Below are positions 1 through 64,000 of a stretch of DNA of 64,000 bases, piece after piece. A program made the translations under genes and the position numbers. The DNA is from Gimesia sp. Lineage in GTDB: Bacteria; Planctomycetota; Planctomycetia; Planctomycetales; Planctomycetaceae. The stretch is taken from NCBI GenBank assembly GCA_002706765.1, contig PAJV01000076.1:62001-126000 (forward strand), read 5' to 3'. Within the stretch, counting starts at the first letter, position 1; every line of letters begins with the position of its first letter. The notes beneath the pieces were generated by a model. It was not told where the DNA came from. It did no database searches and worked only from the letters and a program-made list of their open reading frames with translations.

Positions 1-878
1 TGGAATGAGTAATCGCCGGCGGCGACTCCCTCTGGATCCTTAAACCGAAAGACACAGTTCCATTTCACCACTTTCGCAGCCGGGAAACGAAAGCGGCCGT
101 AGCCCGCGTGCTGATAGCCGGGGGAGGGCTGATCGGGAGAAAAAACACCCATCGCGTACTTGCCGTCCTGTGTACTCAGGATGACCGGATCGTTCTGTTC
201 TCCCGGCCCGTCATCCAGAGGCTGCAGTTTCCCGGTCTTCGGATTCAGTTTCCAGAACTCTTCAAATTCCGCAGGCATGTAACCGGTGAGCGCTTCAAAC
301 TGGGCATAGGTGTGGTGTTCTCCCGAGGGAACCGTAAAAGTCACTCGATAATCGAGCACCTGGTCGAGATCCTGGTAACCAATGCGAACCTGTTTGGCAA
401 TCTGATGATCAGAAAGAACACGGGTATTGAGGGCCGGCATGCCAGATGATTTCTGTCCGGGCGCCAGCCAGAATGCCATCCGGGTCGTCGTACTCAGCTG
501 ATGATCACGACTTTGCAAACGAAGCAGTTTGCTGGATGACCGGGGACCCGCGCCGTCAGAACGTGAACCGGCTTCGGTCGGGTTAAAACACTCCGCCCAG
601 AACTCTCCCGGTTTTCCACAGTCAAAACTGGCGGCTGACTGCAGCTGTCTGCCATGATCAAAACTGTCGATGAATTCCTTGCCATTCCAGGTCAGCGAAT
701 GAATTGCGCCCGCCAGGCGACTGGTCGTGGTGATCACGATTTCCGAATCACCGGCTTTAGCTCGGATCACGGCATCGCCGTCTGGAGCAGCCTGACTTTG
801 ACTGGCGATGAAACAGCACAGGTTCAGCATCAGGAAACCGCGATAGCAGAAGCGTGTGCTACACAAATGGATCAACAT
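1..878 (-). CDS. Secreted protein of unknown function (3' end outside window)
   Basis: An open minus-strand frame runs off the left edge, about 292 codons visible. The ATG at 878 has AAGGA eight bases upstream. The N-terminus looks like a signal peptide: a short basic/hydrophobic stretch (residues about 10-26) ending in a small-residue site near SQA (about 28-30). The mature part is rich in Trp, Gly and aromatic residues and looks like a beta-rich extracellular domain; I recognise no catalytic motif. Its only minus-strand neighbour upstream is a small ORF separated by a hairpin, so it probably has its own promoter. The plus-strand frames over the same bases are shadows. I do not know the family. 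Confidence 0.7.
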   Translation of the reverse strand, partial: MLIHLCSTRFCYRGFLMLNLCCFIASQSQAAPDGDAVIRAKAGDSEIVITTTSRLAGAIHSLTWNGKEFIDSFDHGRQLQSAASFDCGKPGEFWAECFNPTEAGSRSDGAGPRSSSKLLRLQSRDHQLSTTTRMAFWLAPGQKSSGMPALNTRVLSDHQIAKQVRIGYQDLDQVLDYRVTFTVPSGEHHTYAQFEALTGYMPAEFEEFWKLNPKTGKLQPLDDGPGEQNDPVILSTQDGKYAMGVFSPDQPSPGYQHAGYGRFRFPAAKVVKWNCVFRFKDPEGVAAGDYSF

Positions 879-965
879 TCAAATGTCCTTCTGAAAAGTA
901 AGATCACGGGATCACGCCGGACAAACAGAATCTGCATTGGAAATCTCATTATATCGAAACCGGGT

Positions 966-988
966 AACCCCGAATGCAATTCGGGGTT
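966..988. terminator. Perfect 10-bp inverted repeat, candidate terminator
   Basis: AACCCCGAAT (966-975), a 3-base loop, then ATTCGGGGTT (979-988). It lies between the stop of the small minus-strand ORF (1093) and the start of the next minus-strand gene (878), as expected for a terminator. There is no clean T-run on either side, so a cruciform or RNA-stabilising role is also possible. Confidence 0.45.
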
Positions 989-1092
989 GTCGCAGACAAC
1001 AGGAAACCGTCAGGGGATTCGCACAATTCAGGATAATAGATCCGACCTGCATTGAGAGTTTCATTATAGCCAGCGTCCTCAAAGTGCATATG

Positions 1093-1437
1093 TTAAATCA
1101 AAGAGACCAGAAAACGAACCACCACCACTGGCCAGACTGCACTTGACTCCGGCGCGCCGCTGGAGATAAGCGCTGTTTTGGGTCGCGCGCGTGCCCAGTA
1201 TTCCGAGCACCGAAACACGTCCCACTGATTCGGTGAGTTCACTCGATTTGAGCTGCTTTTTTCCACATTTTCACCTGCATAAATTTGATTAGTGACTTCT
1301 GTATGCCTGCGGGTCAACGCAGTTCGCGGGACATCGCCACAGGTTGGCCTCGGCATCGCTTCATACCGCCCCGGCTTCAACCCGTATCGCCAACTCCTTT
1401 TCTTCAGATCCCCCTTGACGTCCACAAGCCACTCCAT
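1093..1437 (-). CDS. Small hypothetical protein, 114 residues
   Basis: An ATG at 1437 is preceded by a perfect AGGAGGT seven bases upstream, the best Shine-Dalgarno sequence among the uncertain ORFs here. The product is basic (many Arg and Lys in residues 8-60) and ends in a hydrophobic Val/Phe/Leu-rich tail (about residues 98-114) that could be a short membrane-seeking segment. A hairpin follows the stop about 105 bases downstream. I recognise no family. It could be a real small gene or a remnant of a mobile sequence whose ribosome-binding site survives. The ribosome site is seen directly; the rest is inference. Confidence 0.4.
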   Translation of the reverse strand: MEWLVDVKGDLKKRSWRYGLKPGRYEAMPRPTCGDVPRTALTRRHTEVTNQIYAGENVEKSSSNRVNSPNQWDVFRCSEYWARARPKTALISSGAPESSAVWPVVVVRFLVSLI

Positions 1438-1929
1438 AGAATCAACCTCCTGAATATTGAAGTTATAAAATCAAACCGGTAGAGAACTGCGACCGCAGCC
1501 TCAGTTGTATTTGCAGTGCGCAACGCAGGGTGCCGTAGCCAGCATTCCAGGCTGAGAAGACAGCAATCCTCCCGTGCATTAAATCCACGCTGAATTATAA
1601 AGTGATGTCACCCATCTCTGCAGATGAAAATCCGTAACCGGTCATGATCATGTTACCATTGATTATGTCTGGATCGTGCCGAGTTGCTTGACTCTGATTG
1701 GATTTCAGCCCCTGGTTGAATCGAGACGGGCTGTCGTAAATAACGACAGTCGTGTCGAAGAGATCTACTCAAGGCGTCCTTGTGAAGCTCCCTGTATCTT
1801 ACTTCAGCAATAGAAACGCTTTCTCAGCCTGATTTCAGCCTCATAAATTTTGTCCCGGAATGGACTGATTTATGCAGTGAATCCTGATTGAACTGTCTGA
1901 CATTCGCTTTGTTCAAGGGATTGCGCCGG
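1438..1929. other. Intergenic region with a small hairpin
   Basis: There is no convincing gene in this divergent interval. It holds CTGTCGT (1731-1737), a five-base loop, then ACGACAG (1743-1749), and a CATGATCATG palindrome near 1650. It should contain the promoters for the divergent 1437 and 1930 genes, but none is clear. Confidence 0.4.
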
Positions 1930-3009
1930 ATGAAATCTCCATTGTTTATCAAGATTCTGTTGTGTACCTGCACACTGTTTTACAGCTTGACTTTTATATC
2001 TGCTCCCTGTTCCGACTTAAGTCCGGTGACTGCAACAGTGCAAGCGGGCAATCCAGTCAGAAACGATCCCAAAACCAGGCAGGCGATCGAACGGGGGATA
2101 GACTGGCTGATCTCGGCAATCCACAGGGATGGAACGGTGGGACCCGACCAGTACCATATGCCTGATCTGAGTTGTACTGCGATCACTGGACTGGTGCTGC
2201 TTTCCGAAGGCAGTACCCCTCGTGGAGGAAAATATCAGAAGCAGAGTCGACTGGTATTGTATGGTGTTCTGGATCTGGTCGAGTCGCGCCGGCTAAATCG
2301 ATCGAAAGAAAATATTACCCTGGTACAGAGAAAAATCGGTCTGAATGCCGATCTGTTTCTGGCCACGCTTTATCTGAGCCAGGTTTACTATGATGCTCCG
2401 GGACAAGAGAAAGCGATTCGCGCTGCCCTGGACAAACTGGTGAATTATATCTGTCTGACCCAGGGCAAAGACGGCACCTGGGGCAATGAGAGCTGGGCAC
2501 CCGTGCTGGGTACGATCTTAGGCTGGGAATGTCTGCGCTCGGCCAGCTCGGCGGGCTTACGGATTGAAGCTTCGGAACAGCTGGTAGGGCAGGCTCTGAT
2601 GAAACATCTGAAGGAGCAGCCCGACGACAAACGGAACTGGATGCAGCAGTTTTATAAAGAGGCTGCGGGAGTACGCGTGCTGTATTCTTTGGGATACAGG
2701 AACACTCCTGAATTCCAGGAGTGTGTACAGACCATTCTGGAAACAGTCAAAACCGAGCCTCGCCTGTTTCGTTTTGCAGGGGGAGAAGAATACCTGGCCT
2801 TTTATTTTATTACGGAGTGCATGCTGAAAGGACAGGAAGAGAACTGGAAATACTGGTATCCGCAGGTGCGCGACGGTGTATTGAGAACTCAGAACCACGA
2901 CGGAAGCTGGAAAGGCCATCACTGTATTACTGATCGCACATTTTGTACTGCCGGCGTGCTGCTCACTTTGTTATCCCCTAATTTCAGTCTTTCCACATCA
3001 GATCTGTGA
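1930..3009 (+). CDS. Secreted alpha/alpha-toroid (prenyltransferase/squalene-cyclase repeat-like) protein
   Basis: A protein of 359 residues from ATG 1930; AAGGGA lies about ten bases upstream. The frame extends to a TTG at 1888, but the ATG places the hydrophobic signal peptide (about residues 5-25) at the N-terminus. The mature part repeats patterns typical of the alpha/alpha toroid fold: DGT near the start of the domain, GKDGTWGN in the middle and HDGSWKG near the C-terminus, each followed by Ala/Leu-rich helices. Related planctomycete proteins are exported and of unknown role; no cyclase DxDD motif is seen. It overlaps the next gene's alternative GTG start, and the two are probably co-transcribed paralogues. 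Confidence 0.75.
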   Translation: MKSPLFIKILLCTCTLFYSLTFISAPCSDLSPVTATVQAGNPVRNDPKTRQAIERGIDWLISAIHRDGTVGPDQYHMPDLSCTAITGLVLLSEGSTPRGGKYQKQSRLVLYGVLDLVESRRLNRSKENITLVQRKIGLNADLFLATLYLSQVYYDAPGQEKAIRAALDKLVNYICLTQGKDGTWGNESWAPVLGTILGWECLRSASSAGLRIEASEQLVGQALMKHLKEQPDDKRNWMQQFYKEAAGVRVLYSLGYRNTPEFQECVQTILETVKTEPRLFRFAGGEEYLAFYFITECMLKGQEENWKYWYPQVRDGVLRTQNHDGSWKGHHCITDRTFCTAGVLLTLLSPNFSLSTSDL

Positions 3010-3014
3010 CCTGC

Positions 3015-4235
3015 ATGTTCCCTCACATTCATCGCTACTCGATCTATTTACACGGCATACTGCTTGTTTTTCCGGGTGCGTTGCTTGCGCAGGATCGCTC
3101 CTCTCAAAGTCAGGTTAAGAGCAGAAAAGTCGCATCACAGCCGCAGCAGGCACACCTTGCGCTTTTGAAAGGCAGACGCTGGCTGGAACAACAGCAGGCG
3201 CGCCATGGCAGCTGGCAATCCAGGACCTATGCCGGTTTCGAGGGCAAAGTCGCCACCAGTGCACTGGTAATGTCGGCACTGGTGGAAGTAACACCTGCTA
3301 CGGCGGATCAGGAACTGACGATCCGCCCTGGATTGGCTTTTCTCAACTCAAAATTCAGCCAGAAGCCGCTCTGGAAATCGGTCGAAGCAGAATCGAATTA
3401 TCCCCTGTATTCCCTCAGCCTGATGCTGATGACGCTCAATCAGATTCAGTCGGATACAACCGCCGCTCAGTTACTACGGGATTCATTGAGCCAGGAACTG
3501 TTGCGACAGCAGACGATTATACAACCGGATCGAGTTTCTGCAGGTGCCGTGGCTGGAGGGTGGAAACCGGGAAGTGAACTCTTCTCTCAGCGATCTGCAG
3601 TCAGTCCAGCGAACGTCTCTGTCACTTATCATGCACTGGAAGCACTGTCCGGGGCGCGAAGATTACCACTGCAGAACCGGAACGCGGCACTCGACTATCT
3701 GCAGCATATTCAAATCCCCACTGGTGCTGCGGGGGCAGGAGGTTTTGTGTTTACCCTGATGCCCGATCATCCCTTGAATAAAGCGGGCTCGAAACGGAAT
3801 CAGGCAGGGCAGCAATACGGCGTTCCCTATCTCTCTGCCACCTGTGATGGAATCTCCGCGATGCTTGCCTGTGATGTGACTTCGGATGATCAAAGGATTC
3901 AGTCTGCGCTGGCGGCTCTGCCTCACTTGTCGCATTCGCGACTCGCTGAGATTACGTTAAATACAGAAGGTTCTTACCAGAAATTGGATGCCCTATATTT
4001 TTATGAAGCTGCAGCGACAGCGCGGGTCTGGCAGCAAATGCGGAACAGGGAAGTCCCCAATCAGTTCCTGAATTCACGACGTCATCAAATTCTGCAGACA
4101 CTCATTGAAACACAGCATGCTGACGGGCACTGGGAAAACCCGCTTCCCTGGATGATGGAAGACGATCCACTGATTGCCACCACATTCGCACTTCAGGCGC
4201 TGCATCGCTGTCGGACTCCGATAGACTCAAAGTAA
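3015..4235 (+). CDS. Secreted alpha/alpha-toroid protein, second of a tandem pair
   Basis: A protein of 406 residues from ATG 3015, five bases after the previous stop; a GTG at 3006 overlapping that stop is an alternative start. The first 23 or so residues form a signal peptide ending LLAQD. The body resembles its neighbour: HGSW followed by an Ala/Ser/Leu-rich helix (about residues 60-85), and ADGHWENP with an Ala/Leu-rich helix near the C-terminus. These are toroid repeats seen in prenyltransferase/terpene-cyclase-like and complement-like folds. No catalytic aspartates are apparent, so a binding or structural role at the cell surface is more likely. The tight spacing suggests the two proteins work together. 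Confidence 0.75.
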   Translation: MFPHIHRYSIYLHGILLVFPGALLAQDRSSQSQVKSRKVASQPQQAHLALLKGRRWLEQQQARHGSWQSRTYAGFEGKVATSALVMSALVEVTPATADQELTIRPGLAFLNSKFSQKPLWKSVEAESNYPLYSLSLMLMTLNQIQSDTTAAQLLRDSLSQELLRQQTIIQPDRVSAGAVAGGWKPGSELFSQRSAVSPANVSVTYHALEALSGARRLPLQNRNAALDYLQHIQIPTGAAGAGGFVFTLMPDHPLNKAGSKRNQAGQQYGVPYLSATCDGISAMLACDVTSDDQRIQSALAALPHLSHSRLAEITLNTEGSYQKLDALYFYEAAATARVWQQMRNREVPNQFLNSRRHQILQTLIETQHADGHWENPLPWMMEDDPLIATTFALQALHRCRTPIDSK

Positions 4236-4335
4236 AGTGAACGATGTGAAACAATCCCTGGTCTCCCGGATTATTTTTCATCTCACCATATCACCAAATA
4301 AGCCAGAGCGGGCGAAAGGAACACAGGTGACCTGA

Positions 4336-5046
4336 TCACTCATAAAATCCAGGCGGGATCTGGTCTGGGGATGCAAAGCGTTCGCCGTCGGGATTGTTTT
4401 CATCGACCACCCATGGATCTCCGTGATGATGGTAACCGCAGCGTTCCCAGTAACCGGGGGCGTCTTCAGCGAGGAAATCAATCCGTTTGAGCCACTTGGC
4501 ACTTTTCCAGGCATAGAGCAGGGGGACGATCAGACGGACCGGGCCGCCATGATCGGGGATCAGCGGCTGCCCATCATGTTGATCGCAGAGCAGGACATCT
4601 TCGGACTGAAAATCGTGCAGAGGGAGATTAGTGGTCCAGCCGCCATCATAGCCGGTCGCGACGACAAAGCGGGCATCCGGGTGTACGCCGGCTCTCTGCA
4701 TGATCTCCTGTCCGGAAACTCCTTCCCACAGATTTCCCAGCCGGGACCAGCGCGTGACACAATGGAAATCGGCGAAAACCCGAGTGCGGGGGAGCTGCTG
4801 GAATTCCTGCCAGGTGAAAGTGAGAGGGTTTGTGACCAGGCCGCCGATGTCGAGTTTCCAGGTGTCGAGATTGACCACGGGGACTGTGGTGGCATGGAGA
4901 ACAGGCCATTTTCGCGTCCGAGTCTGTCCGGCGGGAATCCGGTCCGGGCGAAGGGTGTCGGCACTGATGATGATTTCGTCATTATTTTCCGGGGGAAGCG
5001 GTGGAGCGCCGGTCTGATATTTCTCGGAATCAGGATTGTTATACAT
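4336..5046 (-). CDS. Molybdopterin-dependent sulfite-oxidase-like oxidoreductase (YedY/MsrP family)
   Basis: A protein of 236 residues. ATG 5046 has GGAG about eight bases upstream. The order of motifs fits the oxidoreductase molybdopterin-binding domain: LDIGGLV and the TFTWQEFQQLP strand/helix, then HCVTRWS with the molybdenum-ligand cysteine at residue 96, GYDGGWTTNLPL, and GGPVRLIVPLLYAWKSAKWL close to the C-terminus. Family members reduce methionine sulfoxide or oxidise sulfite-like substrates. No Tat or Sec signal is present, unlike E. coli MsrP, so this one looks cytoplasmic, and no MsrQ haem partner is adjacent. The gene is monocistronic, with secA divergent to it. Confidence 0.85.
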   Translation of the reverse strand: MYNNPDSEKYQTGAPPLPPENNDEIIISADTLRPDRIPAGQTRTRKWPVLHATTVPVVNLDTWKLDIGGLVTNPLTFTWQEFQQLPRTRVFADFHCVTRWSRLGNLWEGVSGQEIMQRAGVHPDARFVVATGYDGGWTTNLPLHDFQSEDVLLCDQHDGQPLIPDHGGPVRLIVPLLYAWKSAKWLKRIDFLAEDAPGYWERCGYHHHGDPWVVDENNPDGERFASPDQIPPGFYE

Positions 5047-5236
5047 CTGTAGGCTCCACAGTGATTTAAGAAGACGGATATCGGGCTGTTTTCCCTCAGA
5101 AATATAGGAATTTCGGCTAAATTATCCAGAGGAAGATATTACAAATGCCCCAGACTTGGCACATTGGTTGCATTTCTGTATGAGTGAGCCTTCCAATCTT
5201 CTGAAGTAGCGGTCGTGATCCGGCGGAATAACGCCA

Positions 5237-5265
5237 TTGACCATATTTTTCAAAATAAATAAACT
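5237..5265 (+). promoter_or_regulatory. Candidate housekeeping promoter of secA
   Basis: TTGACC (5237-5242), a 17-base spacer, TAAACT (5260-5265). It sits in the 398-base interval between the divergent molybdoenzyme gene and secA, about 180 bases before the secA ATG. I see nothing else definite in the interval. Pattern match only. Confidence 0.4.
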
Positions 5266-5444
5266 TCGGAAAGAGAAGAACTTACAGAAATTAAATGTAT
5301 TCTGGGTAAGGATGAGCTGGTGCTGGCGAATGATTCTGACATCAGGGAACTGCTTTTTGTTCCTGCCAGTATGACAGTCGCACTCTGATCGACCAGAAGA
5401 AATATTGCAGACTATTTTTCGAGAATTCGAGTTCGGGTTAAACA

Positions 5445-8400
5445 ATGGAATTCCTAGACAAGCTGGGTGAATGGCTGACAACGGTAACAGCATGGTTGGA
5501 ACGGTTTCTGACCGGGTTATTCGGTTCATCAAATGAACGCCAGATTCGGAAACTGGGTTTCGTCAGGGACAAAGACGGGAATGATCAAATCGTGCCCGGG
5601 TCGATGCTGGCGGAAATCGACAGTTTTGAACCGGAGTTGATGAAACTCTCAGACGAAGAATTGAAACAGACGACGGAGAAACTCCGTGCCCGCCTTGACG
5701 CGGGGGAAACACTGGATGATCTTCTGACTTATGCATTTGCAGCCGTGCGTGAGTCGGCACGTCGTAATTTGAGTATGCGCCATTACCCCGTGCAGATGAT
5801 CGGGGGCTACTTTCTGCATAAAGGCATGATTGCAGAAATGGTCACCGGGGAAGGGAAAACCCTGGTTTCTTCTCTGCCGGCGTTCCTGAATGCGCTTCAG
5901 GGTAAAGTCCATATCGTGACCGTCAATGATTATCTGGCATTACGTGACATGGAATGGATGGGGCCCATTCATATTGCTCTGGGACTGACGGTCGGCGCGA
6001 TCCAGTCCAAAATGGGGCCGGAAGAACGTCAGAAACATTACGGCTGCGATATCACCTATGGTACGAATAATGAGTTCGGCTTCGATTATCTCCGCGATAA
6101 TATGAAACCGGTCAAAGAGCTGCAGGTGCAGGGACCTCTGAATTATGCCATCGTGGACGAAATCGATAACATTCTGATCGACGAAGCACGGACGCCGCTG
6201 ATTATCTCCGGACCGGCCCAGGATGATCTGACTAAATACTCCAAAGCCAATTCCGTGTCTTTGAAGCTGATTGTCGGCACGGATTTTGAAGTCAAAGAAA
6301 AAGAGCATACCTGTCACCTGACAGATGCCGGAGTCAAGCACGCCGAAGAGCTGGCGGGTGTGGAAAGCTTTTATACCGCCGGGAACATGGAATGGCCGCA
6401 CCTCATCGATAACTCGCTGAAAGCGCATCACCTTTATAAACGGGATGTCAATTATGTCGTCCAGCAGGGCGAAGTGATTATCGTGGACGATCACACCGGT
6501 CGACTGATGCCGGGCCGTCAGTGGGGCGATGGTCTGCACCAGGCTGTCGAAGCCAAAGAAGGCGTGAAAATCAAGGAAGAGTCCCAGACTCTGGCCACGA
6601 TTACCCTGCAGAACTTTTTCAAGTTGTACGACAAGCTGTCCGGGATGACCGGTACCGCGATCACGGAAGCAGAAGAGTTCTGGAAAATTTATCAGCTGGA
6701 TGTGGTCAGTATTCCGACTAACCGTCCCATGCAGCGCATCAATCATCCCGATGTGATTTATCAGACCGAAAAAGAGAAATGGACCGCCATCGCCGACGAA
6801 GTCCGCGAAGTTCATAAACAGGGACGTCCGATTCTCGTGGGTACGGTTTCAATCGAACAGTCGGAAATCGTCAGCCACAAACTGAGCAAATACGGCATTC
6901 CGCACAACGTGCTGAACGCCAAACATCATGAGCGTGAAGCCGAGATCATTGCCCAGGCCGGTCGTAAAGGTGCCGTCACCATCGCCACAAATATGGCCGG
7001 TCGTGGTACCGACATTATTCTGGGGGGAAGTGCCGAGCATATCGCCTGGGAAGAATTGAGCCAGAAATACGAGTCTCGCATCCAGGTACCCAAGGCGGAG
7101 TGGGACCAACTGGTCAAAGAGATCGAAAAACGGGAAGGGATGGATGTCGAAGCAGACGAGGTCACGCAACTGGGTGGCTTACACGTGATCGGCTCCGAAC
7201 GTCACGATTCCCGCCGCATCGATTTACAGCTGCGCGGTCGTTCGGGACGCCAGGGAGACCCGGGTTCCAGCCGCTTCTTCCTGTCACTCGAAGACAAGCT
7301 GATGCGCGTTTTTGCCGGGGAATGGGTGAAAAATATTCTGTCTCGCCTGGGCATGGAAGAGGGAGAAGCCATCGAAAGCCGCATGGTTTCCAAGCGTGTC
7401 GAAGGCGCACAGAAAAAACGTGAGGAAACTCACTTCGAGCAGCGCAAGCATCTGCTGGAATATGATGAAGTCATGGACGAACAGCGAAAAACCGTCTATG
7501 GATATCGTCAGCGGATTCTGGATGGCTGTAACTGCCGGGATCTGATTCTGGAAATGATCGAACGCCAGGTCGACGAAGAGACCGAACGTCTGCTTGATAA
7601 AAATTATGGCTGGGACACCATCGCCGCCTGGTGTGGTCAGGAAGCGCATATCGAGGTGGAATCTGCCAATATTCGCGATATGGATTACGAGCAGCTGGTC
7701 ACCTATCTGAAAGACGAAGGCAGCCTGCAGGCCGATGATCTGATTGCAGAGCAGATCAATGAAAATCTGCCCGAAGAATATGAAGATGACTGGAACTGGC
7801 AGGCCCTGACCAAATGGGCGAATGCCTATTTCAGCTTGAATCTGAATGATCGTGAACTGAAGAAAATCGGCCGGGATGGACTGCATCAGACCCTGTTTGA
7901 CCAGGCGCAGAAAGCCATCGAACGGATTGATTTCACCCCGCTCCAGGCATTCCTGGATGACGACTGGGGTTCGCGTTCGCTGGCAGGCTATCTGAACTAC
8001 CAGTTCGGTATCGAAGCCGACCCCGAAGAGTTTAAAGCGTTGAGCGTTCCCGAAGCAAAAGCCAAAGTACTGGAAAAAGTAAAAGAGCTGTACCGGGAAA
8101 AAGAAGTCAGCTTCCCGGTGACCGTTGGCATGTACAATTTTCTGGGCAATCAACAGCCTGGGAATGAAGCGAACAGCCGCGTCGGACTGGTGAAGTGGGC
8201 CAATTCACGATTTCATTCCAACCTTGACCTGGAAGCCTTGAAAGGTAAACAGGTCAACGAGATTCAGAATATCTTATCGGCGGAAAGCGAAAAGGTTTTC
8301 GTCAATGGGGAAGCCTCGAAGCAGATCGAGCAGTATCTGACGAAGGCCTATACCCGCGAAGCAGCCGGTTCTGCCGGTAAAAGTGCTCACCCGGTGCAGA

Positions 8401-8993
8401 ACAAAGCGGCCCTGGGTGAACTGGCAGCCTGGGCCAACACGGAACTGGAACTGAATCTGACGACCGAAGAACTGGAACCGCTTTCCGATGATGAAGTCCG
8501 AATTCGCCTGTACCAGGCTTATAATAAACGATATCGACCTGAACTCAGCCAGGCAGAACGCTCGCTGATTCTGGAAGTCCTCGATACCTCGTGGAAAGAC
8601 CACCTGTATTATATGGACCATTTGCGGTCGGGTATTGGCCTGGTGGGTTATGCCCAGAAAGATCCCAAAGTCGAGTATCGGCGTGAAGGGATGAAGGCGT
8701 TTGACAGCATGTGGGGCCGCATTGGTCAGCAGGTCACTTCCGCGATTTTCCGCCTGGAAAAGCAGAGCCCTGATTTCGTCGGTTCCTTGTGGCGGGTGAC
8801 TGATACGGTCCACGAAGAAGTCACTGATGATTACGATTATGGTGAAGAGGGTGAGGGGGATAGCAATTCTTCCGAGCCTGCTCAGCAGGCGATCGATCCG
8901 ATCGTCAATCAGCAACCCAAGGTCGGTCGCAATGATCCCTGTCCGTGTGGCAGCGGGAAAAAATTCAAAAAATGCTGCGGAAAGAATCTGTAG
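5445..8993 (+). CDS. secA: Preprotein translocase ATPase SecA, enlarged
   Basis: SecA drives post-translational export through SecYEG at the inner face of the membrane. Visible features: Walker A TGEGKT at residues 134-139, DEAD-box variant VDEID at 237-241, [11 protein letters not shown] just after, GRGTDI in the second motor domain, and a C-terminal zinc-binding [13 protein letters not shown] (Cys 1166, 1168, 1177, 1178) of the SEC-C type that binds SecB or ribosomes. At 1182 residues it is much longer than the usual 850-950. The extra length lies between about residues 720 and 1030, where roughly five degenerate repeats centred on 'WAN' motifs replace the compact helical wing. ATG 5445 gives the normal amphipathic N-terminus; the ribosome site is weak. 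Confidence 0.97.
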
Positions 8994-9038
8994 CTCATGA
9001 CATTCCGGTACTGATGCCCGGTTGGGGAATGGAATCCC

Positions 9039-10382
9039 GTGCAAATTTATTCTTATCTGTTAAATCTGGTTTACTGCCTGATCCTGGTCTGTGCTTCGCC
9101 CGTGATTCTGTACCGGGCGCTGGTTCAGAAAAAGTACTGGAGTGGCCTGGAACAAAAGTTCCTCGGGCAATTACCCGAACGACACAGCACTCAGCCCTGC
9201 CTCTGGTTTCATGCCGTCAGTGTGGGGGAAGTATTGCAGCTGCCCCCGCTGCTGGAAGCGTTGAGCCAGGAACATCCGGCTCTCGAATTCGTGATTTCCA
9301 CGACGACCCATACGGGCTATGCGGTGGCAAAAGAAAAATTTCCCGGGCATCTGGTCTGTTACTTTCCGCTGGATTTTTCCTGGGCGGTCAAACGGGCACT
9401 GCAGCGAATCAGGCCGACAGCAGTGCTGCTGGTGGAGATGGAACTCTGGCCGAATTTCGTGTTGGCTGCGGATAAATCAGGAATTCCCGTCTTGATTATC
9501 AATGGGCGGTTAAGTGAAAAAAGTTTTCGCGGATACCAGAAGCTTCGCTGGCTGATCGGACCGCTGCTGAACCGGCTGCAACTGATTGCGGTTCAGACGG
9601 AAACCTACGCAGAACGTTTTCAAAAGCTGACAGGTCGTTCCGATCGAATGCAGGTCACCGGCTCGATCAAATTTGATGGAATCGAAGTCAACCGTGAGAA
9701 TTCGTTAACTGCTGAGCTGAAGCATGTGTTTCAGCTGAAGTCGGATGAGATCGTGCTGGTCGCCGGCAGTACTCAATCGCCGGAAGAGCAGATTGCCCTG
9801 GATGTCTACCTGGCAGCCAGGCAGCGATTTCCGCGACTGCGGCTGATTCTGGTCCCGCGGCATCAGGAGCGGTTTAATGAAGTGGCTGAGCTGGTCAAGC
9901 GAAATGGACTGCCCCTGCTGCGGCGCAGCGAACAGGAGTCAGATGAAGTCGGAACTGTCTTGCCGTTTACGAACCGTCAGAGCCCTGCGATCGGGCTGCT
10001 GGATACGCTGGGAGAATTAAAAAGCTGCTGGGGGCTGGCCGATTTCGCATTTGTCGGCGGGAGTCTGACAAAACGGGGTGGACAAAATATGATCGAACCG
10101 GCCGGTTATGGCACCGCATTGATGCTGGGGCCCAATACCTGGAATTTCAAGGATGTGGTCGACGCCCTGCTGCAGCATGAAGCAACCACGATCGTTCACG
10201 ATCAGTCGGAATTTCAGGAAGTACTGAATCACTGGCTGGAACACCCCCGGCTGGCGGAAGAGCAGGGGGCGCGGGCGCAGCGCTTTGTGTTGGATCAGCG
10301 AGGAGCAACGCTGCGAACACGGGATCTGATCTCCCCCCTGATAACAGGCTGCCCGTCCGATTTGCAGGGCAAAGCCGCGTGA
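9039..10382 (+). CDS. waaA: 3-deoxy-D-manno-octulosonic acid (Kdo) transferase
   Basis: WaaA (KdtA) moves Kdo from CMP-Kdo to lipid A precursors at the cytoplasmic face of the inner membrane. The 447-residue product starts at GTG 9039 and has the usual N-terminal membrane anchor (about residues 5-24). WFHAVSVGE follows near residue 55, then the Rossmann-type GT30 core with TTHTGY, ELWPN, NGRLSEKS, SIKFD, AGSTQSPEE and a late FVGGSLTKRGGQN. These are hallmark segments of the family. It begins 45 bases after secA and may be co-transcribed. Its presence indicates lipopolysaccharide synthesis, so a Gram-negative-type outer membrane. Confidence 0.93.
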   Translation: MQIYSYLLNLVYCLILVCASPVILYRALVQKKYWSGLEQKFLGQLPERHSTQPCLWFHAVSVGEVLQLPPLLEALSQEHPALEFVISTTTHTGYAVAKEKFPGHLVCYFPLDFSWAVKRALQRIRPTAVLLVEMELWPNFVLAADKSGIPVLIINGRLSEKSFRGYQKLRWLIGPLLNRLQLIAVQTETYAERFQKLTGRSDRMQVTGSIKFDGIEVNRENSLTAELKHVFQLKSDEIVLVAGSTQSPEEQIALDVYLAARQRFPRLRLILVPRHQERFNEVAELVKRNGLPLLRRSEQESDEVGTVLPFTNRQSPAIGLLDTLGELKSCWGLADFAFVGGSLTKRGGQNMIEPAGYGTALMLGPNTWNFKDVVDALLQHEATTIVHDQSEFQEVLNHWLEHPRLAEEQGARAQRFVLDQRGATLRTRDLISPLITGCPSDLQGKAA

Positions 10383-10473
10383 TCTTCTCGGTGTGAGTGT
10401 GCCTGGGAGGGATTCTCAGCATCAGGATCATCAGAAACATTTTCGAAAAGAGAACCCAGAGCGAAAGATACTC

Positions 10474-10502
10474 TTGTTGAGTTTACGCTGGATTTCTACA
10501 AT
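10474..10502 (+). promoter_or_regulatory. Candidate metK promoter and structured leader
   Basis: TTGTTG (10474-10479), a 17-base spacer, TACAAT (10497-10502), giving a leader of about 145 bases. The leader contains ATGAAACA (10521-10528) complementary to TGTTTCAT (10562-10569). CAGATT (10507-10512) is complementary to AATCTG (10542-10547), in an interleaved order that could form a pseudoknot. No known SAM-riboswitch consensus was recognised. The promoter is a pattern match; the structure is inference. Confidence 0.45.
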
Positions 10503-10653
10503 TACGCAGATTCAGTGACTATGAAACAGAGTATGGGTGGAAATCTGTTCTGTCAGGAAAATGTTTCATCTTTTGAGGTATTGGATCAGGTTCCCGGCGC
10601 TACTTCTGGACCGGTTACACTCATCATGGCAAAGTATTTAGGTGGAGTTACGC

Positions 10654-11832
10654 ATGGCTAATTTTTCGTTCACAAGTGAATCGGTCAGTATGGGACATCC
10701 GGATAAAGTTTCCGATCAGGTTTCTGACGGTATCCTGGATGCACTGCTTGCTGAAGATCCTTACTCACGTGTTGCTTGTGAGACATTGTGTACTACTGAC
10801 TTTGTCGTGCTGGCTGGTGAAATTACCAGCAATGCCCAGGTCGATTATGAAAAAGTCGCGCGCGACGTGATTCGCGATATCGGTTACACCAGTAAAGATA
10901 TTGGATTCAATGCCGATACCTGCGAAGTGCTTGTGAAACTGCATCAGCAAAGTGCAGATATTGCCCAGGGCGTAGACGCCGAAGGCGCCGGAGACCAGGG
11001 ACTGATGTTTGGCTATGCCTGCAATCAGACCGAAGAATACATGCCGGTGCCGATTGCTCTGTCACACCGCATTTTGAATAAGCTCACCGAAATTCGCCAG
11101 AACGGCGAAGTAGACTGGTTACTGCCAGACAGCAAAAGCCAGGTCACTGTGGATTACGTCGATGGCAAACCTGTGGGAGTTTCCGCAGTAGTGGTTTCTA
11201 CCCAACACACTGAAAATGTGTCCCAGGAAGGAATTCACAGCTTTGTGATCGAAAAAGTCATCAAGGAAGTCGTTCCAGCTGACTTCTTGACCGAGAAAAC
11301 AAAATACCATATCAATCCGACAGGTCGTTTTGTGATTGGTGGCCCCCACGGCGATACCGGTCTGACCGGACGTAAAATTATTGTAGACACCTATGGTGGC
11401 TGGGGCCGTCATGGCGGTGGTGCCTTCAGTGGGAAAGACTCTACCAAGGTAGACCGTTCTGCTGCTTACATGGCACGCTATATTGCCAAGAATATTGTTG
11501 CTGCCGGAATGGCTGCCGAGTGTGAAGTTCAACTTTCCTACGCCATTGGAGTAGTCGAACCAACCAGTATTTTTGTCGACACCAAAGGGACTTCAGTGAT
11601 TCCTGAAGAGCAGATTTCTAAGCTGGTCAGAGAACTGTTTCCTTTGAGCCCCCAGGGGATTATCAATCATCTGCAGTTACGCCGCCCCATTTTCAGAAAA
11701 ACAACCTGGGGTGGTCACTTTGGACGGAATGAGCCCGAATTTACTTGGGAAGCCACCGACAAAGCTGCCGAATTGAGAGATGCGGCCGGTTTGGGTAATG
11801 AAGTGCCCGAGCTGCAATTCGCCATGTCCTGA
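10654..11832 (+). CDS. metK: S-adenosylmethionine synthetase
   Basis: This enzyme makes SAM from ATP and methionine. From ATG 10654, with AGGTGGAG about six bases upstream, the product is 392 residues, close to the family norm. The start [16 protein letters not shown] carries the ATP-binding histidine and metal-binding aspartate. DQGLMFGYA (about residues 115-125), [14 protein letters not shown] with its phosphate-binding loop, and GGGAFSGKD follow in the canonical order. It stands alone, with a long leader upstream and a membrane protein gene 41 bases downstream. Confidence 0.97.
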
Positions 11833-11873
11833 GTCAATCAGTTCACTCAGGTTCTGACAGAGCAGAAGGGAAG

Positions 11874-12821
11874 ATGCTCAATATGAAACAGTCCAAGCAG
11901 AATTTTTATCGCCTGGAAAATGAAATCACACGGGGAAAGCTGTCTCTTATGAGAGGGCTTTCCCCTCTGTTTTTCACAGGCAGCATCGTCGCCGGTGGAG
12001 CTGGGCTGCTGCTGTTACGCGCAGTGGGCTTGATTCAGGTGGAAAACGGCTACCTCCCTGTCGTGACCGTCGGCAGCCTGATGTCGTGTCTGGTTGCGGG
12101 GAACCTGCTGTTGCTGCGTCAATTCCGGTTGCTCCAGCTTTCCAGCAGTCAGAAGAGTGGGCTCACACTGGCGCTCATTTTACCGGTTCTGGCCGGAATG
12201 CTGTCCGTCTTACCTGAAAATGGTTTGAATCTGATGGGCATCCTGTTTTTCTGCCTGACCTATTTCATGGCATTTGCCGGCGTGCTGGAATGGCTCGACC
12301 GGGAAGCGATCGGACGTGCGGAAGCAGATCGGTCAATAAATGCCGAACAGGAATATGAAAAACCGGGGGCAGAGTCTGCGTCTGAAACTGTCGATTCCCC
12401 GTCATCAGATTCAATTGAGATAGATGCAGATCGCGAAAAACGATTTGAAGCACTACTGAGTGAGAACCAGTCTGATACAGACACGCTTGCAGAAGAAGAA
12501 GAGCACGGCGATTGCACCCAGTGGATGAATCGCAACACAGATGAGGCTGGTTTTGAATTCATAGAGGGCGGGATCATGGTCCGCTTCGAACCTCAGCAGA
12601 AGACCCGGGTCGTGCATCTCAGTCTCTATCCTCCCCTGAAGGGCAAGCTCTCTGTGAACTGCGAATTTGATCCCGGGCTGTCTGTCAGGACGAGAGTTCT
12701 GGAAACCCGTGGATATGGCATCAGCGTGGAGGTCAAACGTGCTTCCGGTCTGGAACAGGAGTTTGAGGCGGTTATGCAATATGGGGTGACCAATCAGAGG
12801 CTCAATGAGGATGTCGCCTGA
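11874..12821 (+). CDS. Membrane protein of unknown function with soluble C-terminal domain
   Basis: A protein of 315 residues. The first 145 or so hold about four hydrophobic helices (around residues 30-50, 62-80, 92-112 and 118-138). An acidic Glu/Asp/Ser-rich linker (about 160-220) follows, then a C-terminal beta-rich domain. An alternative ATG is at 11883; GAAGGGAAG immediately precedes the first ATG and is better spaced for the second. The gene starts 41 bases after metK, so the two may be co-transcribed. I do not recognise the family. The layout, membrane anchor plus acidic linker plus small domain, is common in planctomycete conserved hypotheticals. Confidence 0.7.
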   Translation: MLNMKQSKQNFYRLENEITRGKLSLMRGLSPLFFTGSIVAGGAGLLLLRAVGLIQVENGYLPVVTVGSLMSCLVAGNLLLLRQFRLLQLSSSQKSGLTLALILPVLAGMLSVLPENGLNLMGILFFCLTYFMAFAGVLEWLDREAIGRAEADRSINAEQEYEKPGAESASETVDSPSSDSIEIDADREKRFEALLSENQSDTDTLAEEEEHGDCTQWMNRNTDEAGFEFIEGGIMVRFEPQQKTRVVHLSLYPPLKGKLSVNCEFDPGLSVRTRVLETRGYGISVEVKRASGLEQEFEAVMQYGVTNQRLNEDVA

Positions 12822-13305
12822 AACAGGTTTACTCTTGATCATCAGGGTAGTCTGGTATATCTGACGATTTGCGAAACTTATCGGCAAACCGAAATTGAAT
12901 TAAGTCTAAAATGTGTCAAAATAGGCTCTTAGGTTTGTTTGCAGGATACTGGATCTTACCTATATTGTACGTTAGCTGGAAATTTCTATATTTCGCTAGT
13001 TTCCATTTTTATGAATCGCTATACTTTGCGGACATTGTTGTCGTATCTGGTCTGAAAAGCCCTCGTCAGCAATCAGTGAGATCTGAGTTAATTCCCGTCT
13101 CGCTCCAGTCTTAATAGCTTTTTGGTTACTGATGCGAAATCGTTTTGGTAATCAGTTAGTGCATCTACATTTATAGCAGAAATTCTTAACCGGGATTCTG
13201 TAATCAATGGAATTGTGCTGCATCACGATTGGACTCGTGTTGAAAGGAGGTCGAGCTCTGTCTGTTCGACAGGTTTGACTCAAACTGAATAAGGATGTCA
13301 GGATT
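12822..13305 (+). other. Intergenic region before fabH
   Basis: A 484-base gap, unusually AT-rich in its middle. A candidate promoter is TTGTAC (12965-12970), 16 bases, TATATT (12987-12992). A perfect AAAGGAGGT at 13241-13249 has no start codon at a usable distance, so it is probably not functional for fabH. A 67-codon frame at 12911-13114 is not supported. Confidence 0.35.
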
Positions 13306-14454
13306 ATGCACAAGATGTCTTTGAAACTTCAATCAAAAAATCAGGTCGATTCCACAGATCTCGAATCAGTTCTCGATGCATCCGGGTTGTTAGATCAACA
13401 GCGGGATCAGGTACCTGAGACAAAAAAAATAGAGAGCAAGCGTGGTCGCCAGGTGATTAGTCAAAGAACTAATTCATTGTTGGGAGTACAAATTGTTTCC
13501 AGTGGATCGTATGTGCCGGACAACGTCGTTACGAATCAGGATCTGCAGGAGCGTTTTGGATTTGACCCGGAATGGATTGAACAACGCACGGGAATTCTGG
13601 AACGTCGACATGCCCCACCGGAAATGGCCACCAGTGATTTGTGCTACGAAGCAGCACAGAAAGCGATTCGTGCGGCTCGTGTGAATCCGGAAGATATCGA
13701 TCTGCTGATCGTCGGTACGTTCACGCCGGATTTTCAATGTCCTTCCGTTGCCTGCCTGGTGCAGGATAGGCTGGGCCTGGATGCCCCTGCGATTGATCTG
13801 CAGGCTGCGTGTGCGGGTTTCATGTATGCCCTGGTAACGGCAGCCCAGTATGTCGCAACGGGAAACAGCAAGCTGGCACTGGTGATTGGTGGTGACTGCA
13901 ACAGCCGTATTGTGAATCCGGAAGATCGTCGCGTGGCACCATTGTTTGGCGATGGTGCGGGAGCCGTACTGCTGGCGAAAGGTGATCCGCATCAGGGGCT
14001 GACCTGCTACCAGACGGGCTCTGATGGAAGTGGTTGTTCTCTGCTGGATCGTCCCTCTGGTGGAACCCGCAATCCTGCGACTGCCGAAGATATCAGCGCG
14101 GGTCGTCATTTTCTGAATATGGATGGCCGCAGCGTCTTCAAGTGGGCTGTCAGAACAGTTGCTGATTCCATAGACCTGATGCTCACCAAAACAGGTATGA
14201 GCGTGCATGACGTTGACCTGTTCCTGATGCACCAGGCCAATATCAGAATCATTGATTCCGCCTGTGAACAGCTGGGAATTCCCCGCGAAAAGGTTTTCAA
14301 TAATCTGGATCGCTATGGAAATACTTCCGGCGGCTCGATTCCGATTGTGTTAGATGAAGCATTTCAATCGGGTCGGATTAATCGCGGCGATACCATTCTC
14401 CTGAGTGGATTTGGTGCCGGTCTTGCCTGGGGCACAGGCCTGTTTCGCTGGTAG
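13306..14454 (+). CDS. fabH: Beta-ketoacyl-ACP synthase III with N-terminal extension
   Basis: FabH condenses acetyl-CoA with malonyl-ACP to start fatty acid synthesis. The catalytic triad is complete: Cys169 in QAACAGFMY, His309 in MHQANIRI, Asn339 in GNTSGGSIP. GDGAGAVLL and the C-terminal GFGAGLAWGTGLFRW fit the family. The thiolase fold starts only at about residue 59 (LLGVQIVSSGSYVPD), so the protein carries a polar, charged tail of about 58 residues that ordinary FabH (about 320 residues) lacks. No better internal start was found. The 382-residue length is therefore unusual. It stands alone and is convergent with the next gene. Confidence 0.93.
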   Translation: MHKMSLKLQSKNQVDSTDLESVLDASGLLDQQRDQVPETKKIESKRGRQVISQRTNSLLGVQIVSSGSYVPDNVVTNQDLQERFGFDPEWIEQRTGILERRHAPPEMATSDLCYEAAQKAIRAARVNPEDIDLLIVGTFTPDFQCPSVACLVQDRLGLDAPAIDLQAACAGFMYALVTAAQYVATGNSKLALVIGGDCNSRIVNPEDRRVAPLFGDGAGAVLLAKGDPHQGLTCYQTGSDGSGCSLLDRPSGGTRNPATAEDISAGRHFLNMDGRSVFKWAVRTVADSIDLMLTKTGMSVHDVDLFLMHQANIRIIDSACEQLGIPREKVFNNLDRYGNTSGGSIPIVLDEAFQSGRINRGDTILLSGFGAGLAWGTGLFRW

Positions 14455-14468
14455 ATTTCTGCTAACGT

Positions 14469-14497
14469 CGCTGTTTCCCACTCAGCAGTGAACAGCG
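14469..14497. terminator. Hairpin between convergent genes
   Basis: CGCTGTT (14469-14475) pairs with AACAGCG (14491-14497), with an inner CACT/AGTG stem. It lies between the ends of fabH (14454) and the minus-strand membrane protein (14541), as expected for a bidirectional terminator, but has no strong T-run. Confidence 0.5.
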
Positions 14498-14540
14498 CCA
14501 TCTCTCAGTCTGCGCGACCGACTGTTGAGATCAGACAGGT

Positions 14541-15833
14541 TTATTCCGCGTCGTCCTGGGCTTTCGTATCCTGCTGTGCTTCGTCAGTTGTCGTCTCCGG
14601 AGTCACAGGGCGCTCGATCACGGGTTCACCCGCTTTGGCAACACCCGCCAGTGGCAGTTCATTGGCCGAAACCGTTTCCTCTTCCATATAATAAACGTGA
14701 TCGAGGGGAGTCCCATCATCACATTTCCGCAGCAGAAAATAGATCACGGTATTGGCAGACCAGAAAAAACTGATCACTAAACCGGAAAAGGTGATGTTAA
14801 GGATCGATCCCCATCCCAGTGAAATAGTGGTAGCGAGCGTCATTTCTTCCTGATTGAACAGCTGGATGGCCTGTTCGCTTCCCATGCCCCAGCTGACGCC
14901 CCAGAATGCGAGGCGGGAGACCAGTTGCAGCAGCAGTTCTGCAAAAAACAGACAGGCGGCTCCATAGCAGAGCGTGACGAATACGAGCCACAGAAAATAC
15001 CAGATTCGACCAAAAATATAGCTGAAGATGCGGCTTAAACCATCGAAGCCATCGCTGTCTTCCACGCTGATGGTGGTCATCATCAAAGGCCAGCCCGCCA
15101 AGGTCACCAGCAGAATCAGGCTCAACACAAAAGCAAACAGAAAAGCCAGTCCCCACAGCAGGCTGACAATCACTCCGCCAGCACTGGGAATATTACCAAA
15201 CAGGCCAATCAGCAGGCAGAGAATCCAGAAGAACCCCATGCCTGCGAAAGGGAGCAGGGGGGCGCTGACCAGTGACAGAATCCGCTTTAACGAAAAGGCC
15301 AGCGCAGCGCGAATACCGATATGTTCATCCTGCGCAAACTGGATTGCGGCAATCCTGGTAATCGCACCGCCGAAGACGGCCCAGATAATAATCGCCCACA
15401 GCAACTGCGTTGTGGCATAAGCCAGAATGCTCCAGCTGGCACCCGTTTGAAACAGGGTCAGCACCGGTCTGGTGAAATAGGACATCGGTTCCAGCAGCGT
15501 CGTACCCCGAATCAGGTTAACCAGTCCCGGCGATGGTTCCGGCACCGGCGTCAGGACCTGTTGAGGGGAGTGTAAAAACAGGTCGGCATGCCGGGGAGGA
15601 AATTCAATCCTTTGATGCACGAGGGCCGAACGATTACTCACCGGTTGCCGGGGCGCGAACGGGAGCTGGTTGAACAGTTGATTTCCCAACATGAGCAGCA
15701 GAATGGCGGCGATGGCCAGCAGGATTTTCTGGAAATCCACGGCCAGACGAAATACCCGAAACAGGTTCAGCCAGGGAAACAGTGTTTTATAAGGAATTGG
15801 TTCGGTGATCAGTTCAGGTTTTTGATTCATCAT
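14541..15833 (-). CDS. Polytopic membrane protein of unknown function
   Basis: About 431 residues from the paired ATG codons at 15833/15830; the open frame extends to a TTG at 15926 without support. A short cytoplasmic head is followed by a hydrophobic helix (about 30-55) and a polar loop of about 80 residues with Pro-rich segments. A cluster of five or more long hydrophobic helices follows, rich in Leu, Ile, Phe and Gly, then a C-terminal acidic Thr/Glu/Asp tail of about 60 residues. There is no catalytic motif. It resembles planctomycete conserved membrane proteins with no assigned function. A housekeeping role in envelope transport would be a guess. Confidence 0.7.
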   Translation of the reverse strand: MMNQKPELITEPIPYKTLFPWLNLFRVFRLAVDFQKILLAIAAILLLMLGNQLFNQLPFAPRQPVSNRSALVHQRIEFPPRHADLFLHSPQQVLTPVPEPSPGLVNLIRGTTLLEPMSYFTRPVLTLFQTGASWSILAYATTQLLWAIIIWAVFGGAITRIAAIQFAQDEHIGIRAALAFSLKRILSLVSAPLLPFAGMGFFWILCLLIGLFGNIPSAGGVIVSLLWGLAFLFAFVLSLILLVTLAGWPLMMTTISVEDSDGFDGLSRIFSYIFGRIWYFLWLVFVTLCYGAACLFFAELLLQLVSRLAFWGVSWGMGSEQAIQLFNQEEMTLATTISLGWGSILNITFSGLVISFFWSANTVIYFLLRKCDDGTPLDHVYYMEEETVSANELPLAGVAKAGEPVIERPVTPETTTDEAQQDTKAQDDAE

Positions 15834-16088
15834 CGTCAGAGTGTATATCCAGATGCCCAGAGATGAGAGAGATGCCCGATTGACAACATTCTGTATTTCC
15901 CAGATCCGTAACAGAAAAACCGTCAATCCCTTGGGTTGGATTCAAGCTGAAGGACGGGTATGCCGATCGATTTGATCCGCGAGAAGATCCCGCGAAAGAC
16001 TCTGCCGCTCAGTCGAATGCCAACTTGAGGCGCATTATAGACAGACCGGCGGAGTTGATGCTATCGTAGACCGGACTTCCCGGTCATT

Positions 16089-19000
16089 TCAGCTGGATTT
16101 TACCGGCTCGCCCACAAGCGGTTTCGGAGTCAAAGCTTCCTCAGTGTGAGCCTTCTGTTTCAGCGACGGTGTGGTGCACGCCTGGTAAATCAGGGGAATC
16201 GCCAGCAGGGTGATTGTGGTCCCGGCAATCAGTCCGCCGACCACAACCCGCGCCATGGGAGCCTGCAGTTCGCCCCCTTCACCCCAGCCCAGCGCAATCG
16301 GGATCATGGCCAGGACCGTGGTGAGCGTGGTCATCAGAATCGGCCGGAACCGGCGCGTGGCAGCCTGGAGGATCAACTGGCTGACCGGTTTCTCCGGGTA
16401 TCTCCGCCGGAGCTGATTGATGTAATCGACCAGCACGATGGCATTGTTGACCACAATTCCCGACAGCACGACGATGCCGATGAATGACTGCACATTTAAT
16501 GTGGTGTCTGTAAACACAAAGACCCAGATGACACCAATCATGCCCAGTGGCACCGCGAACAGAATATAAAATGGATCACGCAGAGATTCATACTGGGAAG
16601 CCATGATCATGTACATCAGGATAATCGCCAGAATAAAGCCCTGTTTCAATGCGGTGAAACTTTTCTGCTGTTCTTCCCAGTCGCCTGCGATACTGACGGA
16701 AAAGCCGGAAGGAATCTGGATGGCACTCAGGTTTTGTTCGAGCTCAGGGACCACGCTGCCCAGGTCCCGCCCCTCGACATCTGCAAAAACCCTCAAGATC
16801 CTCTGTTGATTCTGGCGTTCAATGACAACAGGGGCTTCATTGGGCTGGAATGAGAGCATGTTTTTCAATGGAATCGTACGTCCGGTGGCGGTCGTCACAC
16901 CCACCTGTTGCACGTCGTCCATCTGATCGCGGTCTTCTTCTCGCAAGCGAACAACGACCGGAAATTCATCTCCTTCCTCACGATAGAGTGTTGCCTCGGT
17001 ACCCCGAATGGTCGTTTCCAGTGTCTGGGCGATATCCTGCACGCTGATCTTCAACAGACCCGCTTTGGCACGATCGATGGAAGCAGTCAGTTCAGGGCGT
17101 TTATCGGAAACCTCGGCTTCCACATTGATCAGCCCGGGTGTCTGTTTCATGACTGCAACAACCTGGTCGACAATCTGCTGAGCGGCCATCAGGTTGTGGC
17201 CGGCGATCTGCACGACGAGATCACCGCCGCCTCGTCTCCCGATCATCCGCATCAGCATCATTTCCGTCTGTGCTTTGACCTGGACTTTCATGCCGGCAAT
17301 CGGACCGATCGAATCGTCGAGCGCTTTGCGGATTTCTTCAATGCCCCGTTCACGTTCGCTGCGGGGGAGCAGCTGGATTCTTAAAGTCGTGCGGTTCCAC
17401 TGATCTGCGTCATCAGCACCGTCACCAATGAAGGACGCAATCGCGATTGCTTCGGGGACCGACTCAATGGTCGCCTGTTCCAGAATCCGTGTCTGCTGAT
17501 CCAGTTTTCGAAGCTGAATCCCGGCTGCCATTCGGGAATAAACGTTAATCGCGGCTTCGTCTGTTTTAGGCAGAAATTCCGTTTTGACATGGGGAATCAG
17601 ACCCAGTGTCGTCGTAAAACAGAGTAACAGCAGAAATCCGGTGAGCGTGGCATGTTTCAAACTGAACTTTAAAATCCGTTCATAAATGCGCTCCAGTTTC
17701 AATAGGATCTGGTAATTCAGATGATGGAAACCTTCAATCAGTTTGAACCAGTGACGGGTCCAGCCTGTATGGGGAGTCGTGACTTCCTCTGGAATCCAGT
17801 AGGCGCTCATCACAGGCGTCAGTGTCAGGCTGGCAAACAGCGAACAGATCAGGGAGAACGAAACGACCCAGGCCAGCTGATGCAGCAGGATGCCGGTCGT
17901 ACCATGAATAAAAATCAGCGGCAGGAAAATGATCAGGGTTGTTAAGGTACTGGCAACAATTGCAGAGGAAACTTCTTCCGTCCCTTCAATGGCGGCAGTG
18001 ATCGGGTCCAGACCGTCTTCCCGTTTTCGGAAGATGCTTTCCAGTACCACGATCGAGTTATCCACCAGCAACCCGACGCCCAGCGCCAGTCCGCCGAAGG
18101 AAATAATATTCAACGTGAATCCCTGGAAATAGATCAGGGTGAATGTCGCGAGGACGGAGAGGGGCATACACACGCCGATCACCAGCATGCTTCGGAAGCT
18201 GCGCAGGAAGAGAATCAGAACCAGAATGGCCAGCCCCATTCCGTACAGGGCGGCTTCCTGGATGTTGGCGATCGACTGTCGTATATATTGCGAGTTATCC
18301 ACGCGAATTGTGAGGTTCATATCCGGGATCGATTTATTGGTCCGCTCGACCTGTTTTCGCACCTCGTCACTGACGTTGATCGTATTTGCCCCGGATTGCT
18401 TATAGACATACAGCAGAATGCCGGGCTGTCCATTCATCCGGGTCAGTTCCGTCCGCTCTTTTTCACCATCGACGACTTCCGCGATATCCCGCACATGAAC
18501 TGTCGCTCCTGCCTGTTCACGAACGACCGTGTTTTCAATCTGGTCCAGGCTGGTAAACTCACCCTCACTGCGGATATGCAGATTGAGATGTCCCTCTTCA
18601 TAATTTCCGGCGGGCTGGTTGATATTCTGCTGCTTGAGCGCATTGATGACTTCGTTGACGCCCATATTGAGCGATTCAAGTTTGCTGCGGTCCAGTTTGA
18701 TCTGGATCTCACGTTCAATCCCGCCTCGCATGCGGACACGGGCGACCCCTTCAAGCTGCTCAAACTGCGGAATAATCTGATTTTCCGTCAGCTGCGTGAG
18801 CGTGACAGGGTCCAGGTCACTGTTTAACCCGAGGTACAGAATGGGGCGGTCAGCGACATCATAATGACGGATGTACGGATCTTCTGCTCCCTCGGGCAGT
18901 TTGTTTCTCAATTTGTTGAGCGAGTCTCGTACTTCGTTGATCGCCAGGTTGAGATCCGTGCCCCATTGAAACTGCAGGCGGACCGTACTGCTACCTTCCA

Positions 19001-19253
19001 TACTGCTGCTGAGTATATCCTCAATGCCGGATACAGAACTCAAATTCTGTTCAATCGGGCGGGTAATCTGCTTTTCGGCTTCATCCGGACCCGCGCCTTC
19101 GTAAATCGTGATCACGCTGACGCTGGGATTCTGAATGTCAGGCATCAGGTCCACGGACAGCTGTGACAAAGACACGCCCCCCAGCATGACCAGCACCAGT
19201 GAGGACATCAGGGTTGTAATCGGACGCTGAACTGCCAGTCGGGTCAGGGACAT
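16089..19253 (-). CDS. RND efflux permease (HAE1/AcrB-like family)
   Basis: A 1054-residue inner-membrane, proton-driven pump that exports small molecules with an adaptor and an outer-membrane channel. The N-terminal helix SLTRLAVQRPITTLMSSLV, the large periplasmic loops (about residues 35-330 and 560-860) and two sets of six helices match the 12-helix RND layout. Helix 4 reads GLLVDNSIVVLES, with one aspartate in the usual DD position. Helix 10 reads VVLSGIVVNNAIVLVDYI. The adaptor gene lies 53 bases upstream on the same strand. No outer-membrane channel gene is nearby, so a shared TolC-like protein is likely. The substrate is unknown. Confidence 0.92.
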   Translation of the reverse strand: MSLTRLAVQRPITTLMSSLVLVMLGGVSLSQLSVDLMPDIQNPSVSVITIYEGAGPDEAEKQITRPIEQNLSSVSGIEDILSSSMEGSSTVRLQFQWGTDLNLAINEVRDSLNKLRNKLPEGAEDPYIRHYDVADRPILYLGLNSDLDPVTLTQLTENQIIPQFEQLEGVARVRMRGGIEREIQIKLDRSKLESLNMGVNEVINALKQQNINQPAGNYEEGHLNLHIRSEGEFTSLDQIENTVVREQAGATVHVRDIAEVVDGEKERTELTRMNGQPGILLYVYKQSGANTINVSDEVRKQVERTNKSIPDMNLTIRVDNSQYIRQSIANIQEAALYGMGLAILVLILFLRSFRSMLVIGVCMPLSVLATFTLIYFQGFTLNIISFGGLALGVGLLVDNSIVVLESIFRKREDGLDPITAAIEGTEEVSSAIVASTLTTLIIFLPLIFIHGTTGILLHQLAWVVSFSLICSLFASLTLTPVMSAYWIPEEVTTPHTGWTRHWFKLIEGFHHLNYQILLKLERIYERILKFSLKHATLTGFLLLLCFTTTLGLIPHVKTEFLPKTDEAAINVYSRMAAGIQLRKLDQQTRILEQATIESVPEAIAIASFIGDGADDADQWNRTTLRIQLLPRSERERGIEEIRKALDDSIGPIAGMKVQVKAQTEMMLMRMIGRRGGGDLVVQIAGHNLMAAQQIVDQVVAVMKQTPGLINVEAEVSDKRPELTASIDRAKAGLLKISVQDIAQTLETTIRGTEATLYREEGDEFPVVVRLREEDRDQMDDVQQVGVTTATGRTIPLKNMLSFQPNEAPVVIERQNQQRILRVFADVEGRDLGSVVPELEQNLSAIQIPSGFSVSIAGDWEEQQKSFTALKQGFILAIILMYMIMASQYESLRDPFYILFAVPLGMIGVIWVFVFTDTTLNVQSFIGIVVLSGIVVNNAIVLVDYINQLRRRYPEKPVSQLILQAATRRFRPILMTTLTTVLAMIPIALGWGEGGELQAPMARVVVGGLIAGTTITLLAIPLIYQACTTPSLKQKAHTEEALTPKPLVGEPVKSS

Positions 19254-19306
19254 AATTGATTTCTCAGGTGTTTCTGAACTGCTGTTGAATCAAACGATCG
19301 TCCTGA

Positions 19307-20509
19307 TCACAAGTTTGTTTTTTGCGTTAACGCGGGCGGTGCCTGAATGACCCGATCCATGGGAACTTCAACCGGCGTGACCGTCTGTCCTTCGTCGACC
19401 ATGCGATTCCCCAGGGTGATCACCAGGTCTTCCGGTTCCAGCCCCGAGAGAATTTCAACGAGTTCGCCATCATTGATTCCGGTTTCGATATTTCGACGTT
19501 CGGTAATGGGAGGGTTTCCCTCAATGATGAAGACAGCAGAACCGGGGCCATTTTTTCTGCGAGTGAGAGAAGCAATAGGCAGGACGCTGGTTTTCGGTCG
19601 ATGTTCAAAGACAATCTGCACACGGGCATGCATACCCGGTTTCAGCGAGAAGTCCGCGTTCGGGATTTCGATGTGCACGGCGGCAGTGCGGGTTTGCGGA
19701 TCGAGGACGGGGGCTTTTCGTTTCACATGACCCGAAAATGTTTTGCCCGGGAACGTATCAACCGTGATGAGCGCTTTCTGTCCCAGTTTGACATCTTCAT
19801 AATCTTTTTCCACGATATGCACGACGGTCCGGACCTGATCCAGGTTGACGATTTTCATTAATGGAACATCAGGTTTTGCCAGATCGCCGATATCCACCAT
19901 GCGTTCTGCCAGGAAACCATCGGTCGGCGCCAGTACTTTATTTTCCCGCAGTCGCAGGCGGCTTTGTTCGAGGTCCGATTTCGCCTGTTCCACACGCGCT
20001 TCTTCCAGTTCCGTCTGCGCTTCCTGGATCGCCTTGTTGGCGACTGCTTCTTCCATCTCCTGCTGCGTACTCACTCCGGATCTCTGCAGCACCAGCAGCC
20101 GTTCATACGCCTTTTGTGCCAGCTCCTGGGCTGTGACCTGCGCTCTGAGTTGTGCTTTGGCAACTGTCAGAGAGGCATCTGCTTTACTGACCAGTTCCTG
20201 CAGTTCCGTGTCATTCAGTTCCAGAATCACATCGCCGGCATTGATCTGCTCTCCCACATCAAACGGAATCGACTTGATGTACCCGTTGTATTTCGAACGG
20301 ATTTCGACCTGGGAACCGGCTTCCAGATTTCCCACCAGGGTAATCCGTTTTTCGAGAGTCTTTTCTGTGGAGCGTGTGACCTGAACTGCAATCGGTTCAG
20401 TAAGGATTTTTGTGGGAGATGTTTGTGTGTTGTTCAGGGAATGTTCATAAACCAGCCAGCCTGCAATCATGGCAAGTGCCGTACAGGCTGGGGCAATCAG
20501 TACTTTCAT
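19307..20509 (-). CDS. RND efflux periplasmic adaptor (membrane fusion protein)
   Basis: About 400 residues from ATG 20509; the open frame extends to a TTG at 20557, but the ATG places an N-terminal membrane anchor (about residues 2-20) correctly. VEIRSKYNGYIKSIPFDVGEQI is the lipoyl/barrel-sandwich half-motif, followed by an alpha-helical hairpin (about 110-185) rich in Ala, Glu and Gln. The second half-motif (APTDGFLAERMVDIGD) and the beta-barrel (VEKDYEDVKLGQKALI) come next. It bridges the downstream RND permease to an outer-membrane channel. Promoter signals in the 490-base upstream gap are not clear. Confidence 0.9.
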   Translation of the reverse strand: MKVLIAPACTALAMIAGWLVYEHSLNNTQTSPTKILTEPIAVQVTRSTEKTLEKRITLVGNLEAGSQVEIRSKYNGYIKSIPFDVGEQINAGDVILELNDTELQELVSKADASLTVAKAQLRAQVTAQELAQKAYERLLVLQRSGVSTQQEMEEAVANKAIQEAQTELEEARVEQAKSDLEQSRLRLRENKVLAPTDGFLAERMVDIGDLAKPDVPLMKIVNLDQVRTVVHIVEKDYEDVKLGQKALITVDTFPGKTFSGHVKRKAPVLDPQTRTAAVHIEIPNADFSLKPGMHARVQIVFEHRPKTSVLPIASLTRRKNGPGSAVFIIEGNPPITERRNIETGINDGELVEILSGLEPEDLVITLGNRMVDEGQTVTPVEVPMDRVIQAPPALTQKTNL

Positions 20510-20998
20510 CTTTTCGTTTCTCCGGTTGTGTGAACCGCAGCAGGAGCCTGTAGCCAAGCAAATTGTTTACTGATCAAGAATCTGGATTTGCAGACCCTGT
20601 CAACGAAAAATCGGTTGGTAAAAGCTCTTGTTGTTTGACAACAGAGGGACTCTGTTGTGCAATCGGGCAGGTTGACGGTTATCGTGTAAAGATAAACTTC
20701 TGGTTGTTTAAGGCAGGTAAGCTAAGGCAGGATCGACAAATCATTTAAGGCGTCTACTCACCTCTTCTATTAGAACTATATCGGTAAGAGAATTCAAGAT
20801 GTTTGTCGTTCTCAACGTCTTTGTTTAAATATTCTTTTGTTTATAAAATCCCGGGCTGGTCTTTCCTGTTCTTATGCCGGTTCTATGCTAAAATCCACAC
20901 CGGTTTCCAAATTATTCAACAATGATAAGAAATTATTGGCTATTGACAGTTCACACAGTTTGACCAACCTGTGAAATCGCTTTGAGAAGGGAAGAATT
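20510..20998. other. Divergent intergenic region
   Basis: This gap separates the minus-strand RND adaptor and the plus-strand NagB-like gene. It contains TTGACA-like hexamers on both strands (TGTCAA at 20598-20603 for the minus strand; TTGACA near 20944 on plus). Neither has a good -10 at the right distance. A 61-codon frame at 20563-20748 is not supported. Confidence 0.35.
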
Positions 20999-21949
20999 AT
21001 GGATTTAATGAGTACGATTGCCGGTTCAATGATGGAAGGGTATTTTCCAGCAGGATGGGACCTGGCCAAAATCGATCAGTGCATGAGTGCTGATCCTACG
21101 ACCATTACGGACCGTCAGTCCTGGTGGCATGCAGGCTTTGAGCCTGTCATGTGCGGGAGCGTCACCGACTTTGATACCATGCTGGGACATGAGATTGCGT
21201 TAACGATTAAACAGTCCAGGGATGCTGGTGAAAAGCTGGCATTGATTCTGCCTGTAGGACCGATGGGCATGTATCGCTGGGCTGTGTACTTCCTCAAAGA
21301 ATGGGGCGTATCCTGCGACCATGTCTACGGCTTCAATATGGATGAGTGGAGTGATGCAGAAGGAAATACGCTGCCTGCCACGAACCCCGGTGCCTTTCAG
21401 TATGCCATGCAGCAGGCCTTTTATGGTCCACTGGGTGACTTAACGGTTCCCGAGAATCAACGTCACTTTGCCACGCCAGATGTCCTGCCCTCGTATGCAG
21501 AAAAAATCGGCGAATTAAAATCAGCGGGCGCGAAGCTGGGGGTTATTTTCGGAATTGGTCGTGTCTGTCATATCGCATTCTGGGAACCCCATTTTGCGGG
21601 CGAATTTAATTCCGAAGAAGAATGGAAAGCACAGACACACCGCCTGGGTGCCAAGCTGCATCCTTTGACGATTGAGCAGAACGCCGTGACCAGCTTTAAG
21701 AGCCGCACGACGCTGGTTCCCGCGTATGCGAATACGATTGGTCCCGGGTGCTTCCTGCAGGCCGACAAGATTATCGGCGGCTGTGACGGTATCTTCTCGC
21801 GTGGCATGCAGTGGCAGGGGATGAGTGTCTGGATGACGTTACGGCATGAACCCACCAGCTGGATCCCGTCCACCTACATGACGACTCAGCCGGGTCGACT
21901 GATTATCCTCGATGAACTGGCCGGACCGCTGGTAGCGGAGTGTAATTAA
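20999..21949 (+). CDS. NagB-like (glucosamine-6-phosphate deaminase/isomerase family) protein with altered active site
   Basis: 316 residues. ATG 20999 has AAGGGAAG about five bases upstream. The NagB/RpiA/6-phosphogluconolactonase fold is suggested by [12 protein letters not shown] (phosphate loop, about residues 80-92), FNMDEW (Asp115, matching the proton-transfer Asp72 of E. coli NagB), [13 protein letters not shown] (residues 185-197) and a late [12 protein letters not shown]. In NagB the last motif reads G-x-G-x-D-G-H-I-A-F-N-E-P. Here the first catalytic Asp is Val189 and the following Gly is Cys190, while His191 and Glu196 remain. It may therefore act on another sugar phosphate or not be a deaminase. 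A clear terminator follows. Confidence 0.8.
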
Positions 21950-21982
21950 CCAGTTGACAACAAGTTGACCTAATATAAATCA

Positions 21983-22027
21983 CAACAGGCAGTCCGGAAT
22001 CAGTTTCCGGGCTGCTTGTTTTCTTTT
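21983..22027 (+). terminator. Rho-independent terminator of the NagB-like gene
   Basis: A long GC-rich stem (arms roughly 21984-22000 and 22004-22020, CCGGAA/TTTCCGG near the loop), followed directly by a T-rich tract to 22027. It lies 35 bases after the stop at 21949 and could also serve the convergent gene ending at 22049. Confidence 0.8.
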
Positions 22028-22048
22028 AACAGTAGTCTCTGAGAACTT

Positions 22049-22453
22049 TTAACCGGCTGTCTGCTCGAGCACTGATTCATGCACATAAATCGGCAGAGGG
22101 GGATCAAAATGAATTGACAGCGCAATCGCATCGCTGGGCCGGCTGTCAATCTCGACCAGTTCCCCATCCTGTTCTACCCGCAGCACAGCATAGTAGGTGT
22201 GATCTTCCAGATGCGTGATCACGATATCTTTCAGGGTGCCCCCGAGAGATTCGATGGTATTCTTTAACAGGTCGTGCGTGAGCGGACGCTGAGGCGAAAA
22301 CTTCTGATTCACGCGACGGTCAATCGTGGTGGCTTCAAAAATTCCGATCAGGATCGGGAAGACACGCTCGCCATCGACTTCACGCAGATAGATCACCTGC
22401 TGATCGCCGATCTCGCTGATAATGATGCGAGATAACTCCATTTCCACTAACAA
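22049..22453 (-). CDS. Bifunctional nuclease (BFN/DUF151) domain protein
   Basis: A 134-residue single-domain protein. It shows the family's core: VIYLREVDGERVFPILIG, the acidic EATTIDR segment, then the C-terminal signature SRPSDAIALSIHF. Family members have been described with nuclease activity, but many are uncharacterised. The start is best taken as TTG 22453, because AGGAGG lies only about six bases upstream of it; the ATG four codons later would be too far. It is monocistronic, downstream of valS on the same strand and convergent with the NagB-like gene. Confidence 0.88.
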   Translation of the reverse strand: MLVEMELSRIIISEIGDQQVIYLREVDGERVFPILIGIFEATTIDRRVNQKFSPQRPLTHDLLKNTIESLGGTLKDIVITHLEDHTYYAVLRVEQDGELVEIDSRPSDAIALSIHFDPPLPIYVHESVLEQTAG

Positions 22454-22590
22454 GAGAGCCTCCTCAGGTCAGGCAGGGAATTCACTGCAAACCAGATTCC
22501 ATGTGACGAATTAAAAACTGAATTAACTGTGATCGTGAAGTGATTTATTATACACCCTGTCCGGGCAGAGCAACAGATTCCGGTTGAATT

Positions 22591-22636
22591 CGCAGACCAT
22601 GTCGGGCACCGTGCCATTCTCGGTCTGAGCAGACGC
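22591..22636 (-). repeat. 46-bp dispersed repeat, copy A (downstream of valS)
   Basis: Read on the minus strand it begins at the first base of the valS stop codon and shares about 35 of 46 bases, ungapped, with copy B at 25714-25759. The conserved core reads GAATGGCACG followed by TG, CCGA and ATGGTC. This copy holds an inner GGCAC/GTGCC palindrome and outer CAGACC/GGTCTG arms. Confidence 0.6.
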
Positions 22637-25560
22637 TATTTTCCCTCGAGTTCATCGATAGTTTTCAGAACGCTTTGCAGTTGTTTCTGATTCCCTGCCA
22701 GCGTTTCCTGTACTCCAGCTACCACATCGGCGGGTGCCCGGTCAACAAAGTTTTTATTGGCCAGTTTCTTCTCACTGGTTTCAATATGTTTTTCGAGTTT
22801 TTCCGCTTCTCCCCGCAATCGCTCCAGTTCCGCCTCCAGATCGATAATGCCTTCCAAAGCAATAAAGCCGTCAACATCATTGAGAGAAAATGTGGCAGAC
22901 CCGCTGGGGCGTTGTATATCCGCGCCCGCTGACTCCAGTAAGGTTTTCGCCAGATTATCGAACTGTCCGGCGATATTCTGCATGTCATCGGCCACACCGG
23001 ATTCACAACGCAGGAACAGTTGCAGCGGTACTGCGGGTGAAATCTTATAGACAGCACGAATATTTCGCACGGCAACAATCATTTCCTGCAGCCGTTCAAA
23101 CCGTTTTTCCAGTTGCGGATCCTGCCACTCCTGTGGTGGTTCCGGCCAGGCGGCGATCATGATGCTTTTGGCCCCTGTTGCGGGTGTGAAGAGCCCGCGT
23201 TCCGGCGCGATCTCATTCAATCGCTGCCAGAGTTCTTCGGCAATGAAGGGGACGAAAGGCTGCAGCAGACGGAGCAGGGCGTCGAGCACTCCTACCAACA
23301 CGCGCTGTGCTGCCGGTTTCTGTTCCTCGTCCCACAATCGAGGCTTGATCATTTCCAGGTACCAGTCGCAGAATTCGTTCCAGGTAAAGTCGCGAATGGC
23401 GCGAGTGGCCACGTCGAACTGGTAGCGATTTAAGACGGTTGTCATCTCTTCGGCAACCGTGGAAAGTCGACTGAGAATCCAGCGATCTTCCATTGTCAAA
23501 TCAGACTCTGCGAGCGGCGCCGGGGTGTAACCTTCCAGGTTGAGCATGGCAAAGCGACTGGCGTTCCAGAGTTTGTTGCAGAAATTTCTGCCGTACTCAA
23601 AACGTTCGCTGACAATCCTCGCCACTTTTTCGCCGGGATCAGGATCAAACCAGGGACTCGTATACTGGTACGATTTTCCACTTTTGGGGAATTTGATTCG
23701 TGGTTTAGCACCGCCTGAGGGAGTCGTTGTCTGATGTTCCAGAGTTTGAGGCACGACTTCCCCGGTTTCCGGGTCTTCGTAACCGACAGGCAGACGGACG
23801 TCCTGTGTTTCCCCTGCGAAAGAGGCAATCGTGAAGCGGACTGCATCGACGCCGTATTTGTCGATCAGGTCCATGGGGTCCACGCCGTTCCCTTTGGATT
23901 TGGACATGGTCTGCCCGAAACCATCCAGGATTTTAGGATGGATGCAGACATGCTTGAAGGGGATGTCTTCCATGTTATACAGGCCGGTCAAAACCATGCG
24001 CGCCACCCAGAGAGTGATGATATCGCGACTGGTGATCAGCACACTGCCTGGATAGAAATAATCGAGATCCGGATTCTTGTCAGGCCAGCCCAGCGTGGCG
24101 TGCGGCCAGAGGGCACTGCTGAACCAGGTATCCAGGACATCTTCATCCTGGGTCAACTTATGAGCGGCACCCAGTTCGTCACCCGCCAGGTCGGTTTCGC
24201 TGCAGATCAGCCAGCAGGTATCTTCATCGTCCCGGCGGTAATCGACGTCATAACGATCGGCAAATGCCAGTTTCAGGTCGTCTTCAGAACAGGTGTCGCA
24301 GTACCAGATGGGAATACGATGTCCCCACCAGAGTTGTCGACTGATGCACCAGTCGCGCTTTTCTTTGAGCCAGTCCAGATATGTTTTGGAGTAGCGGCTG
24401 GGAAAGAAACGCACGCGGCCGTCATCGACAGCATCGATGGCAGACTGCGCGAGGGTATCCATTTTTACGAACCACTGGTCAGACAGATAAGGTTCAATGG
24501 GAGTTTTCGAACGGTCGCTGTGCTTGACGGGGATCTGCCGGTCTTCCACTTCGATGAAGAAGCCCAGCTTTTCCATGTCTTCGACCACTTTTTTACGGGC
24601 GGCGTAACGATCCAGGCCTTCATATTCACCGGTAGCGTCATTCATCGTGCCATCGGGGTTCAGAATGTTGATCTGCTCCAGATCATTTCGCAGTCCGCAG
24701 GCATAGTCGTTCGGATCATGCGCGGGGGTGACTTTGACGGCTCCGGTTCCCAAGTCTTTATCTGCCAGTAAGGCATCGGCAATAATCGGGATCTCACGTC
24801 CGTTTAATGGAATGCGAACGAATTTACCGACCAGGTGCGTGTAACGCTCATCGGAAGGATGAACGCAGACAGCGGTATCGCCGAGCATCGTTTCGGGACG
24901 CGTGGTTGAGAATGAAATCCGTTCCTCACTGCCGACCACCGGATACTGGAAGGTCCAGAACTGACCGGCAATATCTTCTGAGAAAACTTCATCGTCTGCG
25001 ACTGCGGTCTGCAGGAACGGGTCCCAGTTCACCAGGCGTTTCCCACGATAGATCAAACCGTCTGAGAACAGCTTCAGGAAGGTGCGGCGGACCGCTTTGG
25101 AGCACATGTCATCCAGTGTAAAGCGGGTGCGCTGCCAGTCACAGCTGGCGCCCAGTTTTCTCAGCTGATTCAGAATGCGTTTTTCGTACTGGTCTTTCCA
25201 GTCCCAGATCCGTTCGACGAGCGCTTCGCGACCGATGTCATGCCGTGTCAGATTTTCTTCTTCCTTCATGCGGCGTTCGACCACAGCCTGGGTGGCAATG
25301 CCGGCATGATCGGTTCCGGGCATCCAGAGGGCTTCATAGCCCTGCATGCGACGCCAGCGGGTTATCAGGTCCTGCAGCGTGCCGTTCAACGCATGGCCCA
25401 TGTGCAGGGCACCGGTGACGTTGGGCAGAGGGATCATGATGGTATGCGGTTCTTTTTCCGGATCAGGCTCGGCGTGAAAATAGCCGTTTTCTTCCCAGAA
25501 CTGATACCACTTCTGTTGTGCACTTTCAGGATTATACTGTTTCTCTAACGATTCGGTCAT
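22636..25560 (-). CDS. valS: Valyl-tRNA synthetase
   Basis: ValS charges tRNA-Val. From ATG 25560 the product is about 974 residues; an in-frame GTG at 25620 is unlikely to be used. PNVTGALHMGHALN carries the class I HIGH signature and MSKSKGNGVDP the KMSKS signature. The editing domain (DAVDDGRVRFFPSRY region) lies between them, and the C-terminal coiled-coil arm (LEAELERLRGEAEKLEKHI) is ValS-specific. An insertion of about 58 residues (plus coordinates about 23612-23785) sits between the catalytic core and the anticodon-binding domain (YGRNFCNKLWNASRF). It follows cimA on the same strand, both serving branched-chain amino acids. No T-box was recognised upstream. Confidence 0.97.
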   Translation of the reverse strand: MTESLEKQYNPESAQQKWYQFWEENGYFHAEPDPEKEPHTIMIPLPNVTGALHMGHALNGTLQDLITRWRRMQGYEALWMPGTDHAGIATQAVVERRMKEEENLTRHDIGREALVERIWDWKDQYEKRILNQLRKLGASCDWQRTRFTLDDMCSKAVRRTFLKLFSDGLIYRGKRLVNWDPFLQTAVADDEVFSEDIAGQFWTFQYPVVGSEERISFSTTRPETMLGDTAVCVHPSDERYTHLVGKFVRIPLNGREIPIIADALLADKDLGTGAVKVTPAHDPNDYACGLRNDLEQINILNPDGTMNDATGEYEGLDRYAARKKVVEDMEKLGFFIEVEDRQIPVKHSDRSKTPIEPYLSDQWFVKMDTLAQSAIDAVDDGRVRFFPSRYSKTYLDWLKEKRDWCISRQLWWGHRIPIWYCDTCSEDDLKLAFADRYDVDYRRDDEDTCWLICSETDLAGDELGAAHKLTQDEDVLDTWFSSALWPHATLGWPDKNPDLDYFYPGSVLITSRDIITLWVARMVLTGLYNMEDIPFKHVCIHPKILDGFGQTMSKSKGNGVDPMDLIDKYGVDAVRFTIASFAGETQDVRLPVGYEDPETGEVVPQTLEHQTTTPSGGAKPRIKFPKSGKSYQYTSPWFDPDPGEKVARIVSERFEYGRNFCNKLWNASRFAMLNLEGYTPAPLAESDLTMEDRWILSRLSTVAEEMTTVLNRYQFDVATRAIRDFTWNEFCDWYLEMIKPRLWDEEQKPAAQRVLVGVLDALLRLLQPFVPFIAEELWQRLNEIAPERGLFTPATGAKSIMIAAWPEPPQEWQDPQLEKRFERLQEMIVAVRNIRAVYKISPAVPLQLFLRCESGVADDMQNIAGQFDNLAKTLLESAGADIQRPSGSATFSLNDVDGFIALEGIIDLEAELERLRGEAEKLEKHIETSEKKLANKNFVDRAPADVVAGVQETLAGNQKQLQSVLKTIDELEGK

Positions 25561-25713
25561 GATTTCGGGTTGGGTCTTGTGCTTTAAGGCATGGTTAAAA
25601 TGGAGAAATTGATCTGCCACAAAATAGCTGGATTTCCGTTATTTAAACTAACTATTGGTCCATCAATCCTTTCTTGACAGGTGGTCAATGTCAGGCGAGC
25701 ACGCCAATGAGCG

Positions 25714-25759
25714 TGCGGACCATTTCGGCCAACGTGCCATTCCAAGTCTGATAAGACAC
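25714..25759 (-). repeat. 46-bp dispersed repeat, copy B (downstream of cimA)
   Basis: Same orientation and core as copy A (22591-22636), about 76% identical over 46 bases. It lies about 110 bases after the cimA stop. Adjacent sequence adds a GCACGC/GCGTGC hairpin (25699-25716) and a TTGAC/GTCAA inverted repeat (25674-25688). I see no gene in the rest of the gap from 25561 to 25869. Confidence 0.6.
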
Positions 25760-25869
25760 TATACCAGTTCGGATATTGCAAAAACAGGCAGGGCGGGCAT
25801 TGTTGACGGTCCGGGTTTCTGAATTCTGGAACTCATTCGATTTGACGTTGCAGTCAAGCGAGACACCGG

Positions 25870-27444
25870 TCAGCCTGAAATGGTTCCTTCGTCCTTGTAG
25901 AGTTTGTATTCGACGCTGTCTGCCAGTGCGAGCCAGCTGGCTTCGATCACATTTTCACTGACGCCGATACTGCTCCAGACCTTGTGTTCATCGCGGCTTT
26001 CAATCACCACCCGCACACTGGCGGCGGTTCCCTCAGCGGAATTGATCACGCGGACCTTGTAGTCGACTAAGTGCATTTTTTCGAGAGCAGGATAGGCAGG
26101 GCAGAGTGCTTTTCTGAGTGCCGTATCGAGGGCATTCACCGGCCCGTCGCCTTCGCCGACCACGTGTTCCTGCTGACCGTTGACGATCAGTTTGATCGTC
26201 GCTTCGGTGAGAGGTTCGTGTGTATTGTCGGATTCGACATTCACGCGATAATGAATTTTTTCGAAATGAGGTTTGAACGTACCGGCAACTTTTTTGACGA
26301 GCAGATCAAAGGACGCTTCGGCGGCTTCAAACTGGTAACCTTCATTTTCCAGATCCTGCACTTTTTCGAGAATCCGTGTGAGCAGTTCCGGATCGTTATC
26401 CAGCTGCATCTTGGTTGTTTTTGCGACGATGTTGGAACGTCCCGACAACTCACTGACCAGCACTTTGCGTTCGTTGCCGACGACTTCGGGTTCGATATGT
26501 TCGTAACTGCGTGCAATGCGATTGACGGCGTGCACATGCATGCCCCCTTTATGGGCGAAGGCGCTGCTGCCGACAAAAGGCTGACCGGAACGGAAATTCA
26601 TGTTGGCCAGTTCGTAAACATAGCGTGAGAGTTCGGTCAGTTTATGCAGGTTGTTATCCAGCAGGACGGAATAACCTTCTTTTTTCGTCACCAGGTTGGC
26701 GATCACGCTGATCAGATCGGCATTGCCACAGCGTTCCCCGATCCCGTTAATGGTTCCTTGAACCTGGATGGCACCATGTTCGATCGCGGCTAAGGAATTG
26801 GCGGTCGCCAGATCACAGTCGTTGTGACAGTGAATTCCCAGGGGCACGTTTACTTCAGAGCGCACGAGGTCGACATATTTCGCAATCACTTCGGGCAGAC
26901 TGCCGCCGTTCGTATCGCAGGGAATGACGATGTCTGCGCCCGCCTCGGCAGCCGCTTTGATGGTTTTGAGTGCATATTCCGGATTCGCACGAAAGCCGTC
27001 AAAGAAATGCTCTGCATCGTAAATGACTTCGCGTCCGCAGGATTTGATAAAGCCGACCGAATCTGCAATCATCGCCAGATTTTCTTCGAGTGAGACCCGC
27101 AGGACTTCGGTGACGTGCAGGTCCCAGGTTTTTCCCACAATGGTGACCACGGGGGCCTGTGAATCCCGTAACGCCTGCATGCCGACATCGTCTCTGGCTT
27201 CGATCTCTTTGCGGCGGGTCATGCCGAATGCGGTGACTTTAGCGTGCTTCAGATCCATTTCGGCCACACGCTGGAAATACTCGGTGTCTTTGGGATTCGA
27301 AAGAGGATAGCCGCCTTCAATGTAATCGAAGCCCATTTCATCGAGCTTTGCGGTTATCTGCAGCTTGTCTTCCAATGAGAAGTTCACGCCTTCTCCCTGG
27401 CTGCCATCCCGCAAAGTGGTGTCATACATCTGAATTCGGGCCAT
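25870..27444 (-). CDS. cimA: (R)-citramalate synthase
   Basis: CimA condenses acetyl-CoA and pyruvate to citramalate, the threonine-independent entry to isoleucine. The 524 residues begin with the TIM-barrel signature MYDTTLRDGSQGEGVNFS, followed by GFDYIEGGYP and the metal-binding IHCHNDCDLATANSLAA, then GTINGIGERCGNADL. A C-terminal regulatory (LeuA-dimer type) domain follows, with the small-molecule-binding portion from about residue 390. Length and motifs fit CimA better than 2-isopropylmalate synthase. Transcription is very likely controlled by the isoleucine-rich leader and terminator immediately upstream (27555-27692), which supports an isoleucine role. valS follows downstream. Confidence 0.93.
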   Translation of the reverse strand: MARIQMYDTTLRDGSQGEGVNFSLEDKLQITAKLDEMGFDYIEGGYPLSNPKDTEYFQRVAEMDLKHAKVTAFGMTRRKEIEARDDVGMQALRDSQAPVVTIVGKTWDLHVTEVLRVSLEENLAMIADSVGFIKSCGREVIYDAEHFFDGFRANPEYALKTIKAAAEAGADIVIPCDTNGGSLPEVIAKYVDLVRSEVNVPLGIHCHNDCDLATANSLAAIEHGAIQVQGTINGIGERCGNADLISVIANLVTKKEGYSVLLDNNLHKLTELSRYVYELANMNFRSGQPFVGSSAFAHKGGMHVHAVNRIARSYEHIEPEVVGNERKVLVSELSGRSNIVAKTTKMQLDNDPELLTRILEKVQDLENEGYQFEAAEASFDLLVKKVAGTFKPHFEKIHYRVNVESDNTHEPLTEATIKLIVNGQQEHVVGEGDGPVNALDTALRKALCPAYPALEKMHLVDYKVRVINSAEGTAASVRVVIESRDEHKVWSSIGVSENVIEASWLALADSVEYKLYKDEGTISG

Positions 27445-27554
27445 CGTCGGGGCTTTCTTTTCTGTTTTAATTGAAAGATCACGCTTGTTATCGTGTCTGC
27501 TGCTATTCTTTTCAGACCATCGCAGGGCAGGGCTTGATTCGTCCTGATCTCCAT

Positions 27555-27586
27555 AACAAAAAAACCTCAGGTTGTGACCTGAGGTT
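27555..27586 (-). terminator. Attenuator terminator hairpin (3:4) before cimA
   Basis: A perfect 10-bp stem AACCTCAGGT/ACCTGAGGTT (27563-27572 and 27577-27586) with a four-base loop, followed on the minus strand by seven T residues. It lies 34 bases after the leader peptide stop and about 110 bases before the cimA ATG. Its 5' arm (CTCAGGTC as read on minus) can instead pair with GACTTGAG at the leader stop codon, giving an antiterminator. Confidence 0.85.
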
Positions 27587-27620
27587 ATGAAAATCTGTTA
27601 AATTGGTAATGATTCTCAAG

Positions 27621-27692
27621 TCATGGGGAGTCTGTAATTTCGCCAATAATAATAATGCCGCTGATGCAGACAATATTTGAGACAGACAACAT
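27621..27692 (-). CDS. Isoleucine-rich leader peptide of the cimA attenuator
   Basis: A 23-codon ORF, ATG 27692 to TGA 27621. Isoleucine codons are at positions 7, 10, 13, 14, 15, 16 and 19; the run at 13-16 is four consecutive ATT codons. AGGT lies three bases and GGAAGG about eleven bases before the ATG. The stop overlaps segment 2 of the attenuator (GACTTGAGA on minus). Segment 1 (TCTCAGGTC, plus 27694-27702), just before the ATG, can pair with segment 2; segment 2 can pair with segment 3 in the terminator's 5' arm; segment 3 pairs with segment 4. Stalling on the Ile run would leave segment 2 free and allow readthrough into cimA. The sequence is seen directly; the mechanism is inferred from classical amino-acid operon attenuation. 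Confidence 0.85.
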   Translation of the reverse strand: MLSVSNIVCISGIIIIGEITDSP

Positions 27693-27738
27693 AGACCTGA
27701 GAGCCTTCCGCTTGAATTGCTATTTTGAATCACAAACT

Positions 27739-27744
27739 GTCAAT
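27739..27744 (-). promoter_or_regulatory. Candidate -35 of the cimA leader promoter
   Basis: A perfect TTGACA on the minus strand at 27744-27739. No strong -10 is present at 16-18 bases; AGCAAT or TAGCAA are weak candidates. A start near 27711 would include all four attenuator segments. Confidence 0.35.
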
Positions 27745-27843
27745 GGAAAGATCATAAGCAGCCGGGAAGTGTGAGTCAAACGAAAAGCCGATTTCGCCCT
27801 GTTTTCAGGTCAGATTCCCTGCGAAGCAGCAACGGCCTGAGGC

Positions 27844-30147
27844 TCAAACAAACTCTTCTTCGTATTCTTCTTCGCCGAAATCGTCTTCGAACTGGTTTGC
27901 TTTGATCGCTTCCCACTCATCGATAGTGTATAAAACTTCACGTGCCTGTGAGCCGTTATATTCACCGACGATGCCATCTTCGGCCATGTAATCAATCAAT
28001 CGGGCACCACGACCGTAGCCGACTCCCAATGCCCGTTGCAGCAGGGAAACAGAACCGCGACCTTCACGGATCACAACATCGACTGCTTCATTGTACAGGC
28101 TGTCTTCTTTGCGGTCCGAGTCGCCACCATTATTTTTCTTGGAATTGGCGGCAGTGATCTGTGCCAGTTCCGGGCTGTATTCGGGAGCCATGTCACTGAA
28201 GAAGTCGATCACACGCTCGATTTCTTCATCACTGACATACGCGCCCTGGGCCCGTGTCAGTTTACTGGTTCCTGGTGCCAGGTACAGCATGTCACCGTTG
28301 CCGAGCAGGGCGTCTGCACCGTTTTCATCCAGAACCACACGGCTGTCGCCGCGGCTGGCAACCTGGAATGAAATGCGGGCAGGCAGGTTGGATTTAATCA
28401 GACCGGTAATCACGTCGACCGTTGGCTTCTGCGTTGCCAGCACCAGGTGAATTCCGACAGCACGGGATTTTTGTGCCAGACGAATAATATGTGCTTCGAC
28501 ATCTTTGCCGGAGGTCATCATCATGTCGGCAATCTCATCGGCGACGATGACGATCGAAGGCATTTTTTCCGGCATTTGCAGTGCTTCTTCCGATTCCGGA
28601 TCAATGCCCGCCAGTTCCAGCACTTTTTCCTTGCCGAGTTTATTGAAGCTTTCGATGTTTCTGGATCCGCAGCGGGCCAGGAGGTCGTAACGTTCTTCCA
28701 TCTTGTCGACGGCCCATGCCAGCACGGCTTCCGCTTTTTTCATGTCGGTGATCACGGGATGCATCAGATGCGGAATGCGTTTGTAGCCGCTCAATTCCAC
28801 CATCTTGGGATCGATCATCAGCATTTTGACTTCGTTGGGGGTGCGGGTCATCAACAGTGAGAGAATCAATGTGTTGAGACAGACACTTTTCCCGGTTCCG
28901 GTTCGACCGGCGATCAACAGGTGAGGCAGTTTGGCCAGGTCGGCTGACAGGGGATGCCCGCTGACATCTTTGCCTATGAACAGGGGAATGCGACTGTGTT
29001 CCGCTTCGTCCGAACAGGCTTCGATCAGTTCTTTTAACCGCACCATGACTTGTTTGTCATTGGGAACTTCAACGCCAACCGTATTTTTTCCGGGGATGGA
29101 AGGCACCACCCGTACGGAAGGCACACGTAAAGCAACCGCCAGGTCATGAGCCAGAGCGGTGACTTTGGCAACACGCAGACCCGGTTTCAGATCCAGTTCG
29201 AACAAGGTCAATACCGGGCCGGTATCGATTTCGGAGACCTGAATGTCGAGTCCAAAATCAGCAAATGTATTTTCGAGAACTTCGGCTGCTTCTTCCGCTT
29301 TTTTGGCTAACAGCTCGAAAGGAAAGTCTTCTGCATCTTCCAGCAGGTCTAACCCGGGCAGCTTATATGAGCTGTTTTTTTTTTGCTCGATGGGCTGAGT
29401 CTTTTGCGCCAGGCGAATTCCTGCCGGCGGATTGACTTTGATCGGCTTGCGCTTCTTGGGCTTTAATTTTGCTTTAGGAGCGGCGACAACTTCTTCTTCG
29501 TACTCGTCTTCCTCTTCTTCGGCGACGATTTCTTCTTCCTCTTCGTATTCTTCTTCGTCACTTTCTTCTGCTGCTTCATCCACAACAACCGATTCACGGC
29601 TCAAGGCTTTGAAGGGAAAGGTGAGGCAGGAAAAAAAGAGGCGTACGGGAAGCGTATCTGCTGTCAGTAACAGACCTGCCAGGAACATGGAGGTCAACAG
29701 GATCAACGAACCGGCGACGGAAAATCGGGTTTCCAGTAATGAAAAACCGAGCGCACCAATATAGCCACCGCTGCCAATCAGTGGCGTGGCGTTATTTTGG
29801 CCCAGCATCATCTGGCTGACAATACAGGCAGAAAGCAGAATCAAACCCAGGCCAATCAGTTCGACCACGACGCCGGAAGTTTCCTGTCGGGAAAACATCC
29901 GCATGTCGACTACGATTAATGCGAGGAAAATTCCCCAGGCACCGAGGCCGAAACCGGTTCGCAGGTAATGGGCTATTTGAGCACCGGAGTCACCACACAG
30001 GTTTTGTGCGACATCACGGACGGGGTAGACGAGCTGCGCAGGGGGATCGGCGGGGTCATAGCTGAATAGACTCAGTCCAAGAAAGACTGTCGCCGCCAGC
30101 AATCCCAGCGCGATTAAATCTGTTTTGAACCGTTGAATGTCGATCAT
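27844..30147 (-). CDS. ftsK: DNA translocase FtsK/SpoIIIE
   Basis: FtsK pumps chromosomal DNA at the division septum. From ATG 30147 the protein has 767 residues; a TTG at 30156 is an alternative start. Four or five N-terminal membrane helices (about residues 10-175) precede a highly acidic, Glu-rich linker of about 40 residues and a Lys/Pro-rich patch. The motor has Walker A AGRTGTGKSV near residue 413 and Walker B IVIVADEIADMM. The C-terminal gamma winged-helix (VVIREGRGSVSLLQRALGVGYGRGARLID) recognises orienting KOPS-type sites. The variant P-loop (GRTGTGKS rather than GATGSGKS) keeps all essential residues. This is a full division-linked translocase in a phylum whose members generally lack FtsZ (family knowledge). 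Confidence 0.95.
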   Translation of the reverse strand: MIDIQRFKTDLIALGLLAATVFLGLSLFSYDPADPPAQLVYPVRDVAQNLCGDSGAQIAHYLRTGFGLGAWGIFLALIVVDMRMFSRQETSGVVVELIGLGLILLSACIVSQMMLGQNNATPLIGSGGYIGALGFSLLETRFSVAGSLILLTSMFLAGLLLTADTLPVRLFFSCLTFPFKALSRESVVVDEAAEESDEEEYEEEEEIVAEEEEDEYEEEVVAAPKAKLKPKKRKPIKVNPPAGIRLAQKTQPIEQKKNSSYKLPGLDLLEDAEDFPFELLAKKAEEAAEVLENTFADFGLDIQVSEIDTGPVLTLFELDLKPGLRVAKVTALAHDLAVALRVPSVRVVPSIPGKNTVGVEVPNDKQVMVRLKELIEACSDEAEHSRIPLFIGKDVSGHPLSADLAKLPHLLIAGRTGTGKSVCLNTLILSLLMTRTPNEVKMLMIDPKMVELSGYKRIPHLMHPVITDMKKAEAVLAWAVDKMEERYDLLARCGSRNIESFNKLGKEKVLELAGIDPESEEALQMPEKMPSIVIVADEIADMMMTSGKDVEAHIIRLAQKSRAVGIHLVLATQKPTVDVITGLIKSNLPARISFQVASRGDSRVVLDENGADALLGNGDMLYLAPGTSKLTRAQGAYVSDEEIERVIDFFSDMAPEYSPELAQITAANSKKNNGGDSDRKEDSLYNEAVDVVIREGRGSVSLLQRALGVGYGRGARLIDYMAEDGIVGEYNGSQAREVLYTIDEWEAIKANQFEDDFGEEEYEEEFV

Positions 30148-30275
30148 GCTGACCAACCTGCAAATCTATATAAGAAATTTCGGGTTGTCTATTCAAAGGA
30201 GAATCAACGGCGCGCAAAGCGGACGCAAAAAATTGGTTACTTTTCTTGTGGGGATTAACCAGAAAAATTGTCCGA

Positions 30276-30338
30276 GTGAAAAATAGTTCCCGTCTGCGAT
30301 GAAAACCCAAGAACATCAACAGACGGGAATATTTTCAC
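30276..30338. terminator. Long inverted repeat, candidate bidirectional terminator
   Basis: Arm 1 at 30276-30296 (GTGAAAA...TTCCCGTCTG) and arm 2 at 30320-30338 (CAGACGGGAA...TTTTCAC) pair almost throughout, with a 23-base loop. The layout of A-tract, GC-rich stem and T-tract fits termination in both directions. It lies between coaB (ending 30627) and ftsK (starting 30147), both minus strand. Confidence 0.55.
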
Positions 30339-30345
30339 GACCAGT

Positions 30346-30368
30346 GTCTCAATGTGGGGCATTGAGAC
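30346..30368. repeat. Second perfect hairpin next to the long inverted repeat
   Basis: GTCTCAATG (30346-30354), loop TGGGG, CATTGAGAC (30360-30368): nine perfect pairs eight bases beyond the preceding inverted repeat. The rest of the 30148-30626 gap holds no convincing gene. Confidence 0.5.
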
Positions 30369-30626
30369 GTACCAAACAAAAGTATGGATTCATGTAAATG
30401 TTGATTTCCTTAACACCTCAAACCTAGCACACAAACTGAGGGGCGGTCGGGAAAAGCCAACAATCTGCGTTGTGTTTTTGCCACACGCGGGGACGCGGTT
30501 CGGGTTAGAACAGTCAGTGGAAGTGTTGCGGAACGCCTCATACCACTTCTAACGAATATGCGGATTCGACCGGTTCCGGACAGCCTGGAAGTTTCCTGAG
30601 GTGTGCTGTCGAGACTGGCGAGCCGT

Positions 30627-31253
30627 TTATGTGCCTGCCAGATGATGCTGAATCCATTCGATCAGAGAATCCGCCACCCGGGACTTTTCTCCCGAGTAAG
30701 TGGCTACGATCTCCTGGCTCTGGTCGATCACTTCGACGAAGTTTTCGGAAGACCCGATGGCACTCACACTGTTGAGTACGATGGCATCGCATTTTTTACT
30801 GTAGAGTTTGCGCACCGCATTAAAGCGGGCGTCCTGAGATTCCAGTGCGAAGCCCATGACCCAGCGATCCCCTTTCTGGGTACCCAGTTCTGCCAGCACG
30901 TCGATCGTTTCCACCAGTTCCAGGGTGATCGCTTCACCGGTTTTAGCGATTTTACCAGGTTTGCGGGTTTTGATCCGATAGTCGCAGACCGCAGCAGTGC
31001 CGATCACGCCATCACAGTCTGCGAACAGCGTTTCGCATTGCGCGAACATCTCATCTGTCGTCTCGACCTGGTACAGCTCACATCCGGCAGGAGGGGCAAT
31101 GGTGACAGGACCAGAGACCAGCGCGACTTCATGGCCGGCGGCAATCGCAGAGCGGGCCAATGCGTATCCCATCTGCCCGCTGCTCGCATTGGAGAGGTAG
31201 CGAACGTCATCCAGGTATTCTCTTGTCGGGCCGGCTGTGATCAGGATTCGCAT
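30627..31253 (-). CDS. coaB: Phosphopantothenate-cysteine ligase (stand-alone CoaB domain)
   Basis: CoaB joins cysteine to 4'-phosphopantothenate in coenzyme A synthesis. From ATG 31253 the protein is about 208 residues; a TTG at 31268 is possible. The CoaB start RILITAGPTREYLDDVRYLSN, then SSGQMGYALA (nucleotide-binding), the central ETTDEMF, AAVCDY and a C-terminal VLNSVS (dimer/substrate strand) are all seen. In most bacteria this domain is fused to CoaC in one CoaBC (Dfp) polypeptide. Here the two are separate genes, with coaC 50 bases upstream on the same strand. Confidence 0.9.
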   Translation of the reverse strand: MRILITAGPTREYLDDVRYLSNASSGQMGYALARSAIAAGHEVALVSGPVTIAPPAGCELYQVETTDEMFAQCETLFADCDGVIGTAAVCDYRIKTRKPGKIAKTGEAITLELVETIDVLAELGTQKGDRWVMGFALESQDARFNAVRKLYSKKCDAIVLNSVSAIGSSENFVEVIDQSQEIVATYSGEKSRVADSLIEWIQHHLAGT

Positions 31254-31303
31254 TTGAGGATCATTCAAAGGATGGGTTCGAAGCAGGGCAGTACGGTTTC
31301 GAA

Positions 31304-31864
31304 TTACCCCAGCAGTTCATTGATTCGGGTTAAGATCTCTGCCGGTTCTGCCATCCGTCCTTTACCGATCACGCCACAACTCAGCCAGCCTTCTCCTGGT
31401 TCTACGATCTGGATTCCATCGGCCTGCAGCTGTTTCAGATTTCGCTGAACCGATGCCTTGGCCCACATATCCGCATTCATAGCCGGTGCCAGCAGAATGG
31501 GTGCAGTGCAGGTCAGTGTCAGGGTCGAAAGCAGATCTTCCGCGAAACCATGCGCCATCTGGGCCATCACGTTGGCAGTCGCCGGCGCAATGACAAACAG
31601 TTCGGCTCTTCTGACCAGGCCGATATGTTCTCCCTGAAAATGTTCCCGGGGGGAAAACCCATCCTGGTAGACGGGACGGCCCGTGAGGGCTTCGAAAGTG
31701 GTCGCGCCAATGAATTTCTGCGCGGCCTGTGTCATTACCACGCTGACGGCTGCCCCTTGCTGGACCAGCTTGCTGGTCAGGTCAGCCGTCTTGTAGGCGG
31801 CAATTCCTCCAGAAACACCTACTAGAATTTCACGCCCCTGCATGGGTTGGTTTTTGGTGTTCAT
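31304..31864 (-). CDS. coaC: Phosphopantothenoylcysteine decarboxylase (stand-alone CoaC domain)
   Basis: CoaC is an FMN-dependent decarboxylase making 4'-phosphopantetheine. The 186-residue protein has the flavoprotein start [21 protein letters not shown], the active-site-type histidine segment [42 protein letters not shown] and the substrate-clamp cysteine region ([16 protein letters not shown]). These belong to the decarboxylase half of Dfp; the ligase half is the next gene. It starts 17 bases after rpoZ stops, within a gmk-rpoZ-coaC-coaB cluster matching the gmk-rpoZ-dfp order common in bacteria. Confidence 0.92.
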
Positions 31865-31881
31865 GGTTCTGCAACGATGTG

Positions 31882-32160
31882 TTAGACCAGGTCTTCCAGG
31901 CTCGGACCGGCATCATCATATTCGATGGCATCCAGCGGGCTGCCATCATCTTTGATGGCCACTTCACCAGACTGATCGAGGTAGATTTTGTCAGTCATGA
32001 TTTCCTGAACCACAATTTCCATGTGATTTTTGGTCTGCATTTCGACCAGTGGTCGCGCGCCCCGGTTCAGCGCCACGATCCGCTTTTGGATGAGCGAAGA
32101 CAGTTTGAAACGTCCGCCTACTTTATTGACGATTTCTTCTTCTTTAAATTCTTCCAGCAT
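31882..32160 (-). CDS. rpoZ: RNA polymerase omega subunit
   Basis: A 92-residue protein. The N-terminal half ([33 protein letters not shown]) is the conserved omega helix set that clamps the beta' subunit, although the strongly conserved NRY/VLVA patterns are loosened. The C-terminal half is acidic and specific to this lineage. The ATG at 32160 lies inside the end of gmk (17-base overlap), suggesting translational coupling. The gmk-rpoZ-coa gene order, typical for this subunit, supports the call. Confidence 0.85.
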
Positions 32161-32758
32161 TAATTTCTTGCTCCCGTTGTTTCAGGATGGTGCCGATTTC
32201 TGTGACAGCACGGTCCAGATCGTCATTAATAATGACATGGCTATAGTATTGGGCCTGCTCCAGTTCCTTGCGAATTGTTGCCAGCCGTTTCTCGATAACT
32301 TCTTCTGATTCGGTACCCCGGTTGCGAATCCGTTTTTCATATTCTTCATCAGAGGACGTTCTGACGAAGAGTGTAATGGTCTGGGGAAACTGTTCTATCA
32401 GTTTCAGGGTCCCCTGTACATCAATCTCCAGGAAAGGCCAGCCTCCTTCTTCCGCAGCCCGATCAACTTCTGATTTTAACGTTCCATACCAGTATCCCAA
32501 CCCATGAACCTGTTCACATTCGAGGAATTCGTTATTTTCCTGTCGTTTTTCAAATTCTTCCGTGGTCAGAAAATAATAGTCTTCGCCATTCACTTCCCCC
32601 TTCCGACGCGGTCGGGTTGTTGCCGAGATCGCTTTAACCAGCTTGACCGGTGTGTCCTGCATCAGTCGATTGACAATGGTTGTTTTACCACTGGCAGTCG
32701 GGCCGGAGAGGACAATAATCGGTATGTCCGGTGGGATACAGGCTTGAGGTTCAGACAC
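32144..32758 (-). CDS. gmk: Guanylate kinase
   Basis: Gmk phosphorylates GMP to GDP. The 204-residue protein starts at GTG 32758. Walker A is [10 protein letters not shown] (about residues 19-28). [21 protein letters not shown] carries the GMP-binding arginines, and [12 protein letters not shown] and TLFVRTSS follow as in the family, with the lid around [16 protein letters not shown]. It lies 70 bases after yicC and overlaps rpoZ. The yicC-gmk-rpoZ order is widely conserved. Confidence 0.95.
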
Positions 32759-32828
32759 TTGGCAAAGCTCCAGAGTAATCGTTGTGAGGTCTCGCTATTC
32801 AATCTCAGGAGATCAATAAAACTATATT

Positions 32829-33713
32829 CTATTCAACGTTCTGGACGTTTTCTCTGATTTTCTCAACAGCCAGCTTCATTTCGATTACGGCATGGGAGAT
32901 TTCAACATCGTTGGCTTTCGAGCCGATGGTATTAATTTCGCGGAACATCTCCTGTACCAGGAATTCCAGTTTTTTACCCTGGGATGTTTTGGCTGAGATG
33001 ATGGAGTCAAACTGCTCTAAATGGCAGGTCAGTCGACTGATTTCTTCGTTGATGTCACAACGATCTGCAAACATGCTGACTTCCCGGATCAGGCTTTCAG
33101 GGTCGAGTTCGACATCCTGGTCTTTGAGCAGGTCTGTCAGACGCTGATGCAGGCGATCGCGGTAGCTGGTGACCACACGCGGCGCCTTCTCTTTGACTAC
33201 TTCCAGTTGCTGGCGGATCACCTGGTTACTGCATTCGAGGTCTGCCTGGGCCGATTCCCCTTCTTTCTTGCGAAACTCAGTCAGTTCCTGCAATGCGCCG
33301 CGAATCGCCTGTTCAATCAGTGGCCAGTCCGATTCGGGGGTATGGGAGCGGGAATAATTGTCGATTGCGGCACCGGGTAAAGTCAACAGGCTGTCGACAT
33401 GATCGGGCAGGGGAGTGCGACAGACTTCGGACAGGTGTTTGAGCTGTTCCCAGTACTGTTTGATGACTTCTTCGTCCAGCAGGTAATCGCTGGTCCGATC
33501 CAGGCTGTCAATTCGGAGCGTGAGGTTAACCGTCCCGCGTGCGATGGAGCCCCGAATCAATTTTTCGATCTGGCTTCCCAGCTTAGCGTAGAAATCCGGG
33601 TAGCGGGTGGAAACTTTCAGGTAGCGATTGTTGACAGTACGTAGCTCGGCATTGACCGAAAGCCGGTCATCTTCTGCGGTCGCACTTCCAAAACCAGTCA
33701 TGCCCAGCAGCAC
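32829..33713 (-). CDS. yicC: YicC-family endoribonuclease-like protein
   Basis: A 294-residue protein of the YicC/YloC family, some members of which have been shown to act as endoribonucleases. The N-terminus LLGMTGFGSA matches the family's start pattern, so the GTG at 33713 is preferred; ATG 33701 is the alternative. The N-terminal YicC domain (VNNRYLKVSTRYPDF and IRGSIARGTVNLTLRID) and the C-terminal domain with the Glu/Asp-rich RCDINEEISRLTCHLEQF and KLEFLVQEMFREINTIGSKAND are both clear. It lies directly upstream of gmk, as in many bacteria. Confidence 0.92.
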   Translation of the reverse strand: MLLGMTGFGSATAEDDRLSVNAELRTVNNRYLKVSTRYPDFYAKLGSQIEKLIRGSIARGTVNLTLRIDSLDRTSDYLLDEEVIKQYWEQLKHLSEVCRTPLPDHVDSLLTLPGAAIDNYSRSHTPESDWPLIEQAIRGALQELTEFRKKEGESAQADLECSNQVIRQQLEVVKEKAPRVVTSYRDRLHQRLTDLLKDQDVELDPESLIREVSMFADRCDINEEISRLTCHLEQFDSIISAKTSQGKKLEFLVQEMFREINTIGSKANDVEISHAVIEMKLAVEKIRENVQNVE

Positions 33714-33799
33714 AACACACTCTTTTCTGAATAACAGGAATCTAGGAGGTTAAGAGAACCATCAACACTTTCGCGGAACACAGGGTTCAGCAGAGTTGA

Positions 33800-34390
33800 C
33801 TATTCTGACTTGGGTTGAGAGTCGGTAGTCTCAGGTTTCGCAGGAGTTTCCTGTTTTGGTTCTTCTTTCGGAGCGTCAGCTTTGGGAGCAGCCTCACTAC
33901 CAGGTTCAGCCGGCGTGGTTGCTTTCTCATCCGTGGCTGCAGGTGTTTTCTCATCGGCGGCTTTTGTCTCTTTTTCAGTGAGATCTTTTGCCGGTGTGAA
34001 GACAGGACCACCTTCGGTTTTTTCATCAGCAGCCGGTTTCTCTTCTTCGTTCTCTTTAGCGTCGTCAGCAGCACCAATGGAAGTCTCTTCAGAAACGGCA
34101 GCGCTGCCACCGCTGTATTTTCCGGAGCTGGCGCGTGTGGTGATGCCAGAGACACCCGCCAGGATCACCCAGATCACAGCCATGACGATTGTGATTTTTG
34201 TGAAAACATCACCGGCTTTGGTTCCCAGCGCGCTTTGACCGCCGGCACCACCGAAGGCACCAGCCAGCCCGCCGCCACGGCCTTTTTGCAGCAGGATGAT
34301 GATGATCAACAGGACTCCGAAGAACATCAGAAATGTCATCAGTATGGTAGCAGGATCCGTAATGGCTTCCAGGAACGTCGCAAAAATCAT
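33800..34390 (-). CDS. secG: Preprotein translocase subunit SecG with long polar tail
   Basis: SecG is an accessory of the SecYEG channel. The 196-residue protein has two membrane helices (about residues 15-35 and 64-84). Between them is the family loop LLQKGRGGGLAGAFGGAGGQSALGTKAGDVFTKIT. The usual SecG is 75-110 residues long; here a tail of about 105 residues, very rich in Glu, Lys, Ala, Pro and Thr, extends into the periplasmic side or cytoplasm depending on topology. That tail is low-complexity and probably disordered. AGGATGA precedes the ATG by about five bases. It sits between tpiA and yicC. Confidence 0.92.
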   Translation of the reverse strand: MIFATFLEAITDPATILMTFLMFFGVLLIIIILLQKGRGGGLAGAFGGAGGQSALGTKAGDVFTKITIVMAVIWVILAGVSGITTRASSGKYSGGSAAVSEETSIGAADDAKENEEEKPAADEKTEGGPVFTPAKDLTEKETKAADEKTPAATDEKATTPAEPGSEAAPKADAPKEEPKQETPAKPETTDSQPKSE

Positions 34391-34637
34391 TGTGTCATCC
34401 TAAATGGCTTAATATATCTTCTGTACGAGTTGACAGCATCACCCGCAATTGATGAAGCTGGATTGTGTCCAGTATTACTCAAGCGTCTCCAGGGTCATTA
34501 GAGCCGAGTAAAACAGATAGAGAGACGCTATGGTTAAATGTGATGCGCTCCAGATCGCCTGCATCATACAGTAATGACATACGATCTGTAAATCGATTCT
34601 GGAATCGGAGTGTCGTCAAAATGGCAGAAACTCAGGA

Positions 34638-35411
34638 CTATTCGGCGGATAACTCCACAGCAGCCTGAATGATGGGGATAAAGAGCTCTGCTTTGAGGCT
34701 TGCTCCCCCGACCAGTGCGCCGTCGACGTTTTCCTGGGAAAGCAGTTCTTTCGCGTTGTCCGGTTTGACACTGCCACCATACAGAATTCGGGTGGTGTCT
34801 GCGATTTCTGCAGAATATTGGTCTTTTAACCAGTTTCTCAGGTAGAGATGAGCGGCTTCTGCCTGTTCAGGGCTGGCAGTTAAACCGGTGCCGATGGCCC
34901 AGACTGGTTCATAGGCGATGACGATCTGTCCAAAAGCAGAGCCGTCTACATCTGCCAGACCACCGGTCATTTGCGTGTTGAGTACGGCTTCTGTCTGATC
35001 TGATTCACGTTCACTCTGTAATTCACCAACACACAGAATGACCTGCAGGCCGGATTCGAGGGCCTTTTTGACTTTGAGATTGATGTCTGCATCAGTTTCC
35101 TTGAGGACATGACGGCGTTCGCTGTGTCCCAGAATGACGGAACGGCAACCGATATCGGTCAGCATTTCGGTCGCGGTTTCACCGGTAAAGGCTCCCGGAG
35201 CTTCATGATAGCAGTTTTGGGCACCATAGCCGACGCCTGAGCCAGAGACGATATCGCCAATCGTGGTCAGGTAGGGAAACGGAGGACAGACCAAAACTTC
35301 AACGGCAGGATTTTCTGATGGCACTTCGGCAGCCAGGGCCTGGGCCAGCTGTGCACCGGATTCTTTGGTGGTATTCATTTTCCAGTTACCGGCTACAAGA
35401 AAGCGACGCAT
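34638..35411 (-). CDS. tpiA: Triosephosphate isomerase
   Basis: TpiA interconverts dihydroxyacetone phosphate and glyceraldehyde-3-phosphate in glycolysis. From ATG 35411 it is 257 residues; the frame is open to 35492, but [15 protein letters not shown] is the standard beginning, with Asn and Lys of the active site. The catalytic His is in VILGHSERR, the catalytic Glu in [11 protein letters not shown], and the phosphate loop in [11 protein letters not shown]. The pairing of tpiA with secG downstream is a common arrangement. No strong ribosome site is seen. Confidence 0.97.
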
Positions 35412-35700
35412 AATTAATCCCGTGGTTGAAGTAAGGTGAAGATTGGTAGTGGCTGTACAGAAACGGATTTCGCCAGAAATCTGGTGGCACAATTCGAAGC
35501 GAGAACAGAATTCTGACCGTCAATTCCATTATGGCTGTCGGTTCTGAACAGCAGTCAAAGCTGCTGCATAAGTTATTGAGTCAAACGCAATGATTCAAGG
35601 ATTGGGGCTGGTAATCCTGAAATGACCGCTGTTTTCACGTAATTCTCATGAAACAGCAGAGTCAAAACAGGCGAGACAGGGGCTCAATCGTTAAATGCGG

Positions 35701-36864
35701 TTACTCCCGAATCCCACTGCGGGGATAGGAACCCATTGTTTCCAGGCGAACCACACGTTTTTCCAGTTCGTTCAGGGTCCGTTTAATATGGGGTTCCTGA
35801 ACATGACCTTCAAAATCAATAAAGAACAGATATCCCGGCTCTTCTCCCCTGAGCGGGAAGGACTCGATCCAGGTCAGGTTCACCTTGTTTTTCTTGAAGA
35901 TCTGCAGTGTGTCCGCCAGTGAGCCTGCCTTGTGAGCGATCTGGACCAGGATCGCGGTCCGGTCTTTACCGGTGGGATCGCAGACCTCTTCGCCGATAAC
36001 AGCAAAGCGGGTGACATTGTTGGCGTTGTCTTCAATGCCTTCCACGATAATCTGCAGGTCATATTCTACTGAGGCCTGATGACTGGCGACCGCTGCGGCT
36101 CCTGGCTTGGTTGCTGCCAGCTGTGCTGCGGTGGAAGTGCTGGTGACTTCATGCAGGTGTGCCTGGGGCATATTGCGGGAGAGCCATTCACGGCACTGCG
36201 AGAGTGCCTGTGGTTTGCTGTAGATTTCCGTGATTTCACTCCGCTCACAACGTGCCAGCAGATTGTGGTGTACGGCGATCAGTACTTCACCACAGATCCG
36301 CAGCGGGAGTCGGGTGAACATGTCGAGGGTGTCGACCACCCGCCCATCAGTGCTGTTTTCAATGGGAACCACACCAAACTCGGTGTTACCTCGATTGACT
36401 TCTTCAAATACGGACCCGATGGTGTTCACAGGAACCATGTCGGCACCTTCACCAAACCGTTCCAGGGCCGCCAGGTGTGTATAGCTGTAGGCGGGCCCGA
36501 GGTAGGCAACGCGTTGTGGGTGGATCTGTCGGCGGGCAGAACTGAGAATCTGGCGGAAAATTCCCCGGATGGCATTGTTGGTCAGGGGGCCGGATTCATT
36601 CAGTTTTTCAATTGTTTCGCGCAGTTCTTCATCTGATTTGGGATCAAACATGGCCTTACGAGGCTCAGGATCCGATTTGATCTGCTTGACCGTCATCGCA
36701 CAGCGTTTGTTGACCATTTTAACAATGTCGCGGTCAAGCTTTTTGAGTTCGGACTGAAGCGATGCGGGGTTTCGTTTCGTGCTGGCGCGGACCACTTTTT
36801 TCTTGGCTGACGGTTTCGGTTTACTGTCAGAAGCTCGTTTACTAACCGCTTTTTTCTTGGCCAT
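35701..36864 (-). CDS. pheA: Bifunctional chorismate mutase/prephenate dehydratase with basic N-terminal tail
   Basis: PheA makes phenylpyruvate from chorismate for phenylalanine. 387 residues in order: a Lys/Ala/Ser-rich tail (about 1-33), an AroQ-type chorismate mutase helix bundle (about 34-110, [19 protein letters not shown]), the prephenate dehydratase domain ([31 protein letters not shown], near-C-terminal [10 protein letters not shown]), and an ACT domain ([14 protein letters not shown], ending WIESFP) that binds Phe for feedback inhibition. The tail resembles histone-H1-like basic tails and is not usual in PheA. I found no Phe-rich leader peptide upstream. dnaK is divergent, 690 bases away. 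Confidence 0.95.
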
Positions 36865-37392
36865 CGGAATCTTTCAGGATGTGAGTCTCGTTTCTGTCTC
36901 TCAGAAAATTAACCGCAGCCAGATCACACGCCTTCCGTGGTTGTGTTTCATTGCTTACTGCCAGTTTCACAATTGGATTACAATCCCTTAAGAATTGATT
37001 AACTTCGGATTTCTCCTCAATCGCATTCTTGAATTATTCACTTAAAATATTATAAAATAAACATTTAGAAGCGATGGAAAGCCAGCTTCAATGAAGACAA
37101 AAGCAAAAGGAATGCCTGTATCCCAGCCGATTTTCAATAGTTCTAGTTTGTACCGCCGCCTTCAGGGACTGTCAAGCGGTTAGGCCTGACCTGTTAACTG
37201 TTTAGCCTTTATTCCAGAGGCTTGGGGAATTTGACTGCCAATATGTCACTCTGCCGCAGAGGCAAAGCTGGACAGTGTTGATGTCAAAATGGCAGCTCCG
37301 GAGAGTGCGTTTTTCTGACTGAAAAACATCTGTAATCGTTAAGTTTAATTAAATAAATGACTTATGTGTTGTTGATGTCAGAGCTGTTCAGC

Positions 37393-37409
37393 TTGGCACG
37401 CACATTGCT
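37393..37409 (+). promoter_or_regulatory. Sigma-54 (-24/-12) promoter of dnaK
   Basis: TTGGCACG-CACA-TTGCT matches the sigma-54 consensus exactly, including the GG and GC dinucleotides ten bases apart. It predicts transcription from about 37420 and a dnaK leader of about 135 bases. Upstream, in the position of enhancer sites, are CTCTGCCGCAGAG (37249-37261) and a GTTTTTC/GAAAAAC hairpin near 37308. No CIRCE repeat is present. The rest of the 690-base pheA-dnaK gap shows AT-rich stretches but no gene. Confidence 0.75.
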
Positions 37410-37554
37410 GTTTAGCACGGCAGCCTGTGTTTTCAGGTAGAATTGAATCAACCACAGTCAGGCAAAATGGGGATGTATAAGGCGGGGAGAGTTTTCCCGA
37501 TAAATGAGCTTTGTACAGATCTGAAATACGAATAAAGAAAGAGGGGAAACTCAC

Positions 37555-39462
37555 ATGTCGTCAGGTGAAAAAATCATCGGTATTGATTTAGGCACAACTA
37601 ACTCAGTGGTCTCAATCATGGAAGGGGGAGAAGCGAAAGTAATCCCCAACCTGGAAGGAAACCGTATCACTCCCAGTGTCGTGGCATTCACGGACAAGGG
37701 AGAAACGCTGGTGGGTGAACCTGCCAAGCGTCAGGCGGTTACCAATCCTAAGAATACGGTCTATTCTGTGAAACGCTTTATGGGACGTCGTCATAACGAA
37801 GTCCAGAGCGAAGAAAAGATCGTTCCCTACGGGATTATCGGCGGTCCGGAAGATTACGTGAAAATTGAAGCGGGCGGCAAAACCTATACGCCACCCGAAA
37901 TTTCCGCTTCCATACTGCGAAAACTGAAAGAAGCTGCCGAGAGCTACCTGGGGCATAAAGTCAATAAAGCGGTTGTGACCGTGCCCGCCTACTTCAATGA
38001 TGCCCAGAGGCAGGCGACCAAAGACGCCGGTCAGATCTCCGGGCTGGAAGTTTCACGAATCATCAACGAGCCCACCGCGGCCGCTCTGGCTTACGGCCTG
38101 GAGAAAAAGAGCGACGAAAAGATCGTCGTGTTCGACTTCGGTGGCGGTACGTTTGACGTTTCTGTTCTTGAAGTAGGTGATGAAGTCATCGAAACTTTGA
38201 GCACGAACGGGGATGGCCACCTGGGTGGTGACGATTTCGATGAAGAGCTGATCAACCACATCGCAGACTCGTTCAAGAAAGAGCAGGGGATTGACCTGCG
38301 GAGCGATGCCATGGCGTTGCAGCGTCTGCGGGAAGCTGCGGAAAAGGCCAAGAAAGAACTGTCCTCTTCGCAGACAACCGACATCAATCTGCCTTTCATC
38401 ACCGCTGACAGCAGTGGTGCCAAGCACTTGCAGATGGCGATTACCCGGTCTGAATTCGAAAAGCTGATCGATCCCCTGGTGGAACGCTGTCGTCAACCAG
38501 TTGAGCAGGCCATGAAAGATGCCGGCCTCAGCCCCAGCGATATTGACGAAGTCGTGCTGGTGGGTGGTTCCACGCGTGTTCCCAAGGTTCAGGAATTTGT
38601 CAAGAAAATCTTCGGTAAAGAGCCTCACAAGGGCGTGAACCCGGATGAAGTCGTTTCAATTGGTGCCGCGATTCAGGGAGGGATTATCTCTGGTGATGTT
38701 CAGGACGTGGTACTGCTTGACGTCACGCCGCTGTCTCTGGGGATTGAAACGGAAGGTGGCGTCATGACCAAACTGGTTGAGCGCAATACCACGATTCCTG
38801 TGACGAAAGATCAGGTGTTCTCGACGGCTGCTGACAATCAGACCGCGGTAACCGTCCGAGTGTTCCAGGGCGAACGGCAGATGGCCAGCGACAACCGGCT
38901 GCTGGGTCAGTTCAACCTGGAAGAGCTTCCGCCGGCACCGCGTGGTGTTCCCCAGATCAAAGTGGTGTTTGATATTGATGTCAACGGGATTCTGAATGTG
39001 TCGGCCAAGGATGTGGCCACCGGTAAGGAGACCTCGGTCAAAATCGAACAGTCGAGCGGATTGTCTGAATCTGAAATCGAAGATATGAAGAAACAGGCAG
39101 AAGCACACGCTGATGAAGACAAGAAGAAAAAAGAACTGGCTGAAGCAAAGAACAACGGTTCCCGCATTGTGTACGATGTCGAAAAACTGTTAAAAGAACA
39201 TGCGGAAAAAATTGATGAGTCCTCAAAATCTGCGATCGAAGCATCTGTCAAGAAAGTGAATGATGCTCTCGAAACGGAAGATGTTGCCGCCATCAATTCG
39301 GCTTGTGAATCTTTGCAGCAGGCCACACATGCCTTCACCGAGCAGATGTATAAAGCCAGCCAGGAAGCAGGAGCAGCCGAAGGAGCCGCTCCGGAAGGCG
39401 GTGGTGCAGCAGCATCGGATGAAGAAGATGTGATTGATGCCGAGTTTGAGAAAAAGGACTGA
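37555..39462 (+). CDS. dnaK: Hsp70 chaperone DnaK
   Basis: DnaK binds unfolded proteins in an ATP-driven cycle. 635 residues: the start [17 protein letters not shown] is the phosphate-1 loop, [17 protein letters not shown] and [15 protein letters not shown] follow (phosphate 2), then [16 protein letters not shown]. The substrate domain reads [14 protein letters not shown], and the lid ends with [11 protein letters not shown]. The ATG has GAGGGG about nine bases upstream. grpE and dnaJ are not adjacent; clpB follows 250 bases downstream with its own promoter, making a small chaperone locus. Expression is predicted to need sigma-54. Confidence 0.98.
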
Positions 39463-39483
39463 TCAGTTCTTAAAGATAAGGAG

Positions 39484-39511
39484 CGGGGCCCAGGTAATCT
39501 CCCGGGCCCCG
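39484..39511 (+). terminator. GC-rich hairpin after dnaK
   Basis: GGGGCCC (39485-39491) pairs with GGGCCCC (39504-39510), starting 22 bases after the dnaK stop. It is not followed by a T-run, so termination efficiency is uncertain. Confidence 0.55.
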
Positions 39512-39635
39512 GCTTCCTGCCTAGAAAAGCATTTCTGAAATACTGTCGATAGGCAGTATCACACCTGCAGTCAGTCTCAATTTTCACTTCATTCACCGAG
39601 TCTGATTCACTTAATTTTTATCATACAAGCACTAC

Positions 39636-39663
39636 TTGCCAGCCCATTATCTGATATGATAAT
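39636..39663 (+). promoter_or_regulatory. Candidate clpB promoter
   Basis: TTGCCA (39636-39641), 16-base spacer, GATAAT (39658-39663), about 50 bases before the clpB ATG. A housekeeping-type pattern, distinct from the sigma-54 site of dnaK. Confidence 0.45.
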
Positions 39664-39713
39664 TCAGGTTGTTGAGTTGCTGCGCAGTTTAACAGAATAA
39701 CGGGGGGTTGATT

Positions 39714-42329
<2,616 letters not shown>

Positions 42330-42353
42330 TCTTGAACTCTCGCTATTAATGAC

Positions 42354-42390
42354 AATCAGCCCTGGAAGTTGTTCCGGGGCTGATTTTATT
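42354..42390. terminator. Rho-independent terminator after clpB, shared with the convergent small gene
   Basis: AATCAGCCC-T-GG (42354-42365), an 8-base loop, CC-G-GGGCTGATT (42374-42385), then TTATT. It is 24 bases after the clpB stop, strong on plus; the reverse strand also has T-rich flanks, so it may serve the small gene ending at 42488. Confidence 0.8.
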
Positions 42391-42487
42391 ATTCAGGTAT
42401 CAGGTTCACGCGGCGCATGAAAAAACGACGCTGGCTTCCATTGAGTCAGCGTCCTGTTTCCTCATCAACGGCCACTGTCGGGACTGC

Positions 42488-42658
42488 TTACGCAGATTCT
42501 TCCAGGACAGTGAAGGGGCTGATTTTGCGAACTTTTTCTTTGATCGCTTCTTTTTCCGAAGGATCTTTGGCTTTGGCAAACTTTTCGCGGAGCTGTTTCA
42601 GCTTGTGTTTGCGGACTCGACGTTGGGCAAGTTCACGCCCTTTTTCAACACGTCCCAT
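42488..42658 (-). CDS. Small basic conserved protein (56 residues), resembling the DUF6800 family
   Basis: ATG 42658 to TAA 42488. The product begins GRVEKGRELAQRRVRKHKLK and continues as an amphipathic, strongly charged Lys/Arg/Glu helix, ending ISPFTVLEES. CAGGAA lies about 12 bases before the ATG. The sequence pattern recalls small basic proteins annotated DUF6800 in planctomycetes (my recollection, not a search). A nucleic-acid-binding or ribosome-associated role would fit the charge but is a guess. It is convergent with clpB and shares its terminator. The longer plus-strand frame over the same bases is a shadow. Confidence 0.7.
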   Translation of the reverse strand: MGRVEKGRELAQRRVRKHKLKQLREKFAKAKDPSEKEAIKEKVRKISPFTVLEESA

Positions 42659-42975
42659 TTCTCAATAGTTCCTGATAAAAGAAAATTGCTATGTTCGAAT
42701 GTATATATTCTGTGTAAGGAATTTGATTCTAACATCTAGCATGGTAAGGGGCAACGATCAGGGCAGGGCATTTTTACAGAGAATTTGAGAGAACCCCGGA
42801 TCGGAATTCGGGTTGACCTTAAACACCATCCCTGATATTTCACACTGTACTCACAACTACCTCTCTCACAACTACCTCACCTTACCACCTCTCATCTGTC
42901 TGATCCCGGTTTTACGCCCGGGCTGAGAGATTGATATCCAGGTAAATCCTTATCGTCAATTTGGGATCTTCAGTC

Positions 42976-44067
42976 ATGTCTTATCAGTCCCGCCAGACTG
43001 CATTGCTGGTCATTACCCTATGTGCGCTCAGTATGGGGAGTGTCGATGGTAAGGCATGGGCCCAGAGTTCGTCTGTCCAGAAGACGGGGGGGGCTGGTGC
43101 GGACAGTTCACAGCCACTGCAGCACCGAACTATTTTTATGCCTCGAGATGCGGAGATCGAACAGGTGAGCCAGTCTCCCCAGGTTCCCAATGTGCTTGAT
43201 GCAGATTCCCGAGAAGCATTGGGCATTCCCCCCCAGTTACTGGAAGACGATCAGAGTTGGGCAGACCCCGGCGATGATTGTGTCGACTGTGATGCGATTG
43301 TGCCGCTCATTTCTCATAAGCAGGCTGATGCCGGGGTGACCTGGCTGCCGGGAACCGACGATGATCTGGGGATTTTCAGTATCAATCTGTCTGAAACAAT
43401 CGAAGTTCCCCGGTTTGAAGGTTTTTCAGTCACACCCTATTTCGGGGTGCACTACCTGGATGGTCCTGTGCAGACCGATCTGCCGGCGCGGGTTTACGAT
43501 ACTTCGGTCGCATTTCGCTGGTTCAAAAAACAGAACGAAAAGTGGTCTTATGAGTTGGAAGTGGCTCCGGGCGTTTACAGTGATTTCAAAAATGTGACTT
43601 CGGATTCACTGCGGATCACCGGAAAAGGGCTCGCCTATTATGTGCATTCCCGCTCCAAGCAGTTTGTAATGGGGGTGGTGTATCTGGACCGTGAAGACAT
43701 CGCGCTGTTACCTGCAGCGGGGATGATTATGTGGTTCAGTGAGGGATCGCGGCTGGAGCTGATTTTCCCCAAACCCAAATACACCTACCGTATCGAAAAA
43801 ACAGAGACGCTCGAGCGCTGGGCCTATGTGGCAGGGGAGTTTGGCGGTGGTTCGTGGGGGATACGACGCGGCTCAGCGGGCTTTGATGACATTGCGACTT
43901 ACAGTGACCTGCGCCTGATCGGTGGTCTCGAAACAAAACATGAAGGCGGGATGATCAGCAAACTGGAGGTCGGTTTCGTCTTCAATCGTAAGCTGGAATA
44001 CAAATCCGACATCGGCAATTACGATATTTCGCCGACGGGAATGATGCGTTACCAGCTGACGTTCTGA
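42976..44067 (+). CDS. Predicted outer-membrane beta-barrel protein, function unknown
   Basis: 363 residues from ATG 42976; a TTG at 42961 is possible. The signal peptide covers about residues 1-29, ending KAWAQ. A polar, Asp-rich region with DDCVDCD follows. From about residue 135 alternating hydrophobic/aromatic strands appear (FSVTPYFGVHYL, SYELEVAPGVYSDF, RLELIFPKPKYTYRI), and the protein ends in phenylalanine, the usual C-terminal residue of outer-membrane barrels. It resembles planctomycete DUF6268-type barrels, although I cannot confirm this. It is convergent with the oxidoreductase gene, with only three bases between stops. Confidence 0.75.
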   Translation: MSYQSRQTALLVITLCALSMGSVDGKAWAQSSSVQKTGGAGADSSQPLQHRTIFMPRDAEIEQVSQSPQVPNVLDADSREALGIPPQLLEDDQSWADPGDDCVDCDAIVPLISHKQADAGVTWLPGTDDDLGIFSINLSETIEVPRFEGFSVTPYFGVHYLDGPVQTDLPARVYDTSVAFRWFKKQNEKWSYELEVAPGVYSDFKNVTSDSLRITGKGLAYYVHSRSKQFVMGVVYLDREDIALLPAAGMIMWFSEGSRLELIFPKPKYTYRIEKTETLERWAYVAGEFGGGSWGIRRGSAGFDDIATYSDLRLIGGLETKHEGGMISKLEVGFVFNRKLEYKSDIGNYDISPTGMMRYQLTF

Positions 44068-44070
44068 AAC

Positions 44071-45174
44071 TTACAGGTCGCAGTTGATGTCGATCCAGGT
44101 GCGTTTGTCAAACGATTCCAGCACGGAGTCAGCCACGAGCTGGGCTGAAGCTCCATGATCAAAACCGGGAATCGCATCCCGCTCTTCCACGATCGCAGAC
44201 ACAAATTCATAGACCAGGTCATACCGGAATACCGTGCTGGGAACCCCTTCGTGAGGCTTGCGGGGGCTGCCTTCGATTACCAGGTATTCGTCGGGAACAG
44301 GCAACTTTTCCATGGTCTGTCCCGGTTTACCGATCAGAATATTATTGGGGTCGGTCAACTGATAGGCGGCGGAACCTTCTGAACCATTGACCTCAGCCCA
44401 TTCGTAGCCGAAGCCATCGTTGTGGTAACCTTTCATCAGGGTGCTGCCTTCCCAGACTCCGACGGCCCCGTTTTCGAACTGACCGATCAGGGACGACCAG
44501 TCATCCACTTCAGACGGCTCACAGGGTTCCCCTTCGGCTGTTTTGTCACGGGGAACAAACCGGGCGACCGCACCGCAGATACTTTTGATCGGCCCCAGAA
44601 GGTCCTGGGCAAAATCGATCCGGTGAATGGTCATGTCAAACAGGTCGCCAGCGCCGGCCAGTTTTTTACTCTGTCGCCAGCCCCAGCTGGATTCAGGCCA
44701 GTCGAGAAAACGCTGACTGCGAAAGTGGCGCGGTTCTCCCAGGGCACCGGAAGAGACGAGATGTTTTACATACCGCATTGAAGGTGCGAAGCGGTAGGTG
44801 AATGCGGTCATGTGACGCAGATTGGCGTCCCGGGCTGCCCGATACATCTCGGCGGATTCGGTATAGTTCAATCCCAGTGGTTTTTCACACATCACGTGCT
44901 TGCCGCCTTTGATACAGGCTAACGCGATTTCATGATGGGTGAAATTGGGGGTGGCAATGATCACGGCATCGACATCAGGATCTTCCGCCATATCTTCGAA
45001 TCGCGTGGATACTTTGGTTTTTCCCCAGTCTGACTGACGTTGGGCCAGCAGCTCCGAATTAGGATCGCAGATGGAAACCAGTTCCGCACGCGGATCAAGA
45101 TTAATGCCGGGAACATGATGGTAATCGGAGACGGCACCTGCTCCAATGATGCCAATGCGAACTAAATCAGCCAT
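44071..45174 (-). CDS. Gfo/Idh/MocA-family NAD(P)-dependent oxidoreductase
   Basis: 367 residues. The Rossmann start RIGIIGAGAVSDYHHVPGI binds NAD(P). IATPNFTHHEIAL and CEKPLG (the lysine of the EKP catalytic motif) are standard, followed by the long alpha/beta C-terminal domain with DMTIHRIDFAQDLLG. Such enzymes oxidise sugars or inositols; planctomycetes have many paralogues, so the substrate cannot be inferred. There is no signal peptide, unlike the secreted Tat-type members of this family. It is a single gene between a convergent barrel gene and the upstream nucleotidyltransferase, 44 bases away on the same strand, so possibly co-transcribed. Confidence 0.9.
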   Translation of the reverse strand: MADLVRIGIIGAGAVSDYHHVPGINLDPRAELVSICDPNSELLAQRQSDWGKTKVSTRFEDMAEDPDVDAVIIATPNFTHHEIALACIKGGKHVMCEKPLGLNYTESAEMYRAARDANLRHMTAFTYRFAPSMRYVKHLVSSGALGEPRHFRSQRFLDWPESSWGWRQSKKLAGAGDLFDMTIHRIDFAQDLLGPIKSICGAVARFVPRDKTAEGEPCEPSEVDDWSSLIGQFENGAVGVWEGSTLMKGYHNDGFGYEWAEVNGSEGSAAYQLTDPNNILIGKPGQTMEKLPVPDEYLVIEGSPRKPHEGVPSTVFRYDLVYEFVSAIVEERDAIPGFDHGASAQLVADSVLESFDKRTWIDINCDL

Positions 45175-45218
45175 GAGAAAACCTCAGCGTACTGCTGTTA
45201 AAAAAACGAAAATGATGT

Positions 45219-46487
45219 CTATTTCTGAAGTATCTGGCTCAGCAGCACAAATGCTTCTTGCCGTGTCTCTATCTGTTCTTCCAACTGGGCATCCTGAATC
45301 TGCGTCAGCAGTTTTTTGAATTGAGGACCCGATTTGATACCCAGGTCAATCAGGTCATTGCCCGAGATCAGTGGAGGAGGATTCAAGACCTCTCTGGGAG
45401 TATGATCACGATACTGTCGGCAAAATTCAAGGTCGTCCAGTGGTAGTTTTCGAGAACTTAAATCGGCTGCGATCAATTCAAACAGATGCGGGCAATCTTC
45501 ACTGGCGAGCAGACGCTTGAGTCGAGACAGTTTCATGACTGAGGCCTGTTCCAGACTGTTTCGCTGTTGTACCAGCCAATGGACCAGATTCAGGGAATGG
45601 TTGGAAAATCGCAGGCGTTTGCAGATCTCAAAGATTTCCTCCAGACGCTCAGCGGGTCCTGCTGCGGGTAAGTCCAGCAGCAGAGTCGCGAAAGCGGTCT
45701 CGAAGCTGTGGGTGCTGACCAGTTTTAATCGATCGAGTGTCTGGAGCCAGAGATGATTGTACTCGGATGCTTCCCAGAGGGGAGCCAGTTCGGGCAGAAC
45801 CTGTTTGAGTAGCCCTGTCTGCTGTACCAGTTCAATCGCCTGCCCGCGGGTCGGGTGAATCAGCATCTTGCGCAGCTCATCGGCAATCCGTTCGGGGCTG
45901 ACCACATTGATCTGATCTGCCATCGATTGCACTGCCTGCCGCGTTGCTTCTTCCAGTTGGAAGTGGAGCGTGGCCGCGAAGCGAATGGCGCGGAGCAGGC
46001 GCAGTTTATCTTCCTGCATCCGTGCCAGCGGATTTCCAATCGCCCGGATGACATGCTGGTTGAGATCGGCTTTGCCGCCTACATAATCGAAGATCGCGTC
46101 GTTGATCGGGTCGTAAAACATCCCGTTGATGGTAAAGTCCCGACGCTGCGCATCTTCTTCGGCTGTGGTGAACTTGACGTGTTCGGGCCGACGACCATCC
46201 AGGTAGGGACCTTCGCTGCGAAATGTAGCGACCTCTACATCACAGTCGGGCCGGTGTCCGCGGACGATAATGACACCGAAACTGGCACCCACTGCCAGGG
46301 TGCGTTTTTTTCCAAACAGCGTGCGGACTTCTTCCGGGAGGGCATTCGTGGCGACGTCAAAATCTTTGGGCTCTTTGTGCAGAAGAAGATCACGCACGCA
46401 GCCGCCAGCCCATAATGCCTGAAAGCCGGCGTCCCGTAATTTGCGGACCACGTCTACCGCCGTAATGTAAGGGTCTGTGTGTTTCAT
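45219..46487 (-). CDS. CCA tRNA nucleotidyltransferase / poly(A) polymerase family protein
   Basis: 422 residues. The N-terminal nucleotidyltransferase head has AGGCVRDLLL and KDFDVATNALPEEV (metal-binding DxD), then DAQRRDFTINGMFYDP (template motif) and RAIGNPLARMQEDKLRLLRAIRFAATL (neck). The helical body and tail follow, with no HD phosphohydrolase motif. The class II enzyme either adds CCA to tRNA or adds poly(A); in bacteria with a single copy the CCA function is more likely. I give no gene symbol because cca and pcnB cannot be separated by eye. It starts at ATG 46487 in a simple upstream region. Confidence 0.92.
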   Translation of the reverse strand: MKHTDPYITAVDVVRKLRDAGFQALWAGGCVRDLLLHKEPKDFDVATNALPEEVRTLFGKKRTLAVGASFGVIIVRGHRPDCDVEVATFRSEGPYLDGRRPEHVKFTTAEEDAQRRDFTINGMFYDPINDAIFDYVGGKADLNQHVIRAIGNPLARMQEDKLRLLRAIRFAATLHFQLEEATRQAVQSMADQINVVSPERIADELRKMLIHPTRGQAIELVQQTGLLKQVLPELAPLWEASEYNHLWLQTLDRLKLVSTHSFETAFATLLLDLPAAGPAERLEEIFEICKRLRFSNHSLNLVHWLVQQRNSLEQASVMKLSRLKRLLASEDCPHLFELIAADLSSRKLPLDDLEFCRQYRDHTPREVLNPPPLISGNDLIDLGIKSGPQFKKLLTQIQDAQLEEQIETRQEAFVLLSQILQK

Positions 46488-46747
46488 TGAGCCTGGGTTG
46501 TGAAGGGATCCGGGTTGAAATTCCGACTGAGTACGATAATAGCAAGTTCTGTTCAGATATCGACTTATGTTGGTTTATTTTTAGGCAGTTACGAAGAGTT
46601 CCAGAAAAAAATTAAATCACCGTCGTATTGCAGAGACAGAAAACAGTTACCTTTGGTTCAAAAACGGACTTCGCAAAAGCAGGACATTGACGTATGATTT
46701 GTAGTCCATTTTAATTCCCACTGGTTGATCTGAGGTTTCATGTATTT

Positions 46748-47152
46748 ATGGCGCTCGAGTGTACCAGTCTCTTTTCAGGAACATTGGTTTTGGAAGGTAC
46801 CCACGGAATACGCTTTGAGGGAACCCGCTTCTGGGTTCTCCATCGTAGAAGAGAATTTGGTCCATTTGATTATGAATGGAGCAAAGATTTCTCAGGCGTG
46901 GAATTTATGTACCACGATCAGAAGTTTGGTGAATATTGCAGTGCCGAGGAAATATATGCCGATTTGAAGCAGTTTTCGCTGCCGATGCGCGTCGTTGAAG
47001 TCGCCAGTCTCACAATCGGAATGGTCCTGTACGGAATCTTGAATGGACTGCCTCAAAAGCTGTGGAGAGAACTTCTCAGGCAACGCCTGGATGAATCCGG
47101 GTTTGAGCGGTTTGAACTCCGCGAAGAAGGCCCCGAACGCTTCGCCAGCTGA
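46748..47152 (+). CDS. Hypothetical protein, 134 residues
   Basis: ATG 46748, with GAGGT about 14 bases upstream. The N-terminal half shows alternating strands with aromatic residues (FWVLHRRREFGPFDYEW, VEFMYHDQKFGEYC). The C-terminal half has a long hydrophobic/basic helix (VASLTIGMVLYGILNGLP, then KLWRELLRQRLDE). The amino acid pattern is that of a real protein, and a second frame from ATG 46740 is not. I recognise no family. A hairpin (GTCAAAA 47167-47173 / TTTTGAC 47182-47188) just after the stop could end its transcript. Confidence 0.65.
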   Translation: MALECTSLFSGTLVLEGTHGIRFEGTRFWVLHRRREFGPFDYEWSKDFSGVEFMYHDQKFGEYCSAEEIYADLKQFSLPMRVVEVASLTIGMVLYGILNGLPQKLWRELLRQRLDESGFERFELREEGPERFAS

Positions 47153-47317
47153 TTTCTGGATCAGCGGTCAAAATTCTGCATTTTTGACAAATTATTGCCG
47201 TGATGAAGCGAATTCCAGTGATAATCTCCGGCGATACAGTCCTGGGGGATATAGTTCTGTAAGTCTTTATAGTATAGTGGGATATGGTGATCGGAATGGA
47301 TTTCCCAAAAATTTGCT

Positions 47318-47345
47318 TTGAATTTAAACGCTTGTTTAATACAAT
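47318..47345 (+). promoter_or_regulatory. Promoter with TetR-type operator filling the spacer
   Basis: -35 TTGAAT (47318-47323) and -10 TACAAT (47340-47345) are separated by exactly the 16-bp palindrome TTAAACGCTTGTTTAA (47324-47339; perfect 6-bp arms). A further half-site TTGTTTAA lies at 47345-47352. A regulator bound here would block RNA polymerase directly. Start of transcription is predicted near 47352. Confidence 0.75.
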
Positions 47346-47410
47346 TGTTTAAAACGGTGGGTTTAAAATATCTCAACCAGTCTGAGAACACCCGATTGTC
47401 AGACGGGTCT

Positions 47411-48118
47411 ATGAGCGCTACAAATAACTGGAATCCTGATATCATGTCCACAATTAAAATTAACGTCCGTGAAAAACTGCTGGAAGCAGCGGGGCCGGTT
47501 TTCTCAGAGAAAGGCTTTGAGAAAGCAACGGTGCGTGAAATCTGTCAGAAGGCGGATGTGAATCTGGCGAGCGTCAATTATTATTTTGGCGATAAAGAGC
47601 AGCTTTACCTGGAAGTGATCTGTCTGGCAAAACAGATGGGCGTTTCCCGGGCTCCCTTGCCGGAATGGACTGAGAATACTCCCCCCGAACAAAAACTGGA
47701 AGATTGGGTCGTTACACTGGTGCGGCGCATGTTGGGAACAGGAGAGCTTTCCTGGAGTAATCATTTGATCATGCGGGAAGTGTTGCGCCCCACGCAGGCG
47801 TGTGAGCATCTGGTGCAGGAACTGTTTCGTCCCTTTGTAAATATCGCTGACAAAATTCTGCTGGAAATTCTGGGAGACGATGTGCCGGACTATCGGCGAA
47901 TGCAGTGTATCTTCAGTATCGCCGCTCAATGTCAGTTCTATCGTGTTTCCGGCGGCTTGGTTACCCTGATGCTGGGACAGGAAGAACAGAAATTACATTA
48001 TAATACCGAACAGATCATCGAACATATTCTGCAGTTTTCCCTGGCCGCAATCAAAAATCTGAAACACGAATACCTCTCGTCGGAAATAGAATCTTCTTCA
48101 TCACTTAACCGGATCTGA
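47411..48118 (+). CDS. TetR-family regulator with CecR(YbiH)-like C-terminal domain
   Basis: 235 residues from ATG 47411 (ATG 47444 is equally possible; the long frame back to 47318 starts upstream of the predicted transcript start and is rejected). The N-terminal helix-turn-helix reads EKLLEAAGPVFSEKGFEKATVREIC, then NLASVNYYFGDKEQLYLEVI. The C-terminal ligand domain (HLIMREVLRPTQA, ELFRPFVNIADKILLEILGDD, CIFSIAAQCQFYR) matches the CecR/YbiH-type domain. Such regulators often sit beside the efflux genes they control. Here an adaptor and RND permease follow, and a palindrome overlaps its own promoter, so it is probably an autorepressor of the pump operon. Confidence 0.88.
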   Translation: MSATNNWNPDIMSTIKINVREKLLEAAGPVFSEKGFEKATVREICQKADVNLASVNYYFGDKEQLYLEVICLAKQMGVSRAPLPEWTENTPPEQKLEDWVVTLVRRMLGTGELSWSNHLIMREVLRPTQACEHLVQELFRPFVNIADKILLEILGDDVPDYRRMQCIFSIAAQCQFYRVSGGLVTLMLGQEEQKLHYNTEQIIEHILQFSLAAIKNLKHEYLSSEIESSSSLNRI

Positions 48119-48266
48119 ACCGGGCTGGTACACAATAATCAACAAAACTGAGTCGAATTCAAACGGAACTTTCTGGATCAAGGTATTACTGCTGAATAAC
48201 TGTTATTGACCTTCTGCGTTTCACTGTCAATTTCATTTGTGATGCAATTCACGTTAGAAAATAATC

Positions 48267-49709
48267 ATGTCAGACTTCAAAAATCAGAAATCACGCAGTT
48301 TTTATAAAAAGCTGAAGCATTTCTTGCTTCCGGTGATCATTTTAGCTGCGGGTGGTGGCAGCTTGGTTGTGTTAATGGCGATGAAAAAAGAGCCGGAACA
48401 GAACGAGAAGCTGCTGGCCCGTTCCGCGCCCCTGGTTTTAACCCAGCCTGTGACACTGACCGATTCCGGGTTTAACGTTACCGTTGACGGGTCGGTGGTC
48501 CCTTCCCGTGAAGTGAAGCTGGCCGCAGAAGTAGCGGGACGGGTGATTTTGACTCGGGATGGCTGCAAAGTCGGGAACCTGGTTCGTAAAGCAACCGACC
48601 AGGAGCGTGCGGCAGAGGGGACTGAGAATCTGCTGATTCAGATTGATCCCGAGAATTATGAACTCGAGGTCAAGCGGCTGATCCAGGAAGAAGCGCAGGC
48701 CCAGGATGTTATCGATGAACTGGAAGTCGAAATCGATAACTCCAAAGCGATGATTGATCTGGCGCATGAAGAAGTGCGTCTGCAGCAATCGCACTTGAAT
48801 CGCGTGGAAAAATTACGGGCCAGAAATGTGGTTTCCGATACCGAACTGGAAGAAGCCAAACGCAGTGAACTGGCCGCTCGCAATGCGTTGCAGAAGTTAA
48901 CCAACGAAGCCGACCTGCTGCGATCGAAACGACAGCGAATGATGCATGCCCGTCAACTGGTGGGAGTGCAACTGTCTCGCGCCAGGCTGGATCTCAGCCG
49001 CACCCGGATCTACTCTCCGATCAATGGTGTGATTGTGGAAGACTCGGTCGAGCAGGATGGTTATGTCAAAGTCGGTGACCCGCTGGTGACGATTGAAGAC
49101 ACCTCTGCCGTAGAGGTCAGTACTGATCTGCGGATGGAAGAACTTTCTCTGCTCTGGCAGCATGCTGCTCAATCTGCCCAGGTCAGTCTCGACAAAGCCA
49201 GTCAATCCCATCGCCACGATCTGGGATATCAACTGCCCCAACTGCCTGTGAAGATTTCCTATGAGATGGGAGGCCGCAAGTTTGTCTGGGATGGGGAATT
49301 GTCCCGCTTCGACGGCATCGGGCTGGATGAAAAAACGAGAACCGTTCCCTGTCGGATTATTGTGTCTGATCCGCGGCCTTCCGCCATATTGGTGAATGGG
49401 AAACCTGCACAAAAGATTGTCGGCGCTCCTCCGTTGACGCGCGGGATGTTTGTTGTGGTGGATATTCAGCTCAAGGGTCATGTTTCCCTGCTGGAAATTC
49501 CCGAGATGGCGATTCGGCCGGGAAACCTGGTCTGGGTGGTCCGCGATGGCAAGCTGCATTCCGAAAAAGTCCGGGTGGTCGACATGAGTGGAGAGCAAAT
49601 GCTGGTCGAACAGGGAGCCTCGGGGTTGAAACCGGGAGACCGTGTGGTCATCTCGCCACTCAGCACCGCCGATGAAGGTATGGTGGTGAGTGAGGGAGAC
49701 GCAGGATGA
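48267..49709 (+). CDS. RND efflux periplasmic adaptor (HlyD-like)
   Basis: 480 residues. An N-terminal anchor (about 15-35) is followed by EVKLAAEVAGRVILTRDGCKVGNLV (lipoyl half) and a helical hairpin (about 125-225, Ala/Glu/Arg-rich, VSDTELEEAKRSELAARNALQ). YSPINGVIVEDSVEQDGYVKVGDPL is the second half. A beta-barrel and membrane-proximal domain follow (PLTRGMFVVVDIQL, IPEMAIRPGNLVWVVRDG). It is longer than the other adaptor here (400) and not closely similar to it. Its stop overlaps the permease start by four bases (ATGA), so the two are translationally coupled. Confidence 0.9.
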   Translation: MSDFKNQKSRSFYKKLKHFLLPVIILAAGGGSLVVLMAMKKEPEQNEKLLARSAPLVLTQPVTLTDSGFNVTVDGSVVPSREVKLAAEVAGRVILTRDGCKVGNLVRKATDQERAAEGTENLLIQIDPENYELEVKRLIQEEAQAQDVIDELEVEIDNSKAMIDLAHEEVRLQQSHLNRVEKLRARNVVSDTELEEAKRSELAARNALQKLTNEADLLRSKRQRMMHARQLVGVQLSRARLDLSRTRIYSPINGVIVEDSVEQDGYVKVGDPLVTIEDTSAVEVSTDLRMEELSLLWQHAAQSAQVSLDKASQSHRHDLGYQLPQLPVKISYEMGGRKFVWDGELSRFDGIGLDEKTRTVPCRIIVSDPRPSAILVNGKPAQKIVGAPPLTRGMFVVVDIQLKGHVSLLEIPEMAIRPGNLVWVVRDGKLHSEKVRVVDMSGEQMLVEQGASGLKPGDRVVISPLSTADEGMVVSEGDAG

Positions 49710-52700
49710 GGTCGATTATAAAATGGGCCATCAACAATTCTCCTGCGATGAATACGCTGATGGTCACTGTGCTGGGCGTGGGCCTGGTTTCGCTGATGAT
49801 GATGCGCCGCGAAGTATTTCCGGAATTTGAACTGGAAATCATTCTGGTCTCGGTCCCGTATCCCGGCGCCAGTCCCGACGAGGTTGAAGAAGGCATCTGT
49901 CAGAAAATGGAAGAGGCCGTTCGCGCCATTGACGGCATCAAAAAAATGACGTCGATTGCCACTGAGGGAGCAGGATCCCTGGTCCTGGAGTTACGGGCAG
50001 ATGTGCCTGATGTGCAGAAAATTCTGAATGAGGTTCGCTCCGAAATCGATCGTATTCCCAGTTTTCCGGAGCTGGCAGAAGATCCCGAAATTCAGCAGAT
50101 CACATTTCGGCAGGTGGCCATTGAAGTTGCCGTGATTGGCCCGGAAGCCAATGACGAAAGCAGTGCCCTGGAATTGCGAAACCTGTCAGAACGAATCCGT
50201 GATGAACTGATGCAGCTGAAATCCGTCTCGCAGGCCAATATTGCCGGGGCCCGTGATTACCAGATTGATATCGAAATTCCTGAAGCCACCCTGCGGAAGT
50301 ATGGGCTGACTCTACAGGATGTCGCGCGGACCGTACGCAGAGAAAATATGGAACTGCCTGGTGGTAAGCTGAATACCGCTTCGGAGGTCGTGCTGGTGCG
50401 CGGTAAAAATAAACGCCTGATCGGCAGAGAAATTGAGAAGATCCCGCTCGTCACTGAAGCGGGGGGGGTCGTGTTGACGGTAGGCGACCTGGGAAACGTG
50501 AAGGACGAATTTGCCGATACAACCATGATCAGTGAAATCAATGGCAAGCCGGCCCTGTCGGTTGCCGTTGAGCGGACCAGCCAGGAAGACCTGCTGGCGA
50601 TTGTGGAGGAAGTCAGGGCATACGTCGAAACAGCCAGGCTGCCTGAAGGGTATTCACTGAAACTGTGGAAAGACCAGTCCGTTGACGTGCGTGACCGTAT
50701 GGACCTGCTGACCCGCAACGGTTTGCAGGGACTGATTCTGGTCTTTATTACACTGGCCATCTTTCTGGAATTTCGACTCGCATTCTGGGTGGCGCTGGGA
50801 ATCCCGATTTCGATGTTTGGTGCCTGTATTGTTCTGTATTACACCGGCCAGACATTGAATATGCTTTCGATGTTTGCCTTCCTGATGGCGCTGGGAATTG
50901 TCGTCGATGACGCGATTGTGGTGGGGGAAAATATCTATGAACATCGACAGATGGGAAAATCATTTGTCACCGCCGCCATTGACGGCGCTACAGAAGTATT
51001 ACCGTCTGTCTGTGCTTCGGTCACGACAACGGTAATTGCTTTTATGCCGCTGTTGTTCGTCTCGGGCATCATGGGGAAATTCATCGCCGTCATGCCGATC
51101 GCGGTGATCGCCATGCTGTTGATTTCACTGCTGGAAAGTACGTTTATTCTTCCCTGCCACCTGGCACATGGGAAACCGCCCGAAGAGGGAACAGTGCAAA
51201 AACAGGAGCCTGGTTTTGTCAGTCGAAAACTGGAATGGTTTATTGAACGCGTTTACCTGCCTGTCCTCAAGGCGGCATTGAACTATCCTTCCTCTTCACT
51301 GGCAGTCGCGGGAGCCCTGGTGCTGCTCTCGGCAGGATTGATCATGGGGGGCTTTGCGCCTTTCAATATCTTTCCGAAAACCGATTTCCGCATGATCGAA
51401 GCAACGGTCGAGTTTCCCGATGGCACTCCCCAGTCGATTACCGGAGAAACGACACGCAGGATTCAAGAGGAGTTTGAGGCACTGGATCAGGAGTATCAGC
51501 AGGAACATGGCAATTCCCTGATTAAACTCGTGCGACGGAACGTGGGTTTCGGGACCCGTGATGAGTCAGGAGCCAACCTGGGAGGATCCGTTGAAGGCAG
51601 CCATGTCGGAAAAGTGAGTGTTGAGATTGTGGAAGCGGAAGAACGCACATTAGGCAGCGAAGAAATCCTCGATCTCTGGAGAGAACGTGTCGGGAAAATT
51701 CCGGGGGTGGACCGGCTCACTTTCAATTCGCCGACCATGGGCCCGGGGGGCAAACCGATTGAGTTCAAACTGCTGGCAGATGGAAAACATATCACGCAAC
51801 TGGAAGCAGCTGTGGAAGCCTGCAAACGGGAACTGGAAACCTATCCCGGGGTCAAAGATGTCAACGACGATTCCAGCCCCGGGAAATGGGAATTTCAAAT
51901 TAAGATCAAAGATAAAGCGCGGGCAATGGGAATTCCCCTGGCCGATGTGGCAGAAACCGTTCGCGCGACTTATTACGGTGAAGAGGTGATGCGCCTGCAG
52001 CGGGGGCGTCACGAAGTCAAACTGATGGTACGCTATCCGGAAGCAGAGCGAAAAACATTATCGAGTTTTGATGATATCCGGATTCGCACCGGCGATGGTG
52101 CAGAACGACCTCTGACAGAACTGGCAGAAGTCACGGTGGAACGCGGCTATTCAGAAATCAACCGGATCGATCAGCAGCGATCTATTACAGTCTCTTCTGA
52201 TCTGAATGAAAAAGAGGGGAATGCACGCGAGATCGTAAAGTCGCTGAAAAAACCGGGTGGTTTTATGGATCAGTTAGTGGCGCAATATCCTGCGGTGAGG
52301 GTCCGCTGGGAAGGTCAGCAGGAACAGACCGATGAATCTGTCAACAGTCTGATAGTCGGCCTGATGATTGCCATGGCATCCATGTTCGCATTGCTGACCG
52401 TGGAATTTCGCTCCTATGTGCAACCGTTGATCATTCTGGGGATCATTCCCCTGGGGATTATCGGAGCGGTATTTGGGCACGCGATTCTGGGAATGGAGTT
52501 AACCCTCTTTTCGCTGTTTGGCCTGGTTGCTTTGACAGGTGTCGTGGTCAATGATTCCATTGTTCTGATCGATTTTATCAACCACCGGATCGCAGACGGT
52601 CTGCCGTTACGCGAAGCCCTGATCGACGCAGGTCGTCGTCGCTTCCGACCTGTGCTGCTGACCTCTATGACCACGATTGTCGGGTTAGCGCCGATTCTAA

Positions 52701-52939
52701 AAGAGACTTCGTTTCAGGCACAGATTATTATCCCGATGGCCGCCAGCCTGATTTTTGGTTTGATGCTGGCGACGGTCCTGGTGCTGTTCCTGATCCCCAC
52801 CTATTACTACCTCTATGCACGGGCAATGGGAGCCCAGGCGGATGAGCCGTGGCTTCGTAAAATGGATGGAAACGAAGAGGGAGACGACTATAATAGTATT
52901 GAGAAACCGGTATCAGGTCCGGTTCAGATTCAGACTTGA
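49706..52939 (+). CDS. RND efflux permease
   Basis: 1077 residues, starting in an ATGA overlap with the adaptor. The N-terminal helix (about 15-35) is followed by periplasmic porter loops. Helix 4 reads FLMALGIVVDDAIVVGENIYE, with the paired aspartates typical of proton-relay RND pumps, and helix 10 FGLVALTGVVVNDSIVLIDFI. GRRRFRPVLLTSMTTIVGLAP is the family's C-terminal loop. It pairs with the CecR-like regulator and adaptor upstream; panD follows 130 bases after. The substrate cannot be inferred from sequence. The DD pair contrasts with the single D of the other permease in this window. Confidence 0.93.
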   Translation: MRSIIKWAINNSPAMNTLMVTVLGVGLVSLMMMRREVFPEFELEIILVSVPYPGASPDEVEEGICQKMEEAVRAIDGIKKMTSIATEGAGSLVLELRADVPDVQKILNEVRSEIDRIPSFPELAEDPEIQQITFRQVAIEVAVIGPEANDESSALELRNLSERIRDELMQLKSVSQANIAGARDYQIDIEIPEATLRKYGLTLQDVARTVRRENMELPGGKLNTASEVVLVRGKNKRLIGREIEKIPLVTEAGGVVLTVGDLGNVKDEFADTTMISEINGKPALSVAVERTSQEDLLAIVEEVRAYVETARLPEGYSLKLWKDQSVDVRDRMDLLTRNGLQGLILVFITLAIFLEFRLAFWVALGIPISMFGACIVLYYTGQTLNMLSMFAFLMALGIVVDDAIVVGENIYEHRQMGKSFVTAAIDGATEVLPSVCASVTTTVIAFMPLLFVSGIMGKFIAVMPIAVIAMLLISLLESTFILPCHLAHGKPPEEGTVQKQEPGFVSRKLEWFIERVYLPVLKAALNYPSSSLAVAGALVLLSAGLIMGGFAPFNIFPKTDFRMIEATVEFPDGTPQSITGETTRRIQEEFEALDQEYQQEHGNSLIKLVRRNVGFGTRDESGANLGGSVEGSHVGKVSVEIVEAEERTLGSEEILDLWRERVGKIPGVDRLTFNSPTMGPGGKPIEFKLLADGKHITQLEAAVEACKRELETYPGVKDVNDDSSPGKWEFQIKIKDKARAMGIPLADVAETVRATYYGEEVMRLQRGRHEVKLMVRYPEAERKTLSSFDDIRIRTGDGAERPLTELAEVTVERGYSEINRIDQQRSITVSSDLNEKEGNAREIVKSLKKPGGFMDQLVAQYPAVRVRWEGQQEQTDESVNSLIVGLMIAMASMFALLTVEFRSYVQPLIILGIIPLGIIGAVFGHAILGMELTLFSLFGLVALTGVVVNDSIVLIDFINHRIADGLPLREALIDAGRRRFRPVLLTSMTTIVGLAPILKETSFQAQIIIPMAASLIFGLMLATVLVLFLIPTYYYLYARAMGAQADEPWLRKMDGNEEGDDYNSIEKPVSGPVQIQT

Positions 52940-53069
52940 AAATGCAGTCTGGTGAGCAAATGGATATATTCTTGCTTATCATTAAGGCGAATGGTTAGGA
53001 TACGCCGATCCTTTAAGTCTGAGAGTCCCTGTTCAGTGAAAAAGAAGTCTAACTTCTTTCAGGTAAAGA

Positions 53070-53453
53070 ATGATGAAGCGCGTTTTATTGAAATCAAAAA
53101 TTCACCGGGCCACTGTTACCGAAGCAAATCTGGCGTATAACGGCAGTGTGACGATTGACCGGGAACTCATGGACGCTGCAGATATCGTCGAATACGAGCA
53201 GGTACAGATCTATAATATTACATCCGGGACTCGATTAACGACATACGCCATCATTGGCGAGCCAGGTTCAGGTGTGATCTGTATTAATGGAGCCGCTGCC
53301 CACCTGGTCAAACCGCAGGATCTGGTGATTATCGCCAGCTATGCCGAGTATAAAGAGAAAGAAGCACGCCGGCATCAGCCGAAGGTTGTGCTCGTGGATT
53401 CCCAGAACGCCCCGGTCACTCCGGAAGTCACCGCCATCGCGAGCCCTGAATAG
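53070..53453 (+). CDS. panD: Aspartate 1-decarboxylase
   Basis: PanD makes beta-alanine for pantothenate by decarboxylating aspartate with a pyruvoyl group formed by self-cleavage. 127 residues. [20 protein letters not shown] leads to YNGSVTID, where the Gly-Ser bond is cut, and [24 protein letters not shown] follows, all typical. ATG 53070 or 53073 can start; AGGT lies about seven bases upstream. The coaC and coaB genes elsewhere in this window use the product's pathway. It is transcribed in the direction of the pump operon, but a 130-base gap leaves co-transcription open. Confidence 0.95.
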
Positions 53454-53775
53454 GATGCACTCTTATTGTGCAGTATGCTGATTATTGTCGCATATTCGGT
53501 GCTATTTCGATCTTGATTTGATCAAATACTGTTGATTTGAAAAAAAGCCAGGTCTGCCGCTTCCCTCTTCTCCGCTTACAGCATATCATATTGTTGCGTT
53601 CGCCATTTTTTTGAGCATGTTGGTGCAATTTTTTCATGCTGGTCAACAGGGAGTTTCGAGTTCTTTCGGCATATCAGTCAGCCGAAAGCATTGCGATTCC
53701 AATACCGTACCGACTTATTGATTTGCGTCTCTGATACTTTTCCCTGTGAATGAATAGGATTTTCCAAAAGAAAGA
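53454..53775 (+). other. Intergenic region before the sigma-54 activator
   Basis: 322 bases without a supported gene. TGCAC/GTGCA arms at about 53456-53473 form a weak hairpin after panD. No sigma-54 site with correct spacing was found here, so the activator does not obviously control itself. Confidence 0.35.
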
Positions 53776-54816
53776 ATGGAAGACGATCGCCCCATTTTAG
53801 ACGATATGGTCGGTTTAAGTCCGGCCATGCGGAATATTTATCGTTTGACCCGCCGCGCTGCTGCGACGTCCTCGACTGTTTTATTGACGGGAGAAACGGG
53901 GACAGGTAAGGAATTGATTGCCCGCGCGATTCATGAATTAAGCCCCCGCGCTACCGGTCCGTTTATTCGTGTGAACTGTGGTGCGCTCAGTGAGAGCCTG
54001 CTGGAAAGCGAATTGTTTGGGCATATCAAAGGGGCGTTTACCAGTGCGGTCGAAAACCGAACTGGCCGTTTTGAAGCCGCCCATGGTGGTACGATCTTTC
54101 TGGACGAGATTAACTCGGTCAGTTTTACCCTGCAGGTGAAGCTGTTAAGGGTTCTGCAGGAACACGAATTTGAGCGGGTGGGAGATACGCGATCCATTCA
54201 GGTGGATTGTCGCATTGTTGCTGCGACCAACCGTGATCTGCTGGATGAAATCGAAGCTGAACGGTTTCGCGAAGACTTGTATTACCGTCTGAACGTGATT
54301 CCGATTAACCTGCCTCCTCTGCGAGAGCGTGCGGAAGACATCCCCGAACTGATTCATTTTTTCGCAAAGCAGTTCTCCGCGGAGGAAAAAATTCCCCTGC
54401 CTGAGTTCTCTGAAGAAGTATTATCGACTTTCAGGAATTACTCCTGGCCGGGAAATGTACGCGAGCTGCAAAATTATGTGGAGCGTCTGATTGTCCTGTC
54501 TGGTCTGGATGGGCCTTCCCTCGACCTGTTACCGGGGCATGTCACCGGCAAATCCATGGCGCGCTCGTTTCCGTCGAAAGCCCAGGATCCGGAAACCATG
54601 TGCCGGGATCTGGTCTCTATGGAACTGCAGCGTGTGGGTGAGTCTTCCACCGATGTACATACTCAGATTGTATCACTTGTGGAAAAAGAAGTGATTCTGC
54701 AGGTTTTAAGGTCCTGCCAGGGGGTCCAGACCAAGACCGCGACGCGTCTGGGGATCAACCGGAACACGCTGCACAAAAAAATCTCGGAGTACGAATTAGA
54801 ATCCGAAGCAAGATGA
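53776..54816 (+). CDS. Sigma-54-dependent transcriptional activator without sensor domain
   Basis: 346 residues. Only about 15 residues precede the AAA+ domain, so there is no receiver, GAF or PAS sensor. Walker A is GETGTGKE (39-46) and Walker B TIFLDE (106-111). The sigma-54-contacting loop reads GAFTSA at residues 86-91 instead of the consensus GAFTGA. DCRIVAATNRDLL, FREDLYYRLNVIPINLPPLRER and the GNVRELQN sensor II follow. The C-terminal Fis-type helix-turn-helix is at about residues 310-343 (ATRLGINRNTLHKKISEYEL). The only exact sigma-54 promoter I saw in this window is that of dnaK. Confidence 0.93.
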   Translation: MEDDRPILDDMVGLSPAMRNIYRLTRRAAATSSTVLLTGETGTGKELIARAIHELSPRATGPFIRVNCGALSESLLESELFGHIKGAFTSAVENRTGRFEAAHGGTIFLDEINSVSFTLQVKLLRVLQEHEFERVGDTRSIQVDCRIVAATNRDLLDEIEAERFREDLYYRLNVIPINLPPLRERAEDIPELIHFFAKQFSAEEKIPLPEFSEEVLSTFRNYSWPGNVRELQNYVERLIVLSGLDGPSLDLLPGHVTGKSMARSFPSKAQDPETMCRDLVSMELQRVGESSTDVHTQIVSLVEKEVILQVLRSCQGVQTKTATRLGINRNTLHKKISEYELESEAR

Positions 54817-54842
54817 CTTGCCCTCTACCTGCTGTACAGCCC

Positions 54843-54875
54843 TATAATAGAGAGGCCGCTGAAACCCTTTCAGCG
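54843..54875 (+). promoter_or_regulatory. Candidate hem-operon promoter element with transcript-start hairpin
   Basis: TATAAT at 54843-54848 (no good -35), followed by CGCTGAAA (54857-54864), CCC loop, TTTCAGCG (54868-54875), a perfect eight-pair hairpin at the predicted transcript start. It lies between the sigma-54 activator and the HemX-like gene, so it could also be that activator's terminator. Confidence 0.4.
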
Positions 54876-54926
54876 ATGTAAACAGCCCACCACGTTCAAT
54901 CCTCTCTACCAGACAAAGTACCAGAC

Positions 54927-55835
54927 ATGTTGTCGGAAGTGACCGTATTCTGTTTTATGGCCAGTTATCTGGTTGCCCTCGGATTAGAGGTGACCCGGTT
55001 TCTGCGGAAAAAAAACGGATTCCTGCGTCCCTTGATCTTCCTGTTTTCACTCGCCGGGCTGGTCGCCCAGACCGCTTACCTGCTGAATCGGGCCCGTACA
55101 ACCCAGTTACCACCACTGCTCAGTTCCTCACACGACTGGCTGATTGTATTTTCCTGGGTGCTGGTGGCAATATTTCTGTTTATCAATCTGATCGATGAAG
55201 AACTTTCGATTGGACTGTTTCTGATTCCCCTGGTACTGGCGCTTGTGGTCTCTTCTTATTTTGTAGACGATGCAACCAACGCGCTGATGGAACCCTCAAT
55301 CCGTTCCTGGGCCATGCTGCATGCTTCGCTGCTTGTACTGGGAGGTGTCGGCATTGTTCTCAGCTTTGTTTTGAGCCTGATGTATCTGATACAGCATCGC
55401 CGCTTGAAGCAGAAGCAGAATTTTTCGAGCGGGTTCAATCTGCCCAGCCTGGCAAAGCTCTCGCGCCTCAATCGCTGGGCGTTAATGATTTCTGCCCCTC
55501 TGATGACGGTCGGAATGGGAATCGGGATCGGGCTGGGAGTGTATGTCCGCAAGGGCGCGCATGCCATTTCATTTTTTGATCCCGTGATCATTGTGTATGA
55601 AGTGGTCTGGGTGGGAATGATGCTGAGTGTCATCTTCATTCTGCGGACGAAACAGCCCAATCAGAAACATATAGCGCAACTGACGATCTGGACCGGAGGC
55701 CTGATACTGCTGACGGTGATCGGGATTCAGATCCTTTCCAATGTCCGCATTCTGGATTTTGAATCGTGGCATTCACAGATCACCACGCCCGTCATTGAAT
55801 TGCATGACTCGACTGCAGAAAGGATTCTGTCGTGA
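54927..55835 (+). CDS. HemX/CcsA-like cytochrome c assembly family membrane protein
   Basis: 302 residues with about eight hydrophobic helices (first at about 5-20, then roughly 35-55, 70-90, 95-110, 130-155, 185-210, 222-240, 250-268). The family (CcsA/HemX) has members that aid haem delivery or influence glutamyl-tRNA reductase levels. The adjacent hemA, whose GTG overlaps this stop, strongly supports a HemX-like role, since hemX-hemA is a known pair. No CcsA tryptophan-rich WWD signature is visible, so it is unlikely to be the cytochrome c ligase itself. Confidence 0.82.
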   Translation: MLSEVTVFCFMASYLVALGLEVTRFLRKKNGFLRPLIFLFSLAGLVAQTAYLLNRARTTQLPPLLSSSHDWLIVFSWVLVAIFLFINLIDEELSIGLFLIPLVLALVVSSYFVDDATNALMEPSIRSWAMLHASLLVLGGVGIVLSFVLSLMYLIQHRRLKQKQNFSSGFNLPSLAKLSRLNRWALMISAPLMTVGMGIGIGLGVYVRKGAHAISFFDPVIIVYEVVWVGMMLSVIFILRTKQPNQKHIAQLTIWTGGLILLTVIGIQILSNVRILDFESWHSQITTPVIELHDSTAERILS

Positions 55836-57112
55836 ATCTGCAGGTCGTATATTGCAACCATCAGACAGCAGGGCTGGATATTCGAGAGAAGCTGGCGTTC
55901 TCTTCCAAAGAACAGTTGGACCAGGCGTACTCGGTTCTGAAGCAATCTTATCCCGATACTGAAATCGTGGTAATTTCGACCTGCAATCGCGTAGAACTTT
56001 ATACCGCCACACAAGATTCAGAGATCGGGCCTACGCACCAGGATCTGGCCCGATTCTTTTCCGAATTTCACCAGGTGCCCGTCAGCGATTTCTTTGAGGA
56101 CTTCCTGGAACGTACAGGGCCGGATGCCGTGCGCCATCTGTTTCAGGTGGCTTCCAGTCTGGACAGCATGGTGCTCGGCGAGCCGCAGATCGTCAATCAG
56201 GTCAAAGAGGCCTATCAGTGTGCGACAGACAATGCCTTTTGCGGGCCCCTGACACACGCACTGTTTCAACAGGCAATCCGGGTCTCTGCCCGTGTTCGCA
56301 CCGAAACCCAGCTGGCAGAAGGCCGGGTCTCCATTGCGAGTGTCGCAGTCGGGACATTTGGCAAAGGGATTTTCGAGCGGTTTGATGATAAAACGGTTTT
56401 GATCATCGGTGCCGGCGAAATGGCAGAAGAGACGTTGACGTATCTGAAAGATGAAGGCGTGATCAAGATTGTGGTCGTGAATCGCAGTCTGGAAAATGCA
56501 CAAAAACTGGCGGGCAGGTGGGGCGGGGAAGCCCGGCCTTTTGAAGACCTGGAAGAATGCCTGGTAGCTGCCGACGTCATTGTGAGTACCACGGGGGCTT
56601 CGCGACCGATTGTCGATATTCCCTGTTTTGAACGGGTCCTGGAGAAATCCGGAAACAAAACGTTTTTCATCCTGGATCTCGGGGCACCACGTGATTTTGA
56701 GCCGGGAGTCGGCCAGATCAGCGATAATATCTTTCTGTATGATATTGATGACCTGGAAGCAACCTGTGAGAAGAATCGCCGGTCACGCCAGAAAGAAGTC
56801 GAGAAAGCACTCGCGATCATCGACGAAGAAACCGATCGTTTCATGCACGGCGTATATCACCGGGCGACAGGGCCTATCATCAAGCAGCTCCGCGAGCAAT
56901 GGCATGAGGTGCGCGAACAGGAAGTGGAAAAGCTGTTCAGCAAACTGTCGCATCTGGATGAAAAAGACCAGGAACTGATCAAGCGCTCGATCGAACAGAT
57001 CGTCAATAAGCTGCTGCATCCACCCTTGGAAGTATTAAGGCAGGAAGCGCGGGAAGGGACACCCCATGGACTGCTGGATGCGCTCAAGCAGTTATTTCAC
57101 ATTCGCGACTGA
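55832..57112 (+). CDS. hemA: Glutamyl-tRNA reductase
   Basis: HemA reduces glutamyl-tRNA to glutamate-1-semialdehyde, the first committed step of haem synthesis. 426 residues from GTG 55832 (GTGA overlap with the previous stop). The catalytic Cys51 is in STCNRVE, followed by FQVASSLDSMVLGEPQIVNQVK, then EGRVSIASVAVG. The NADPH-binding VLIIGAGEMAE and DLGAPRDFEP segments and the C-terminal dimerisation helix (KHL-type, NKLLHPPLEVLR) are present. The end overlaps the convergent membrane gene by 21 bases. Confidence 0.97.
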   Translation: MNLQVVYCNHQTAGLDIREKLAFSSKEQLDQAYSVLKQSYPDTEIVVISTCNRVELYTATQDSEIGPTHQDLARFFSEFHQVPVSDFFEDFLERTGPDAVRHLFQVASSLDSMVLGEPQIVNQVKEAYQCATDNAFCGPLTHALFQQAIRVSARVRTETQLAEGRVSIASVAVGTFGKGIFERFDDKTVLIIGAGEMAEETLTYLKDEGVIKIVVVNRSLENAQKLAGRWGGEARPFEDLEECLVAADVIVSTTGASRPIVDIPCFERVLEKSGNKTFFILDLGAPRDFEPGVGQISDNIFLYDIDDLEATCEKNRRSRQKEVEKALAIIDEETDRFMHGVYHRATGPIIKQLREQWHEVREQEVEKLFSKLSHLDEKDQELIKRSIEQIVNKLLHPPLEVLRQEAREGTPHGLLDALKQLFHIRD

Positions 57113-57598
57113 TTCTGCTGTGTTGCTGTTCTCGGAAGTCTGACGTGGCAGAGGGCCGTTTACGAGAATCGCCGCGATCAATGCCAGCAGAATGTTAACG
57201 CTGTTAATGTACTTGGAGGCCTGATGGTAATGGTGGAACTCCGCGGGCCGCGGGCTGCCAGCCGGAGTAATCATGGATTCCAGTGGCAGATAGATCCAGA
57301 AGTAATCGACCAGGCTGATGGCCAGGCTGAGCATGATCAGAGTGGTGATCAGATTTGTTTTTTTTCGGCTCCACAGGTTTTTTGTTCTCAGAAGCAGCGA
57401 ACTCAGAAAAGAACCCGTTAAGAGTACCCAGGCGATCGTATAGTAAACGGGAAAGTGTAATGTAATCAGCTGGTCCCTGATTAAGGAATCAAAGGGCTGA
57501 TAGGTGACATCCTGTACGCCATTGATTACAAAAATCACGGCTGCACCGACCCAGGCCGACAGACAGAAACGGATGATAACCAGACTTAAAGACTGCAT
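57092..57598 (-). CDS. Small membrane protein of unknown function
   Basis: 168 residues with about four hydrophobic helices (roughly 5-25, 48-70, 82-102, 130-145) and a polar C-terminal tail rich in Asn, Thr and Ser. The ATG is at 57598. No motif is recognised. It is convergent with hemA and the coding regions overlap by 21 bases at their ends, which is unusual but compatible with both being real. It may be a lineage-specific gene. Confidence 0.65.
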   Translation of the reverse strand: MQSLSLVIIRFCLSAWVGAAVIFVINGVQDVTYQPFDSLIRDQLITLHFPVYYTIAWVLLTGSFLSSLLLRTKNLWSRKKTNLITTLIMLSLAISLVDYFWIYLPLESMITPAGSPRPAEFHHYHQASKYINSVNILLALIAAILVNGPLPRQTSENSNTAESVANVK

Positions 57599-57945
57599 AA
57601 TTCACTATTGATTCAAAGGAGAGTATTTCCAGTCATGATCGCTTTCTGCTTTCTCAAAAGCATCAACTCAGGGTAATCGATTTCAGAGGGGAGTGAAAAG
57701 CCAGTTTCGTTCCGAAGTGCATGAATCCCCAAAATAGCGGGCAGTGATACCGAAAAAAGGGGAGAGTCTCGCTGCAGGGATGCAATAGGTCTCGCTAAAC
57801 GTTAATATTGTTTATAAATTCTCAAAAAGCAGGTTCAAGTAAGATAGAGAGTCGTCAAGCTGTCGGTTACGATAGATTCGATGTAAAGTCATTCTTTAGT
57901 GTGAATCAAACCAGAAATCAATCTGAATTGTTACGGTGATCTAAC
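57599..57945. other. Intergenic region before the PVC cytochrome gene
   Basis: 347 bases, AT-rich between about 57790 and 57830. I see TTGTTTATAAATTC-like sequence but no clear paired promoter hexamers, and no gene. Confidence 0.35.
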
Positions 57946-60900
57946 ATGAAATCAGCTACTTTTCGTGCGTCTAAACAACCCGCCGGTGATGGAAATCAGT
58001 CGATTCCGCGATTACCCCGTCTCGCTTTCCGCTGGGGCTCGCTCCTGCTGGTGGCCGCGGTCTGTCTGAAGTTCTCTTTCGCTGCCGAAACGGAAAAAAC
58101 GGAAGTGCCCAAATCTCCGTTATCTCCCGAAGAAAGTTTGCAGCAGACGGTAGTGCATCCTGATTTTGAAATGCAGGTGGTGGCTGCGGAACCGAATGTC
58201 ATTAACCCGGTCGCTGTCGCCTTTGATGAATCAGGCGTGCTGTGGGCAGTGGAAATGACTGACTATCCCCACGGCCCCAAACCGGGTGAAGATCCCAAAA
58301 GCCGGATCAAATTATTACGGGATAAAGACCAGGATGGCTTTTATGAAACCGCCACCGTCTTTGCCGACAAGCTGCTGTTTGCGACCGGCGTGCAACCCTG
58401 GAAGGGGGGGCTGATTGTGACACTGGCCGGTAAAGTGCAGTACATGAAAGACACCGATGGTGATGACAAAGCAGATCTCGTTGAGACCTGGTTCACCGGC
58501 TTCAAAGAAGAGAACTCTCAACTGCGGGCCAATCATCCGACCCTGGGCCTGGACAACCATATTTATATCGCGAACGGTTTGCGGGGCGGTTCGGTCATCG
58601 CCACCCATCCCGAATGGAAAAAGCAGGCGGAACAGGTTCCCATTAACGGCCTGGATTTTCGCTTTCATCCGCTCACGGGAGAATATGAATCGATTTCCGG
58701 AATCGGTCAGTTTGGTTTGACCTTTGATGATTACGGGAACCGATTTGTCTGTTCCAATCGAAATCCCAATAAACACATCGTGCTGGAAAATCGTTACCTC
58801 AAGCGGAATCCTTACCTGGCGGTGAAGTCGGTTTATCATGATGTCTCACCCGATGGCGAAGATTCCCGCGTGTATGCGATCAGCCGCACCTGGACGACTT
58901 CCACACTGCACGCCGGTCAGTTTACCGCCGCCTGTGGTGTGACCATCTATCGCGGCGGAATGTTCCCCCAGTCATTTTACGGCAACAGCTTCACCTGCGA
59001 GCCGACAGCGAATCTGGTGCACCGGGATGTGCTGACACCCATGGGAGCCACCTACGATTCCCAATACGGGCGCGACCAGGTAGAGTTCATCGCCAGCCGC
59101 GATGAATGGTTCCGACCTGTGAACCTGGCGAATGGCCCTGATGGCGCATTGTACCTGTGTGATATGTATCGCGCCGTGATCGAACATCCGCAGTTCATGC
59201 CCGCCGAATTAAAAGAACGCTCCGATCTGAATGATGGAATTGATCGTGGCCGGATCTATCGCATTGTTCCTAAAGGGACAAAGATTGACAAAAGTGTCTA
59301 TACTTCTCTGAAGGATGCGACGCCGGAGCAGCTGGTTGCCGCATTGTCATCTGAAAATGCCTGGCAACGCGAGACGGCTTCCCGTTTGATTTTCGAACGA
59401 CAGGATGCCTCGATCCAACCACAGCTGGAGCAACTGGTTTCCAGCGGTAAAACAGAACAGTCACGCATCCAGGCCTTGTGGGCGCTGGAAGGGCTGGGGA
59501 AACTCAGTGATGCCTTGATTGAAAAGGCATTGAAAGATCAGTCTCAGCGTGTGGTGGCACAAGCAGTCAAATTGAGCGAACCCCGGTTGTCGCAGAATGA
59601 CAAACTGAAAACGGAAGTGCTCTCACTGGTGAAGTCAGCAGATGCGCCGCTGCGATTTCAACTGGCCATCAGTCTGGGGGAAGCGAAAGACGGACCGTCC
59701 GCGGTAGACCAGCTGGCAAGCCTGATGTTAGACGGATCGAGTGATTCGTTTACGCGGGCGGCTGTGCTGTCTTCTGCTCCCGAACAGACAGTGGAAATAT
59801 TCAAATCCTTTTTGAAGCAGTTACAGGCCCGTGATACGAAACAGGCATCTCAGTCCGGCATTACTGATGCCGTGAATGAAATGACCGCCGTGATCGGTCC
59901 CCGGTTGAAACCTGAAGAAATTCAGGAAACGCTGTCTTTGATCGCCGGTCTCGATTCAGAGGCACTTCTGCCATTGCAGATTGCCGGTTTTGAAGGACTG
60001 GGTAACAGTCTCAGGCGGCGGGGAAAGTCGATTGCGGAATATCAGGCCAAACTGCCTGATACCGATCAGCAGAAGCTGAAGACGTTCTATCAGAAAATTG
60101 TGGATACCGCCGCCAATCCCAAATCTCCCACAGAGCAGCGTTTGAATGCCATCAGCATTTTGCAGTTCGTCGGATTTGATACCAGTGGTGAAACACTGAT
60201 CTCCCTGATCCAGGGGAGGAATTCGCAAGCTGTGAAAATTGCAGCCATGTCGGCGATCAGCCCTTATTCAGATCCACGGATCGGTGAAATTCTCATGGAT
60301 GGTTTTGCCACACAGACTCCAGGCATGCGACGCGCCATTCTGGATGCGATGCTGTCGAATCAGGATCGCACTAACCTGTTGCTGGATGCGATTGAAAAAG
60401 ACCAGATCAAAATCTCAGAACTGGGTCCCTCCCGTTCCAGCAGTCTGCAGCGACATCGGAATCCCGAAATCAAAAAACGGGCTGCCGCTCTGTTTGCTGC
60501 TGCGATTCCTGCAGATCGCCAGAAAGTTTTAGCCGACTATCAGAAGTCGCTGAAATTGAAAGCCGATCCTCTGCAGGGCAAACTGGTGTTTGCGAAGAAC
60601 TGTGTCACCTGTCACAAGATTGGTGAAATGGGAATCAACGTGGCACCTGATATCGGGGACTCCCGCACCAAAACTCCGGAGTATCTGCTGACGAATATCC
60701 TGGACCCCAACCGTGCCATCGATGCGAATTTCTTCAGCTACACGATCATCACGATCGATGGTGTCGTTCACACCGGGATCATTTCTTCTGACAGCGGTGC
60801 CTCGATTACGCTGACTCAACCGGAAGGAAAGACGATTACGGTTCTGAAGGATGAGATCGAAGAGATGAAATCGAACGGCGTATCACTGATGCCCGTTGGT

Positions 60901-61008
60901 CTGGAGAAGACAATTGATCCCCAACAGATGGCCGATTTGATCTCCTTCATTAAAAACTGGCGTTATCTGAGTGGGCAGGTTCCCAAAGAAATCGCCAAAC
61001 CTCAGTAA
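57946..61008 (+). CDS. PVC-type haem-binding membrane-bound dehydrogenase (c-type cytochrome with HEAT-like repeats)
   Basis: 1020 residues. A polar N-terminus of about 30 residues precedes a hydrophobic export helix (about 30-47, ending FAAETE). A beta-propeller sugar-dehydrogenase-like domain follows (VAFDESGVLWAVEMTDYPHG, KLLFATGVQPWKGG, GPDGALYLCDMYRAVIEHPQ). A long helical region with HEAT-like repeats (about 440-850) leads to a C-terminal cytochrome c module: Cys886-Val-Thr-Cys889-His890, with a downstream SLMPVGLEKTI methionine-ligand segment. Multi-domain proteins of this layout are abundant and specific to Planctomycetes and relatives. The electron donor is unknown; a polysaccharide-derived sugar is plausible. 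Monocistronic. Confidence 0.9.
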   Translation: MKSATFRASKQPAGDGNQSIPRLPRLAFRWGSLLLVAAVCLKFSFAAETEKTEVPKSPLSPEESLQQTVVHPDFEMQVVAAEPNVINPVAVAFDESGVLWAVEMTDYPHGPKPGEDPKSRIKLLRDKDQDGFYETATVFADKLLFATGVQPWKGGLIVTLAGKVQYMKDTDGDDKADLVETWFTGFKEENSQLRANHPTLGLDNHIYIANGLRGGSVIATHPEWKKQAEQVPINGLDFRFHPLTGEYESISGIGQFGLTFDDYGNRFVCSNRNPNKHIVLENRYLKRNPYLAVKSVYHDVSPDGEDSRVYAISRTWTTSTLHAGQFTAACGVTIYRGGMFPQSFYGNSFTCEPTANLVHRDVLTPMGATYDSQYGRDQVEFIASRDEWFRPVNLANGPDGALYLCDMYRAVIEHPQFMPAELKERSDLNDGIDRGRIYRIVPKGTKIDKSVYTSLKDATPEQLVAALSSENAWQRETASRLIFERQDASIQPQLEQLVSSGKTEQSRIQALWALEGLGKLSDALIEKALKDQSQRVVAQAVKLSEPRLSQNDKLKTEVLSLVKSADAPLRFQLAISLGEAKDGPSAVDQLASLMLDGSSDSFTRAAVLSSAPEQTVEIFKSFLKQLQARDTKQASQSGITDAVNEMTAVIGPRLKPEEIQETLSLIAGLDSEALLPLQIAGFEGLGNSLRRRGKSIAEYQAKLPDTDQQKLKTFYQKIVDTAANPKSPTEQRLNAISILQFVGFDTSGETLISLIQGRNSQAVKIAAMSAISPYSDPRIGEILMDGFATQTPGMRRAILDAMLSNQDRTNLLLDAIEKDQIKISELGPSRSSSLQRHRNPEIKKRAAALFAAAIPADRQKVLADYQKSLKLKADPLQGKLVFAKNCVTCHKIGEMGINVAPDIGDSRTKTPEYLLTNILDPNRAIDANFFSYTIITIDGVVHTGIISSDSGASITLTQPEGKTITVLKDEIEEMKSNGVSLMPVGLEKTIDPQQMADLISFIKNWRYLSGQVPKEIAKPQ

Positions 61009-61030
61009 AACGGCTCCGGTAATACTGAAG

Positions 61031-62086
61031 TTATAAAATCAGCATGGCATCCCCGTAGCTGTAGAAGCGGTATTCTGCTTCTACAGCTTTTTTGTAGGCT
61101 TCGCGGATGAATTCTGATCCGGCAAAGGCACTGACCAGCACCAGCAATGTCGACTTGGGCAGATGAAAGTTCGTCAGCAGGCAATCAACAGCCTGAAACC
61201 GGTAGGGGGGGTAAATGAAAATATCCGTCTCTCCCTGCCAGGCTTTAAGTGGCCCCTGTTGTGCGACCGATTCCAAAGTGCGCACGCTGGTAGTACCGAC
61301 ACAGACAATTCGCCCCCCTTGTGCTCTTGTCTGATTCAGCAGTTCTGCCGAGGAGGCAGGCAGTTCACACCATTCCGAATGCATCTGGTGCGCTTCGAGC
61401 GTGTCGACCGAGATGGGTTTGAATGTGCCAATGCCGACATGCAGCGTCACATTGGCAATCCGGGTTCCCGCTCGGGTACAGCGCTCCAGCAGTTCCGGAG
61501 TGAAATGTAATCCCGCGGTCGGGGCAGCGACCGCTCCCGGTTGAGCCGCATATACAGTCTGATAACGTTCCCAGTCCTCCTCAGTGGCAAGGTCACGTTT
61601 CATATAGGGGGGGAGCGGCATAGTGCCAAAATGGGCAAGCAGACTGTGGTGATCTTCGTCGGACCGCACCAGGGCAGTCCAGTAACCTTCCGCATCTTTC
61701 GACATTAATTTCAGAGTCACATGCTTCTCAAGTGATCTTTGATGCGCGGGACGTAATACAATGATTTCTCCCGGATTCAGTTTTCCCCGGGTTTTGCTCA
61801 TCAGTTTCCATTCTCCCAGGGCATTTGAGCCCAGGTAGAGGCCTTCCCATTTCCCTCCCGTTGACTGTCGCGTGCCGAATAATCTGGCTGACAGCACACG
61901 GGTATCATTCAGTACCAGGCAGTCGTCTGGATTTAAATATAAAGGCAGATCCGAAATAGAGCCGTGCGTTATGGACTGGGACTTGCGGTCGAGGATGAGC
62001 AGACGCGACTGACCCCGCTGTTGTGTCGGCTCAGTCGCGATCAATCCGGGAGGGAGTTCGTAATCAAAAGCGTTTAAATCGGTCAT
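61031..62086 (-). CDS. queA: S-adenosylmethionine:tRNA ribosyltransferase-isomerase
   Basis: QueA moves the ribosyl part of SAM onto preQ1 in tRNA, making epoxyqueuosine in the queuosine pathway. 351 residues: start FDYELPPGLIATEP, RLLILDRKSQSITHG, LNDTRVLSARLFG, the signature AAPTAGLHFTPELL, HVGIGTFKPI and the late LTNFHLPKSTLLVLVSAFAG. All are diagnostic. It is convergent with the PVC cytochrome gene with only 22 bases between. The SAM it uses is produced by metK in this same window. Confidence 0.97.
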   Translation of the reverse strand: MTDLNAFDYELPPGLIATEPTQQRGQSRLLILDRKSQSITHGSISDLPLYLNPDDCLVLNDTRVLSARLFGTRQSTGGKWEGLYLGSNALGEWKLMSKTRGKLNPGEIIVLRPAHQRSLEKHVTLKLMSKDAEGYWTALVRSDEDHHSLLAHFGTMPLPPYMKRDLATEEDWERYQTVYAAQPGAVAAPTAGLHFTPELLERCTRAGTRIANVTLHVGIGTFKPISVDTLEAHQMHSEWCELPASSAELLNQTRAQGGRIVCVGTTSVRTLESVAQQGPLKAWQGETDIFIYPPYRFQAVDCLLTNFHLPKSTLLVLVSAFAGSEFIREAYKKAVEAEYRFYSYGDAMLIL

Positions 62087-62437
62087 TCCGCAATGTTCCA
62101 GCTTGATCTCAGGTTGTGATGCGCTTTTCCAGAAGCTGATGGAAGGGGTGCTTCTGTCAGCATGAACAGGGACAGTCGATCGTTTTGTCGGGTTGACTGT
62201 CGAAAATGATGGGTTTTAACGGAGATTTTGAATTTCTCCGCACTCAATGATTACTAATTCCGAATCTAAGCTTGTCGAGTATTGCTGTCTGAGAACAATA
62301 GACATTAAGTAAACAGGACATCGCGTCTCAACTCTCCTGCTCAGAAGAGGGGATATCATACTGATATCGAGACGGTTGTGAAACGGGATGCCTCCCGCAT
62401 TCTGCTAAAATCGGTTATGTGTTCTAAGGGATCATAT
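62087..62437. other. Divergent intergenic region
   Basis: 351 bases between queA and the glycosyltransferase, without a gene. A CGGAGA/TCTCCG inverted repeat surrounds an AT-rich loop near 62220-62240. In-frame GTG 62378 and ATG 62417 are alternative starts for the next gene. Confidence 0.35.
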
Positions 62438-63559
62438 TTGGCTGAACCAACCAGACCCATTCCCATCGCGTTTTGCATTACCGGCCTGCAGCCCGGCGGC
62501 GCAGAACGTGCGCTGGTTCAGATCGTGACACGGCTGAATCGAGATCGCTGGGCGCCGGTGGTGTATTCGCTGACCGGGACTGGTCCCCTGGTGGACAGCC
62601 TGAAAGCTGCCGGGATTCCGACAGAAATCCTGGAGGTTCGCTCTACCTGGGATGTGCGCATTATCTGGAAACTGGCGCACAAGCTGAAAATGCAAAAGCC
62701 GTTGTTGCTGCAGACGTTTCTATTTCATGCGAATCTGGCTGGCCGACTGGCCGGGAAGCTGGCGGGGATTCCCCACATTGTCTCCGGAATTCGCGTTTCG
62801 GAAAAACGAAAAAATGGGCACCTGCTGCTGGATCGGCTTACCAGTCGACTGGTAGAGCTGAATGTCTGTGTCAGCCAGTCGGTCGCTGATTTCTCGATCC
62901 AACAGGGAAAGTTGCCCGCCTCTAAAGTCGTCGTCATTCCCAATGGCGTTGATTTTGAACTGTTTGATTCTGCTGAACCTCTGGATTTAAGTCCCTGGGG
63001 AATCCCCACAGATGCGAAAGTAGTGCTGTTTGTGGGACGGCTGGATCCCCAGAAGGCACCTCACGATCTGCTCACTGCGTTTGAACACTTCGCGCGGCAG
63101 GCGACTGATTTCCATCTGCTGTTTGTCGGAGAGGGCCCCTTGAAAGCGGAGCTACTGCAGAGAGCAGCTGCTCTCTCCTGTGTGGAGCGAATTCACTTTT
63201 CAGGCTGGCACGCCCAGATACCTCAATTGATGAAGGCTGCGACCTGTCTTGTCCTGCCTTCTTTATGGGAAGGCATGCCGAATGTGGTCCTGGAAGCGAT
63301 GGCGTCCGGTTTACCGGTCATTTCAACCCGGGTCGATGGTGTTTGCGAGTTGATTCGAGATGCGGAGCAGGGGACTCTGGTGGCGACAGGACAGCCTGCC
63401 GAAATTCAGCAGGCACTGAATAATCTGGATACCCAGACTGCCAGGTTTATCGAAATGGCTGAATCTGCGCAAGCTCTTGTAAAGAATGAGTTTACATGGG
63501 CATCCATCGCTGACAGATATGACCGGATGTATGCGAATCTGCTGACACGGGAAGACTGA
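62438..63559 (+). CDS. Glycosyltransferase family 4-type protein
   Basis: 373 residues from TTG 62438, which has TAAGGGA six bases upstream; GTG 62378 or ATG 62417 would give longer forms without a good ribosome site. The N-terminal FCITGLQPGGAERALVQIV and HANLAGRLAGKLAGIPHIVSGIR belong to the acceptor domain. The donor domain has VVIPNGVDFELFD, VLFVGRLDPQKAPHDLL, FVGEGPLKAELL and LVLPSLWEGMPNVVLEAMASGLPVIST, the last containing the E-x7-E-type signature. It likely transfers a sugar in cell-surface polysaccharide or lipopolysaccharide assembly; donor and acceptor are unknown. Confidence 0.93.
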   Translation: MAEPTRPIPIAFCITGLQPGGAERALVQIVTRLNRDRWAPVVYSLTGTGPLVDSLKAAGIPTEILEVRSTWDVRIIWKLAHKLKMQKPLLLQTFLFHANLAGRLAGKLAGIPHIVSGIRVSEKRKNGHLLLDRLTSRLVELNVCVSQSVADFSIQQGKLPASKVVVIPNGVDFELFDSAEPLDLSPWGIPTDAKVVLFVGRLDPQKAPHDLLTAFEHFARQATDFHLLFVGEGPLKAELLQRAAALSCVERIHFSGWHAQIPQLMKAATCLVLPSLWEGMPNVVLEAMASGLPVISTRVDGVCELIRDAEQGTLVATGQPAEIQQALNNLDTQTARFIEMAESAQALVKNEFTWASIADRYDRMYANLLTRED

Positions 63560-63574
63560 ATCGGGGCCCGATTC
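63558..63574 (+). terminator. Hairpin overlapping the glycosyltransferase stop
   Basis: GAATCGG (63558-63564), GGC, CCGATTC (63568-63574), overlapping the stop codon. There is no T-run immediately after, so termination strength is uncertain. Confidence 0.45.
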
Positions 63575-63694
63575 TGCTCGCGGTTTCCCCTTCCCGCAAC
63601 AAAATTTAAAAATCAGCAAAGTCACAATTCCTGATCTGATAAGTATCTAGGTCGATTCAAGTTGGCCGAATTCTAACCCGGCTTTCAATCATGC

Positions 63695-63722
63695 TTGACG
63701 ATTCCGATTTGGGTGGTAAATT
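63695..63722 (+). promoter_or_regulatory. mraZ promoter
   Basis: TTGACG (63695-63700), 16-base spacer, TAAATT (63717-63722). Predicted start near 63729, only a few bases before the MraZ boxes. Confidence 0.6.
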
Positions 63723-63731
63723 CATCACTCT

Positions 63732-63761
63732 GTGGTGAATGGTGGTGATAAGTGGGGATCA
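63732..63761 (+). promoter_or_regulatory. Three tandem MraZ-type boxes
   Basis: GTGGTGAATG, GTGGTGATAA and GTGGGGATCA are direct 10-bp repeats with no gap, the last ending at the base before the ATG of mraZ. MraZ proteins bind such G-rich repeats to repress their own operon. The third repeat also supplies the purine-rich stretch that would act as ribosome site. Confidence 0.8.
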
Positions 63762-64000
63762 ATGGCGTTAACGGGAACATTCAATAAGATTCTGGATGGT
63801 AAACGTCGATTGGCGATTCCAAAACGTCTCAAGGAAGAGCTCGTGGAGGAAGAGAATTCCCAGATTTACATCGCTCCAGGCACCGCGTCCGTATTGTTGG
63901 TTTACTCAGAAAAGGGATTTGAACAGCAGGCACAACGATTAGCGGACTTTTCCAGAAATGGTCCAGAAGCTGCCCAGTATCTGCGTCTGTATTATGCCAG
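63762..64000 (+). CDS. mraZ: Division/cell-wall cluster transcriptional repressor MraZ (5' part; continues beyond window)
   Basis: 79 codons are visible. The SpoVT/AbrB-like fold begins ALTGTFNKILDGKRRLAIPKRL and is followed by IYIAPGTASVLLVYSE and FSRNGPEAAQYLRLYYA, matching the first MraZ half including the basic DNA-contacting segment KRRLAIPKR. MraZ normally heads the operon for peptidoglycan synthesis and division (rsmH, ftsI and others). The promoter and three operator boxes lie directly upstream, so autoregulation is likely. Confidence 0.93.
   Translation, partial: MALTGTFNKILDGKRRLAIPKRLKEELVEEENSQIYIAPGTASVLLVYSEKGFEQQAQRLADFSRNGPEAAQYLRLYYA

Follow-up and report, generated by a model that had tools for sequence, protein, structure and literature searches.

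The gene cimA, whose product carries out the first committed reaction in making isoleucine from pyruvate, is preceded in the window (the whole 64-kb stretch of DNA analysed here) by a short isoleucine-rich ORF and by a hairpin followed by a run of T. This raises the question of whether cimA expression is set by the level of charged Ile-tRNA. The enterobacterial attenuators of ilvGMEDA (ilvL), ilvBN (ivbL), leu (leuL), and trp combine a short ORF containing cognate codons, a terminator, and an antiterminator arm near the stop codon. The cimA leader likewise has a short ORF with cognate codons, a terminator before the structural gene, and an antiterminator arm near the leader stop. It differs from the enterobacterial attenuators in its target and phylum, and in its outer protector arm, which is located upstream of the ORF and not within the control codons. 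Judged from its sequence, the leader is very probably a ribosome-mediated (classical) transcription attenuator responding to charged Ile-tRNA. An earlier note on this DNA had made the same core claim, and comparison between genomes supports it strongly: by conservation in all 16 cimA-bearing genomes of the genus, by the distribution in the phylum, by the match between leader residue and gene, and by co-variation.

The features of the locus are listed in Table 1. A leader ORF of cognate codons, as predicted by translation, lies before cimA; a terminator between leader and gene and an upstream promoter were recognized by sequence match. The leader contains seven Ile and two Val codons, with four Ile consecutive at codons 13–16.

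Table 1. Features of the cimA leader and its surroundings in the window.
Feature	Position	Strand	Basis or remark
Sigma-70-like promoter (predicted), TTGACT-17-TATGAT	27751..27779	-	sequence match; conserved in the genus
Putative transcription start	~27744	-	from promoter-like site
Shine-Dalgarno-like GGAAGG, 11 nt 5' of leader ATG	27704..27709	-	sequence; relatives not all identical
Segment 1, TCTCAGGTC, outer 5' arm of 1:2 (protector) hairpin	27694..27702	-	pairing count
Leader ORF, 23 codons, MLSVSNIVCISGIIIIGEITDSP, then stop	27621..27692	-	translation; open in 16/16 genus genomes
GTCTGT, inner 5' arm of 1:2 hairpin	27682..27687	-	UA to CG double change in 4/16 genomes
ATT x4, predicted stall site (codons 13–16)	27645..27656	-	DNA invariant in 16/16 genomes
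ACAGAC, inner 3' arm of 1:2 hairpin	27630..27635	-	covariation, RNAalifold
Segment 2 with stop codon (TGACTTGAGA), 5' arm of antiterminator	27614..27623	-	pairing in the genus and between lineages
Segment 3 (CTCAGGTC = 27583-27576), 3' arm of antiterminator and most of terminator 5' arm	27575..27583	-	
Intrinsic terminator hairpin, segments 3:4 (predicted)	27563..27586	-	sequence match, terminator scoring
Seven-T run	27558..27564	-	sequence
cimA, (R)-citramalate synthase	25870..27444	-	TIGR00977, 696.7 bits vs cut-off 450
valS, valyl-tRNA synthetase, next same-strand gene	22636..25620	-	NF004349, 1116.1 bits vs cut-off 704
ftsK, upstream gene	ends 27844	-	same strand, about 257 nt before hairpin

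The ORF with its seven Ile codons, four of them in a row, had been described in the earlier note together with the positions of the pairing segments, and all of these were confirmed. This includes the overlap of segment 2 with the leader stop: segment 2 proper (GACTTGAGA, 27622-27614) begins with the final two bases of the stop TGA (27623-27621), and the 2:3 helix comprises 9 bp once the U of the stop codon is counted. Two details had to be corrected. Both the 10-bp terminator stem and the seven U are present, but they share two bases, so that either 8 bp are followed by 7 U or 10 bp by 5 U. The proposed 1:2 pairing is also there as an outer helix (segment 1/segment 2), but a second, inner helix of GTCTGT (27687-27682) with ACAGAC (27635-27630), which brackets the Ile codons, had been missed.

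In 200 dinucleotide-shuffled versions of the window's own region (locus L001), an equally Ile-rich ORF never appeared at the same place. When the whole 64 kb was scored for terminators at a threshold of 24, the cimA-leader hairpin was the sole match on the minus strand, with three on the plus strand. The fold of positions 27744-27540 had a z of -2.71, and 1 of 200 shuffles was equally good. Elsewhere on the minus strand of the window, CoaBC is split into a decarboxylase ORF (31304-31864) and a ligase ORF (30627-31268).

Protein-search relatives from the window's genus comprised 17 genomes, 16 of which contained a cimA-grade match; none was found in G006, a genome that is 76% complete. The alignment of cimA upstream regions suggested in the earlier note revealed the Ile-run ORF and the terminator in all 16 cimA-bearing genomes. 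The frame ends at the same stop in each of them, and each has ATT ATT ATT ATT. The terminator has one extra base in L010 and lacks the innermost pair in L014 and L015. Both promoter hexamers and their 17-nt spacing (TTGACT-17-TATGAT) are likewise present in 16 of 16. Mean column identity is 98% from the stop to the terminator, 90% in the ORF, and 71% in the 5' UTR; this ranking, with the stop-to-terminator stretch conserved best, is expected if selection acts on RNA pairing and not on the peptide sequence. No protein-level constraint was seen in the genus leader, in which codon changes were non-synonymous in 24 cases and synonymous in 11, and variable columns numbered 10, 7, and 10 of 22 at the three codon positions. 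The covariation test of the stems, also suggested earlier, was favourable in part: the 1:2 hairpin displayed modest covariation, but the 2:3 helix does not vary in kind within the genus and gave no covariation evidence.

From the observed anatomy and conservation, the gene-matched amino acid, and the between-lineage co-variation, we infer the transcription start, leader translation, stalling, termination, readthrough, and the response to isoleucine. RNA polymerase would start near 27744, and a ribosome would begin the 23-codon leader. With Ile-tRNA charged, the ribosome would get to the UGA at 27623 and cover segment 2; segment 3 would then pair with segment 4, and transcription would end near 27558. 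With Ile-tRNA scarce, the ribosome would stall in the ATT run (27656-27645), leaving segment 2 free to capture segment 3; the terminator would not form, and the polymerase would read into cimA. If the leader is not translated, the 1:2 hairpin could hold segment 2, a pairing predicted to be strong in the window's species and variable in its relatives.

The hairpin could also be read as doing no more than terminating the ftsK operon upstream, with the Ile-rich ORF as a chance reading of the spacer. The gene ftsK shares its strand with the hairpin and ends at 27844, which agrees with this, as does locus L022, where a terminator precedes cimA without an Ile leader. Against it stands the promoter-like site located between ftsK and the hairpin in all 16 cimA-bearing genomes of the genus, and the comparison beyond the genus described below bears on the same point.

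Loci L031–L110 of this comparison are the best 80 of 588 relatives, those closest to the cimA of the window; 50 genomes were fetched of the 56 with a cimA-grade match, and of later family matches only the best 30. Three loci were dropped: L031 and L032, whose upstream regions are identical to those of L010 and L015, and L102, with 26 nt upstream. Clade labels of L033–L110 were read from record titles, and f-numbers of families were assigned automatically. The window's genus was counted once in the composition, antiterminator, arm-swap, 1:2, codon, and leuA composition tests. The antiterminator, arm-swap, 1:2, and codon tests used the ORF richest in Ile and Val and omitted loci having only one Ile or none; no such preselection was made in the composition scan or the fixed rule.

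The composition scan took the best terminator within 520 nt and then the ORFs ending 10–60 nt before it, irrespective of amino acid. L019 was left out, having too little sequence before the terminator, though an Ile leader is visible there. Among the matches listed, 113 cimA loci were scanned (the genus once), 63 with a terminator and enough sequence and 50 without. The maximum number of Ile per leader ORF in these 63 regions (among the matches listed) averaged 4.29, versus 0.74 in 200 dinucleotide shuffles (z 29.2). Ile was the most enriched of the 20 residues before cimA among the matches listed, followed by Val (z 13.6) and Ala (9.2), with Leu at 3.7; taken singly, 44 of the 63 listed regions were Ile-enriched at p ≤ 0.05. 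ORFs with at least four Ile occurred at 63.5% of cimA terminators versus 2.9% of the 35 terminators found elsewhere in these loci (mean 0.69 Ile), again among the matches listed.

A fixed rule required three or more Ile among the final 25 codons and a stop 10–90 nt ahead of a terminator. Counted after removal of four loci from already included genomes, it was passed by 85 of 153 cimA regions among the matches listed versus 3 of 3060 shuffles. The 68 of 153 listed regions that failed include every region of family f2 (six) and every one from Omnitrophota (seven). By group, the rule was passed in 16/16 regions of the genus, 14/17 of other genera of the family, 20/32 of f3, 1/2 of f4, 2/3 of f5, and 0/6 of f2; by record title, among the matches listed, in 23/44 of other Planctomycetota, 5/10 of Phycisphaerae-type, 3/4 of Desulfobacterota-type, 0/7 of Omnitrophota, and 1/12 of other phyla. 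Since the automatic terminator finder overlooks imperfect hairpins (that of L044 was recognized by eye), 85/153 may be an undercount. In ten loci that fail the rule, no ORF lacking a terminator had four or more Ile among its final 25 codons. The reading of the hairpin as an ftsK terminator with a chance ORF is highly improbable in view of the Ile enrichment (z 29) and the shuffle counts (85/153 versus 3/3060, among the matches listed), together with the conserved promoter-like site and the leuA leaders described below, which have Leu instead of Ile; it was rejected.

Some leaders have peculiarities of their own. The cimA leaders of L094, L099, and L106 (titled Deltaproteobacteria, Desulfobacterales, and Desulfobacteria) share a conserved end, GIIISLLPAGGLVMA and stop, before the terminator; this fixed tail hints at a constraint on peptide or RNA besides the Ile codons. 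The terminator lies 70 nt beyond the end of the Ile leader in L059 (titled Rhodopirellula sp.; SPSIISRVSGIVGQH and stop) and 83 nt beyond it in L060 (Stieleria sedimenti; QPVIICRVPGTVCQR and stop), a longer distance than most loci have.

The antiterminator was assessed both within and beyond the genus. In the genus, 99.4% of the 2:3 pair cells are formed, compared with 10–50% after sliding by one to three columns. Unguided RNAalifold of the genus alignment did not return 2:3 but a small hairpin 3' of the stop, along with the terminator. In the per-locus test, the search was set to start 12 nt 5' of the stop. Among the matches listed, the stop region paired with the terminator 5' arm of its own locus better than 95% of self-shuffles at 38 of 57 loci (median p 0.03), and 19 of the 57 failed singly; a strand shared by antiterminator and terminator at the leader stop is thus supported locus by locus in the former and not in the latter. 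The best antiterminator segment started between -12 (the search edge) and +9 nt of the stop at 56 of the 57 listed loci. When arms were swapped between the 69 loci tested among the matches listed, the mean energy was -15.55 kcal/mol for own and -11.88 kcal/mol for swapped arms, and none of 5000 permutations reached the own value. Stop-codon bases take part in this pairing at 37 of the 69 loci, and the leader stops (36 TGA, 23 TAG, and 10 TAA among these listed loci) vary along with the paired arms, e.g. TGAGG/CCTCA in L030, L034, and L038 and TAGGGC/GCCCT in L073, L076, and L107. Between lineages, then, the antiterminator co-varies with the terminator at the level of sequence.

The protector hairpin gave a less uniform picture. 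All nine pairs of the outer helix occur in two of the 16 genus genomes (the window and L009), and six to eight pairs in the other 14. Within the genus, 89.2% of 1:2 cells are paired versus 28–53% after sliding. The covariation score was 0.171 versus a shuffled mean of 0.136, with 0 of 500 shuffles as high, and five cells were double-changed (also 0 of 500); these measures can be inflated by relatedness. Two other measures, pairs changed on both sides (2 vs 1.0) and further pair types (8 vs 7.0), were each matched by 103 of 500 shuffles. Unguided RNAalifold of the genus recovered the inner stem along with the final three pairs of the outer one, with four co-varying pairs in the whole structure. 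Together, the aligned sequences point to modest covariation of 1:2 in the genus. The phylum-wide signal is weak: p ≤ 0.05 was obtained at 12 of 69 loci among the matches listed (median p 0.43), though own arms paired better than swapped ones (z -4.2).

Folding of the transcript up to the end of segment 3 was used to model the ribosome states; here 1:2 covers every pair that segment 2 makes with RNA 5' of the Ile run, and the folds are equilibrium ones, while real attenuation is kinetic. Segment 1 and the inner 5' arm are located upstream of a stalled ribosome, and segment 1 is even upstream of the leader start codon, so that it would not be masked by a ribosome at codons 13–16. The claim that stalling there exposes segment 2 held if upstream RNA was excluded: with the ribosome on the Ile run, 2:3 averaged 0.96 over the 16 genomes and was 0.78–0.79 in the window. 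It did not hold for the window if pairing round the ribosome was allowed: 2:3 averaged 0.64 over the genomes but fell to 0.00–0.06 in the window, where 1:2 won and segment 2 was bound to upstream RNA at 0.87–0.95. A ribosome at the stop abolished 2:3 in all 16 genomes, but this is a direct consequence of the footprint assumed and not an independent result. In the untranslated state, 1:2 exceeded 2:3 in 7 of 16 genomes, including the window (0.94), and not in the other 9. The claim that lack of translation leads via 1:2 to termination may thus apply to the window's species but, judging from these folds, not in general. The modelled contrast between a ribosome stalled at Ile and one that has reached the stop is plausible. 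In the same models, the strong segment 1 of the window complicates the switch instead of helping it, and this segment is the weak part of the model proposed in the earlier note.

Translation of the Ile leader might also matter otherwise than through a 2:3 versus 3:4 switch, namely by Rho access, mRNA stability, or nascent-peptide arrest. The weak phylum-wide support for segment 1 leaves some room for this, as do attenuator-like leaders of Streptomyces coelicolor that behaved non-classically (PMC1262725). This explanation is nevertheless improbable: the classical switch requires an intrinsic terminator and, at the stop, an antiterminator arm that co-varies with it, as seen here between lineages. 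Apart from Ile and Val, moreover, the leader peptides are highly divergent. That cimA is preceded by a riboswitch binding a ligand, or by a T-box, is barely conceivable, although the region does have a terminator and an alternative fold: no Rfam family reached its gathering threshold in the window, and region 27450-27850 had sub-threshold matches only (best 27.4 bits vs gathering 54, E 0.033), so this candidate was rejected. Ribosome reinitiation was rejected as well. Korolev et al. (PMC4833913) give about 10–16 nt between leader stop and structural start for reinitiating leader genes; 176 nt separate the end of the leader stop (27621) from the cimA start (27444).

Other biosynthetic genes served as controls for classical attenuation. 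The leuA leader of the same planctomycetes has the layout of the cimA leader, with Leu codons before the gene for isopropylmalate synthase. A leuA leader with terminator was present in 8 of nine genomes tested; the cimA Ile leader was found in 7 of the same nine and was absent from L022 and L126. In a wider set of 34 leuA loci, a terminator was present in 27. Each of these, 17 of which belong to the window's genus, had a leader ORF with four or more Leu among its final 25 codons and a stop 31–45 nt 5' of the intrinsic terminator. Over 11 leuA loci (the genus once), z was 13.6 for Leu, 4.3 for Met, 3.7 for Gly, 1.4 for Ile, and 0.0 for Val. The sequences thus indicate that the leader amino acid follows gene identity, Ile at cimA and Leu at leuA. 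The leuA of the window's own genome (G000:C10, locus L180, outside the window) has a Leu-rich leader ending in NLLNLSLLRNLLL and stop, with a terminator. The leuA layout was also seen in four of five loci of family f2, though 0 of 6 cimA regions of this family pass the Ile rule. No terminator with a leader was found at ilvB, trpE, or hisG in nine genomes each, and no cognate leader at ilvC in nine genomes, where one terminator lies 676 nt away with an unrelated ORF; since hisG, trpE, and ilvC may sit within operons, the absence of a leader there tells little.

Codon choice in the cimA leaders is also biased. Among the matches listed (57 loci), ATT accounts for 165 of 271 Ile codons versus 65.7 expected from the cimA of each locus, and the ATT fraction is above that of the own cimA in 56 loci and below it in one. 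Val codons are in excess too (GTA 25 vs 7.0, GTT 28 vs 15.0, among the matches listed). In the same listed leaders, codons of Ala, Thr, and Gly are shifted as well (GCT 26 vs 14.9, ACG 19 vs 36.2, GGG 37 vs 21.0); part of the ATT excess may therefore stem from leaders being under weaker selection for codon usage.

A refinement compatible with the isoleucine-responsive attenuator is a dual Ile/Val attenuator serving cimA and valS in place of a pure Ile sensor. A valS match was found in 82 of 140 cimA loci among the matches listed (two duplicates counted, some loci too short), in 79 of them on the same strand downstream, and within 600 nt of cimA in 69 of the 140 listed. The second rank of Val among the enriched residues (z 13.6, among the matches listed) and the Val-Ile clusters of Gemmata-like leaders also fit a dual sensor, which is a possible but rather unlikely form of the switch, the leader of the window having seven Ile versus two Val. 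No terminator was detected in the 249-nt gap between cimA and valS of the window even at a low threshold. Each of the seven Omnitrophota-titled cimA loci among the matches listed contains a valS match.

Peptide-based attenuation of branched-chain genes has been described in other bacteria. The ilvBNC attenuator of Corynebacterium glutamicum likewise concerns a branched-chain operon and has three candidate hairpins; its target is acetohydroxy acid synthase (PMC11857589), whereas an ilvB element was found in 0 of 9 planctomycete genomes. Actinobacterial ilvB and leuA leaders also have Ile/Val/Leu-rich upstream ORFs, with terminators before ilvB, but their LEU element is a proposed pseudoknot, unlike the cimA leader (PMC1262725). 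Leader-codon mutations at ilvB and leuA of S. coelicolor had no effect or one inconsistent with classical attenuation (PMC1262725), which calls for caution in reading the cimA leader as classical. The ilv attenuator peptide of Staphylococcus aureus is, as here, a case outside Proteobacteria and Actinobacteria; it is leucine-rich and acts beside CodY in Firmicutes (PMC5794164), whereas the cimA leader is Ile-rich. The authors of a 2010 survey knew of no leader-peptide attenuation demonstrated beyond Proteobacteria and Actinobacteria, the atypical ermC leader apart, and added cases from Firmicutes (PMC2965389). No planctomycete or cimA attenuator was recognizable in titles and abstract starts of the open-access PubMed Central papers searched, though an earlier mention is possible; this agrees with the earlier note, which knew of no description in Planctomycetes. 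Thus, the mechanism as such is the known, classical one, while the phylum and the cimA target are without a report found in the open-access papers searched. Leader-peptide attenuation would be extended to this phylum, and cimA gains a candidate regulator.

Classical attenuation requires a ribosome that translates the leader while the polymerase is still nearby. The cimA leader of Gemmata sp. IIL30 (L056) starts with GTG and ends in VAIIATVVVITTG; ACTTCGGGGTC after its stop faces the terminator arm ACCCCGAAG (antiterminator p 0.025). Leader and terminator are kept in L159 and L194 (upstream region = L124), with cimA DNA 91% and 84% identical; the antiterminator of L124 was not clearly better than shuffles (p 0.39). 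For Gemmata obscuriglobus, transcription and translation have been reported to occur apart (Gottshall 2014, as cited in PMC6212462 and PMC5394234), and the cell model behind this segregation proposal is disputed (PMC6554331). We consider it fairly probable that Planctomycetota including Gemmata run ribosome-coupled branched-chain attenuation (Ile/Val at cimA, Leu at leuA), with ATT, an Ile codon less used in the adjoining gene, chosen as if to tune the sensor. If so, selection on these switches would mean that the ribosome is close behind RNA polymerase on at least these transcripts, against the segregation proposal for Gemmata. Conservation of the leader sequences argues for coupling on these transcripts without proving it. 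As segregation has been proposed for Gemmata and the cell model is disputed, the L056 leader would offer a ready reporter test of coupling. The main value of the finding may be as a test of transcription–translation coupling in Gemmata-type cells.
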